DNA from: Mesaphorura yosii
Lineage: Eukaryota; Arthropoda; Collembola; Poduromorpha; Tullbergiidae
Direction of reading: 5' to 3'
Length of the DNA stretch: 64,000 nt
Assembly: GCA_009869945.1 (NCBI GenBank)
Contig: WIXG01000162.1
Span: 104,407-168,406 of the forward strand
Shown here: positions 1-64,000 of the stretch, one piece after another
How positions within the stretch are numbered: the first letter of the stretch is position 1
How the letters are laid out: every line of letters begins with the position of its first letter
Position numbers and translations under genes: made by a program
Notes under the pieces: generated by a model
Told to the model about the DNA's origin: nothing
Seen by the model: the letters and a program-made list of their open reading frames with translations, nothing else
Databases searched by the model: none

Positions 1-3000
1 GTAGAGCATACGTGCAGCTTGGCAGGCAGGGCAGATGCGTAACAGCAAAACATTGGCAAAAAATTATACGTGTAAACATGAGCATAAATAAAATGGCAAA
101 GCTTACGCTCACGCTCACGTCCACGTACGTTGCCAAATAGCAAAATGCACATATAACTAGTCAGATGTATTCTTAGTAATTTACATTTTTCGTACACAAC
201 AACACGAAAGGATGTTAAGCACACGCATAAGCTGGCCTGCCCGTCGGCCAATAATAACATTGTTTTCTATTAATTGTTAAGCTCATGTTGATGAATGAAT
301 TGCATGCAATGCAGTACCAAGAAACGAAAAACGAGTTCGGCTTTTTCGCTATTATTATGAGTATTATTCTGTGTTTTTGTTGACTCGAGTCGGGATTGCC
401 ATTTTCGCTGTAACTTCACCGTTCGCATAAACAAATTGAAGTTCAAGGTTATGCGATGCATGCAGGATTTGAGCAGGCCAAGGCAAATTACTATTACTAT
501 TACTAGTGCGAATTAAACGTATCACATTAAGGAATGGAATGCTTACTCTTCATATTGCAGCAACGTATCTACGATTCTTATCCGGATTTTGTTTTTGTAT
601 TACATAATGCTTACGATGACGACTGCTTGGCATTAGCCAGCCAGATTGTGCTTCTGCCAATTCAAACGAGATAATGAGCGACGAGCGAGCGAAGGAAAGA
701 TATGAACAAAAATGAAAATGTAAACAGACAGCCTTTGTTAACCAAGTTCATTAGTCCAAGTGTGCTTGCTGACACAGCAAAGGTCTGGAAACGTTGTGAA
801 ATACCAACAATCTCATACTAGCAAACGCAAAAAGTCCGCTTCCGTTTTTGTAAACAATGTTACGCGGTTGATACCGATTATGACGGACTGAATTATTTAT
901 TGCTTACGCGTACCGAAAGCTGAAGCGCTTGGATAAAATCAATGTTGTCAATTGCTATTATTGGCCGTCCGGCGAGCAACACAGCACGAGATATCAATTT
1001 TGGATCAGCTTCACTGCTGTCATCGGCGTCTGATTGGCTTGCTGATGTTTACGAATTGCGAGTTTGCGATGATTAATAGAAATTGAATGGACGAAACGAA
1101 CATGAATCGAATCTGCACTGGGAGTGGAAATATTCATAAAATGAATGTCTTCCGAATGTCTACTTGCTTACATACACACAATTCCAAACTGTTCTTAGCC
1201 CTGAGTTCCCGAATTGTCTTCAGGTTCTTTATAGTACCTAAAGATGGAAAATATATCGCGCATCGAGTACGGATTAACGTTTGTCCTTTCTTCGTCCTTT
1301 CACTTTTTGACCATTCTCATACATATTTAAAGTTTCTATGTGCTACTCGTCTCGTCTGCACATATCCACCATTTACTCTATCCCGTCGAAGCATTTCCAC
1401 AACCAACGAAAAGACGACGCAGTAGAGTCTCGACCTTGCTCAACATCTCAGCAATTGCGAAACTACGTTGTTTCTCGACGTACGCGTTGCACTCTGTGCA
1501 GTGAGCAAGTGGGTTAGTTGGTTACTCGGGTAGTTTACATTCATACATTTCTGATGTAACACAGTGCATTCTGGCCTTCTGGCTCTCCACTGCAGTGTAG
1601 CTATGAGCAAAAGAACGTTCCGCGCTTCCTCCTTCGCCTTGTGCTAGGGTGGCATGTTGTCCATTCCTGGAAATTTCCCCTTCCCCGTTAGAAGTCATGG
1701 TACATTTCTGCTTCTACTTCTACTTGGCATTCGAGCTGAATTGCGCAGCAAACGCTGAACGTCCGTCCATTATTGATCGCACTTGGCAATAGCATTTTAT
1801 TTCTGGCTAAAACGCGTAAACAAGTTCCGCGTCGTAAGATAGGTCAGTTTTTTATTATGTACACACTGTGTGTATGCTTTACAAGCTAAAATCATGCAAG
1901 CATGGCCACACGACCTGAAAATACAATGTGCTTCATACTTGAAAACTTCATAGCTACTGGAGTTGACTTGTAATTGTCTGTCTAATTAATGGGTTGGAAC
2001 TCCTGAATTCACGGCTTGATTTAAGCACTTACAAACAAAGCAAAACATAACAAGTCAATACTTATTTCTCTCAATGGCTTAATCGTTGTGACGTACCCGG
2101 TAAGTTTATATTGGCCAGTTTACGTAATAGTGTGCGAATTCATCAACAAACAATAACAAAGGTGGGCAAAAAATTATCAACCTCTCTGCAGTGTGCGGAG
2201 CGGCTGTAAATCCTTGAGCAGTTGAACTCATTTCTGTGTTACGAGTACGCAATTCCTAAAATGTTGTCAACAGATTCAAGGTCCTCTTCTCCCTGTCTAA
2301 TTTTTCGCAAGACTTTCATACACATTGTGATTTGTGCAGAAACTCCGAATGTTGTGGTTGCATTGGACATCAAACGTAAATGCTATATGCAGCGCAGCAA
2401 ATTCTCTTTTTTTTATTGGCGTGCATTGGAAAATTACTCCAGCACATCTTTTATTTAATGTAATATGCAACTCGACCATGGCAGTGGCCACGGCCGGCCG
2501 ACTTCACATTTCTTCTTTGCCAATTATCATTGCAAAAATATACGTTTAATGTTTGATTGCATCATTCTGCTTCACACACTTCACATGGCAAAGTGGTGTT
2601 GACTGGAATATGAATAGATTTCCTTGTTGATGTACGCCTGAGTCGCATTACGCATTTACAGGTGCTGGCCGCTGACTGCACTGCAATGACACGTACATCA
2701 TTAGAAAATGGCTACATTATAGAAGCTCATATTGATAAATAGAACTAACAATTTGCCAAGTATAGCACCAGAGCAGCACCGGAGCACAGTAGAATAGAGT
2801 AACGCGACCTTGCACTTCGACTTGTTTATTTACACTTTTGGAGCCTGTTACAGTGAAAACCTTCCATTCCTTTCTATTCTATTCATATATCCTATCTTGC
2901 AACCCGTTAGCATTGGCTATGCAAGCCTGTTACACAATATGATGGCTTGAGAGCCGAATCACGTACACAAACCACAGCGCTGGGGCATGATTCAGATTGA

Positions 3001-4604
3001 AGAGGCGAATTCTCGGAATAATCTTCTGATTGCGACAGATTTCCCCAGCGTAGTGTACCAAGAATGGCTTCACGGCCGTCCGTGTTGTCGGTCTTCATTT
3101 TGAGTAGAATTAATTATCTGGTGACATTGTTCCTGCAGTCATCGCAGAAGATTTCAGTTCCCACGAAGTTGGTTTTCCAGAATCGAGGTTCGAATCATGA
3201 ATTAATCAAGTCCGACCGTTCGGTTATTTTCACACATGAGAAGAAACATGTACATGAGCGATAGTAGAACATTTGTTTACTTGAGAAAGTCGCATTTGCC
3301 TTCACGGCTCTTCGTAGTTTGCCGAAGCTTAAAATTTAATTGGTAGGAAAATTTCGGTTAGAGTAAACAGGTTGTCAAGCACGAGAATACTTCCGCAAGC
3401 TTGTGAAAGGAGCAGCATCTTGTTCATTAATTGCTGAGTTTATTTGGGAACTAACTTTCTGGTGCAAAAATAGAAGCACATGCTCATTTTACGTTTACGT
3501 ACTTAGTGTGGTTTCAAATGTAGGTTATCGAAAAAATCCAGCGGCCTGTGGCTGTGTTCATATACTCACAGATCATAAATGCTTAATTGATTGTGGCCAA
3601 TGCAATGGAAAAGGTGTCCCTGTCAGATGCTCTTAAATATTCTTATCAGTTGCAAGTGTTGAATTCTTTCAGTTAAAATTCGCTTCGAACTGCTATGCTG
3701 GGATGTTTATAATAAATAAATAATAATACGAATAAATCTCGTCGACATGCTGTAGGATAAAAACATATAGAAAGTCTGTACCTTCTTAATCTAATGTCTC
3801 AGCAAACCAGCAAACTCGTCACCAGAAAATATTTTTTAAAAAAAGATAACCTTTGACGTGACTCATGACTTCATGCTCCAAATTATCATCTTCGGAACTG
3901 ACCTTTCATGTTATTCGCCTTACATCATCACTTTGGGGTTTGATAATTGAAATTAACATCAACGTCCTTCTTAGAAGAGACTTTGGGGCCTAGCTGATGG
4001 TATCATTACGGGGAACCAAATTACGCAAACAATAAATAAATGCTTTGAAATTGATATTTTGGCAGAATACCAGAAACCACTCTATCATTGAACCGTTTAA
4101 CAGTTAAATTTTTGTAGGCACTTATTAGCACATCTTCAGTGTGCTTATTTATTCTCGAATGTCTGAAATGTTCGTGATTGGGATACATGAATCCATGATG
4201 ACTGCAGGAAAAGTACAAATTAAAATATACTTTCGTACTTTAAAAAAATCTTAATTTATTGTTGCAGGAATCTCACGATTATAATGCTTTTGCCGCAAAA
4301 TATGGTTGACAAACCCCCTGAAATCTACTTTATGAATACGCTTGTCCACTCCAACATTACTCCACAATCCGGGGAGTTCATAATGTCCAGGAGTGAACTT
4401 GTGAACTCAGTCAAGTAAATCTAGTCTTACTTATTTTCTCGATTTTCTCAAAGCATTAAATATGGACCGAGGTGTGCAAGAAATGGCGATAGCCATTTAC
4501 AACCTACAACCACATGGATAAATTAGTTTTTATAATCGTACACGAATAATAATCATCGAGACGGATTTGTACTCTAAGGCTTTATTGCGATAGAAGCATA
4601 AACA
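1..4604. other. Intergenic stretch, no gene recognised
   Basis: This AT-rich stretch runs up to the last ABCB7 exon. The open frames in it (for example 1087-1425 plus) match no family I know and lack a convincing start context or splice structure. I see no RNA gene and no long repeat. It may hold the ABCB7 3' UTR at its right end and regulatory DNA of a gene outside the window. Confidence 0.6.
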
Positions 4605-7600
4605 TCACTGATGGTGTTGCGTCCTCCATAGTGTGTAATAGTAGGAAGATTTTTTCGAAGTCAGGTCCTTATGAGTCCCTCTGTCCACTATGCGGCCACC
4701 TTGCAACACTAAAATTTCGTCCGCATCCATTACTGTTGAAAGACGATGTGCTATCCAGATGGACGTCCTGTTTTGCGAGGCCTTCTTTAATGCTTCCAAT
4801 ATATTCTAGAAAGGGCAATTAACATCACTCAACAACGTTCACCACTGAATTTCATGAATGTTTATGTTCTTTGTTGTCTTTTCTTACAGATTCAGTTATG
4901 GAGTCCAGCGAAGAAGTGGCCTCATCGAAGACGAGAATTGGAGTCCGTTTCAGAACAGCCCTTGCAATAGCGACGCGTTGCTTTTCACCACCGCTCAACT
5001 TCAACCCTCGTTCGCCAACCTGAGTCTCGTATCCGTTGGGCCAACGTTGAACAAACTTGTGAAGATTGGCCACTTCTGCTGCTTGATAAGCTTCCTCCAG
5101 GGATGCTTCCAGATTTCCATATTGCAGATTGTAAAGCAACGTATCGTGAAATAGAACTGAATCCTGAACAAAAGCAACAGCTAGTCACGTTAGATGTCCT
5201 CCGCAGAAATCAGTTTGCAAATTTCGTTTACCTGTGGCACAACAGCGATTGATTTTCTCAACGAATCCAAATCTACCGCACAAATATTTTGACCAGCAAT
5301 CTTGATTTCACCTTCCTGAGGTTCCACAAATCGGTAGAGTAGACGTGTAATGGTCGATTTTCTGCATTAAAACAGAAGATGCCAAATTAGCCAAGAGGTG
5401 GTGGCTTTCCAAGGATTTACGTACCCTGAACCAGACCCTCCCACAATGCCAACCTTCTTCCCTGGTTCGACGATAAACGACAAGTTTTTAAGAATCTTCG
5501 TGTCGGGCGTGTATCCAAAAGTAACGTTATTGAATTCAATTGATGCATTGGAGGCTCCATTCAAGTTCAGCATCGGTGCGCCAACATTTGCCTACACAAC
5601 ATCACAGCATAGATCACAGCTAGACGTTGTCTTTTGAGAACTGTATGCTTACGGGAATTTTCGTCTGGATTGCAAGCAGCGCAAACATTGTGGTCATATC
5701 GATCATCGCCTGCCTCGTCTCTCGATAAACTGTGCCGAGAAAGTTCAGAGGTATTGAAAGTTGGAAAAGTAGGCCGTTTACCATCACCAAATCTCCCACG
5801 GTCATGTGTCCTGAAACGTAACGTTCAAAGGGGATTGAATCATCTTGCTATCTCACTCGGTTTAGCAATTGCTCACCTTGCGTGATTTGTTTGGCAGCCA
5901 TGATCATAATTGCACTTAAAGACGCGCTGAAGATAACATTCTGACCAAAGTTAAGCGTGGCGAGAGATGTGCTTGTCTTCAGGGAAGCCTTCTCAAATTT
6001 CTGCAGGATTTGGTCATAGCGCTCAGCTTCATACTTCTCATTGTTGAAGTACTTGACCGTCTCATAGTTCAAGAGGGAGTCCACTGCACGGTTCCCGGAT
6101 TCATTTTCAGCCTTGTTCATGGCGATACGAAATTTCGTTCTCCATTGTGTCACGGACAGAGTGTACACTCCGTACGCTGACACGCATCCAAGTGCAACCA
6201 TCGCAAATTCGCTTCCGAATTTGTACCCCTGAAGAATTCAGATTCACACATTTATTAAAACGCTACGCTGTGAAAACATCGATTCGGTCTCAGTATGAAC
6301 TCGATATCATTGTTGTTGCTTACGAGGAGAGACGAAACCAGTCCAAGTTCAAACAGTGTTGGAAATATATTAAAAACCATTGCAGTAACGATGAAATTAA
6401 CTCCCCGAGATCCCCTGTCAATCGCCTGTGAATCAAATCGAAAGAGGTATATCCTAATTAGTATTCAAAGGGCAAAGGGCACAACTTTGTAAACATTGGA
6501 ACACCACAAGTCAAGTAATGCATTCTAATTTTATGTTCATATTTGGTTGGCTAATAATGTACATAGTGGGATCATGTTTCTCGGACGAGTGCATCAGCAG
6601 CTTCAATTGCTCTGGTACATGCTTGCATTTACAAGAATTCCCAAGTATCGATCGGGAATGGGTTCAGACGCTGAGAGGAAATCCATGGAAATTGTGTCGT
6701 AAGAGAATTGGAATCCTAGTTACGTGAGTGGGCATTGGGAGATTATTTATACAGATTCATTCGGTTAAGTCTACGATACCGGACCACTTCAACAACAACG
6801 TGTTGATGGAAGTGGAACAAAAGGAGACGGAAAGCAAAAAGCAGAGAGTCGTGTTTGAATTGAAAAGGATGGCATATGTCAGCTTATCCTGACAGAAATG
6901 AGGTTGTCTAGAAACCATTTTATTTATCCTGCTTTCACCTCGCCTCACCAACTCGCCTTCGCTTCGCATCACGAGCGGATCACGGCTCTGAATACTGACC
7001 GGAAAGGGAAAACTTATTCTCAGTGCAAGAAAATGAAGATCTGCTCGAAAATCACTTTTCTTTTTAGACGCAACTAAACCAGCCTGCTTCAGTTAATAGA
7101 CAATCTTTTCTAAAGAAATATTCGTACAAAGATTTAAAAAGGACGGCAATTTAATTTTAGCAAATCAGTACTCAAGTACTCACCTTTGACAATGCTCCAG
7201 TCTGCCGGCTGAGATGAAATGCCAAATCCAAGTTGTGTAAATGCAGAAACACATTTTTGGACAATTGGCGAATGCTTCGCTGTGCAACCTTCGCAAAAAC
7301 TGCATTGCGCAGTTCATTAAATCCAGCAGCACCGGCTCGTGCGAGACCATCTGAAATTAGACAACATAAGTTTTGATGAATGCTAACTAAACTACTACTC
7401 ATCTCAGATTAGAAATCGATTATGATATTTTGGGACAAAGAGGGGCACAAAGTCAACGAGTCTGTAAATAAATCGCACTCTTTCAGTTCAACTCAATGCA
7501 TTCACCTTCACTTGCTCGAGCACAAGTTGAGACGACGAGTTCAGTTTAGTTTCAAGGTTGTAAACTCGACCCAGCAGCTGGTTGTTCCAAAAGCATAAAT

Positions 7601-10600
7601 TGTTTCCAGAAAATTGTTCCAAGAGAATTGTTTCCAGTGCGTATCGGTAATATTTCTGTTGAGATTTACGGAGCCTCACGTTACCCCAGGCTAGTTATTT
7701 AAATGTTCTAATGTTCTATAAATAAGCACATTGAAGATGTGCTAATAGGATGACAGTCTTTCCAAATCTGCTGGGTCCAACTTTGGGCTTAGGTACGTTA
7801 GTGTACTAAAAACAGAATTAAGATATCTTCTGAGCACTACTCTGCGCTGATGTAAAAGAACCCTTGACGCCTCGGATCTGGTCTTGTTCTTGGTAATGAA
7901 AGTAATGATTGGAATGTAAGGACTTAAAAGTGAATTTGCAAATATATGCCCGGAAGAGCTCTCCAGTTTCCAGTTAACGTTTCTTGCTTTGACCTCGTAG
8001 GTCTCTGTCATGTCTGTAATCTGATGCCAGAGATCACTCAGGTTCAGACACTTCAAAGGAAAATTCAAATTTAGTTTCATGCCATTTCAATTGTAGCACT
8101 AAAGATTTCGCCAATTACAGGCTGAAGGCTTCGAACAAATCATACGCATGTAATTATCGTTCAATGTTTAAGCAGTAAAGGGGCCTAAGATCTCATCGTT
8201 GCTTCGTTTCGTTGTTCCCTTTATCCCATCCATACCATACAAATAGTACACAGATGTACACGGAGTTGGAACCTCCTTTGTCTGGCTTCTCCGTCTCATG
8301 TGTCATGTCGTTCACGTCGACGTTTCCACAGGCGAATTCGCATCGCAAATTCGCAATCCTCAAAATGCAGACGCAGACGGTCACACGGCACAGCTTTTAA
8401 TGTTCCCGTCTCTCTTCACCGCCTGCCCATAATTTTATTATTGCGTTTTTCAGTCTACACACTCTTCATTCAGCATATGAGGCAGGATCGCATTTGGTAT
8501 TTGGTTGTTTTACGACTTCTTTTAGAAATGAAAAGGGTTCGCAAAGCATTCAACAAAAACCATTGATGTTGTGCAAATATCTTCCTCCGCACACTCACTC
8601 ACATTCTCAGATCGGTTCGCCTGCCTGAGTCTACTGTGACCATGCCCGCGGAATGTGAGGCCAGGGCCATTTCTTATTTTAGGGACCACACATCGTGTGC
8701 ATTTAGTTCAATCGTTGGTTCAGTTAAAATGTGTGATGACGAGTATGTAAAAATAAAATAAAGCCTTCGTCATCTCATCTCAGGCCAGGCTTCCTTTTTC
8801 TTCGTCGCAACATCGTGTCGTGTCGTTTTGGAAGGCATATTTTGTGGAAATGAAGCCTTAGCTGTTTGAATGCGATCGAATATCGCCTGTATTATGTAAA
8901 ATTTTATGCGTTGTACTTAAATTTAATGTGCATGCCTGTTTTCCTGTCCCACTTCTTCATGCCGATTAGGTCCACGATAATTCGATCATGATTTATGCAG
9001 TCTGGGTTGACACTAGTAGCATAAACAGTACGAGAGAACTAATAGCGATAATGACAAACCAAAAGAAACTACTTCGTAAGCCCAAATGCTGATTTCTGAT
9101 CTTTGTTTCTGAGCTTTTTTACCATTGCCTTCCCTTACATGTACAAAAATAAGTTCATGTCACGAATGCTTTGTTTGGAGCGTGGCTGCAGCTTTAGCGT
9201 CTTTTTCATTTCGAAGGGGAGAGATTACTAAGTCAAATGCTCCAAGACGCATCTTTTGTTCGTAGCATTTGGGAATCTGAATTTATCCCATTGCCCCTTC
9301 ACATCTTCGCCTTATTCGTGTATCTGTGTAACGCATTAGTTCAAGTTAGACTTGTATTTCCAGAAATGAAAAATTATTCGAGTATTGCTCTAGTTTAAGA
9401 TTAAGACAGAAACCCGTCAAGGCTGTAGCGAGCCTCGTGCATTGTGCAGTCAAGAGTCAAACGGTTGCGAGCATAATAGAGCATCAGAGTTAATTTCGTC
9501 CAATCTCATGGAAGAAGTGAAGACTTTAAAAGTTTTCAGTGTAGATAAGTTTTAATAACTTGGATTTGATCTAACGCTGTTAGGTTTTAAAAAGAAAGTC
9601 CTTCAAGAAGTCCTTCCAGCAGCGTCTCACTTTCGAGGTTTCGACGCACAACTGACGAGTGGGAACTCTACTCCAAAGAGATGGACAAAAGCATAAGTTG
9701 TCATGGTTTTATTGTGCGCCATGTACGCCTCTGTCTCTTAGCAGAGCACGAGCAAGACCACCTTTTGCAGCCCTCCTCTTCCATTTTCAAGGCATTCTAA
9801 GTGCAGTTGGTGTTATTTACATGTAGACTTTTGCAGATCTTTCTGAGGACTCATTAAACCATAAAAGTGATTTGTGTTATTTGCGTGATTGGATTGGACG
9901 GTGAGTAAAGTAAATAATTCGTTCCTTTTAGGCAATCCGTGTTCCGAAAATTTTGAGAGGAGAGACGCTCACATACACAGCCCATAAAAGAGCTTGCCAA
10001 ATCACACGCTTTGACTCGTAGTCGTAGCTGCCATTTTTCATCATCCGACGCTTGTCAAGGGAAACGAGAAGGTGTAGGAGAAAGAGACGAGCCTCCTCAG
10101 CGCATCATTCGCATTATTACTTTCCAGTTGCAAATAGGACGCGAAAGAAAGTTCGTGACCGCAGCCGACGCCTTGTCCGCGTATTGTGTCGATTGTCTCG
10201 AATTACACCAACGGCCGCATATTGCGTTTCATTTGAGGTTCGCTTTCGCTCGCAAAAAATCGAATTAATTTCTCCTGCGTTCGATTTCCCTTTCTCTGAT
10301 CTTGCTCGTGCGTTTCAGAAACGCGCTTTTAAAATAACTTAAATCACATTAACTTGGTGGCAGTAGGAGGGATATTAATCGAGTAACGCATTTGCGTAGT
10401 TGTTGACAAATAGCGCAAATACCAAATGGAGGATGTAAACCAATAAATTTTAATTAATTTCTACGCCAGTCACACAAGTAAACCAACAAAATGAGTTCTC
10501 AACGAAGTCGCCGGTCTCCTCGGAAGTCTCAATCACAACGAAGTCAGTCAAGTCAGCGAACTCAGCAAGACTCTGATTCTGGATTTGTGGACCCTGCACT

Positions 10601-13600
10601 TCAAACTGGTCGTACCATGAAGAAAGTTTGCAAAGAAAACTTCCTTGAGGCTTGGAAATATTGCCAGACTGGTAAACCCATTTTAAATACTTCTTATTTA
10701 CGTCGGCATCGGGTAGCTGCGCTAAACGGCCGAATAATGCTGTGAATGGACAAAGGCGTCAATTACACCTATCATTCGCAAGGAGAAAACAGCAGCTTGA
10801 AACTAATTATTTTATAGATGATGAACGGCAAGCATTGAGAGTGCAGACAGAAGTAGTCATGCTGAAATTAGTCCGAAGCGAGCTCATGCTAACGGATCCA
10901 ATGCTGATATTGGAGGACATGGGATTAAATGAACCTGCAGAAGACGACACTTCTGCTATTGATGCCGAATTGGATTCTTTCGAAAAGGCAAGCTTATTAT
11001 GCTAATGTTCTATACTAGAAGATTTGGAGATTAATTAATTTAAAAGAGATCTCACTTCACGAAGGCCGTTGACGATAGACGCGAAAAGTTCATAAAAGGG
11101 TTGACACCCAGCAAGATGAAGAAGCATCAGGATTACGTGCAGATGTTGAACATAATCAACAAAAAATGCGAAGGTATGCCTGAAATACTTTCTCTATCGA
11201 GTCTTTTAGCCTGAACGCATGAACCGGAAAACGAATTGACTTTTCTTTTTATAGAGCTTGAACCTCATGCAACTACCAGCACAGGCTGCGGAGCAGTTGA
11301 AGGCGATGATACTTTGGAGATTTTAGAAGACGATGATGGCAATGTTAAAGAGTTGATTCCAATAAAAGATCCGATCTCCAAGAAAACGTTGGTGGACCCA
11401 GTTAGAAACAGTAAATGCTTGCATGTGTACGGAAAGGCTCAGATAACATCGCTTCTCTTGAAGAACAGGCAGATAAGGTAATCAACCAACACAATCTGCC
11501 CCGCATTTCAACGATGCAGACCAACCAACTTTCACTATTCAATTTCACCCTCTGCCTTGTTTCTAATCAGATGCCCTCAAATGGGTTGCCCCAATCGGGC
11601 GTTCATTAGAATTCAAGACCTGGTCGACGATCCTGAGTTGAAGGAGAAGGTTAGGCTGAAGGTAGCTGAGGTCCAGCGCAGAGAAGCGGAGGTAGAAAAA
11701 ACCAGGAAGGAGAAAGGCAACAGTACAAATGATATGGAATAAGCATGATCCCTTTGTCGTCCGTGAATTATGATTTTGCGGCAAGTGGTATGAATTCTAG
11801 AATTTATTAGGCTGTTTCTTTCCCGGCAGCGTTTCATTGGATAAGTAAGAAAATAAATTGAATTTCACTTACATCCGATGAGGATAGCCAATGTGAACGT
11901 GGTAATTGTGTCAACGGCATTCGCGAAGTCTGCCACTCCAACTCCAGTATTTGCTCCGAGTGTGTCCACAGAAATTTTAAATAAGTATGGCACGAAGACG
12001 TTGAGTATCTTGCCACAAGCCAGGAGGCCCAGGGCGAGCACTACGCGTTTGCGTATGTCCCAATTATCCTATAATTTGGGATTAGAATAGAAATAGAAAA
12101 GGCACATTCCTGCTTAATTAAATAATGACGACGAATGTGGAGGTACTTACTTTAGGCCAAATATATTTAAGCATAGCTTTGAACACTTTGCTTGCTGAGA
12201 CTTCGGATGAACTGCTTTTAAGTCCATTGCGTGCGAGGTTGGAAACTCCAGGATGGAAGCAAAGTCTGATTGGTTGAAATACTCGACCCTTTCACAAATA
12301 TAAGAATATGTTTCAAATTAGCTTTACACTGAACTAGAAACTAAATATCTTCGAGGTTTGCTTCGATTTCATAGTTTTTCATGAACACAATGCAATGTTT
12401 CAAGTACTCCAAGGCCAGTCCACAAGCTTGATTCTTTTCGCACGAAAGTGTTTGTAAGTTAAAAATAGATTCTTCATACGATCGAATTTCCACTCTAATC
12501 AATTCCCGAACAATTTTCTTAAATGATGAACTGTTGGTCGTAATCTGGAAGTCAAATGCTTTGATCTGTTCTGGATTCCACAAAACTAGTTGTACCAGTA
12601 AGCTTAAGTTCCAAGAAAGGTCATTTTGAAGAATGTGCAGCTCAGTTCGTAAATTGTGCTTTTTAATTATATTCATTTTTCTCAAGTCTTTAGACAAAGG
12701 TAGCAGTTGTGGATTTCTAGTAACAAGGTCTGTGAAGTCTAAGGGCACAAAATCAAATGGATTTGCTGTGCCAGGTGGTGGAATAAAACCGTATTCTGTC
12801 CATAGTTTGAAGTGTGGGTGGTTTCCGTAGCTGATGAATATTTCTTCGCCTGTATGAATCTCTCTGTTTGACTTAATCGTGTATGCTCTGTGCTCTTCGC
12901 TGAATGACACCTTTGTATTGGGCACAGGTGAGTGGTTAAATAAGTCAAGAAATGGTGCCAGCGCCATTCCACCTTCACTTTCCAGGAATACAGACCGTGT
13001 GTTCACTACAAACCAGCAGTATTTAAATGATTCAAAATTACAAACTTCATCTTTTGCTTTTCTTGTGCTTGTGCGTGTGTCTTTGGCGTAAAAGAAAGCG
13101 AATGCTGATTGGATGGCTTTCATTTGCTTGTCGATCATAGTTTTGTAGATTGTTGGCAATAGTTGAAGCTCTTGCTCACTTAAGTAGGCTGGAAGTTCAC
13201 GAAAGCTCGACGGTAATGTTTTGATGTACTCAAAGATTGGGGAATCTTTCCCTTTGCCGATTTCTTCGTAAAGATACAGTGCGTACTTATCATGGAGGGT
13301 AATTTCGTCGCGAATGCTTTGAATTTCTTCAGGAGAGTACCTGGATGCAGTTATTAAGCACAGCTCATGTAATTCAAGCAGTTTCTCTTCGGAACTTATG
13401 GTATTCTTTCTCCTACTTGATGAAGCCATGATTCCTCGATAACGGACTTCGTCATTATTTACAGCAGCCAGAAAAACTGCAGGAGTTACTCGAGGACTCT
13501 TAACGAAAAGCTGTCCGCTTGGTCCAGGCTCGAACGTGTGAGATTTTCTTTTAAGCCATTTTAGTAAAGCAATCATATCTGAATCCGCTTCGAGTTGTTG

Positions 13601-14430
13601 AATGGTCCCTGATTGTTGTAAGCTCCTGCGGGAGCGAATTCTTTGCGTCCTTCCCATTTTGTACTTTTGTTAATTCGCCCACATTTGGTCCCTCTCCAAC
13701 AACTTTTAGCTTCTCTTAGGCTCCGCTTCTGTCTCAAATGCGAATTTGGAATTACATCTTCTATCACCTTTGCTTTGGGTTGACGCGACGGATGTTGTAT
13801 ACATGGATGGATGGATGCAAGTCTACTTCTATACAGCACAGCACCAGTCAATGATTTGATCACTCGATAGTAAATGTCTAAAATAATGAGAAAAGTTCTG
13901 TTCAGTGAACATCCCTAGTGCACTTAAAATCATGGCATTATTGTAGAAATCATTCAATTTAAATTGAATTTGGCTTGGAGAAATTGATTTGCTTTGCGAT
14001 TGGTGTGGTTTGATTGGCACTGGCTTGACTTGGTCTCTATTTGATCATCTCATTCTGGTTACACTAAATAGTAAAGGTACATGAGAAAACTAACCTGCAA
14101 TATTTTTAAATTCCTGTTCAAGTACGAAAAACTTCGATTTCCAAGCCCATTTCGAGTTGGAGGCACAGCATTTCTTATCGACGGTGATAGATAGAAGGAT
14201 CTGAAACTACTAGTGTTGATTTTACTACACAGCCTACATCCTAATTGACTAGTGGCACTGCTTAAGGGTTTCCTGCATATATTTTGGTGCAAACTACACG
14301 AAGATTTTGGTAAAGTTAGTCTCACTAAATTAACATGAAGGCTACACGAGTACTTTCGTGAGAATATGGGTGAACTCTTGCGACCGGTACTATTAAGAGC
14401 TGAGCTTAAGGAAAGCATCAGCATCCTCAT
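4605..14430 (-). CDS. ABCB7: Mitochondrial ABC half-transporter ABCB7 (Atm1 type)
   Basis: Inner-membrane exporter that links mitochondrial Fe-S biogenesis to cytosolic iron-sulfur assembly. Eleven exons: 14095-14430, 12151-12288, 11873-12068, 7184-7350, 6324-6425, 5877-6228, 5653-5810, 5425-5591, 5232-5361, 4888-5163 and 4605-4805. They give 740 aa, close to the family's roughly 750. The N-terminus (about 1-112) is rich in Ser, Arg and Lys and poor in acidic residues, as a mitochondrial presequence should be. The membrane domain carries family blocks such as [13 protein letters not shown] and [14 protein letters not shown]. The nucleotide-binding domain has Walker A GGSGSGKST (about 534-542, split by an intron before the Lys), signature LSGGE (638-642), Walker [13 protein letters not shown] and H-loop AHRLS (His about 694). 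Intron 1 contains SETD4 and the 4.5-kb intron 3 contains NSMCE2. Exon 1 is assigned by splice phase and presequence character only, so it is the least certain; exons 2-11 are secure. Confidence 0.93.
7351..10490. other. Left part of ABCB7 intron 3, no gene seen
   Basis: Non-coding sequence between ABCB7 exon 4 and the start of the nested NSMCE2 gene. Short open frames at 7742-8080 (minus), 8212-8566 (plus) and 10011-10342 (plus) show no family resemblance. The segment next to 10.4 kb probably contains the NSMCE2 promoter, but I see no TATA box. Confidence 0.5.
10491..11742 (+). CDS. NSMCE2: SUMO E3 ligase NSE2/MMS21 of the SMC5/6 complex
   Basis: SP-RING SUMO ligase that docks on the SMC5 coiled coil and acts in DNA repair. 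Exons 10491-10671, 10818-10987, 11047-11173, 11255-11477 and 11571-11742 give 290 aa (human protein 247). The N-terminus is a Ser/Arg/Gln-rich tail. The middle (about 60-158) is helical, as expected for the SMC5-binding region. The SP-RING follows: NSKCLHVY supplies the Cys (214) and His (216) ligands and CPQMGC the two distal Cys (235, 240). The C-terminus is a charged helix. The donor of intron 2 appears to be GC (AAG|GCAAGC), the only non-GT donor in my models. The gene lies wholly inside ABCB7 intron 3 on the opposite strand; its likely poly(A) signal at 11852 is about 16 bp from an ABCB7 exon. Confidence 0.85.
11852..11857 (+). promoter_or_regulatory. Poly(A) signal of NSMCE2
   Basis: AATAAA lies about 110 bp after the NSMCE2 stop codon. 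It falls just before ABCB7 exon 3 (11873-12068, opposite strand), so the two transcripts probably overlap in antisense here. Confidence 0.5.
12341..13657 (-). CDS. SETD4: SET-domain lysine methyltransferase SETD4
   Basis: A single uninterrupted frame of 438 aa, matching human SETD4 (440 aa) end to end. The start [11 protein letters not shown] mirrors the conserved Arg-rich N-terminus of the family. RGIMA (about 74-78) is the first SET strand, CWFVVNTR (214-221) the conserved SETD4 block, [13 protein letters not shown] (232-244) holds the NHS motif that contacts S-adenosylmethionine, and EEIFISYG (271-278) ends in the catalytic-site Tyr. A helical Rubisco-LSMT-like substrate-binding region follows. 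Family members methylate histones, and SETD4 has been linked to cell quiescence, including in diapausing Artemia. The gene sits within ABCB7 intron 1 on the same strand, so ABCB7 transcription runs through it. Lack of introns in an intron-rich neighbourhood suggests a retrocopy origin (inference). Confidence 0.92.
   Translation of the reverse strand: MGRTQRIRSRRSLQQSGTIQQLEADSDMIALLKWLKRKSHTFEPGPSGQLFVKSPRVTPAVFLAAVNNDEVRYRGIMASSSRRKNTISSEEKLLELHELCLITASRYSPEEIQSIRDEITLHDKYALYLYEEIGKGKDSPIFEYIKTLPSSFRELPAYLSEQELQLLPTIYKTMIDKQMKAIQSAFAFFYAKDTRTSTRKAKDEVCNFESFKYCWFVVNTRSVFLESEGGMALAPFLDLFNHSPVPNTKVSFSEEHRAYTIKSNREIHTGEEIFISYGNHPHFKLWTEYGFIPPPGTANPFDFVPLDFTDLVTRNPQLLPLSKDLRKMNIIKKHNLRTELHILQNDLSWNLSLLVQLVLWNPEQIKAFDFQITTNSSSFKKIVRELIRVEIRSYEESIFNLQTLSCEKNQACGLALEYLKHCIVFMKNYEIEANLEDI
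13658..14094. other. Upstream part of ABCB7 intron 1 / SETD4 promoter region
   Basis: Sequence between the SETD4 start codon and the donor of ABCB7 exon 1. It must include the SETD4 promoter if SETD4 is transcribed independently. An open frame at 13573-13863 overlaps the SETD4 start in another frame and is not taken as coding. No TATA box was seen. Confidence 0.4.
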
Positions 14431-14947
14431 GCTTTACATTTCCTAAAGTGGCTAGCGCACTATGTAAAAAGTATAACAGAACAATCTCGGAAAGCTCAAC
14501 TGATCACGATTAAGATGATCTTCAAGTGTTCATGTCTTTAAAACTGGTGCCACGTACTCCAGACACGAAGCACGTGAAACAGAACAACAAAAACAGATGT
14601 GAGTTGTGTCTCCTTGCCCTTGTTTGTTTCATTCATTTGTGCTTGTGGAATTACACCGGAAGCAGCTCAGACCTAACACTTGCACTTTCTTTCTACGTCT
14701 CTACGCACGGCAGTCTTCGACCGTGGTTACGTGGTCTCGACAAGTCCAGAAATCAGACGGCAGGTACGGTGACGGATAGCTGGTACGGATAACCTATTGT
14801 GTATTTCGTATATTCTTCGTTGCCAGAAATTATGGTTCCGGTATCACAGTTGACGCCGGCGAGTGACAGAGCGAACCAAGCCTGGGAGAATGGTGAGTAA
14901 ACTCGCTGAATGCAGGCACAATTGACACTTCTGTCAACTAATAGCAC
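14431..14947. promoter_or_regulatory. Head-to-head promoter region ABCB7/UPRT
   Basis: The 517 bp between the divergent start codons of ABCB7 (minus) and UPRT (plus). No other gene fits here, so it must hold both promoters and 5' UTRs. I see no TATA box, which fits housekeeping promoters. Confidence 0.5.
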
Positions 14948-16277
14948 ATGGCCGAAATTGACATGATTTTGACAGAAATAGCACCAGCATCATCTCGATC
15001 CAGCAGCCCCACGTCAATGCCATCGTCCGCCAACGACGTTGTCTGCGAAAACGGACCAATACCATTTCGTGAGCGGAGTACAAGTGGTGGAAGCTGTAAT
15101 TATCCGATCTCGGAGAGTAATCCAAACAGCCCGTTGCCAACCGATGGCTTTGGCATGATTGCTCCCGCGAACCTTATCACCTACCAGATGAGAGAAAATG
15201 AATTTGGAAGCAGCTTTAAGATTTTGAGAATAACTGACCAAGTCAAAGAGCTGCAAACAGTCATTCGGGATAGGTGAGAGAATTTTAAAAGGCACAAGTT
15301 AAACAAAAGCAACGCTGTTCGTATTGTTTCATGCCCAAAAGGAATACTCCAAGGAACAAGTTCAAATTCTCTGCGGATCGTTTGGTTAGTTACTTAATTT
15401 GAATGCGAGCCGACCACGCGAGTCGCTTTGATATACGATCACAAAGTTCTGAGTCTGAAAAAAGTCTGACGCATTTCTAGATTCGCTTGGTGATCGAGGA
15501 AACTCTTGACGAATTGCCGTTCACGGATTGCGACGTTGTAACTCCAACAGGAGCCACATATCATGTAATGCTTGATTCTTAATTTCTCACAATCCATGCA
15601 TGCACTTCGATTCTAGATGTTTTTGCAATTTGAAGGGACTCAAATTCATGAAAGGTAATTGCGGAGTATCCATTGTCAGAAGTGGGGAAGCAATGGAGCA
15701 AGGTTAGTATTTAGATAACCCTAGCACAACCCGAATCGTTGAAAGTTTTAACTAAAGCATGATGTTCAACTTCAGGCCTCCGAGACTGCTGTCGTTCGAT
15801 AAGAATCGGGAAAATTTTGGTGGAGCGGAACTCTGAGAACGAAACGCGTGTTGTTTACGCACGGTTTCCTGAAGACATTTCCAATCGGAAAGTCGTTCTC
15901 ATGTATCCAATCATGTCGTCCGGGAATACCACTGTGAAAGCTGTCAATGTGCTTAAGGAGCATCAAGTCTTGGAGGATAATATTCTTCTCGCCAACTTAT
16001 TTTGCACACCGCATGCTGTTCGTTCTGTGCTGCAAAATTTTCCGAATGTAAGCAAGGCTGACGTTGATTAATTAATTTTGTCTCTGTTTTGTGTGTGTTC
16101 ATTGCTACTTGTATCTATGCATTTTGCAGATGAAAATTGTGACTTCCGAAGTTCATCCGGTAAAGTAAAACTTAATCTTTGGTTTTATACAACTTTGTAT
16201 TATTCAATGCTATTCAAATGTCTTATGTGTAGATCGCTCCAAACCATTTTGGAACTCGGTACTTTGGCACTGACTAG
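14948..16277 (+). CDS. UPRT: Uracil phosphoribosyltransferase homolog
   Basis: Animal homolog of the pyrimidine-salvage enzyme that converts uracil and PRPP to UMP; activity of animal members is debated. Seven exons: 14948-15273, 15342-15384, 15481-15564, 15636-15702, 15776-16047, 16130-16159 and 16233-16277, giving 288 aa (human 309). The first ~90 residues are Ser/Pro-rich and poorly conserved, as in other animals. The core has FSADRLIRLVIEE, GNCGVSIVRSGEAMEQGLRD, the PRPP-loop equivalent MYPIMSSGNT (which, as in vertebrates, departs from the bacterial consensus), and ends NHFGTRYFGTD, nearly identical to the vertebrate C-terminus. It faces SH3BGR tail to tail. Confidence 0.93.
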
Positions 16278-17429
16278 TCAGATCTGAAATCTCCACCAAA
16301 TTGCACAGTATGACTATATACACTCTGAGCTTTTCATGAAAGAGCTGCGAAGTAAAAAAAAAGTAAACGGTGGAATTGATACAAGTAAAGACTGGAGAAA
16401 ATTCGTGTTCCTTGCGTTCAAGTCACAACAAAATAAATTACATTCGCAATTCTTTGCATACTTTATGATTCAAGACTGTTTTGACTCTTTTCACGAACTT
16501 ATGGCTTCTGAGTACAATGTGCTATTTCATTATTGAATTGAATTTAAATGTGCCTGTCCTTTTCAGAATTGAAGAATGCTTCAAGTTCTTGAAATATTTT
16601 ATTGTTTTATTACACACTTAATGGGACTTATTAAACTTAAGCTGTATGGACGTTACAACATTTGGTGTTAATAGAGCTTGGGAGAGACCTCTCATCTGAA
16701 ATCTCATGCCGATACCAAATTCAAAGTCCTAACAATCACTCGCTACTAATTAAGAACTTTGTTATTGTTATTTGCTATTGCGGTAATAAAATTGCTGAAT
16801 GATTTCACAATCTTGTGCTCGTGCAATTGTAAGTGCCTTTATGCATTTCTAGCCAACTATACTTTGCATTGCACTGGAAAGAATAAATAAAACGAATAAT
16901 TTTTCGATGCACTTAACAGGCAGTATTTTGCATTGCTCGAAAACGAACTTACAGTAAAAATGTGTTTGTTGCATTATCAACTTAATAATACACAGTGAAG
17001 AGCGACCTCACTATACCGTCAGACTTCTGACATGACATGACTGGGAATATCATCAATTAAAGTAAAAGGTACCAATTAAATCGCCAATTCAGTGACAGTA
17101 ATTTGCAAGGAACTTGTGAGCAAGGCAATGGGCGAGAATAAGTTCAATTGACGAATAAGCTATGCAACATTTCCGGGTTTCTGTTCTAGGCTACTCATTT
17201 CTTTTGCTATTTTTGCAATCTTAGCCATAATATAGATAATTCAAGTTTGTACGAAAGTTCCTTACATAATTCTTAGACTTGATTAACGACTTGGATTTTA
17301 GATAAATGAGGTCGGCGTAACTTATTCAAACAAAGCAGATTTCATGCGGAAATTTTGTTTTCTTGATTCAATCTTGTTGCAATTCATGATCTTTGCTCCG
17401 TAGACGTGGAACAACCTTCGCGAACTCAA
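16278..17429. other. Convergent intergenic region UPRT/SH3BGR
   Basis: AT-rich DNA between two converging genes, expected to hold both 3' UTRs. AATAAA lies near 16431 on the plus strand. A short frame at 16336-16536 is not supported by any homology. Confidence 0.5.
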
Positions 17430-18806
17430 TTAATCTTCTTGGGAGAGCTCATCCTCGATTCCATCGTCCACCTCCTCATCTCCAGCGGCAGCAGCAGGAA
17501 TTTCTTCATTGTGCGGTGCTTCTTCTTGTGGTGTGGTGGTTGTACTCGAAATTTCCCCTTCGTTGGTTCTTGCTCCTTCAACTTCAGTGATATTTTTCTC
17601 GTCGAAACCGCCATCATCATCAATGTCAACTGCGGGGTTGACAGCTGCAGCCGCTTCCGCAGCCACAGGAGCAGGTGCTGGTGTTGTGGACTCAACAACT
17701 GCTGGTGCTGGAGATTGTTCTTTTGCACCTTCTGATGAAGTGACCTTTTTACTTTCAGCTTCTGCAGAACTCTCTCTCGAGTTCTTTCCATTTGATACAG
17801 CTCCGTTATTGACCGATGTTTGTGTCGAAAACTTCCTTTCCACCTTCGGGACGTTCAGAAATTCTTCCAGGACGTCATTCTCGTTGGCCAAGTCAAAGTC
17901 CTCATAATCCTGTAAAGAGAAAAATATTGGTCTTAACTGAAGTCTGTAAATTATGACGTTAATTCTTTGAGCATCGACTGTAGATTAGTCTTGCTCATCG
18001 GCCTGGGCATACAAGTAACAATGAAGAATGGAAACACAAGGGTGCTCCTTGCACATCCTGCCTATTCCATCAACATTTCAAGCAATGTAAACATCCAAAT
18101 TCGCACATTATATCTTTGCTCAAGTAATTTTTATTTTAGCAAGAATGACTGCTTAGCCTTGACACCACTCTTCTTATTACACTGCTGCTGAAACTCAATG
18201 AGGAAGACTCACCAAATAATATTTGCGTGCATGTCACGTAATAATAATTAATAACTTTATGACCCATATTGCAGCTTGAGCTTGCACATTATTAGCAGCA
18301 CGTGAAACAATGTGTTCGTGATGATGCATCTTCATTCTTCAAAACCGTACGTGTGCAATTAAATTGCTGAACATTCTACTAAGCACGAATTCTCCAGAAA
18401 TATTTGAATTGCCACATGAGTGGTGAGTAGTACTTAACCACTGAACGCAATACTTACCCCGCAATACACTTCTCCATTAAAGATTTGTGGACTAAAAATT
18501 TTCTTCGTATCACCGCGAGGTTTTGCATTGTTGAGCATGAATTCTTTGTCGCCTTCCTTTCCAGGTTCTGTAATATCAATCGCTTCGTACGGGATCACTT
18601 TCGAATCCAGTATCATCATGACTCTTTGTTGTCGCTTTTTCATCTAGATTAGATAACCACATGATTGGCATTGGCAGTTAGCATATGATGTCATATCCTT
18701 GATAAATGCATTTATCCTTCATGAGTTTTATACTCGGATTACAAGTTAACCTTACCTCCTTGCTCGCAGAGATTTCTGCGTAATACACTTTCACGCCCAT
18801 CGTCAT
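17430..18806 (-). CDS. SH3BGR-family thioredoxin-fold protein with acidic/Ala-rich tail
   Basis: Exons 18756-18806, 18458-18643 and 17430-17909 give 238 aa. Residues 1-100 form the glutaredoxin-like fold of the SH3BGR/SH3BGRL family, with KKRQQRVMMILDSK, the helix-strand EAIDITEPGKEG and the closing strand QIFNGEVYCGDYEDFD, close to Drosophila Sh3beta. It has no CxxC active site, so it is not expected to be an oxidoreductase. From about 110 on the protein is low complexity, rich in Ser, Thr, Ala, Pro and Glu, and ends in an acidic run. Two in-frame ATGs open exon 1 (MTMG); I used the first. The exact orthologue (SH3BGR, SH3BGRL or Sh3beta) cannot be settled by eye. Confidence 0.87.
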
Positions 18807-20845
18807 TTTGCTGGATCAAACTGTTTGTATTTTGTGAAGGTCGAAATGTCAGCTGAATATGCACTGTTGTAGAAATGACGGATAATGTAATTATTGTGGC
18901 GTCTGAATTTCGGTGAATTCTACTAACAGATACTGACACGAAATATTATTGCTAACACGGACCATGTCGAAATCTTGGCGATCGCGAATTTATCGAATAA
19001 GCGATTATCATTGAAATAATACATAGCAACCTACCTGGATGAATAAAGTCCAGTCCCGATTCTGGCCGAATTCACTGTTCACTGTACCTTTTCTAGTGTC
19101 CCTGTACCGTTAACCGATACAATTTTAATTTAATTTATTTCTGTGAACTGCACACTGCACGAAAGTGCGAACCGAGCGAGCGACCAAATCAAAACAAGCA
19201 CGATTCACAAAAAAGTTGAGTTTGAGGTTGGGCTTTCAGAAACTCGCACTATTCACTCACTCAGTGCAATAATAAAAGGCATGGACACTAGGCACAATAC
19301 ACGTAGATGAATAAAGTTGACGAAATGATAAACACAAAAAGTTGCTCGTGCACCACGGCCAACCAGGAACCAAAATGAACATTAGGCTTGAGACTAGTCA
19401 GAGAGTGATACTAAAACCGAACTAAACTGAAATTGCTCAACATATTTCAAAAGGCTTGACTGACTCATTGGTCGTGTTTTACGTATTCTGCTGGTGGCTG
19501 GTGTTTAGTTAGACTTTCCTCTTTTAAGCCAAAACCAAATCTAAATGCGTTCAAGACTCAAATACATCTATGAAACTACTATGCTCATCCTCGCGTCGTG
19601 TTTCACATGTACCGCACTGCACATTATCGTACAATTTCAATCTATTTCCTTATTATTATGCACGTAGACGTAAAACGGTCATTTAGTATTATGAACGAAC
19701 GATAGCGAAAGCTGTTTGCGTACACAAAATTTCAACCTCAGCATCTCATTTGGCCAAATGTTAAAATAATAAAGCCAAGTTGTAAACATGGGAATTTCTG
19801 AATTTATGCAGAGACTGGTTAAAGTGCGAGAACGAGAACGATTCTTGCGCGGCGAACACAAGTGAAGAATTTATGCCCAATTCTCAATGCTAATGATAAT
19901 CAGCTATCACAAACTTAATACGCTGTCTGATTGCCCAACATTAACACAGCAGTATAAGCAGCAACCCCAAAATTAACCTGAATCTGAACCGTGCGGGACA
20001 TTGACGACAGCGTTTTGGTGTCTGATCAAAACTAAGACACGCTTCGTCTTCTCGTTATGGGCAAACTTCTAAACTTCAAATGAAGTTAACTACATTTATT
20101 GCTCTTACTATCATCAGCCAGTTTTATGCATTCAAAAGAAAATCTGGCACCAGCAACTCTCTGCGCATTAAAACATGAATCACAAAACACTGCATTGCAA
20201 TTTTCAAAATAGAATTTGCCAGAAACGCAAAAAGGGAAAAAGCCAAAAACGGTTCTGCACTTGTTTGACGAAAAGTGCGATGCAACAACTCAATGGAAAT
20301 GATTCTTGCTGTTTTTCACTTGACTTTTGACAACGCAAGACGTCATTATGTAGAACTGTACACCGTGACTAACCCGTAAAACGCCGTAACCCGTCTGATT
20401 ATGATGAATATGAAGAGCTTACGGGTTTTGATCTTGTTTATGATAGCTTCTTTCAAACTATCAAGCGCGTGTGAACGGCAAACTCAACCTGGCAGTTGTA
20501 AACAGAACAAAACAGTTGCCTGAAATGATGAATGCGAAGTGAACTTGGATGAACCGACATAAAAACGTAAAATATGATCTCAGGTTTCTTGTTCTCACTT
20601 CTCGCGAGATCTTTGGTGCTATTCGAAATGCCAAATGTCATGCAACATGTTCTCGCCGCGCCGCGCGACAGACATGAACAGATAACGAAATAGGCTCAAA
20701 TAGGCGCGTCGGTGCAAATTGAGTGATGACGCAATGACGGCCATTTTATTGGTAATTGGTGGTTTTAATATTTTACATGGCAAATAATCACATAGCAAAG
20801 AAATTCATCGATCATTAGTTGCCAGCTGCATTAGCGTGGTGTGGG
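18807..20845. other. Intergenic, SH3BGR upstream region
   Basis: Two kilobases of AT-rich DNA between the SH3BGR start and the 3' end of the CNPY-like gene. Nothing recognisable as coding, RNA or repeat was found. It should contain the SH3BGR promoter and the 3' UTR of the CNPY-like gene. Confidence 0.5.
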
Positions 20846-21663
20846 TTATAACTCAGTCTTTCCTTCGGGTAATTCTCCGCCATCGCCCTTCTCCACGTCT
20901 TGAACTTTTTCGCTTAAGCATTTGTAGTCTTTTGATTTCTTCAGTACGCGGTTTTTGCAAAGGAATTCTGATAACGGAATTGTGCTCTGGTGATTGTTGT
21001 ACCAATCCTCAATCTCATCCTCATACTTCTCCACCATATCTTCACACTGAGTCTTCAAATGTGTGATTTCTGCTGATGGCTTATCCCACAGCTCGTATGG
21101 AATTCCAAGATCGACCTTCACACCCTTCGCCCTACACGCATTAACAAGTCACAATTAAATCCTACGCTGCGATGAGATTGCGCTTCGACATTGTACTTGT
21201 GTGAAATTGGAATTCTCGATCGTTCGTACTTACACGAGACCATGCAAAGTTGAGAACGTTTGCGACTGCCCCTTGTCGAATCTTGTGCTGTCTTTCCGCT
21301 CTTTGTGAATGCTGTACCGCAGAATGCCTTCACAAGTCGCATCCATCGACTCTATCAGTCTTAATTGACTTGTTTTGTACTGCTTCTTATTCTGCTCCCG
21401 TTTATCTAAATGGTAGCCGATCTCCAAATTCTCTGGATTCGCACCTGTCTCGTCCAACTTGCTCTCCAGTTCTTGGACCAAGATTTTGCAGACTGAAATG
21501 CAAAACCAGTCGTAAATTACAATTGCCCAAAATTGAACTACGTGCAATGCAAACCACAAATACCTTCACAGTCAGACGCATACTTAACCCCGTACTTTTC
21601 CTCTTCGAAGTTATCTGAAGAGGCCGTAGTTAAAATTAAGATCACTAGAAAAATCGGCGCCAT
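20846..21663 (-). CDS. Canopy-family (CNPY3/4-like) ER protein with C-terminal KTEL
   Basis: Saposin-like ER protein; vertebrate CNPY3 and CNPY4 help deliver Toll-like receptors to the cell surface. Exons 21564-21663, 21234-21492 and 20846-21131 give 214 aa. A hydrophobic signal peptide (about 1-16) is followed by the family's cysteine pattern: SDCEVCKILVQELE, DATCEGILRYSIHKER and LKTQCEDMVEKYED, then IPYELWDKPSAE and IEDWYNN. The protein is shorter than CNPY3 because it lacks the long basic tail. It ends in KTEL, which resembles the KDEL-type retrieval signal. The gene is head to head with GID8 (625 bp between start codons). Assignment to CNPY3 versus CNPY4 is not possible by eye. Confidence 0.88.
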
Positions 21664-22288
21664 GTGTCGACGATTGGACCAGAGACATCTCATTTTGCGT
21701 CAGTTCTAATTGGATGTGAATATCAACAATTTAGCGGCGTGAATTTGCAACCACCAAAACACAATGAACTCTGACTGAAAAAGAATGCAAAATGCTTATT
21801 GTCAGTATTGGATTGTGGCAACTACGCGTACGCTAATGATTTGATTAGGATTCTCACATTCTTCGGTATTCGGTTTGATTATAATCACTAATGAAATTAA
21901 CTTGTCAATTTATTACTGCAAGCTCTGGCTCCGCGATTTAAACTTTGAATCTCGCGAGCGTTTCTAGAATGTTTTCATTGTTTTTAAATGACGTGTGTAT
22001 GCACAGAAAACAAGTAGGAACAGCGACAAAGCGAGATGGATTCTGCGCCTTTGGTTCAAAATTAATTCATTTCCTTTTTCTTTTTGCCTTTTTGCAGATT
22101 CGAATTATTTTGGAAATTAAATTAATTGGGTTCTAAACTCAAGGTTCTCAAAGTTGCTAATTGCGAAGTGAAAGCACAGGATCCTGGTTACTGATTAACT
22201 ATCCACAAGTGCACAGTTAATTATTTACTTTGGTGTTCAGTCTGAACTGGTACTTTTGGATTAAGAAGTCAAGGCCAAATACGGAGAA
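21664..22288. promoter_or_regulatory. Divergent promoter region CNPY-like/GID8
   Basis: The 625 bp between two divergent start codons. No other gene is seen. No TATA box was noticed. It must contain both 5' UTRs and promoters. Confidence 0.45.
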
Positions 22289-23151
22289 ATGTCTGGTAGT
22301 GGTGGTGGAGGTGTTGTTGCAATTGGCGGTGGTGGAGACAGTTCTGGAAGTTCAAACGCATCCACAAAGCCTTCCCACGGCTTAGGTTCATCATTGAACA
22401 AGGACGACATGACACGCGATCGATGGATGGAGAAAATTGACAGTGTGCAGATTCCAAGATCAGAAGTCAACAAGCTGATTATGAATTACTTAGTTACAGA
22501 AGGCTTTAAAGATGCTGCGGAAAAGTTTCAGCTTGAATCTGGGACGGAGCCAGGGATCGAGCTAGCAACACTTGATCAGCGAATCCAGATTTTGCAGTCT
22601 ATACAGCTTGGAAATATTCAAGAGGCCGTTGAAATGATCAACACATACCAGCCGCAGCTCCTCGATGATAATCGTTACCTCTTTTTTCACCTGCAACAGC
22701 AGCATTTGATTGAACTGATACGGAACAAAAATATTGAAGCTGCTCTGAAGTTTGCACAGGAGAATTTAGCTGACCAAGGCGAAGAAGATGCGATCGTTCT
22801 AGAAGAATTGGAAAGGTGAGAGGAGTCTGATCCGTATATTAAGCTAAATGTATTTATGTATCAGTAAATGTAACGAATGTATTTTTATTGATCAGGACTC
22901 TTGCACTGTTAGCATTTGAGGACCCAGAGAACTCACCCTTTGGTGATTTACTGGCACTTTCACACAGACAAAAGGTGGCGAGTGAATTAAACACAGCGTT
23001 TTTGGGTCAAGAAGACAGCGAATCATCTGTTTCCAAATTGGCGTATTTATTGAAATTCATCCTGTGGGCTCAAGAAGAACTGGACAGGAAGAAGGCGAGG
23101 TACCCAAAAATGACGGACCTTGCCACAGCTTGCATCGAAGATCCTAAATGA
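22289..23151 (+). CDS. GID8: GID8/TWA1 subunit of the GID/CTLH E3 ubiquitin ligase
   Basis: Scaffold subunit of the CTLH/GID RING ubiquitin ligase; contacts RanBPM, and in vertebrates also binds beta-catenin. Exons 22289-22815 and 22896-23151 give 260 aa (human 228; the extra length is a Gly/Ser-rich start). LisH motif at about 57-89 ([17 protein letters not shown]), CTLH at about 95-152 ([19 protein letters not shown]) and CRA at about 153-250 ([18 protein letters not shown]). The initiating ATG is the first in frame and precedes the Gly-rich run. All three domains are intact. Confidence 0.94.
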
Positions 23152-24173
23152 GAGGAGGTGCAATTGGAGGGTTCTCCCGAAAGTTAAGATATTGAATCGC
23201 AAAAGAATCGCGCACTTATTAAATTTTCAAAATAACAGCTGAACACAGAAGGCGTAAGGAGTCTGATTTATTATATTGTTTACATATTTTGCGAAGTTGT
23301 AGTTTTTAATCTGGAGCTGATCATGTATCCACTAATCTTTGATAGAGTGTTTTCTAAAATGAAGGACGCCAAATTCTCTAAGAATCATATGCACTCGCGC
23401 ATGCTTATTAGTTCAGGTTTAGATTTCCATCCCAGGATTAGGATGCAACTGTGGGAATTCTAGTATTGTGTTAGTGTGCTAAGACTTAAGAATTAGTTAA
23501 TTTACGGTTTGATCATTAGAAAACATGTTAGAGTCTCCATGATTTTCGTTGTTCATTTTATAACCTCGAAAGGTGTCTAGAATGCATTGCTGTTTATACG
23601 TGAATTGATATAGTAAAGAAACAAAATCTTGAAAGAAATTGCCTACATGCCATCACTTTCTCCACGACCAACTTCATCTTGTGTGGTCCAAAATATTTTG
23701 GGCTGTGGCCCAGCGCCCAGCCATAGCCATCGTGTCGCAGTATCGTGTTGCGTAGTCTCACGCATTGCCCATCCGTGCTCAACGCAAGCGACTTTCTCAC
23801 GTTCTCAGCTGATGCGTGTGATTTCATTCCGAAGTTTCACATTCTTCTTGACTCCGGTGACTCATTCAATTAAATGAAAAAGCGTGTTAAATATTCACCT
23901 TTTGAGTTCGACAGCATTAGAATGAGTCATTTCTAGTGGTTGATTTCCGACTGATTAAATACGTTGAGCATTGCGATTGTGTCGTACGTCTAAAACCTTT
24001 ATATGACAAAGGCAAACAGTATTTTCCGCATAATCACGCAAAAATTTGGAAGTGTTCGTAGCCCCATGTGAGTTCCCAGCTATATTTACGATTCGATTCA
24101 TTTGATTAAGATTGAAATCAAAATGTTAACTGAAATGAAACCTCCCTTTCTTTACAGAATTAATTCAGCAAAC
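23152..24173. other. Intergenic GID8/TATDN1
   Basis: About 1 kb holding the GID8 3' UTR and the TATDN1 upstream region. An acceptor-like TTTACAG at about 24157 precedes the TATDN1 start, so a non-coding first exon of TATDN1 may lie here. Open frames at 23594-23877 on both strands are not supported. Confidence 0.45.
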
Positions 24174-25390
24174 ATGTCAAAGTCGCCCACTCCTGGTGCA
24201 GCTCTCACAGAGTCCTCAACTCCATCGCCGATTCCTGGTGCTGCGGACAGTAATTATATCCTCGTAGACATTGGTGCTAATTTGACAAACAAGAAATATC
24301 TGCGCGATCAAGACTCAGTTGTTCAACGAGCAAAAGATTCTGGAGTAAAAAAGATAATTGTCACCGGCTTCAACGTCAATGTTAGCAAAGAGGCTTTACG
24401 GCTGACCAGAATTTACCCAGATACTATTTTTTCCACGGCAGGTAAAATGATCTGATCATGAAATTACTTAACTACTTTAAAATCATGAATTCACATTGAA
24501 TGAAACGAGGATTTTAATTGAGCAGGAATTCATCCACATGATGCAAAGTCTTGGGACGGGGATAGTGAATCTGAGTTGGAAAAGTTATGCCAAAGTCCAG
24601 AATGTGTTGCGGTTGGTGAGTGTGGACTTGATTTTAACAGAAATTTCTCGCCACCGGATGTCCAGCTGGAAGTATTCGAAAAACAAGTGCAGTTAGCGTG
24701 TAGACTCAGGAAGCCAATGTTCCTTCACGAGAGAGACGCCCATTCTGATATGGTCAGAATACTTAAAAAATACTCTTCAACGGAGAACAACGTACTTCCT
24801 CCATGTGTGATTCATTGTTTCACCGGCACGGTTGATCAAGCCACTACGTACTTAAATATGGGACTGTACATGGGAATTACAGGTACGCAGCCCGCAGTTG
24901 GCTTCCAAAATCCGACCGATTCAAACGGAGGAGATGCTAACTGTTTTAATTAACTTGCCAGGTTATATCTGGAAAGACAAAGGTGACAATGGTGTCCGAA
25001 AGCTGCTAACCGAGAATCTCATACCGTTGGACAGACTGCTAGTCGAGACAGATGCTCCTTTCATGTATCCTAATACAAGGTCCGCCAAGTTAAGTGCGGA
25101 TATCAAACAGATCTTGTCACAAAAGTAAGCAAAACAAATCGGTTAGGAAAGTTAAGGTGTGTTAGTCCGCTAATGACCCATTGAGTCCAAACTTCTCTCT
25201 AATTTGTGAATGTGATTGTTCCAGAGCTTTCAACTACTTGAATCGCCACTGCACATTTCAACGGAACGAGCCGTGCTCATTGCCAGCAACCGTGGAACTG
25301 ATTGCGTCGTTGATGGGCAAATCCCCCGAGGAAGTTGCAATGGCCACTACTTACAATGCGGTTAAGATATTCGGACTGACGAACGCGTAA
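24174..25390 (+). CDS. TATDN1: TatD-family deoxyribonuclease TATDN1
   Basis: Metal-dependent 3'-5' exonuclease/endonuclease with a TIM barrel, linked to DNA repair and apoptotic DNA breakdown. Exons 24174-24441, 24526-24882, 24962-25124 and 25225-25390 give 317 aa (human 297). Metal-site motifs in order: DIGANL near residue 32, GIHPHD, GECGLDFNR (the Glu ligand), HERDAH, HCFTG and ETDAPF. The ~27-residue Ser/Pro-rich start is extra relative to the bacterial enzyme. I chose the ATG just after the acceptor-like TTTACAG rather than the in-frame ATG at 24102, which would run through that splice signal. It converges with PSAT1. Confidence 0.92.
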
Positions 25391-25914
25391 CTTTTAATGC
25401 GACTAGTTAAGAAAGCACATGAGCTATTTATTAAACTGGTGAAAGAAGATGTGCCTTTTCAATGTTAGATAAAATTAAAGTTTAGCAAGCTTTCTATAAG
25501 CGTTTCTGCGGCTGTTGCTTTTTGTGCCGTTGGAAATTTCATTCTGGGCTCAAACTACGTATTTATATTAATTCAGGTATCATGTTGTTTGTTCATTGGA
25601 AGTTACAAAGTTGGTTTAAGTTGTGGATAATTTATGAGTTTTTTCTTAAAATGTGCTTTAATATTTATACATAAAGTCAATTGTTACGAATTTGCATGAA
25701 GCTTTTATAATGGCAAACCTTTTCTACTGAAATTGTTTCAGAAAACTAAACGAATTGATCGACTCGAACGAAATGACAAAAGTAATCGAAAACTATGAAA
25801 TAAAGCCACAAACTACGACGTGCTCTGTGTTTCTCTGAGCATCAAAGAAATTCCGAAAGAAATCATGATTTCAATTTATTTCACAACATCGGAGAAAATG
25901 AACACTCATCCAGA
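25391..25914. other. Convergent 3' region TATDN1/PSAT1
   Basis: The 524 bp between two converging stop codons, expected to hold both 3' UTRs. AT-rich; no other feature was seen. Confidence 0.5.
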
Positions 25915-27510
25915 TTACTGGTTTTTGGTGAGAAAAGCCTTCATGAACTTCTCCAACTCTCTAACGTGCTCAGGCAGCACAGCGTTGTAAATTGATGCAC
26001 GAATACCTCCAACAGAGCGATGGCCCTTCAGACCAAGCAACTTCAATTCCTTCGCTTCCTTGACGAACTTGTTTTCCAGAGCCTCGTCGTTCTTAATGCG
26101 GAACACCACGTTCATTCGGCTGCGGTGATTCTTATCCACGGGATTTGTGTAGAATCCCTTTGACGAATCAATCAGATTGTACAGCGTGTTCGCCTTCTCA
26201 ATTGCTCTGCGTTCCATTTCTTCGACTCCGCCATTGTTTAGAATCCAGTCAAAGACAAGCCCGACAGTGTAGATTCTGAAACGTTGATTGTATTTTAAGC
26301 AATGCTAGAAAGTTCGATTGATTTATGAATTTACCCAAAGCATGGCGGCGTATTGTAGAGCGAATTGTCCTTTGCGGTGATGGCATAGTCCAGCACTGAC
26401 GGAGTAATCGGCAGTGCTTTCCCCAGAAGATCTTCCCGAATAATGACGATTGTCACACCGCTTGGGCCAATGTTCTTTTGAGCTCCGCCGTAAACAATGC
26501 CAAACTAAAATTCATCATCACACAGCATGTGAAGTGGTAATTTTCCCGAAGGATAAATGAATACGTACAATTAATGGATTATGCATAGATTACCTTTGAA
26601 ATATCAACCGGCCGTGAAAAAATGTTGGATGACATGTCGCACACAAGGGGAATGCCCTTTGTGTCCGGTACGAATTGAAATTCAACTCCATCGACCGTCT
26701 CATTTGCGCAATAGTACACGTACGACGCTTCTGGGTCCAGCTTCCATGTGGACGGCTCGGGAATGGTGATGTACTTGTCCAACTTTGGAATTACCTGATT
26801 TACCTTGCCATACTTTGCTGCCTCCTTGGCAGCCTTCGCAGACCATGATCCAGTAACCACGTAATCCGCTTTTCCGGTTCTTGAAATCAAATTCAGTGGA
26901 ACCGCAGCGCTAAAGGGGAGGCATGATTGCAATTAGTGTATTCTCGCTCTAGTTTGGATCATACAGCAATTAGTAATCAGAAATGCGTACAATTGTCCAG
27001 TGCCACCTCCTTGCATAAAGATGACTTTGTAGTTGTCCGGGATTTTTCTGTCATGAGAAGTCAATGTGTGTGTTACGTAAGAGGATTAGAGGTCAAGACA
27101 CACATGACCATCCATGAGCATGACGGTCTTGAGTCATGTGCCGGGCTACGTTAGCGTTCGAATCACATGTCATACGAACTTACAAAAGTTGCTTCGCCTT
27201 CGCCACCGTCGAGTTAACGACTTCAGTGAACTCCGCCGACCTGTGACTGATTTCCGTGATACTCTGATGAGTTCCATTGAAATCCAAAAGCTCATCCTGT
27301 GCTTTCTTCAAAACCTGAGACAATCAAATTCAAAGTCAATGGTTTAAAGTCGAGTTTCAACGAAAAATTGCAGGCGATGTCCGGACATATTTCACCCGGA
27401 TAAATCGGAAGATGCTTACGCCCAAATCGGGCTGCATGAATATTTTTACAGCATTTTACCTCTTTTGGAAGCTTGGCCGGTCCAGCACCGAAAAGAATGT
27501 ATTCTCCCAT
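25915..27510 (-). CDS. PSAT1: Phosphoserine aminotransferase
   Basis: PLP enzyme converting 3-phosphohydroxypyruvate and glutamate to phosphoserine, the second step of serine synthesis. Exons 27460-27510, 27184-27314, 26991-27047, 26594-26909, 26335-26504 and 25915-26275 give 361 aa (human 370). The start ([15 protein letters not shown]) carries the FxxGPA signature of class-V aminotransferases. MQGGGTGQF binds the cofactor phosphate, [12 protein letters not shown] contributes to the cofactor site, and [11 protein letters not shown] holds the Schiff-base Lys (about 195). The C-terminus has the substrate block [18 protein letters not shown]. All catalytic parts are intact and no targeting peptide is seen, so it should be cytosolic. 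Confidence 0.95.
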
Positions 27511-30494
27511 TGTATTGAACGCTGCGTGTGAATATGAACACAAACTCTACGTCTGCCTTAACTGGATGTGCTTCGACTTGGTTAACTGGGCCGGGTTAGC
27601 GTTAGCAAAGGAGTCAAGACGGGCAAAGGAGTCGTCGTCGGGATCCGCACGTAACTTCGAGCTATGCTTCCTCGCCGGAGTGTGAACTTGAAAGAGCGAG
27701 TGCAAAGCTTGCTGGAAAGATTTACTCACTAGGTCCTCAACGAAAAGTGGGATAGACATATGTAAATTGTTGGTGGGATGCAAGTTATATAAGTTGAAAC
27801 TAGTTTTGATATGTGTTAACTTTATATATTAACTAGTGCTAATGTTAAAGGAGGTGTGCTGCGCTGCGATGCCGGTACAGCAAAAGCAAATTGAGATGCT
27901 GCGCCAGAGTTAGAGAGCACGCAGAGATTAACTACAGAGTACGATCGAGTCGTGGTTCAATTAATTCTGGTCGTAGTATGAATAACAATTTTTTGTGGTT
28001 CAAGTACGCAGTCAGAGTCCACGCTCAGGATAACTAACCGTCTGTTTTTCACAATTATTGTAATGGAAATGAATGCTAATGTCAGGCAACTGCTAACTTG
28101 CAGGGATGAGCGACGGACGTTGCGATGTTGCTCGTTGTTTTCGGCATCTCTCGAGCAGGGACCTAGAAGAAAACAATTACATAATATTTGGATTGGTTGG
28201 CGTTGGTGTCGGTTGTGCATGAAAAAGGTCTAAAGTTTAAACTCGGCATGAGAAAATCACATGAGCCACGTCGGTTGACAGTTGAAGTAATTAAGAAACT
28301 TGATAGCGGTCAATGGGTCGCTGGATGACAACAATGATGATGAGGATGGAAAGATTTTATCACAGACGAGGAATACTACCAGGTGAATAATGAAAAATTT
28401 GGTATTTTTTTTTGACGGGATGACCATCCTCCAAGATGGGATGGAAGACTGAAAATCAATAAAAATCGAAAGGGTTTGTTTACTTCCATTTTCCCATGTT
28501 AAAGCCCATGAGGAATTTCGGAAAATTATTTCCGACAAATTACTTTTTTCTAAATATCCATGGCAACTGAGTAGTGGAATGTCTCCCGTGGACCATGACC
28601 ACTTTGGAGGATGGTCAATCCACCAAAACATTTTGAGTCAAATCCATCATTATCTACCTGGTAGCTCCTCGTGAGACTCCAGAGACCATCGCAGACGCAG
28701 AGAGTCGAAATTGAGGACAAAACACTCTAGCGGCAATCTGATGTAGATTGAGATTCCTTTGAACGCGTGTTTGGGTTTCTAGAAATCTAATTTTCATTTG
28801 CTTTTTATTTCCTCGCGCAGCGTCACTGACAGCTTGTAGCCTGTGTGCCTGACGCGTGAGGGGTTTTGTAAAAGATAATTGAATGAGTCTCAAATTGCAG
28901 AAGAGATGCGAAATCTACTCAATCGAATATACGCTTTATGTGCATAAAGTGAGTACGAGTACAAGGTCACTTCACACATTCCCTGCCCCCCTAAACTTTG
29001 GCGATTTGTGATGACATGTCGTAAAATTGAAATGACTACAAAGCTTGCTCTCAGTTGGTGCAGTTTATTTCTACTCTACTGTGAGGTGCTTATTTCCGAG
29101 CAATATGTTAATTTGGTTAGTTTCAAGGCCGCTGTCGGATTGGCTCGGCCCATCTGAAATCTGGAATACAAGAACACCATGCCCGTGGAAGGTGGAAGGG
29201 AATGAAACCTGTCTATTTTGTGTATGCTTATCTTATCGTAAGAGTCCTTGGAAGTGGGAAGTCCAAGTCTTAAATCTCATGAACGATAGACTCTTTTCTT
29301 TCTAAATATCATGATTTGAAATGCAAATGCACAATTGCGAGTAATCAGGCTCAATTATCCTAAGTCATTGACGCAACCTTTTCAATTAAAACATGTCAAA
29401 ATCGACACACTGAACTGTTCGTGTCAAAGGCAATCGCAGGTATGGTACCACCGGTAAAGATCTTTCTCAAGTGGACTGCTTGCAGCATGGCAAGGCTTTG
29501 ATTTTACACCATGAGAACGATGACTACGATGAGTTTGCCTTGCAGTCGATATAAAAACTACAGTTGCGTCTGGACTGTAATGAAATGAGTCATAACTTCT
29601 AATCTTCTTTCTGTGCAATGCTACGCTGTAGTGATAAGAAATTATTTTTGCCCTGTTTCTGACGTTATAGAAAAGCTGTCTACTGGTTGCTTGCAAGTGG
29701 CTTTGTTGCTTAAGCCTGAGACAAAGACCAAAGGCCCGAGAAGTGAGTACCAGTCGGGAGTACGAAGAAAACGCTGAGCACGATAGAAACCAATATAGGG
29801 TGGAAACTTAAGCGAATGCGAAGCAAACTGCCAAATGCAAAAGCAAGAATGTCGAATGTTGAATCGATAGCTCGATAACGTCTTGATTCGTCTTCGTAGT
29901 ACAGTTAACGCTGGACGATAACCCACTTAGCATTTGCTTGGCATGGAAGCTTCTTTACGTATTTAGTGTTTATATTCTTGCTATCAATACAGAAATGTGA
30001 TCTCTTATTTCTCAAGAGTGACAGCGACAACGCACAAGAATTATTGAGAAATACATTTGCATTTCTTCGTGCACGACGACACGAAAGAGCCAACCAACAC
30101 AGCAGCCACAGCAAAGCGAAGCGATAGCCTTTGTCTCGCGTAATTGTCTCATCTTAGCGCTTACTTTAGATAACTCTACGATTTACGACGTGCTAGGCGG
30201 TTGTGATATGCACGCATGTTGCACAAGACACTACTCAAGAAGTCAAGAAGCTACGGACAAGCAAGTAGGACTCATGGACAACAATAAATCAAGTCAAGCA
30301 TCACACCAAACAAAAACAAGAATAGATAATTAAATCACAGAATTACTGTTTTTAACAGTTGAAAGATAGAAGTGCGAGTGTGCAATGACCGACGAAGACA
30401 TCGCGTAATCTAATACGTGAATACGTCAACGGATCGCGGATAAAAGTTGTTCCCACAAGTGTCTGGTCGAAGGACGAGCTTTGGACGATCGACA
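27511..30494. other. Intergenic PSAT1/SLC5, with one possible MITE
   Basis: Three kilobases between divergent genes. Apart from the inverted-repeat structure near 28.4-28.6 kb listed separately, nothing was recognised. Open frames here (for example 28257-28631 minus, 29424-29696 minus) show no family features. The right end must hold the SLC5 gene's promoter and 5' UTR. Confidence 0.5.
28411..28630. mobile_element. Possible MITE (short inverted-repeat element)
   Basis: GACCATCCTCCAA at 28422-28434 recurs inverted as TTGGAGGATGGTC at about 28603-28615. The similarity extends outwards imperfectly: GGAT precedes the left copy, ATCC follows the right copy, and an A/T run lies beyond on each side. 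The arms frame about 220 bp with no transposase. This is the layout of a non-autonomous DNA transposon. I cannot see a clear target-site duplication and know of no second copy in the window, so it could also be a chance hairpin. Confidence 0.3.
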
Positions 30495-33338
30495 ATGGAT
30501 AAACTCAATTACAATTTGTTCAAATACTTTCAGTGGTACGATTACTTGATTTTGAGTGGTGTGCTGTTCATTGGATCAACAGTCATCGGGCTGATGTACG
30601 TGTACGTAGCCTGCAATCAAGATCGTCGCGAGAAACGGAGAAAGCAAAAGCACGCGCACGGGGATGAATCTTCTTCTGCAGCTTCGGATTCCTTCGGTAC
30701 TCCGCCGGTCAAAGATGCTGATGGCAAGCTGCTTTCTCCTTTTGTCGTGGCGTTCGCGTTGTTCTCGAGGTAGAATCTGATCTGCAACCCCAGGATGCAC
30801 TGCACGCCGCTAAAATTAAGTTTTTCACAGTGTTGTTTCGGGAAATCTCATTCTCGCGGACACTGATCAAATATTCCTCTATGGAATTCAGCCCGTCCTT
30901 GCAATCGTCACGTTTGTGTTCGTTGGCCTCAGTTTGGGCTATTTCTATCTTCCGGTGTATTACAATTTGCAACTGAGCTCAGCCTTTGAGGTAAAGTGAA
31001 CATTGGATCAACTCCGCCGAATTTATGCGGCCATTGAATCCAGTTTTGAACTTTTTCTGCATTCTTTAGTACTTGCAAACTCGATTCAGTCGCACAACTC
31101 GAGTTGTGGTGTCTTTACTGGCAACTCTGCAGTCGGTAAGTCTGAAATCTAAAGTCCAGTTGCGTGTGAGTATTCACTCATCACAGGGATCCTGAAACTT
31201 TCTAATATTTCTGTCTTAGATTCTATGGTTAACTGAGGTCACGTACGAAACTGCAAATGGTTTTGGTCTGATCAATCCAGGTTCGCTACACACACTTTCA
31301 TTTACCATCGCTATCATTCAAACTGATTCGTTTGCTTTGATTTTAGAACTGAACAAAATTATACTCTGTGGGGTTTTGCTCTTCATTGCAACTTTCTCGT
31401 GTTTACTTGTGAGTGCATTGTTTCACGAATTTCACCGGTTGTCTAAACAGAAGTTACTTCAGCGAAGTCATGTTTGATTGCTAATTTCGCAGGGTGGTCT
31501 CAAATCCATGTTATGTACAAACATTTTCTACTCCATCGTTACACTTGGCACTCTAATTACTGTGACCGTGATTGGAGTGCTACAACTGGATGGGGTCGAA
31601 ACGATCTGGGAAAGAAATCTCAATACAAGCCGAATTGACCTACTCAAGTATGAGACATTCAAAAACAGCCCACTTGCATTGTCTTGTATGCATTTAACTC
31701 TGTGAAACTTCATCACGTTGTAGAATTGATCCGGACCTGAGAAACCCAAATACATTATGGACGTGTTTGTTCGGTCAGTACTTTCTCTACGCCGCATTTC
31801 TGGTCTCCACAAATTGCACCGCGCAAAGGCTGATTTCATTGAAGACGGCTTGCCAGGCGAGAATGTACATAAAGAGAAAAACAGAACCTCAAATCATTTG
31901 ATAGATATGATGGAACTGTAAATGTCTATTGGATTGCAGATCGATGATCCTGTTCGTAATTATTACCGTTGTCCTCATACTTCTGTGTTCGATGATTGGA
32001 CTGCTGATCTCCGCGAAATATTTCAATTGCAACCCTTACTCGGGTGATGGACATGAAAAATTCATATTTCCAACGTTTGTGGTGGAAATGTACACAGGAT
32101 TTCCAGGCGTCTACGGTCTTTGGCTTGCCACCGTTGTTTGTGCCACAATCAGGTAATTATTATTGTCCGGTCTCAATTTTGACGTCTGAGCATGAATTCG
32201 CTGAAGATTTTCATTTCCTATTCCAGCGTGCTTTCGAACGTGCTTCATGGACTTGGGATGGGCATAATTTGCGGCTATGTTCAACATTATTTTCGAGACA
32301 TGGACGAAAACCTCCTACACATTCTATTAAAGATATTTATTTCCATGTTTGGCTGCATAATTTTTGGAGTGATTCTTGTTCTGGATTTGTATCCAGATTT
32401 TCTTCCGGTGAGTCTTGCTTCAATCATGGATTGTCTTTTAGAACTTTGAGCAGTTTAGGCCTTTACAAACTACTCGAACCATATTTCAGATGGTGAATGG
32501 AATTTTCTTAACCCTGATTGGCACCGTGTTTGGGGTTTTTACGCTGGGAATGTTCTTTCCATGGGCAAATTCAAAGGTATGCCCTACGTTTATAACGAGG
32601 AGTTCTTCGAGGCCCAATGAGTGAATCGAATTTCAGGGCTCCTTGCTCGGCTTACTAACAGCCCTTTGTGCCATGGGTGTCTTGATCTGGGGCGCACAAG
32701 ATTTTAGGATGAAAGGTGGATTTATTCCAAGTTACGAACTACCGACAATCAACAATGTTTGCCAATCACACGATCTCGTCGTGACAAACCTTCTGGAGCA
32801 CGCTAACACCACGCGAGATTACGAACTGAATCAAACCTTGTCAACCGCTTCTCAAAGCAACGACGCTCTTGCATCAAATGTCACTTTCACTTCTTCACCA
32901 CTTTCACAAGAATCTCACAACTCGATAGACAACTCCAAGACTGATTTGACAAATTACGTGAATCTGATCTCACGAGCATGGTATCCGGCTGTTAGCTTCC
33001 TGATTACCGTCTTGAGTGGATTGCTGTTCAGTGTCCTGATACTTCGATGGATAAAGAAATGGAAGGTGGCACAGGAGTGTTTGAGCCCTCCAATGCTGAG
33101 GCTGTGGTTTAAATTGTTTCCAACTAACATGAAGTCCTGGATTGAGCCCGACGACGATTTGCTGTTCCTTTGTTCAAACGCATTTCCATACACGGTAAGT
33201 CACTAATCGACAAATCGTTAAGTAAAGTGGAAGGTGTCTCATTTTATTTTGCTTTCTTGGTAGCCGAAAGAGCGACGGAAGCGCAGGCATTGCAAAGACG
33301 AATCTTGGTGCGAGATACACATTCAACGAGTTCGTTAA
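30495..33338 (+). CDS. Divergent SLC5-family sodium/solute symporter
   Basis: Twelve exons (30495-30769, 30831-30990, 31070-31135, 31220-31280, 31347-31408, 31493-31647, 31724-31864, 31940-32152, 32227-32407, 32490-32576, 32637-33194, 33264-33338) give 677 aa. Layout follows the SLC5A5/A6/A8 branch. A first membrane helix is followed by a 45-residue Ser/Lys-rich loop. Then come FLYGIQPVLAIVTFVFVG, YNLQLSSAFEYLQTRFSR, GGLKSMLCTNIFYS (the GGMKAVxWTDxFQ block) and NPNTLWTCLFGQYF. Late helices end in FTLGMFFPWANSKG, a Thr/Ser/Asn-rich outer loop, a last helix and a short basic tail. Several usually conserved residues differ: the Asp of TDxFQ is Asn, and the helix-8 segment is ISVLSNVLHGLG. Substrate is unknown. 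It could be a non-canonical or non-transporting member. Confidence 0.83.
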
Positions 33339-33465
33339 AGAGAGAACTGACATGCTATGATGTTAAGCAATCACTGATTATAACTATGAGGTACTTAATT
33401 TGGTACAGAGAAGTGATTAACAGTGTTTATGTACTGATTATGCAATTATAAAATTACAAAAATTG

Positions 33466-33471
33466 AATAAA
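33466..33471 (+). promoter_or_regulatory. Poly(A) signal of the SLC5 gene
   Basis: AATAAA lies about 130 bp after the SLC5 stop codon and about 50 bp before the end of the converging gene on the minus strand. Confidence 0.5.
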
Positions 33472-33520
33472 TCGTAATCAAAAGCCTGAAATTCACTATC
33501 TGTAATTAACACGTGACACG

Positions 33521-33961
33521 TTAGGACTTTCGGGAGTGTTTTCTCCATTTCGCTGACCGGTTTGAAAACTTAGGGCGCTCTCCGCCTTTTGTGAAAATGA
33601 AGTAGTCGTCGAATTTGTCACAATAAATGTGCTGTAGAAGGTGCTCCACGTTGGTCCCGGTCAACATTCCATTCAGTCTGTCTTGTTTTGGGTTGACCAA
33701 ACCCTTGGCGTGGTCCATGAAAAGACGTGTTTTCCAAACGAAAGTCTGCAAGGTCAATAATGTTAATAACTATTGAAAAAATAATGAGTAAAGTAAAAAA
33801 CAAAGCTCAAGGATTGCAAGAATTACCTGATTACAAGTTGGCAGAGGCTCGAGATCTGCGGGATCAATTCCGGTTGCAGTGAGAATGCAGTGATCAAACA
33901 AAAATGTTTTTTCCATTTTCCGGCTTGGGAAAACTTTTCCCCGCTTATGAGGGTTGAGCAT
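33521..33961 (-). CDS. Small basic protein, not recognised
   Basis: Two exons, 33827-33961 and 33521-33745, joined in phase by good splice sites (CAG|GTAATT and TTGCAG|ACT), give 119 aa. The product is basic and rich in Lys, Phe, His and Asp, with blocks such as LTATGIDPADLEPLP, TFVWKTRLFMDHAKGLVNP and LLQHIYCDKFDDYF, and a very basic C-terminus. It has no signal peptide or membrane segment. The composition would suit a mitochondrial ribosomal or assembly factor, but I do not recognise the family. The frame stays open about 12 codons upstream of the first ATG (the candidate at 33997 is GTG), so another 5' exon is possible. It lies head to head with the THAP gene, 86 bp between starts. Confidence 0.6.
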
Positions 33962-34047
33962 TGGGGCAATTTCCTCAGTCAAACTGCACTCCAGCACTAT
34001 ACTTTATGCGAAACCATAAAAGCGGTCAGGAAGTGCCTTTTGGCAAA

Positions 34048-35087
34048 ATGAGTTGTGCAGTGAAATCATGCAAGAGTTACCGGAAGAAGTGCAAGAAGGA
34101 CGGAAGACAAATGCAGTTTCACCGTTTTCCGGTGAACGAAAGACCTCCGAGAAGAATAGCTTCGTGCTTGCAATCTCTCAACAAGCGACATTCGATCTGA
34201 CAGCCGAATTTGCTCGGAGCATTTTGATTTGAGCCATTACTTGGGCGTGGACAGTTCGATTTTGCTCAGCAATGCCAAACCATCGACGAATCTTGAAAGT
34301 GAGTGCTTGAACACGATGCACAACCGAATATGTTTTAATTTTAACTGATTAGGCGCAAGTAATCTCTCGAATGGTTCTGAAGCGCCTACTACAATGGAAT
34401 GTACAGCAGCCGAGCACATTTCTGACATTCTACGGTAACTTTAACTTACACTCATGGCCGCCGACGATCCAGGTCTTATGAAGCTTATTGTTTTTACGAA
34501 GGACAATGGACGAACTCAAGATGGAAGTGTCAAGCCTGAAGCCAGCCAACTCACGATTAAAGAAAGAATCAGTCCAAGCAAAACTGGATGTTGGTCCCTA
34601 GCTTTTTTGGATGGCCATCTGAAGTTACCAGGCTAGGATTGGCTAAACTTTAAAAGGGATATGAATGGGTACTTCATCAAGTTCCACAAGAACTCAAATT
34701 CGAAGCTTTCCATTAGTAAGGCATGTCATTTTGAGTATTATTAGTGAGTTAGTGATTACTACGTCTTCTTCAGTGTCTATGTGTAATTGAAACGCTGACA
34801 AAGAGAATTCAAGCTGATCACGACGAAGTACAAGGAGATTTCATTGAGCAATTTGTTCGCATCAGAACATTAATCAGGATTAAGTTTCTGAATCGTTGGT
34901 GAGAGATACTGTTCTGTTTACGCCGCTCTCAATTTTTATATACTTAAATTGAAGTAACAGACTAGATCAAATTAAGTGGCTGCAGAAGAAAAGCAGAATG
35001 AACAAACTGTTCGCAAGATCTGCGTTCCCTGTCAATCTGTTGGCGCATAGTGGGGAAGATTCGGACGACGAACCGAATGAAAATTAA
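34048..35087 (+). pseudogene. THAP-domain gene with a broken THAP zinc finger
   Basis: Exon 1 (34048-34298) begins MSCAVKSCKSYRKKC and reaches FHRFP, typical of a C2CH THAP finger. The frame then shifts by one base near 34140-34150, and a TAG (about 34164) stands where the invariant THAP Trp should be. Good THAP sequence (LRACNLS, then RICSEHF) resumes in the new frame. Later exons remain open and in phase: 34353-34434, about 34502-34592 (coiled coil MDELKMEVSSLKPANSRLKK), 34774-34898 (FIEQFVRIRTLIRIKFLNR) and 34955-35087 with an acidic end. Some exon between 34593 and 34773 may be missing from this model. The tail resembles arthropod THAP proteins related to P-element transposases, but no transposase core is present. 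Either a young pseudogene or sequence errors explain the two lesions. Confidence 0.6.
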
Positions 35088-36048
35088 TCGTTTACTCTCA
35101 CTCATCATAATTTACAACTCAAACATTGGGAAAATGGAAAAATCACCTTCAGTGTTTGGCGTATGAGCTAACCTGATTACTGAAACCGATGATCGAAATA
35201 TCGGAAAATCAAGAAATTTGCATGACATCGATGCATGAAGATCATCTCGCCTCGAACTCGTTAGCCGTCTTCCTCGAAGTCAAGGCGTCTCTAGGACAAA
35301 GAATCACAAATCTCAGTGTTAACGCTGCACCCGTCAACCAAATAATGCCATTCCCATTATCCGTTGCACGTGATTTCGTAACTCCAGACAGTGTTAAGTT
35401 GAACAACAGCCAGCGATTAGCCTGAAGGACCAAACCCAAACCAAATCTCACACTCTACAGCTAGCACAGCAGAAGAAAAGAAGCGAATGCCCGTCAGCCA
35501 AAGAATCCTCGCCATGGTCCGCTAGCCTGTAGGGACATATTTAGTACATTGTGAGAAATCCTGAGCTGAAGCTGTGACGCTCCTGGCTTATTTCTTTCCA
35601 CACGAAATGAAAGAACTCTTCTTGGGATAAAGGCAAGCCATCGCATCATGCGGCTCCTTTGATTTTATTGCTTGTTGTACAATATTAAACTACATGGATA
35701 ATGGAACACTCATTTTACTGCTCATTCAATGCTCAAATGAGTTCAAGCTCCAGCAACCGCATTTGTGTTTGTATTTTTTAAAATTATTTGTGTTTCGTGT
35801 GTCTGTTTTGTTCTGTCCCACTATAGTTGATTGACCAAACCCGTCAGTATTTTAATTGTGCTCAGTTTTAGTTTATTTCAAATGACGTGCATTGCTCATT
35901 TTTACCTCAGTTAATAATTTTGTGTTCAATTCCATTGATTTTATTTTAAATTGATGAATTCATTGTCAATACCTGCCTTACCTCACCTGGATATCAACAA
36001 CTTACTGATCTCACGAGCAGTTAACCATTAATTAACGACGACGATACG
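35088..36048. other. Intergenic THAP/ZO region
   Basis: About 1 kb with the THAP 3' region and the promoter/5' UTR of the ZO gene. The frame at 35189-35425 has no family resemblance. No repeat was seen. Confidence 0.45.
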
Positions 36049-39000
36049 ATGGATCGAAACAACAGCAACAGTAACAGCGTTGGAAGTCTTGGGCCGAACA
36101 ATACAAATAACTCGAACGCCAGCATCTGCAGTAATGTCGGTATGAGTATGAACATGAGTATGAACAATGGCAATGATCATGGCAGGACGATGAGTAACAT
36201 TGAGCCAATGTCAACCGGCAATGGCAATAACACCAACGGGCCCTTGCTGGACGGAGCTGCTCCGAGTAACACAATCCTGGGACTCACATTATTGATGGAA
36301 CAGCCAGTAATTGAAGAAGTGGACGATGATGAACATGATCAGGTTTGGAACATTTCTAGTCATTTTATGTTAGTGTACTTTTTAATTATACATTTCCCAC
36401 ACCAATGTCATACCACGATTCCATTATCAACGGCTACAATTTGCAAGTTGATGGCAAGTGAGAGTTGGAAACTGGAAACGCCCAGCAGCAATTCGATACT
36501 GCTCTCCATCTGTTTCGTGCATAATGGCACATGGCCACAATGGCATGCTCACGCAACATTAGCGTTTAATTTAAGTAAACTCAAATGTCAGGCAGAATTG
36601 TGCTCATTTGAACGAAGCTCTATTAAATATTTACGGAATCGAGACGCCTTCCAGAGGCACAGTACATTTTACTGTCAGACAGAAATATGATTCCAGTGTG
36701 GGCCTGCTTTGCACGATAAATGCCAACGCTGTTTCATACTTCGGTACCTGAATCATACCGGAGAAATTGTAGGCGTACATTACAAGCCGAATCGAGAGAA
36801 TTTGGGCTAATTTAGTTTGGCGGAAGCGTGAGCCTGGTTAAGACTCTATCACACGTTTACTTGTTTACTTGGAATTACTTTGCGGACACAGCTTTTGAAA
36901 CCCAGCCGTTGATAAAATTATCTCAGAGTTAATTGGTGACATTTGTAAACGATGGACAACTTGTTTAGCCTAATTTTCCCGACAACTAAGAAACGGAAGA
37001 AGACTGCGGGCAGCACAATTAGCAGACCCAGAAGTAGACGCGTAAGTTCTTATGCCGCTTAGCACCTAGACTCGGTCAATGAAACTGAGAATATGCATCC
37101 GATTCCATTTAGCGGAATAATAAAGGAAACAGTGGTGGATAAATCTGGAAACAAACCATCCACATTTGCTTGTAGAATTCGTGATAGTTCGAAGCAGCTT
37201 CTGCTTTTCTTTTCGTTTAGTAAGTAGATTATTATTTCACTTTTGAGCTTTGAGCTGAGGCATTTCATCGAGTATTTAAAATTCAGAACATGTTTCACCG
37301 ATTTTCCCAGAAGCTATTCTTGACAAGAGATGCAGACAGTCGTGAAGACATGAATTATTTCATATTTAGGCTGATAATGAAATCGAACCCGTCTGTCTTG
37401 GCCCAGCCTGGAGCCTGGAAGATTGCCTATTGAATTTCTGTCCACGCCGAAACTTAACCGTCTTCTTCGTATGTGGTACGTGTACGGGTGTACTGATTCT
37501 TGGCACAATCACTTTGCATAAAGAATTCGAAGACGTAACAAACAGAATGCACCATGTATATGAGGAATAGCATGAAATAATTCATTTAACGTGAGAAATT
37601 AAAGATCTTGTTTCCATCAATCAAAGTTTGAAGAAAAGAAAACAAGAAACACGAGAATCTTGTGCTATTTGCATACACGCCATAGTCTCAAGCAGACTCA
37701 GGCAGCAGATGGGTTTCCAGCTACTTAGCATTATAGCATTAACGAAGCGAAGTATAAAGTGAATTATAATCTAATCAAAATCAGAACACAGAAATTCTTG
37801 CTCTTGTGCTCTTGTGCTCTTGTTCTATCTCGGTCCATTTAAATTGTTTTCAAGGCACTCGTTTTTTCATCCTGGCCTGGCTTGCCGTGGCATGATGATA
37901 TAAAGAAGCACAGCAATAATACAATGTGGTTTCTGTCCGAGAGTCCGAGTCCCAGCAAAGTCAAGGCTCGGATTACAGCATTCCAAGGAGCCAGGGATAA
38001 AGGGAGCCTTTTGTCTTCCTCGTCGCGTAGCTTTGTCCGGTACAAATAGCCAAGACTCAGGCGCTGGCTCAACGACGGCACCGGCATAGCTTTCAACAAT
38101 GAAAAAACAACCAAGCACTTGATGCATTTTCGTTGTCCGTTGCGGACGCGTACGTACTCGGATCGGCCAAGCCTCTTTAAGTACACGCATCTGTTGACTT
38201 AACTCGATTGTATGTGAGAAAATAACTGCGACTGCGACCGAGTCTCACTCCCCTTTGGGTTTCCTCGGATCTGTGAGGAAACGGGCACAGGTACCTCAGC
38301 GCGGCCGGCAGGAAGATAAGAGTTAATGTACTGCGCAGAGAGACGCAAGAGGCACAAAGCAGAGAGTATCGCCAATAAATCCATGTAACTAGTTTTTAAG
38401 AGTAAGCACTTTTACACTTGTCAGATTATCATGTATGCCAGACCAGGCTCTGTCCGCGCTGTGAGGGTCCACTCATCTTGGTTATGCCATACGTTTGCGA
38501 GTACGCGAAGTGCACAGCAATTGCAATTAGACTTGGAGGCGATGTTAAGTATGTGACGAAGAAAGATTAACAGAAGCGTCTCCAAACGTGTTGTACGCTG
38601 GTTGAGACTGACAAATATGCAGTCACACAGTCGCAGCTGTAGCGCAGTAAAAAGATGCTCATTCAACTTTTCACTTTTTGATTTTCTTATTAGTATCGCG
38701 TTGCTTTCGCTTGGCTCCTCAAGGCACAAACAAGCCACTAAATCTTCCTTTTAATAATGCGCAAGACACGAGAAGTCATACGTTTTCAATTATTCTCTGC
38801 ATAACACGATGCAGGTGAATACACATAAATAAAAAGTGTAAGTAACCCAACCTGAATCTGAATCCCAGTCCGTGTCCGAGACGAGACGATATAGGATGAT
38901 GAAGGAGCCCAGCAACCTCGGTTGTATTTCATTTTATCGTAGCATAGTAGCAATAATCATCTCGTATTTTTCAGGTGCATCGCTTCACTTGTATCTTGCG

Positions 39001-42000
39001 TGCAAGTAGAAAAATCAACAGGCAAATATGCCTTGAGGGTTTTTACAAATTCCATTCGTTTTTTATTAGAAGATTGACTTTTCTTCTCGGCCTCGCTTTC
39101 CTTTCTTCAGTACTCGTTTTCATGTGCGTAAGATTAAAACATATTTTTCTGTCTCAGCTTGAGCGCTGTCAAATTGTTCGTGTCGTGCCTTCGTGCGTGC
39201 ATGCGTCGTCAATGCAGTTTAGAAGTGCGAATTCCGTAAATCTCTGAGCCGATAGCATGGCATTTCTCGAGTCAATTGCATTTAGCGTGTAGCGTTTAAG
39301 CGAAAAGCGAGCTTATTTATACGGTGAATTGAGCTTTAGTAACAATGCCAGTGATAACATTAAGTGATTATGTTAGCTCGTTAAGCTCTAATGAGCAGGT
39401 AAGCGTGCCGCATACGTAAAGCGCGTAACCGGTAGCGTTTAGTCAGGACGAAAGAGCATGACTTGATTTGATTGTTGGAATTTTTCGTTCTTGTTTGCAG
39501 AGAGCGAATGGAGCCTCAACGCACTGGGAGTACCACAACGTTAACCTCCAACGAATACCCGGGTACGGTTTTGGCATTGCCGTCAGTGGAGGAAGAGACA
39601 ACCCGCATTTCGCGAACGGAGACCCGTCAATTGCAATCAGTGACGTGCTCAAAGGAGGACCTGCTGAAGGAAAGCTGAGGTACGCGTACGCGCGGTTGCT
39701 CCTCAATTATTTTCTTGTGTGAGCCCGACCGGCGGAGTAACATTTGCTGGATGCCTATTTTTTCAGTGTAAACGATCGGATCTTGTCCGCGAATGGTGTG
39801 AATCTTGAAAACGTGGATTACGCAACTGCGGTGCAAGTTCTACGAGACAACTCCAACGTCCAGCTTGTCATTAAAAGACGAACAATTCACCACCACCAAA
39901 GCAATGTTTTCAAGGTGTCAGTTTCGAAAGGCCATAAGAAAGGTGAGTTTACGAACGCCATGCACGTGTTTGCTACAAAGGGACGCTACGACAAGACGTT
40001 AAAAAGGTTATTGAACATTTTTGTGTTGTAGATTTTGCCATACCACTTTGCACTCAACTAGTTATAAAGGAAGCACGTTCAACCCTTCAACCCGGAGATA
40101 TCGTACTGAAAATTAATTCAACACCTGCTGAAAATCTGAGCTTGAAAGAAGCGAAGCGACTTATCGAGAGCAAAGATAAACTCGAACTCGTTATTCAACG
40201 AAACGCCAATGTCAACCAGAGCGCAGCGTCTACTATCAATCAGAATCTCTACGTGCAGCAGCCTCGGAGGGCCGATGCCATCACAGGCTCGGCTTCGCAT
40301 CTTATCCCACCGCCACCGCCCAGACCATCACCTCCACCTCCAAGACCTCCGCCGCCAGTGGACGGTAAGAACTTTAAGCTAAATGGGCTAAACATAAACA
40401 TGTTACTAACGAGACCCAATTCAAATGCCACTTTTGCGCAGTTCAAGACAGCATGATGGATCCCAACGCTGGAGCCATCACGCCTTATGGATTAGCGAGT
40501 GGACAACCGCCACAAACTCGTGTCATCAAGTTCAAGAAAGTTCAGTCGCTTGGAATCAGACTGGCAGGAGGCAACACGAGCGGTATTTACGTATCGGCTG
40601 TGCAACCGAACAGTCCGGCAAGTCTTCAGAATCTCCAACCCGGAGACAAAATCCTTTCAGTTAATGGCCAGGACCTATCACTTTTCACACGCGAAGAGGC
40701 TGTTCAACTCCTGCTGAACACACACGACGATGTTGAGCTAGTTGTTGATTCCAAAGGAGGTGTTGTGGGTGGTGACTGCTTTTACATCAGAACAGGCTGT
40801 GATCATTCAACTGCTCTGAAGGGTGAACTATCGTTCAAGAAGGGAGAAATCTTTTGTGTACTCGATAGTTTGTATGGTGGAACAATCGGCAACTGGCAAG
40901 TGGAACGAATGTCGACGGGTGAGAAAGGAATCATACCAAATAAATCCAGATTCGAAGAGACGGTCGCCAAAAGTAGCTCAGGACTCAACACAAACTTCTT
41001 TAAAAAGAAATCCGTTCCTGTCGTTTATGAAAGAGTCATTTTTGATCGAGTTCCCTACACAAGGTAAAAAGGCACTTCTCGAGAAAGGATTTGTTCACAA
41101 AATGTAGTTACTAAATTATCATAATCTTTCTTTGTGTAGACCGGTCGTACTACTTGGCGTCGGTGCCAGCATCGCGAAAAATCGGCTCGTGAAAGAATAC
41201 CCGAAAGAGTTTCAAGGTATTTGAGAATTCGTAGATAGTTAACGATTTCTATGCTCTGATTAATCACGCTAATTTTTCACCCACAGCTCTCGACAGCCCC
41301 ACTACAACATTGTCGTATACAAGAATCCGGGTCTCGACCATACGTTCCATCATCAATTCCAATCGCCATTGTATCATGAGCAATATTTCGTCGCCAATCG
41401 ACAAGCTGGATCAACTTTATCCAATTGTAATTCTACTGAAAACGGATGACAAAGGCATTATAAAGGAACTTGGTGGCGGATCGAGCACGTTAAATGGCAA
41501 AAATAATTGGAAGAAACTAGAGAAGAATTGGGGCATTTCGATACACGCTGTTCTCGAAATTATTGACAGCAATTGGTGTAGTGAACTCAAAGAAATCATC
41601 GATCAAGAGCAAAGCAAGTGCACGTGGATACGAGAAGAAGATTTCAAGCAACAGGTGAGTCAATTACGATCTCACCGAAAGAATGATACGCTGGTTTGCC
41701 TTTTTCGAAGTTTCAGTTGGCTGATGCTGTTTTGGAATGGTTTTTCTTTCTTTTTAAAGGAGCTTCAAGATTCCTATTTACGCATTCCATACAGTTACAA
41801 TTCTCACCTTGCTTATGGTGGTCTCTTTGTCTGATTAGTGATTTGGCCATCTTTGCCTTTGCCTTTTTCTGCTTTTCAGCTTCTTCTCTTCTGCTTGCTT
41901 TGCACGAAGATTTGTCAATTCTTATTTGTGTATTTCCTGAATATCCGTCTCATTATTGTGTTTTCAATGTCCTCGTGTCTTTTTGTTGCAAATTCAACCG

Positions 42001-43841
42001 GAAGCCGTCCAACCAAACTGCCGAACCAGACTACTTGATATTAAACCACGACTCTTCCTACATATCCGCAAACGAATTATCGTCGGCCATGGCAGCTTCG
42101 TCATCGGCCAACAATACAAACTCGAACGACGCAAAGATATCACTACCAGACTACAATGCACCACCGCCGTACGCTCTTGGAAGCAACAGCAGCATGGACA
42201 AGAAGATTGAAATTGCGAAACTGAACACTGTGACTCCAGACAAGTATCAGAAGCCTAACTACAACTTTGTTCCAGCTTTGGTAAGGCGCTTTTGAGACAT
42301 GGCCAAGCCAACATAAATTCACTCAATTCATTTACTTGTACAGGAACCAAATTCCTCATCATACTCGTTGGGAAGGAATAAAATTCTTGCTCACACTCCT
42401 CCGCCAATTCCGCCGCCAGAATCGCGCCACATGAAATCAGTGGAAAAACCTCCTGCGGTTGACAGAAGTAAAAAACCAGAAAGGCGACAGTTTGATGATC
42501 CGTACGCAGTATTCTCAGACAAATTGAGTTATATACACCAGGTTCGTTATTTGCTGAGACTACGAATAGTATTGAATACGTATTGCTCATGATTATTTTC
42601 ATTGCCCTATAGAATGGAGGCTCACCGTACAATTACACGAAGTCATTGCCAAATCATTATAACAGCAACAATACAATCACCACAGACGTGAATGGGAATC
42701 CAGTGTCATCTGTAATTTCACTTTCGCCCTCACCACTTCTTGTTCCAACCATCGATCAAAGCTATCATAGCTTAACCGCTGGCAATAATACTGGTAACAA
42801 TTGGAGGCAGCAACGTGGAGGAAATGGAATGATGAATTCGAGCAACAACAATCACACATACGACAATCACAATACGTCCTCAACCCCAACGAACTTTTAT
42901 CAAGAAAACAATCGCATTACGACAAATGGGAATGGAAATCCGTACAAGATGGACAATCATCGAATCGAGCGGCTTCAGTCCGAGGCTACAGTTTCTTCAC
43001 CAAACAACGTATATTTGACGCCACCGCGCCCTAAAATGAAGCCAGTTCCTCCACCTAAACCATTGAAAGCGATAGACTTGTATAGTAACACATACTTAAA
43101 TGTACCCACCAGAAGGGACTCTGCATTTCAAGTGTACAATGGCAGCAGTAGTTCTAATCACCGAAGTAGTAGCAAAAACACGAGCAGTAACCACCACAGT
43201 AGTAGTAACAATCACAACAGCCATCACAATTCTAGCCAAAATAGAAAGTATGTAATGCTGGGACATGATGATGATCACATTAGGTGAGGAGACAACGACC
43301 AATTTGTCGTCAGCATGGGATTTTCGCTTATCGCTCTAAAGTTATTCTTCAACTCTTCTAATGATTAAATTATGTCATTAAAGGTCATCGAGTTCTCAAG
43401 CACCGCTTCCACCACCTCCAAATATTCAAACGATAAAGAAAAAGCTTGACACGAGCGGAGGTAGTTTAGGATTGCAAGGCGTCCTCTTGGAAGTACCGAG
43501 AGGTGCATTAGAATCTAAAACGGAGATAACAATGGAAATCATTGAACCAGTTCAAAGCAAGGGTTAGTTAGGCTTACTGCATGTGCATGTAAATTAATTG
43601 ATTGCATTATGCATTGTAAAGCAAACGATAAACATTATGCAACGTTTCATTCTCAGGTACGTTTCAATCTCCAATTGTCGCTCTTAAACCAGAAGGACTT
43701 ACTTTCCTCACGCCCGTAAAACTAAGTCTGCCGCACTGGATGAACTCTGACGTTACTTCGTACTTAAAAATTACAAACAATGACTTCCTGGACGCATCTG
43801 AAGACAATCATTACATCCACGTGCTCTTAAACTCTATTTAA
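36049..43841 (+). CDS. pyd: ZO-1/polychaetoid MAGUK scaffold of cell junctions
   Basis: Junction scaffold, orthologous to vertebrate TJP1-3 and Drosophila polychaetoid, linking adhesion and septate/tight-junction proteins to actin. Exons: 36049-36342, 39501-39679, 39767-39942, 40032-40364, 40442-41063, 41140-41216, 41287-41654, about 41760-41820, about 42030-42280, 42344-42541, 42613-43283, 43384-43562 and 43657-43841; roughly 1,197 aa. Exon 1 codes for a 98-residue Asn/Ser/Met-rich start. PDZ1 (about 106-190) has [20 protein letters not shown]2 (about 205-290) follows; a Pro-rich linker leads to PDZ3 (about 354-430, [15 protein letters not shown]), then SH3 (FYIRTGCDH), a degenerate guanylate-kinase domain (about 535-683), a long disordered Asn/Pro/Ser-rich part and a C-terminal ZU5 domain ([15 protein letters not shown]). 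The junction 41820/42030 is the weakest splice, and the link of exon 1 to exon 2 over 3.2 kb rests on phase alone. Confidence 0.88.
36343..39500. other. Large first intron of the ZO gene
   Basis: Non-coding by inspection. Alternative first exons are usual for this gene family and could lie here, but none is evident. A short tandem of CTTGTGCT-like units occurs near 37.8 kb. Frames at 37839-38190 (minus) and 38421-38738 (minus) have no recognisable features. Confidence 0.45.
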
Positions 43842-43937
43842 AGCCAGTAGCAGAATGTTGTAATTTATCTTCGTGTGAATGTATCCTTGTCTATGTTTTG
43901 TTGTCGAAATGCTCGTTTATACTTTATCTGTACTCTC

Positions 43938-43943
43938 AATAAA
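43938..43943 (+). promoter_or_regulatory. Poly(A) signal of the ZO gene
   Basis: AATAAA about 97 bp after the ZO stop codon, preceded by a T-rich stretch; a normal position for a cleavage signal. Confidence 0.55.
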
Positions 43944-44148
43944 GCATCATTTTAGAATTCGAAGTTTGCACCAGTTTGCATTCATTTATCGTTCATCACC
44001 GTCCACAATGCATGTTTTACAATTTTATTGAAATTGAATTATTACTAAATGAGATCGTACGAAAATTACTGTGCGAGGTTACTCTGCAATTCTGCAGGAA
44101 TTAAAGTCTTAAAGACCCAAATACTTCAGGTTGAGTTCTAACATTCAC

Positions 44149-45093
44149 CTAATCTTCATCCTCCTCAACTTCTTCGTCCTCCAGGCCTTCTTCGCCCTCT
44201 TCGTCTTCATAATCCTCATTTTCATCGTCATCAAACCCACCAATGGAGTGCTTTTGTATGTAGGTGCGAACCTTTCTATTGAATTGCTCAGGAGCTTCTT
44301 TGAATTCCTTCGCAGCAACCACATTCAATGGATCATCAAAATTGAGTAGGTCCTAAAATAACAAGTGGTTGACGAATATACAAAGCTTGGCGAAGGCAAT
44401 TTAATACACCATAAAAATGTACTGAACTTACCGTAAACAAAGCATTCACTCCCCAGACCACATCTTTCAAGCAGCGTGTCGGTGCCCAGCCCTGCTCATC
44501 AATTGAGGACTGGCGTAAGATCGAGAGACAAACCGTACCTTCCTCAGTGATGTTGGGATGCCAAATCTTTGTAGTGCATTTAATTTTTGGAGGCTGCAAT
44601 ACATGCATCACAGGTGTCCAAAATGAGTACTATAAACGTCAATCTGCGAGTAATTAAAATCACTTACAAACATGTTGTAGTTGTCAGGAACAATTACGTG
44701 AAACTGAAATGAGCCATCTTTCCAATGCCCTTCATCAGGCGTAATGGTAACTTGAAACTCATGCAAAGCATCGACATCGCCCCACTTCAATTTGCATTGA
44801 CTTGGAAGCGTCTCTTTAAGCTCATTAATCTGCGAGGATTTTGCAAGGATGTGAGTTAAGGAAGTTTTCGTAACTCTAATTGCGCTGCACAATTTGAGAT
44901 ACGTTGGCAGTTGGCAAATTCTCACCTCTTTCTGAAGAAGACGGTCACGCACGCTGAACTTTTCCTTCGGAAGCTCTGCTTGCTTCTTATCTTTGTGATT
45001 ATTGTTCATATTATCATCACTGCTATTACCGCTCTTCGTCTCGTCTTCAGGTTCTTCTGGGTCCTTCTTCATTTTCTTGACCAGCGCGTACAT
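44149..45093 (-). CDS. UBE2F: NEDD8-conjugating E2 enzyme UBE2F with acidic C-terminal tail
   Basis: E2 that passes NEDD8 to cullins (CUL5 in vertebrates, with RBX2). Exons 44926-45093, 44668-44829, 44432-44593 and 44149-44352, all phase 0, give 231 aa (human 185). The N-terminus [11 protein letters not shown] matches the E1-docking start of UBE2F. An Asn/Asp/Lys-rich linker precedes the UBC fold: [39 protein letters not shown] with catalytic Cys about 132, [30 protein letters not shown]. Residues 205-231 are a tail of 27 residues of which 21 are Asp or Glu. Vertebrate UBE2F ends before this point. The fold and active site are complete. Confidence 0.92.
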
Positions 45094-45544
45094 GATGTGG
45101 ATGAAATGAAAATGACGATTACAGTATCGGCGAATTTAGATAATCATGAAGCAGCACAATGTCGCCTAAAGAGACGACCAGTCTTATTAGCAATTATTCA
45201 CAAAGACGACAACGACAACCGCCTGGAATTAATTATTACGAGTTTACTGCTGAATTTTCCTCACCTTTCCAGATATGCCACTAATACTTTACGGCCTAAT
45301 TTCACAAACACGAGCCAGGAGAGAATTCGGCGCACGACAATAATTGGCAGTTCAAAGACTGACAGCGACGAAATAAAATGTGATCTTGCGCGCTGGTTAA
45401 TAAATGCTATACTTGTGCACTCATTTCCATAGATTACAAGATAGAACGTTGGATTGGATATGAGAGACAATGATTGTGTACTCGCAAACGATGCACTAAT
45501 GAGATGACCCTTTTATTACGTAGAAAATTACGAATTTACAAGAC
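45094..45544. other. Intergenic UBE2F/tectonic
   Basis: The 451 bp between the tectonic stop and the UBE2F start on the same strand. It should contain the tectonic 3' end and the UBE2F promoter. The plus-strand frame 44911-45432 is a shadow of UBE2F exon 1 running into it. Confidence 0.45.
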
Positions 45545-47978
45545 CTAATTTGAATGCAAGCATGACCCAAAGACAGAAATCAGTACAACTAACAATATTG
45601 GAATAAAGTGTGCATTACAACTACGAAAGGTCGAACATCCCTTGGACGACGAGAACGGGTAGAAGAAGTCTGACGGCAATTGAACTGAAATGGTTGGCCA
45701 CTGAGCAACTTTGTGAGTCGGCATGCTCGTGATGTCGTGAAACTCCACCGTTGTGCTCAGAGAAAGAAATTTGTCGTGACTTCCAGTTCCGGCTCCTGGC
45801 TTCAGATTTCCGATTGGGTCGCCAAACTCGTAAATAATGCCACGTATTTGCGCTTGTGGAAAGACGACTGGACCAACATGGGCAAATATGATTTGAATGT
45901 GCAGTGATGTTATGATTCCATTGTTACAGCCATTCGAGAACAATGATACTGAGTTGGGTGTTGATGTGAACGGATTGTGAACTAAAGTGATCGGGATCCA
46001 GTCGGAGAGAGACTGGAGTATGAATGGGTCCCCAAACGACGCCACCATCCTGTTCAATAATGAGAATCAGACAACCGAAATGCACTCGTAAAAACCTCAA
46101 AGTCCGTGTGGCTATTGCAATCTTACCGTTGAGAAAAGTTGGCGGGTTGGGTTCCCAGGAGAATCAATCCGAGGTCCGCTTTGAGTTCTTCACAATACTT
46201 GTACCGTGAGATTGGAAGCTCACAGCTGGATTTCATGTTCATGCCGAATAGAATTGGTCGCCTATTCTTCTGATGACAAGTCCCAGCGTTAATTATGCTC
46301 AGGTAGTAAAAGGTATCATGAAGGAGGGCAACACCAAACGGTTCCTTGTCATCCGGCGCTGTGTCTTGCAACTTGACAAAAGTTTCGTTGTTGCTTTTCC
46401 CAATTTCTTTCATCATACTGGACTTTCGTGCCTTGACATCTTCATTTGTGATGAGCGTGCCTACGATAACTTCTTTTCCAAAAAGATATCCCGGATTTCC
46501 ACTTTTGGGTAAGTCAGGGATTTGTCTCTTAGGTGCAGTGGCGTTTGTCTGGGTAGAAATTAATGCCTGGAATTCATCCTTCCACAAATATCGCACCTTG
46601 AACTGCTGCTGCAACTTGAGTGACTTGGACCCAGCGGGCGGAGAAACATTTGTGAACTGAAGCTGTACGAGTACGCTTAAAATTCCAGCTTTTCCTTCGT
46701 GTATGAGCGTCACCTGCACATTCTTGAGTGCGTTCTTGCATTGCTTTGACTTGGAGTCGTATTTTGGAGCTGGAAGCTGATCCCCATCCATCGCAACGCA
46801 ACTGCTTAGCTTGTCATCTGTGCAAGCTGAGAAATTAAGGCTGATGAGCTTATCGTCGGTACTCTTCAAGTCAATTCTCCCGACAATTGTTGTGTTTGGG
46901 CTGAAGTAGTTCTTCGCGTTGAAGTTGTCCACTGATTGACAACTTGTTGCAAGATCGCTACCGTCTATTTCACATTGGCATGCCACATCGGAGTCTTGCA
47001 AGAATTTTAGTGGCTCGTGACCAAGACACGCTTTTCCATGCACGTTCGACGGCAATTCTGCAAAGGCAAATGAATAAAAGTTGAAGGAACAGTTCGGATG
47101 AAAGGAGGAAGAACGCGGCTAAACCACAATTGGTTAGTACCAAAATACTGGACTTGAAGCTCCGTGTCATTCTGACTTTCAATCTGCTGTGCGCTTAGAA
47201 TCGGACTTCCATACTTGTAGCCAGTGGTCGAAATCTTGAGTTTTTGTACGTTTAGTGCTGCTAACGACGTCCATCGAAATCCGGGCTTCACGAATTTAGA
47301 TTTAAACTGCGAAAATTATTACACAGATTACGCGTTACACGTATGCACGATTGTTGACTCTTGGAGTTTCAAACCTTTGATATTGGAACATCGTAGACCT
47401 GCTCCTTTTTAAAATTGTTTGACACAATGCAAAACACATTGTTGCTCTTGCGGTGAACGAGGAAAGGCGTGTTATTGCTGTAAATGTATTCCTGGCGGTA
47501 GCACGCTTGCTCTTTCACCTTGCTTGACACTCCCAGCCGACTAATCAAGTCATAGTCCATGCATGATGAAAACGTCTCCTTGTCCTTCGGAGTACAGTCG
47601 AGATCACAACAGCAATTAATTTCGCATTTGTTTACCTGAAAATCGACACGCATCACGTATCATTATCACTGACGCACAGATTCAAGCTGGCTGATGTTCT
47701 CAAGCTAGTTGGTCACTTACGTATTGGTCACAAAAGCAGAATGGAGACCGGATTGATTCTGGTGCCTTCGGCTTGGCCGTAGTTGGTGACTTGGTAGTTG
47801 ATGTCGTGGGCGTAGTAGTAGTTGTGACGCTTGTAGTCGTTGAAATGGGTGATGCTGAGGTATTTAACGTCGTAGGTGGTGGCAAAGATGTAGTCGTACT
47901 CTGTGCATCCACAAACAATGATGGGCCGCTTATCACGAGATGAAGTAGTAGCAGAACATTGTGGGAAGTGACGGCCAT
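45545..47978 (-). CDS. TCTN: Tectonic, ciliary transition-zone protein
   Basis: Secreted or membrane-anchored component of the MKS/B9 complex at the ciliary transition zone. Exons 47721-47978, 47375-47635, 47141-47306, 46127-47057 and 45545-46049 give 706 aa, near human TCTN2 (697). A signal peptide (about 1-26, LLLLHLVISGPSLFVDAQ) is followed by a Thr/Ser/Pro-rich stalk (about 27-75). Next is the hallmark Cys cluster PFCFCDQY, NKCEINCCCDLDC, then FSSCMDYDL and ACYRQE. The large body contains GNPGYLFGKEVIVG and the RYKYCEEL segment. The protein ends in a hydrophobic helix (FIPILLVVLISVFG), which would anchor it. Arthropods usually have a single tectonic, so I do not assign a paralogue number. 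The ATG lies 10 nt after the B9D2 stop, in the same exon. Confidence 0.9.
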
Positions 47979-48170
47979 GGATGCCAAACTAGTAGGATTC
48001 GACTCCAAATGTATCGAAATTACGAAGAATGATCCCGAGCTCCAGTGACACGGTGCCGGAGGGCAGCGTCTTCAGCCGAAATCTATCTGCAGAGCTGCCA
48101 ATGATGTCGACCTGACTCAGCTCAGTCGACCCACCAAGGAAGTAGCGTGCAACTTCGTCCTGAACGGTTC
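47721..48170 (-). promoter_or_regulatory. Shared exon joining B9D2 stop and tectonic start (bicistronic junction)
   Basis: The last B9D2 exon (47989-48170) and first tectonic exon (47721-47978) are contiguous. Between the B9D2 TAG (47989-47991) and the tectonic ATG (47976-47978) there are 10 nt (47979-47988, TTTGGCATCC), too few for a poly(A) site and a promoter. The stop context CCTACTAG also resembles a 3' splice acceptor, so an alternative or trans-splice just before the tectonic ATG is possible. Confidence 0.7.
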
Positions 48171-48763
48171 CTGTGACATTCAAGCGTGTTCTCAATGAAT
48201 TCCACACTAATCCCACCCAATCACTGCTAGCTTGCATATAAAAAGAGGCTACCTGAAGGACGCCAAGTTGGAACGTCAATAGTGTGCGTACCGGGCGATG
48301 ACGGAATGTGGCAAACGCCGTACCCTGCTAAATCACTGCGGCCAAACTGATCTTGGCGATACACCTCGAGCAAAATCTTTGGCCAACCTTAATTCAAGAA
48401 CCATTCCATGAAGTGAACCCTGTACCTGCATTTTATGATTGTACGTATTTGAACAAAGACAAAAACTCTTACCGGCGAGTCCCTTCGACACAAATTGAAT
48501 GTCAATCGGGTGACACCAATGAGGACCCTCTGTAAAGTCCAGCGGAGTATCCACTTGGGTCTGACCCTCCCTCGGCCCTGCAACCTTCTTCCAGCTATTT
48601 CCTGGGAAGTATTGATTACAAGCGTTAAGCGTGCTTAATTTTACGACGAAACCATAGCGTATTGGCATTTCCTACCTGCTTGAATTGCCCACCTACAAAA
48701 TAGACCAGTTTTCCCGAAATTTTTGCCACTTTTCACTTGCCCAATTACATGTACCTCAGCCAT
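47989..48763 (-). CDS. B9D2: B9 domain-containing protein 2, ciliary transition zone
   Basis: C2-like B9-domain protein that, with B9D1 and MKS1, forms the membrane-side module of the MKS complex; required for the transition-zone barrier and for tectonic localisation. Exons 48676-48763, 48473-48601, 48253-48387 and 47989-48170 give 177 aa (human 175). Start MAEVHVIGQ is the usual B9D2 N-terminus. Then come [68 protein letters not shown] and [15 protein letters not shown]. The domain is complete. The last exon runs without a break into the tectonic start codon. Confidence 0.95.
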
Positions 48764-49721
48764 TGATTGCGGGGTTCACGATGATGATAATGCAATAGAT
48801 ATTAGTGCTCATTACGAAGTTCAAAATAAGCCAACTCGATTCAATTTATCGATTGTTGCGTGGCATAGTAGGAAACGAAATGAAGGGGAGATTCGTCAAG
48901 AGTGCAGTGCAGATGCGATTAGTTGACAAGTTCTCATTTGTTGTGCCCATACGCTAACCACGGTAACGATCCCTGCGTTGACGCTGCCGCCTCGGCTCTT
49001 ATGATGTGTTCCCAGAGAAAGTGACGTGAAGGTGCAGGATTCTACACAATTCCATCCGAAAAAGGCAAGGCAAGACAAGGCATATAATTGCAGATGCACG
49101 AACAAAGGCTCCAGCGAAATCATTTAATGTAATTTCTCCATATACAGTTGTGCACGTTTTTTGGTTTTGCACAACGTTTGATTATATAATTACATAATTA
49201 GATTGCTACCAGTTCGCTCTTGTCGGTCCTTTCTGTATAAATTCATCGTGTGCATGCGAAAGCAGCCTGAACTCTGAATAACAATTTGCACCGCTCACAG
49301 CTGTACAGCCGATGAATTCATAGCAAATGCAAAAAAGGTCGCGACATTTACGAGTTGCAAGTTACGAGTAACTCTCAATTTTCCGCTCGCGCTTGTGGTC
49401 TCATTGCATAAATGCGTGTTTTTTTTGGCACACCTTCGCAGAATGCGGGGCGGGGTGGGATGGAATCCAGTGAGACGTGCGGTCGTCGAGGACAGGAGTT
49501 CTGAGAGCGAGCCTGTCATGATCCTCACGATTGTTGATTCAAGTGGCTCTATTTCTAGCTGGTGACAGCTGCCAATTATGCAGAAGTAGCCCCATTAGCG
49601 GACTTTCCGTGTAAATGTTTATCTCGCTGTAACCGCAATCAGTTGAAGGCTGATCGATCACCGATCGAGAACATGATTCCAGATCTCTTAGTTTGCACAT
49701 TTGCACACGGGCGCAAGCGCC
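48764..49721. other. Divergent intergenic region B9D2/thaumatin-like gene
   Basis: About 1 kb upstream of both genes. It must hold the B9D2 promoter; no X-box-like RFX site was identified by eye. Frames at 48723-48926 and 49539-49940 are not supported. Confidence 0.4.
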
Positions 49722-49729
49722 TATAAATA
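49722..49729 (+). promoter_or_regulatory. TATA box of the thaumatin-like gene
   Basis: TATAAATA lies 78 bp before the next gene's ATG, implying a start site near 49750-49760 and a 5' UTR of about 50 nt. TATA promoters suit regulated, strongly expressed genes. Confidence 0.65.
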
Positions 49730-49806
49730 CAAACACCGTCGCACCGGTCACCAACACTTCAACGACGCCATCACAAGAGCAATCAATTCGACTTTCTGAT
49801 TTGAAG

Positions 49807-50758
49807 ATGAAGCTGCTGATTCTCGCTGCGTTGCTGAGCCTGGCGTCTGGCCGCCAGATCGCCTTCACGAATCGCTGCTCACACCCCATTTGGATCTCCC
49901 CGCTCACCAATGCGGACGGGCCCCCACTGGCTGAGGGCATTCAGCGACTGGAGGCTGGGGCCCGCTTTACTTATCAAATCCCAGACGCAGGTTGGGGCGG
50001 TCGCTTCTGGCCGAAGCAAGGTTGCGACGGATCTGGACACAACTGCGAAGTTGGGCAGAGCATGCCGCCATGCCTGGCCAACGGCTGTGACCCTCCTGCC
50101 GAAACGAAGGTCGAGTTCCACTTCCCACCGAACTGGGACGTAAGTTAACACTGGACAAAGCGTTCAAATACCTTCAGATATCCGAATGCTCATTCAGCTC
50201 TGTTCTAATTACAAATTATCTGATCTCACTCAGATCACTAACGATGTGTGGTACGATGTGAGTCTCGTCGACGGATACAGCTTGCCAGCTGAAATCATCC
50301 CCAGCTTCCAAGTACGAAATTACAACAACTGAAGCGATACAGTTAGCCATGTTAGTTCTTCCATGTAATGGCTGTTTAATTTCGTGCAGGGTGGTTCTTG
50401 CGTGAGCACTAACTGTGCGATGTCGCTGGACTCATGTCCTACTGGAGAGAGCGATGTCGGTGACCTCCGCGTGATAAAGAACGGACGAACGGTGCAGTGT
50501 CTGTCTCCGTGCAAGAAGTGGAATTACCCCGCGCCCTTCGGCATGGGTCGTGACGAGATGGAGCAGCCTGGCGTCCAGCTCTGCTGCCCCACCCCACCCA
50601 TCTGGCCAGAGGAGTGTCGTGGAGGGTTGGTGGTCCGCACGCAGTACGTCGACCTCGTCCATCGTCAGTGCCCCTCCGCCTACTCATACTCCTACGACGA
50701 TGAGGCAGGTCTTCACAACTGCCCGAACAACGTCGACTTCCAAGTCTCTTTCTGCTAA
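49807..50758 (+). CDS. Secreted thaumatin-like protein
   Basis: Extracellular thaumatin-fold protein of the PR-5 type, known from plants, fungi, nematodes and some arthropods, where antifungal roles are proposed. Exons 49807-50139, 50234-50311 and 50390-50758 give 259 aa. Signal peptide MKLLILAALLSLASG. The mature chain begins IAFTNRCSHPIW and has all 16 Cys of the eight-disulfide type. Acidic-cleft positions look present: Arg in GRFWP, Glu in KVEFHF, Asp in VWYDVSLVDGY and Asp in YSYDDEAG. It ends NCPNNVDFQVSFC. The coding sequence is clearly GC-richer than neighbouring genes, with many C- or G-ending codons. I used the ATG at 49807 because it begins a good signal peptide; the open frame upstream of it is 5' UTR. 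Confidence 0.95.
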
Positions 50759-50782
50759 ACTAAACAATCGCTTATGACTTTA

Positions 50783-50788
50783 GAATAA
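50783..50788 (+). promoter_or_regulatory. Poly(A) signal of the thaumatin-like gene
   Basis: AATAAA just 25 bp after the stop codon, implying a very short 3' UTR. Confidence 0.6.
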
Positions 50789-51144
50789 AGAGAGCATGTA
50801 ACATAGCATACTACTTGACTAGTAGAACCTGAAAGCGAAGGAATTTTTCGACCAAATAATCACGTCGTATGCATACCGAACCATTTTGTTTAACAATTTC
50901 TGCTCCTTGGAAAGCTGTGATTGGCACAGCGAGACAGACGGAATTGTACAGCAATCCTGGTTACTTGGAAGTGAGTAGGTGCATTCGTGATTCGTGGATG
51001 CATGCCAGTTAGTGTTTCTAACACGAGCTCAAGAATCTTACCCTTTCTCACGACAAATGTGAATATTTAACCAATTCAGGTCAGTAACATGTGTTCGACA
51101 TTTAGGACACATAATAATGATTGAAATAAATATTTAATCTTCGA
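50789..51144. other. Intergenic, nothing seen
   Basis: AT-rich spacer between the thaumatin-like gene and the damaged gene on the minus strand. No feature recognised. Confidence 0.5.
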
Positions 51145-52666
51145 AATTGTTACTTGCGTCTAGCGAATCATTACAAATTGAATTTTGCTCCTTAGCACGA
51201 AAACGACAATGGGCAAACCGCAAATCATTGATTGGGGTTCTTCCCAATCTTCATTGTCATCGTTTTGTCCTTCGTCTTCCTGATCTTCAAAGTCCATATC
51301 TTCGTCAGCGTCTTCCCCTTCGTCAACTTCCTGCTCTTCATCTTCTTCCTCGCCTTCTTCTGCAGCCTCAAAATCTTCCTCTTGAAGTTCATTCTCGCCA
51401 TCGCTTTCCTCCATTTCCTCGACGTAGTGAGAGTTGGTGTCGTCCAGTGTTTCCAAGTCGAAAGGCGTGGATGGGAAATACAGCTTGGGGTCTGTGCCCG
51501 CGAATTTCCGCAAACCACCTTCGTCTACAGGCTGACTCCAACCCGTTTCGTAGTACGCTTGCCCATTTTGAGCATTGTGTCTCAAGTAGATGCCAAATGC
51601 AAGGTCTGAATCAAACTGCAAATTCTGTTGTAGCATCATGGGATCCATTGAATGTTGCATTGGCGTTGGCTTGGCTCTCCAGATTCACGGCTTTACAAAT
51701 TGAAAGTTTGTGAAGTGTGAGTTTCTACCATGGTTCTTCAACAGCCTGCAAGCTTAGTCCCAGTTCTTTGATTTGCCCGATGTCTTGCAGTTCGACCAGT
51801 TTGAGATTTGGGAGCGGTGAGCCAGGTGCTGCTGTTCTTGTAATCAGGAAATCCGAATTCGCGGTGTTCACGCGTAGGCGAATCAAGCGTAGTGACTCCA
51901 GGGAATTTGGCAGCTGTGGTGTCTCCAGAATTTCTGGGTTCATTTCATCTGAGCGAGTCACATGACGAGTTCAGCCAATCAGAGTCAACACTTTCAGCTG
52001 AGAACATCCATGAAATGCAAAGCAATCAATTGCTCCGTCAGACAGTGAGATATCCATTTCGATTGATGTCAGCGTGGATTGGTGATTTTGCAATTCGGCT
52101 GCGGTTGGATAGAGTCCAGTGTCGAGATAAACTGACTCCAGTCCCACATGACGTCCTGCTTCTTGACCAGGAGCGCTTTGGGTTATTATTTGATTGAGAA
52201 TGCCGAATGTTGGATTTCTACGAACGTCTTGATCACAACGTAGCATTCCGTGCGTGAGACTTAGGATTGAAGGAGTGCGAGTGGAGTTTGGGCAATTGTG
52301 TTTGAAGTTTTCAGTTCTATCCCAATGAAATCCAGCAGCAGCTTTCTCAGAGTCGCTTTATGGGCCCTAGTGCAGTTGACTACCGCCAGAACCGTGGGGG
52401 CGGCATTGTGACCAGTTGGCATGGGCAGGAACGTGAGAAAAAGTTTCCTCAGCTTCGGATACTTGGACTGCTGCAACAAAATTATCACATTTTCCAGCGC
52501 CAATGTCCAATCTTCTGTGGAGTTGAATGAAGCGTCTTGGACTTGCAAACTCCACAGTCGAAGTGTTTTCAAGGATGGAAAAATAAGCGCGAGACCCTTC
52601 AATGAAAGGGAGCCCCTCTTGACCAGGAGGGGCCAGATTTCCTGCATAATCTCCTTGTCCACTCAT
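51145..52666 (-). pseudogene. Broken leucine-rich-repeat gene with acidic tail
   Basis: Read on the minus strand, four open pieces follow one another. First, 52646-52261 has LRR-like text (FPSLKTLRLWSLQ, KYPKLRKLFLTFLP, TLRKLLLDF). Second, 52246-51974 lies in a shifted frame (TSIEMDISLSDG, CSQLKVLTLIG). Third, 51961-51725 is in the same frame after a TGA at 51971-51973 (LPNSLESLRLIRLRV, LPNLKLVELQDIG). Fourth, 51660-51160, in another frame, ends in a long Glu/Asp run. The pieces read as one F-box/LRR-style protein with an acidic C-terminus, broken by at least one frameshift and one stop. No splice sites explain the breaks. The family is not recognised; sequence error is an alternative to decay. 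Confidence 0.45.
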
Positions 52667-53230
52667 CTTCGGGTTTGTTGTCAGTTAAACGCGCACATAG
52701 AACAGAGTAGAAACTGAAAGTTTCCAGTCAACTGATGAATCAGAGAAATAAAGTCGAATAGAATAATCTTTGTTCGTCAGCTTATGAGATCAATCGCGAA
52801 TTAATAATTTCATTGATTTCTGTCCGACTATTCATTGATTGGTCCAAGGTTCTTTAATCTATTAAAAGCATCAGTCCTAAGCAACCTTGGGTTGGTCGAT
52901 GCTTGACGGTTATGTTAGAGTAACGCGGAAAGGATTTATGAAGTCTGTTTACCAACGTGAAACTGGGTTACGTCCACAGAATTCTATTACATCCCGGGTA
53001 ACTAATGATTAAAATAAACAAAATGGACAAACGAATGATTACTGCGATGATTTTCAGCGCATCAGGCACAAAGTGCCGACGTAATTCATGCCTTGACATG
53101 TCCAACAGCTCCAGTCATTTGCTTCCGGTCCTTCCTTATCAGGCTTCTAAATTCATTGTTGTCCAAATTCGCTAAATTCTTTGTTCACGAATCGTCCAGT
53201 TAGATATATCAGTTTGTGTGCAGTCTAAAA
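52667..53230. other. Intergenic between divergent genes
   Basis: About 560 bp. The right end, with a TCAGT motif at about 53208 of the arthropod initiator type, probably holds the promoter of the small gene at 53231. Nothing else seen. Confidence 0.4.
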
Positions 53231-53712
53231 ATGTTTTCTGGTAAACAAAATACAAATCCATCTTCATGCTGCCCGCCACCTACACCATTCTGCCCGGTAT
53301 GTCCATTTTCTTTAGAGTCTTCTTTATCTGCCGCACGACTTGCTCTTGCCAATCTGTATTAACTCCGTTTAAATTACACAGCCAATTATCATCAAGACCA
53401 AAACTCAGCGGCAAGAAGGTCGAACAGTTGTATTTCAGTTGCCACCAGTTAACATTGTTTGCGGTAAGTCTTTTACCCAGTTAGCAGTAAGGAGCATTCT
53501 TAGGGGTGGTTAAATAATATTAACCAGCCGAACTTCCAATTCCAAATCTAGAAATTCCACCACCTCCTAAGAATACGAATCCACCAAAGGTTTGCTACAT
53601 TCCAATCGTTTGCTGCGAGGAAGGTGATATCACTGTCGGACCGACTGGACCTCGAACCTCTGCTAATTGCCAACCATCGCCAAACGGAAACGGTCGAGGA
53701 TATCCATTTTGA
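53231..53712 (+). CDS. Small Pro/Cys-rich orphan protein
   Basis: Three exons, 53231-53296, 53382-53463 and 53528-53712, with good splice sites (CCG|GTATGT, ACACAG|CC, GCG|GTAAGT, ACCAG|CC), give 110 aa. The start MFSGKQNTNPSSCCPPPTPF is followed by a Thr/Lys/Val-rich middle (FQLPPVNIVC), a Pro-rich hinge (LEIPPPPKNTNPPK) and a Cys pair (IPIVCCEEGD) near the end. There is no signal peptide, so if real it is intracellular. A TCAGT initiator-like motif about 20 bp upstream and AATAAA at 53900 support a short transcription unit. No family recognised; it could be lineage-specific. Confidence 0.6.
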
Positions 53713-53899
53713 AAGGCGTGGGACATGAGACATTTAACGTATGACGTACAACTTGACTTGACACGTTGTCATCATTTTCAGGAACCTGAACTGGAGCTTA
53801 ACTTGACCAAGATTAGGATAGTCAGTCTCGCTATTAAGACCTTCAGTTATAAATACGTAACATAAGCAGTCCAAAATCCAAAATCAATCAGCATTACAA

Positions 53900-53905
53900 A
53901 ATAAA
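53900..53905 (+). promoter_or_regulatory. Poly(A) signal of the small Pro/Cys-rich gene
   Basis: AATAAA about 190 bp after the stop codon of the gene at 53231-53712. Confidence 0.4.
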
Positions 53906-54021
53906 ATCACCCGAAGAATCCTTTAATTCGTAGACATAAGCTGCGTGACTTTTCGATTAGCTTTGTCACTTTTCAAAGTCTTGCCATTCAGATTTAATTT
54001 ATCAGAGTCAGAGTCAGGACT

Positions 54022-54512
54022 TCAAATCTCATACGAAATCGAGAAGATACTTTGTTCAGTCGTTGTGGAGCCATTTGACGGTCTTGCGGTCGACGCCATG
54101 TCTCTTCGGCAGTGAAAATATTTGACGGTGCAATTCAGAGCCTCCAACACGATAGTCTCGTACGCGGTCGTTTCGTTGGCGTCTGATGAAAGAATCTTTC
54201 CTGTTTCGAATAATCCGAATAGTATTCACGAGAAAACCAGTCACTATACACAAATGGAGAGGCTTGCTTACCAATGCAATTAGAGTACCTCGCTCCACAA
54301 GGTTGGGCAGTTCCATTGCCGCCGCTGGATGCACTACTCGCATTTACGGGTACGGGCACGGGCGTGCTTGAATCATTTGATAAGGTGGATTCTTCGGACG
54401 GTCCCTGATTCGCCAACGATAGACTGATCGAAGAACTGTAAACTAGAATTGCCGCAAAAATGATCGCATGAGAGAACAAGAACAGCCTGGAACTTGATGT
54501 AACAGAACTCAT
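54022..54512 (-). CDS. Small secreted Ser/Thr-rich orphan protein
   Basis: Two exons, 54272-54512 and 54022-54200, joined by ATTG|GTAAGC and AAACAG|GA, give 139 aa. The N-terminus is a signal peptide (LFLFSHAIIFAAILVYSSS within residues 1-35). The mature part is rich in Ser, Thr, Pro and Asn with many N-glycosylation sequons, and has four Cys (PCGARYSNC, then LNC and FHC), enough for two disulfides. A TATA box on the same strand at 54572-54578 supports the start and a 5' UTR of about 30 nt. No family recognised. Its neighbour at 53231-53712 converges on it. Confidence 0.62.
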
Positions 54513-54571
54513 CGTGAAAAAGTAATTAAAATGAACGCTGGCTCAAGTCATTCGATATTGACGAGGGCAAG

Positions 54572-54578
54572 ATTTATA
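54572..54578 (-). promoter_or_regulatory. TATA box of the secreted orphan gene
   Basis: TATAAAT on the minus strand, 60 bp before the ATG at 54512, so transcription should begin near 54545. Confidence 0.55.
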
Positions 54579-55507
54579 GATTTTGCCCAGCTTTCGTTTT
54601 TAGCTGAATGTCGGAGCAAAATTGTACTGAATTTCACATTCTGTCAAAATTGAATGAGACTTTCTCCAGAGCCCACACATTGCACACTCCAATGACAGCT
54701 TTCCATCGAACTTGTGTCAATCTAGCAATCCATCATTTGTGTCGCATGAATATTCATTCGCCTAATTAATTTCTGTGAGGCCGTATGAGCCGTGAGGCTT
54801 CTGTTTCTGTTTAAGTACTTTTTGTTGCGCATGATTGACTTCCACGCAAAAAACCATCCGTCATACTCCTGATTTAACGTTCGTCTGGTGATTCTATTAA
54901 CGTTTTCTAGTTCTATTGAATTGCAAGCCATTACTTCAAGCTTTCTGGTCAGCCTGCGATTTCCAGGAACTCGAATCGAAAGACCAGCAGTGTCCAAGTT
55001 AAGCTCAAAAAGCACCATGCACTCCTGTACCTGCTAAATGCTGATACATATGTAAAATCAATGTCACCCTTGAGATCTTTGGTGGGAAACGCCAACTCAG
55101 CAGCGAACAGCGAGCAAGCCGACTACACGAGTAAATGCAATCATTGCTCTTCACGCAGAGTGTCATAATACAAAACATTCAACTAACCTTCATCGAAACA
55201 GATTGAAATCATCGGAATTTTAAGTTTCTTAACTTTGCTAACACTTGGCAGTTGACAGCACCAGCAGTCTGAACGAAGTAACTAGTTCATTGCTGATTAC
55301 GAAGTGTTCGTTTCGTGGCGTCTGTACTAAAGATTAGGCTCATTCACAGTAGTGTTTTATCCTTATCCCCGGTACCGGTAGTAAAATTGACCAATCCTTT
55401 CGGATTTTGGTAAGTTGTGGTTTCTCGCAAGGTTTTGTTTGGGGACCCTTTCACGTGGAAGATTAATTTAATTTCGTTTATAACAGCGAAAGTAGATACC
55501 CATCAGA
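54579..55507. other. Intergenic between divergent genes
   Basis: Upstream DNA of the secreted orphan gene and of the LMAN2-like gene. The minus frame 54722-55018 (98 codons, Arg/Asn-rich) is open but has no family features. An acceptor-like AACAG near 55485 suggests a non-coding first exon of the LMAN2-like gene further left. Confidence 0.4.
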
Positions 55508-55636
55508 ATGGACAGAGCAGAAAGAGATTCAATAATCAGAAGCTTCATAACCAAAGTAAGAACTGGGCGTACTGCTAGAACAAGAGAATTAAATCAAGAT
55601 CCACGAGATTTAAGCACAAGAGCAGTAAAGACAAAC

Positions 55637-58349
55637 ATGGTCGGATATTGGATGCCTCCAGAATCTTCTGATGGTTTGCAAACTCGTTATACAATTTCTA
55701 CCAAACACAAAGTGCTCCTCCATGTTATCGTCCTGTTATCAATCTTTACTACCACCATAATGGCACAAGATCAGGAAGGCACCTGGAATACGGCTGATTA
55801 TTTTAAAAGAGAGCATTCACTAACAAAGCCTTATCAAGGTGAGATTGATAAACGAATGATTCTACGAATTATGATTTCGATAATATTTGTACCGTCGTGT
55901 GTTTGATTTCAGGTTCAGGTTGGCAAATTCCGAACTGGGACTTTTATGGGAGTACAATAGTAACAAATCAGTACGTAAGACTCACTCCAGACATTCGAAG
56001 TCAAGTAGGCGGAATTTGGAATAGTGTGGTACGCATTACGTGCAATGTCTTAGAAGATCTTCTTGAATCAATAGGTCCTTTTGTAATAGACAATCACAAT
56101 TATTTACAGCCTGTGCGAATGCGAAACTGGGAAATCCATTGGGAATTTAAAGTTCATGGTAAAGGAAAAGATTTATTTGGCGACGGATTAGTTTTGTGGT
56201 ATGCGAAAGATCGAATGGTTCCTGGACCGGTGTTTGGTTCCAAAGATCACTTCATGGGACTGGCCATAATTGTCGACACTTACAGTAATCATAATGGACC
56301 ACATAATCATGCGCATCCTTATATATCTGCAATGGTAAGTAACTGATCGGTTGATTTAATAATTCTGCATCTTTTTCTAAAGACTCTCAATTTTTGCAGG
56401 TGAATAACGGCACATTAACGTACGATCACGATCGTGATGGCACATTAACTCAGTTAGCCGGATGTGAAGCAAAAGTTAGAAATTCGCAATATGAAACATA
56501 CATCTCAGTCCGCTACGAGAAAGACGTATTGACAGGTAATTCAACGGAGATATCCGATCATTTACGTGATTTAAATGCTAAGCGGTTTTATTTTACTCCA
56601 TGTAGTATCAACCGACATACTTGGAAAGAACGCTTGGGCAGAGTGCTTCCGTGTGCAAGGTGTTGTTCTACCTACGGGATACTACCTTGGACTATCGGCG
56701 GCTACAGGAGATTTGTCTGATAACCACGACGTTCTGTCAGTCAAGACGTACGAGCTGGACATGGTTGGCGACTCAGATTTGGTAAGGTTTCATTTTTAAT
56801 TGCACGCATCCTCTTTTTTCATCTTGCATGTGATAGTTAATCGCAGAAGAATGTGAGAATCGTCTATAATGAAATTGAGCGTCAAGATTGCTGCGTTTCT
56901 TTTTACTAATGCGAGTTTCGTCAGATACGTCAGATCAGATCCCGTGATGATTGTGTTGAAGAAGAAAACTGTCATTGCATATTTTTCTTACGAGCAGTAG
57001 TACGTAGAGGACAAGCTTCGTAGATGTATATGTATTGCATTGATCTTGTTCTGTGAAGATTGAGGTAGTCTTCGGATTATTCAACTCGACATTGTTAGAT
57101 TATTGTCTTATTTGGGCAATAAGTAGAATGCTATTTCAATTTTTTGACATTTTGGCAATGAGGCTTTAAAGATGAGTTCTGAATAGCGAATTCCAAGCAG
57201 CAAAAGCAGAACCAAACTTTGTAGGACTGACGAATTTGCCTTCGGCAGGAATTATGAAATGGAGTGGAATTTTAGCATTGACACCTCGTCCTCTTGTACC
57301 ACGTATAATAATATAATGAGGCCATTGAAGCGAATAAGAGCACCAATGAGCCATGAACCGACTTATCACTCTCATTTATCGTAACGAGGTGTTGCTCAGT
57401 GACTTTGGCATCGTGGGCAATGGTTTGAATTTACTCTTTAACACTATTATGATTAGGTGATGTCATGCTTATCTTGTTAACTCAATTATTGACTTGGCTG
57501 CAGGCTTCTTTTGATTACATGGGCGGAAATATCGTTAATGCGCTCTATTTTTACTGTATGAGTAAATGAGTATGCAGACTCGTCTTCTGCTTGCCAATTC
57601 ATTGCGTCGGTCACAATGAAAATATTGACCACTGGTACAAGGCTTGGAGCAATATTTGCACTCACCCGAACTAATTTCTTATTTCTGTATTCCTTCAGTT
57701 TTGTTTTTAATTCATACGGATTGCATAATTCTGACTGAAAGAAAACGCTTGGCTGCAAAAAAGAGGAGGCGTAAAGGTGTGATGGTGTGAATGCATTTCA
57801 GTTTAAAATTCCGAAGGCACAACAGACAAAAACTTGTTGGCAGCTGATGTTTTGTGTTGATGCTACATGATTGGATTAATAAATCATCACGTACTACCGT
57901 TGTTGCAAGGAGTCAACGTGTCATTTTTCGATTTTGATTTGTGCCTGGTACTACTATAAATGCAAAGGGGAGATTGAAAGTGAAGATTGATAAAATGAAA
58001 TATGATTATTTAAATGGACTTGTGAAATATTTCACACTCGTCCAAACATTTGTTAACTTCAACCCAAGTACCTTCGAATGAGGCAATCCTTCTTACTCTC
58101 TTTTGTTTTGACTCGGACTTTTTATTGCTTATTGCTTGCTTACAGGCTCCTCGTGATAATGTCCTGCCAAGTGCCCAGTTCTTCGAACCACCTCGCGAGC
58201 ACGTCGACGACCCAAAACCAGCAGGATGGTCCGGACTGAAGATTTTCTTCTATACACTCATTGCCATCCTCGTGATCGTGGCGTTCGTTGTAATTGGAAT
58301 CATCGTGTACCAGAACCATGAAAACAATTCGCGGAAACGGTTTTACTAA
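55637..58349 (+). CDS. L-type lectin cargo receptor VIP36/VIPL (LMAN2 family)
   Basis: Leguminous-type lectin of the early secretory path that binds high-mannose glycoproteins. Exons 55637-55838, 55913-56028, 56110-56334, 56400-56535, 56606-56781 and 58146-58349 give 352 aa (human LMAN2 356). After a hydrophobic signal (about 28-44) comes KREHSLTKPYQG, then WDFYGSTIVTNQYVRLTPD, FGDGLVLWYAKDR, GPVFGSKDHFMGLAI, ISAMVNNGTLTYDHD, GVVLPTGYYLGLSAATGDLS, a membrane helix (IAILVIVAFVVIGIIVY) and the tail KRFY, the ER-exit ending of VIP36. An in-frame ATG at 55508 would add 43 residues; I chose 55637 because it gives the family's length and has a good start context. LMAN2 versus LMAN2L cannot be decided by eye. 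The last intron is 1.36 kb, much longer than the others. Confidence 0.9.
56782..58145. other. Last intron of the LMAN2-like gene
   Basis: 1.36 kb of AT-rich intron. Frames at 57166-57375 and 57486-57758 on the minus strand have no recognisable features. No nested gene seen. Confidence 0.5.
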
Positions 58350-58442
58350 TTCATTAGTCTCCTTGCATTTCATGCCCTTACCCCATTTGCGTGAGTACGA
58401 TAGCAAAACAGGTGATATTAACGAGTAAGTACTGAGCAAATT

Positions 58443-58448
58443 AATAAA
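58443..58448 (+). promoter_or_regulatory. Poly(A) signal of the LMAN2-like gene
   Basis: AATAAA about 95 bp after the stop codon. Confidence 0.5.
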
Positions 58449-59918
58449 TCCAAAAAATGTGATTATAATCATTACCGTTGTATGTAATTTTGTAAGAGCT
58501 TGTTCACGTTTTCTTATTTCTCCGCCTTTTATGTAATTCGGATCATGATTCTTGTGCTCAGTTCTTCGTAGCTAATTTATGCACCAATTTGCGAGTTGTC
58601 GAGTAGGTCATTGTATGCATTCTGCCCCAACACTTGCCTCAGAGAGATTAGCAAAGCCCATTAAGAGTGAACATGAAGGTCCGACGAATCACGATTCATT
58701 AATAAAAACGATAATAAAAACATTTAAAGAGATCAGACTTCCGAGAATAAAGTGTGCCAGGGCTCGTGTGATGCGTGTTTGCATTGAGATTGGAGAAGGA
58801 ACGAAGACGAAGCCATAAATGAGTTTTATTTCTTCAAAGGCAAGAGCCAAGAGCAGTGTACAAGTAGACCTTAGAACTGTTTATACACACAATACGCAAT
58901 AATAATGCTACAATTGAAAGTTAATTATATAAAGATAATAATTTATGCGTACTACATTTATTTATAGCGTCTCAAGCGGCAGCAGCGCAATCCTTTCCTT
59001 TTGGCGATTGCCATTTGCCAACTTTATGTTAATTCTAATTAAGGTACCAGCCACTCAGCGGATTCGAGTGGTATTAATCTGGACGACGCGGCAGCGAATG
59101 GCGAATGCAGGTCAAGAAAATAAATCGTGCATGAATTCTGACGATGCGATGCTCTTCGCATTATTATTAATTGTCGTTGCACAATAGGCATAAAAATAAC
59201 GTCATCATAATCATAAGAGTTCGTATGCACTAGAAATTATTGCATGGTAGCTTTGTGTACTCGTCACTACGTTACTTTGCTGGTACTTCTAGTTAGTATT
59301 TACGTTTACTATTGTTACTTAAAACAAAACAGGTATTATAAGGCTATAATCTTGACTGAATAAATAGAACATGAAATGCAATGGAATGCAAGCGTCCAGT
59401 CGTCGGTCGAGAGTACGGACTAATTGCTAATCCTTCATTGGGCGAATGGTGAGTGGGCCTGATTGGGTTTCTGGAGCGCGAGCGTCACAATTTTCCACGT
59501 CATTTTTTAAAATCATCGATCCCTGTTTAGTTTCGTCGCTTTCTGATTTGTGCTCGTTATTCAGAAGTTTAAAGTTTATGTCACATGGAAAGAACATTAT
59601 CTTATCTTATTTGTATTCGCGAATTGGCACTGAACCACGAAAACACACAACGCAACGTATGGAATGAGTAAACAAGGAGCCCAATTAATCGAATAACTGC
59701 AATTGCACCACAGCACGGAGTGCATTCAGACAACCAAAAACCATTACGACAACTTCAAACTTACATGACACGCACACATAAGATTCAACTTAACCAAAAC
59801 AAAAGACGGCAGACAAGTAATTGCAAAAAGCACTAACGACGAACGCGGAAATTGAAATTTTGTGGCACTCAGCATTTAGCAGTAGCAAATAGCAATAAAA
59901 TTCTCTTGTTTTCGTCTG
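58449..59918. other. Convergent intergenic region
   Basis: About 1.5 kb between the 3' ends of the LMAN2-like and CPAP1-like genes. It is AT-rich with no supported frame. The long 3' UTR of the CPAP1-like gene may occupy its right end. Confidence 0.45.
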
Positions 59919-62810
59919 TTATCTCGAGGGTGTTCCATCGTAATTTAGATTACTATCTCTATTGTTATGAATATTATGGTTAAACGTATTTACTGAATTT
60001 AGATAATAATTCCATAGACTTGACCCTGGATCGAGATGGTGCGTGTAATAACTCTGCCTTCGCAGACGCGGCAAGAATGGCTTGCCGTTCGTGACCAGTA
60101 CACGAGGTACATTTGGTTTAGCGTAGGGGATTCGCGGGACGTCAACATGCGAAAAGTGGTGGCTATTGACATCCACTCCGGACTCGTCATTCTCGTCGTA
60201 GTATTCGGGCGAATCCGTTTCGACCGATGAAGACGAAGATCCGGCTGCTGGAGCTGTTCTGGACGACACGTCTTGGGTCTGCTGATGCTGGGCCTGTGGT
60301 TGGGGTTGTACGTGATCTTCGTACTCGTCCTCGTAGTAGTATGGCTCCTCGGTCGAATTATCATGTATAAGGTGCTGCTGATGCTGGAGGAAGGCGACTG
60401 CTGATGGCTTGGGCGTCTGCACCTGCTTCACGTTCGCGTTGAAACTTAATGCTGTTGCGGGGGAGATGTTTTTGCTCACGCGATTGACACTGCTTCGATC
60501 GCTGAGTTCAATCTTAGTGTTCAGATTGTGATTGTTTTGAAGAATCGTGGCCGCATCAACTGCCGAAGGTCCCGTTCCTCCAGCCGCCACGAGCGCTGCG
60601 TAGTCATCACCTTCGTCGTAGTACTCATCATCCTCCGGATACTCAACTTGCACGGACGCTGAGTTTGGATCTACAATCTCGTGCGTAATCGACTGCGGTT
60701 GTGGTATTGATTTAACAGTCGACGAGCTTTGATGATGATACTGCTGTTGTTTCGGAGTGGTTGAACTCACGGCCTGTTGCCTTGGAGTCACGGACGGCTT
60801 TGTAGATGTGTAGACGATAGTCTTTGCAGATCCACCCGACGCAGCCACTTTTCTTCCTGTGGGCGCTGGGGTATGTCCATGACTCGTGCGACTGCTGTGC
60901 TGTGAAGTTCGCGTCTCGACCACAATGGGTGCAGTCGAGGAAGAAGGCGCGTTATTGTTACCTTGTTGATGGTTAATGAGATACGATTGTCTGGAATTAA
61001 GACAGAAGAAATAATGAGTCGTATGTATGCGTCTGCATACAATTTGGCTACAACTTACCTCAACTGCGAATTGTAGCCAGATGAAATCACAGAGTGTGGC
61101 GTGCGATGGAAGTATGCGTACGTTGAGAAGCCTTTCCCATTTTGGTTGTCCGTATTTCGTTCAGGTGCAGTTCCTACTTTGAAAGTGTTGGAATTCGAGT
61201 TGAAGGAGTTGGCAAATGGTTTGGACAAATGAGTTGATTTGGGAGAAGTGACCGGTATCGGCGTCGTTCTCACGGTCGTCGTCGTTGTCGTCGTGGTTGG
61301 GGTTGGGGTTGTACTCGATGTTGTGGCGTGTGGCACATAAAGGTCGAGGTTCAAGTCGTAGAATTTCTCCGCCTGCGAACAGTCAACCTCGTCCACGCGT
61401 TCGCAAACTCTCGTCTCCTGGTCAAACACGGTTCCGTTGAGACACAAGAATTTTATATCTTGGACCTCGTCTGAAATGCAAGAAAGGAGATTAATTAATT
61501 CAGTCTAAATTGAGATGCCAATATGTTGAGCAGAGATCTTGTCCTTTTACTTTTGGTGCATTTTTCAATGGCATTGCAGAATTCCAAAGGACATTAAAAA
61601 AAGCCAACATTCCTGTTTGGGTACTTTTTCTTGACGTTAACAGTGTTACAGCCATCAACACACCTTACTTGACATTTGACACATTCCGACCCATGTCACA
61701 CTTGTACTTGAAGGTGATTCGACATTTGTAAATGACATTTTCGAGAGCCATAGCTATAAACCACCAAATACAAACCGCATGCATTTCTTTGCACGAACTG
61801 TGGCTTTGGCATTTTGGCTAAGGCTGAATAATTTGCATATTTGGGAGGAATGATGCACTTCCTAAACGAGTCATCGTATTTATTTGTCTGCTCAATTATG
61901 GGATTATCTCTTTCATTATGCAATATTTGGAAAATTCGTATTATTATTACAGGATCAGTCGTTTGGCTAATTCCGTCTAATCTCCTTCATCACTGTAGTC
62001 ATTTACAACTGAGCGTCATCGCCAGCGTATCAACAACTCGACAACTTTCTCTCTCCGCCGCGCCTCCTTAATCCTGTCTACTGAATTCAATTAATCCTTT
62101 TTCGTCTCGTAGCTCATTTCTCAATGCTGCTGTGCACTGCGATGTATCTTATCCGTCTGTCATGTCACTCAACAAACGCTAAATTACTGCTGCCGCCAAC
62201 GCATCATCGCCAGCGAAAGAAGTGCAAATAATACATTTTTAATTAGCGATTAATTACAGCTTTGGGCCAGCGAAAAATTAATTTGCAGGGAATTAATTAG
62301 CCCCCATTCAGTGCACGGTGCGTGTATCGAACGAATCCTCACTCCTCAGTCAATAATTCTTCCGTTGAATGTTGAAAATTGCATATCCATTAAAGTCATT
62401 GTGAAAATTGCACTGTAAATCAACCCTTTAGAAAATCAGCTCTTGATTTAGTTCCTTCATGTGAGATGCGGATTTCTTGACCCAGTCAAGCAGTGCTATG
62501 GTTTGGGTGGGCATGGGCAATTTGTGGTAATTACCTTTCTGTCCCAACGTGCAAACGTGAAACATTTGGCAACCAGTCTCCACATCTGCGTAGTAGCCCC
62601 CAATGACTTTGCCTTCGCAGGAGAATCTCGTCACAGGCAAATTGTCAAAATCCAGAAACTACGAGCAAAAATCACTAGTAATTCCTATGAGTGGCGAGAC
62701 ATCAAACTTGGGCACATGCCAAAATTTCTTACCCCGGCTGGAGGTGGCGGCGGTGGTTGTCCATGGACAAGATTTGTTGACAAGGACATCACCATCAAAA
62801 GCAGCATCAT
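59919..62810 (-). CDS. CPAP1-like cuticle protein: one chitin-binding type-2 domain and a long disordered tail
   Basis: Secreted cuticular protein with one peritrophin-A (CBM14) domain. Exons 62733-62810, 62535-62658, 61059-61470 and 59919-60990 give 561 aa. Signal peptide MMLLLMVMSLSTNLVHG is followed by a poly-Pro run. The domain has all six Cys: FSCEG, ETGCQMFHVC, KFLCLNG, TRVCERVDEVDC, with the aromatic chitin-contact segment GGYYADVETGC. An intron splits the domain after GQKG. The rest (about 90-561) is low complexity: a Thr-rich mucin-like stretch, then Gln/His/Ser-rich sequence with Tyr/Glu/Asp-rich acidic patches such as PEDDEYYDEGDDY. Single-domain members form the CPAP1 group of arthropod cuticle proteins. 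I cannot assign a subgroup letter. The 1.06-kb second intron shows nothing else. Confidence 0.85.
61471..62534. other. Second intron of the CPAP1-like gene
   Basis: AT-rich intron of 1.06 kb. Short frames at 61510-61731 and 61841-62071 are unsupported. Confidence 0.5.
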
Positions 62811-64000
62811 GCGTGATGCAATCGTGCGTTTATTGCACAGTGCCCCAATTGAGCTTGTAAGCGTGCTTCGGGTAAAATTAATTGGAGAGCTTGAGCCGGG
62901 CTCTTTTGCTTTCTTCCTTCTGGCGCTGTAAAAGTTCTGCCAGCACTTCTTCGTGTCCATCTCGAAGTTGGGCGGCTGGTGTCCCCGTTGGCGACTGTCG
63001 GACTGTTTTGTTGGTGCACTGCTCCGATGCGACTTAATTATTGCACTGTTATTATTTACATGAGTATGAATTCTGGCACACACATTTTCATAATCACAGT
63101 CACAAGTCCCGGCGCTTAAATCACGTTTCGATGTCAATGATAACTCGTATTCTGAGCTGCATTTACGATTTGTGCTGACGCGGACTGGAACTGGACTGAC
63201 ATTTTCAGCCTTCATTTTAACATTACAGCGTGGGATTTGTGACCGTCTTCGTAAATATTCTTCATAATTAACCCACAGAGCAGATTTCTTCGTTCCTGCC
63301 CGTGTTTTGAGCCAACCCTGAAACAAGAAGAGAAATTTGGATCAGATGAGAAGGAGTTAAAAATGATTGAATCGGGACGGCAGTGAGTGATCAAGAATCA
63401 TCGCTCGTTGCATCTATGCATCATGAAAGCTTTGGGGATGTTGATATGACAGAACGTATGCGGGTAATGTGCCTGTTTACTGTACAGATAACAACGTTCG
63501 TTCATTCATTCAGAATTGCGTCAAGTCCAAGTTAACTGTAGCCTCAAAAATCCATCAAAGGCCCATCTCGCATTCGCCTCCGTTACCAAACCCCATAGGA
63601 AATTTGTAGTGAGTAGTAGACCTTCACTAGTGACCACCGAAATTCCCAAACTCTCCGCAGTTAACCTTCGATCTTATAAGCATGGACTTCACACAGCACG
63701 CTGTCGCGTCTCAAGTACCTTCCCCACAAACCTAGTAATACCGAAACAGTACCGTCAAATTCTTAACGTTAGGGTTATGTTTTGCCCCTTTTATCGGTAC
63801 TGAAATAGTACCGTAGATCGACACCGAAACACGGTAATGTTACACATGCATTTTACGGCATTGAAACGGTATTGTTAAACCATTGGTGATAATTTGTATT
63901 CCGCGCTGAATTCGCACCATTTTGGTGTTGAAAGTTTCGACACTGAAAACATACCGACAAAATCACCAACACTACGCGTCCACATGCTGAAGCCGACCCG
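62811..64000. other. CPAP1-like upstream region and repeat-bearing end of window
   Basis: Holds the 5' UTR and promoter of the CPAP1-like gene. The frame of its first exon stays open upstream to 63326, but the composition is unlike coding sequence and the signal peptide starts at 62810. The last 300 bp carry the degenerate GAAAC/GTACCG repeats listed separately. Confidence 0.4.
63735..63970. repeat. Degenerate repeats of a GAAAC-GGTACCG-like motif
   Basis: Variants of TACCGAAACAGTACCG recur irregularly on both strands: CCGAAACAGTACCG, CGGTACTGAAATAGTACCG, CACCGAAACACGGTA, CGGCATTGAAACGGTATTG and CACTGAAAACATACCG. The spacing is uneven, so it looks like a decayed repeat cluster running off the window rather than a clean tandem array. 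Confidence 0.4.

Follow-up and report, generated by a model that had tools for sequence, protein, structure and literature searches.

Can two genes whose products belong to one ciliary complex, lying 10 nt apart on one strand of an animal genome, be the two cistrons of a single mRNA, and if so, how would ribosomes reach the second of them? The question is raised by a 64-kb window (the whole stretch of DNA analyzed here) from the assembly of Mesaphorura yosii, which comprises 93.0 Mb in 1127 contigs. On the minus strand of the window, between 48763 and 45545, the sequence as read, spliced and translated harbors a complete gene for B9D2 followed head to tail by a complete gene for tectonic (TCTN). 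The initial annotation regarded this pair as an apparent bicistronic, operon-like unit encoding two partners of the MKS/B9 complex of the ciliary transition zone.

Two Complete Frames in Tandem

The coding exons of B9D2 (48763–48676, 48601–48473, 48387–48253 and 48170–47989, minus strand) amount to 534 nt together with the stop codon, and their product is matched by the Pfam profile B9-C2 along its entire length (188.9 bits, profile positions 1–166 of 166); the 13 residues of its C-terminus pair in the alignment with ILRNFDKFGVET of Orchesella. The tectonic coding exons (47978–47721, 47635–47375, 47306–47141, 47057–46127 and 46049–45545, minus strand; 2121 nt with the stop) encode a protein recognized by the Pfam profiles TCTN_DUF1619 (70.9 bits) and DUF1619_N (36.9 bits), both above the cut-off. 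Judged by eye, the N-terminus of this protein looks like a candidate signal peptide. The introns of the two genes, three in B9D2 and four in tectonic, are all of the GT..AG type (7/7). These matches bear out the gene names given in the initial annotation, and the presence of both the B9-C2 domain and the tectonic domains agrees with the assignment of the two products to the MKS/B9 transition-zone complex.

The positions reported earlier for the B9D2 stop and the tectonic ATG proved right in the spliced sequence as well: the two are exactly 10 nt apart within a shared exon, and no splice junction is needed between them (Table 1). The arrangement is thereby confirmed as real, i.e., two complete, distinct and conserved proteins are encoded in tandem on the same strand.

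Table 1. Features of the B9D2/tectonic locus and of its surroundings in the 64-kb window.
Feature	Position	Strand	Description
B9D2, putative first cistron	47989..48763	-	4 coding exons, 177 aa; the single Met is the start
Tectonic (TCTN), putative second cistron	45545..47978	-	5 coding exons, 706 aa
Spacer TTTGGCATCC	47979..47988	-	10 nt, from the B9D2 stop TAG (47991-47989) to the tectonic ATG (47978-47976)
Shared exon	47721..48170	-	B9D2 last coding exon, spacer and tectonic first coding exon
ATGTAA start-stop pair	48745..48750	-	Out of frame, B9D2 nt 14-19; sole other ATG of the B9D2 coding sequence
Possible upstream ORF	48756..48812	-	ATG at 48812, 18 codons, overlaps the B9D2 start
AATAAA, presumed shared poly(A) signal	45512..45517	-	28 nt past the tectonic stop
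Ubiquitin-conjugating enzyme gene (PF00179)	44145-45093	-	Starts ~450 nt past the tectonic stop
Thaumatin-family gene (PF00314, 38 bits)	49654-50755	+	Starts near 49807
Open frame with SET domain (PF00856)	12344-13669	-	442 codons

A protein search of the genome returned four exon-level matches to tectonic, all of them within the B9D2/tectonic locus. This copy number is taken from the protein search, since the genome search with Pfam PF07773 missed even the tectonic of the window itself, so distant paralogues are possible. The B9-C2 profile also matches two other contigs of the same genome, C31 and C2, and by eye, these matches look like B9D1 and MKS1.

Among the named sequences, the best match to B9D2 comes from the springtail Orchesella cincta (64% over the aligned part). 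In the B9D2 tree, comprising 36 rows chosen from 98 protein-search matches plus the sequence from the window, the latter groups with Orchesella and with the sequence P0002 (support 100/100), a position suggesting that the source organism is a springtail or its close kin. The protein searches with tectonic revealed four homologues in all, including one at E 4.9, which is not significant: the first search scored 7975 candidates and gave one match, and the second gave three, the last at E 4.9. The flood of candidates in the first search was probably brought about by the Thr-rich stretch of tectonic. With B9D2, scans of viral_contigs and genome_contigs detected no relative.

As to the surroundings of the pair, the ubiquitin-conjugating enzyme encoded beyond tectonic is presumably most like the NEDD8 enzyme UBE2F. 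The thaumatin-family gene and B9D2 are divergent, with ~1 kb of upstream sequence common to both.

Start Codons Along the Putative Message

In the spliced coding sequence of B9D2, ATG occurs only at offsets 0 and 13. The second of these belongs to the ATGTAA pair (Table 1), from which 528 nt of the spliced message run to the tectonic ATG without a single AUG; therefore, the next start available is that of tectonic. For comparison, ATG is found at a density of ~18.5 per kb window-wide, and 39 times in the 2121 nt of the tectonic coding sequence. The shortage of AUG in B9D2 is mostly due to the protein having one Met. With the protein kept fixed, the sequence was free of out-of-frame ATG beyond nt 16 in 6.9% of synonymous shuffles and in 4.6% of the draws from pooled codon use, and the number of out-of-frame ATGs as such (one) was not unusual (P 0.22 with the shuffles and 0.16 with pooled codon use). 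Overall, the AUG poverty of B9D2 permits scanning and is only suggestive, at P 0.05–0.07, of selection.

A single Met is also a feature of 7 of the 62 full-length B9D2 homologues, i.e., those of the 98 protein-search matches that passed a selection on length and start. The B9D2 proteins of Orchesella (in a model without ~30 N-terminal residues) and P0002 have no internal Met in their aligned, non-inserted parts; two unaligned insertions in P0002 are taken here for read-through introns. Common descent explains the lack of internal Met in these two proteins, too.

The contexts of the two start codons are alike (T at −3, G at +4), the tectonic start being not stronger than that of B9D2. By eye, five other starts of the same genome (those of B9D1, the ubiquitin-conjugating enzyme gene, the thaumatin-family gene, MOCS2A and MOCS2B) display A or G at −3. 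A weak start of B9D2 suits leaky scanning, but a weak start of tectonic does not. The possible upstream ORF would carry some of the ribosomes past the B9D2 start, provided that the 5′ end of the transcript lies upstream of 48812; jointly with ATGTAA, it could divert ribosomes to tectonic.

Signals for Transcript Ends and Structure of the Junction

Thirteen variants of the poly(A) hexamer were sought on the minus strand from 48900 to 45300. The canonical AATAAA occurs there once, at 45517, past the tectonic stop, and ATTAAA does not occur in this interval; the rarer variants are situated at 48850 (upstream of B9D2), at 48437 (in a B9D2 intron) and at other sites inside tectonic, and none of the 13 is present in the 10-nt spacer. 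The earlier view that there is no room for a poly(A) signal or a promoter between the frames agrees with the size of the gap and with this lack of AATAAA and ATTAAA, a layout that still allows for a promoter inside B9D2. The absence of AATAAA is not diagnostic, because MOCS2A of the same genome carries AATAAA (by eye) within one exon and in its last intron.

A search for an RFX X-box upstream of B9D2 gave a best score of 10.5 (48953–48967), which was assigned no weight, since 35 sites scoring ≥11 are present in the 64-kb window. The RNA fold predicted at the B9D2/tectonic junction was not distinct (z 0.53), a result bearing on internal entry rather than on scanning, and Rfam yielded no match at gathering scores over the 64-kb window. 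The stop codon TAG of B9D2 (47989–47991, minus strand) might at the same time serve tectonic as a weak splice acceptor.

A Known Bicistron in the Same Genome

The MOCS2 locus of the same genome was used as a control. In Drosophila, MOCS2A and MOCS2B are produced from one bicistronic transcript, and this organization is well conserved according to the accessible text of two reports (PMC2276209, PMC4528330). In M. yosii, the locus (L010, contig C40) features the MOCS2A ATG at 1115 and the MOCS2B ATG after an acceptor at 1468; upon splicing, the order is MOCS2A TAA, the 7-nt sequence ACTTACG and MOCS2B ATG. The MOCS2A product has 93 residues and matches ThiS (32.8 bits), and the MOCS2B exons were found by MoaE. 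The 282 nt of MOCS2A contain no ATG beyond its start; however, 60% of codon shuffles with the protein fixed are ATG-free as well, so for a frame this short the AUG count is uninformative and only the layout is informative. The MOCS2A start is overlapped by a two-codon upstream ORF (ATGCGATGA).

In both MOCS2 and B9D2/tectonic, two subunits of one complex are encoded by tandem frames with a tiny gap in between (7 vs. 10 nt). They differ in that the bicistronic nature of MOCS2 has been published and that of B9D2/tectonic is deduced here, as well as in the size of MOCS2A, which is half as long. Hence, the genome keeps at least one known bicistron, and the layout of B9D2/tectonic looks like that of MOCS2.

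Further tight pairs were surveyed in 20 pieces of 10 kb plus the window and the MOCS2 locus (267,114 bases) by means of a coding score based on hexamers, for which 56 long ORFs served as the training set. The survey, which is without power for estimating frequency and for which the MOCS2A reference value was taken regardless of frame, returned 15 candidates; B9D2 and tectonic themselves fell below the threshold. None of the three closest candidates (gaps of −23, −1 and 12) was accepted, two of them being situated in one locus, seemingly a single multi-exon gene.

Proposed Leaky Scanning and the Alternatives

Slightly better than even confidence is placed here in the interpretation of B9D2 and tectonic as cistrons 1 and 2 of one mRNA, with tectonic reached by leaky scanning. 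A single capped and polyadenylated mRNA would be transcribed from a promoter situated upstream of 48763, its end being set by the signal at 45517. Translation of B9D2 would begin at the first AUG, in its seemingly weak context; ribosomes leaking past this start would meet only the minimal AUG–UAA and then the AUG-free stretch leading to the tectonic start, and some of those engaged by AUG–UAA may resume scanning toward tectonic. The complete frames, the 10-nt gap inside one exon, the order of AUG codons and the single AATAAA are read directly from the DNA; from them we infer the single transcript, where its 5′ end lies, the leaky scanning and any advantage of coupling the output of two partners of one complex. 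Taken together, the gene models, the gap, the lack of AATAAA and ATTAAA before 45517, the AUG order and the MOCS2 layout point to a bicistron as the most likely interpretation. On the other side stand the shuffle P of 5–7%, the weak context of the tectonic AUG and the non-diagnostic character of the AATAAA lack. A more far-reaching version, in which the pair represents an ancient locus of hexapods or pancrustaceans that is obligately bicistronic, with B9D2 kept AUG-free and leaky scanning fixing the subunit ratio, is rather doubtful.

The main rival is a promoter of tectonic's own residing within B9D2, in its last exons or introns. It would give rise to a monocistronic tectonic mRNA with a short leader; the two genes would then be merely tightly packed, and B9D2 transcripts may extend as far as the poly(A) site used by tectonic. 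This explanation is somewhat unlikely in our estimation, but it is serious: at 93 Mb, the genome is small by arthropod standards, and the accessible text of the FlyBase survey states that dicistronic loci often have monocistronic forms too, with the 3′ gene usually expressed from a downstream promoter (PMC4528330). By itself, it leaves the AUG-free body of B9D2 unexplained, though that feature is only suggestive. The bicistronic mRNA could also be translated by reinitiation, with ribosomes finishing B9D2 and restarting 10 nt further on. The shortness of the gap favors this route, but initiator tRNA must be regained before a restart, for which a first frame of 177 codons followed by 10 nt is unfavorable, making reinitiation quite improbable. 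For the bicistrons of green algae, the influence of the first-start context likewise spoke against reinitiation as the main route (PMC11892635).

Still less probable is the use of an acceptor site at the tectonic ATG or immediately ahead of it, either by a spliced leader in trans or by an alternative 5′ exon in cis, with the stop TAG of B9D2 acting as the acceptor. Scored on a matrix built from 16 local acceptors, the TAG at 47989 attains 2.0 and the CAG at 48087 attains 2.8, both within the leave-one-out range of these acceptors (−0.7 to 7.3); at the same time, the TAG is the third of the 12 non-acceptor AGs in the exon, one decoy reaching 4.6. The nematode spliced leader SL1 (RF00198) had no match in the genome, which says little, as no control matched either, and none of the literature matches listed contained a report of spliced leaders in springtails. 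Finally, an assembly join or a gene-model artefact could have brought the two frames together. The distribution of the assembly over 1127 contigs gives some ground for this suspicion, but neither frame is truncated or broken before the junction and the two proteins end as expected, so an artefact is scarcely credible. Overall, the initial proposal of a bicistronic unit stands in part: the layout, the AUG order and the same-genome MOCS2 control with its 7-nt gap speak for it, but the term “operon” in the spliced-leader sense is unsupported.

Significance

The B9D2/tectonic locus is probably a new example of a known arrangement, most likely a bicistronic gene, and it is of interest because the proteins paired in it belong to one ciliary complex. 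Should both be encoded by one mRNA, the amounts of the soluble B9 protein and of the membrane-associated tectonic would be coupled through transcription and set by the choice of start, and an RNA-level knock-down of either B9D2 or tectonic would hit both. With MOCS2 counted in, this animal would then have two pairs of complex partners that each share a message, and functional pairing in animal bicistrons, an idea rarely put to the test, could be tested here directly.

The novelty would be lower if the fly B9d2/tctn were already a known dicistronic locus. The FlyBase numbers, which we take to be CG42730 for B9d2 and CG42731 for tctn, leave room for this, since they are neighboring, as happens when one model is split. 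In the open-licence literature, no paper was found with CG42731, nor one with two or more of four fly gene numbers including CG42730. Likewise, no description of B9D2/tectonic as bicistronic was encountered among the listed matches from the open-licence literature, that on springtails included. The accessible part of Pratt et al. 2016 (PMC5087661) contains neither “cistronic” nor “operon”.

Comparison with Known Systems

With spliced-leader operons of the nematode type, the pair shares the tandem genes and the tiny gap; the difference is that no spliced leader is known for the M. yosii genome. A closer parallel in terms of mechanism is provided by the bicistrons of green algae, for which, according to the available portion of the report, leaky scanning was tested in vivo as the mechanism where the first start is weak and no other start intervenes, and it held for a reporter with a gap of 14 nt as well (PMC11892635). 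Like these algal loci, B9D2/tectonic has a seemingly weak first start and no start codons before the second one apart from the minimal AUG–UAA; unlike them, it bears T at −3 in both contexts, the first algal start tending to be the weaker of the two (same source).

The dicistronic pairs of Drosophila are backed by cDNA, RNA-seq and start-site data, and B9D2/tectonic by its DNA sequence. Translation of the second cistron in two Drosophila dicistronic transcripts has reportedly been tied to a first cistron that lacks in-frame AUGs (Wall et al. 2005, by its title). FlyBase counts 159 dicistronic pairs in this insect, by the accessible text of the survey (PMC4528330), a number that gives no support to the view of the initial annotation that such a unit would be unusual. 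As stated in the same text, 45 of these pairs are made only as dicistronic mRNAs, in 45 of the 159 both genes have monocistronic transcripts, and Mocs2 is named as a functionally related pair (PMC4528330). The exclusively polycistronic loci have gaps of −34 to 319 nt, and the 10-nt gap of B9D2/tectonic falls inside this range; as in the fly pairs, it separates two full proteins (PMC4528330).
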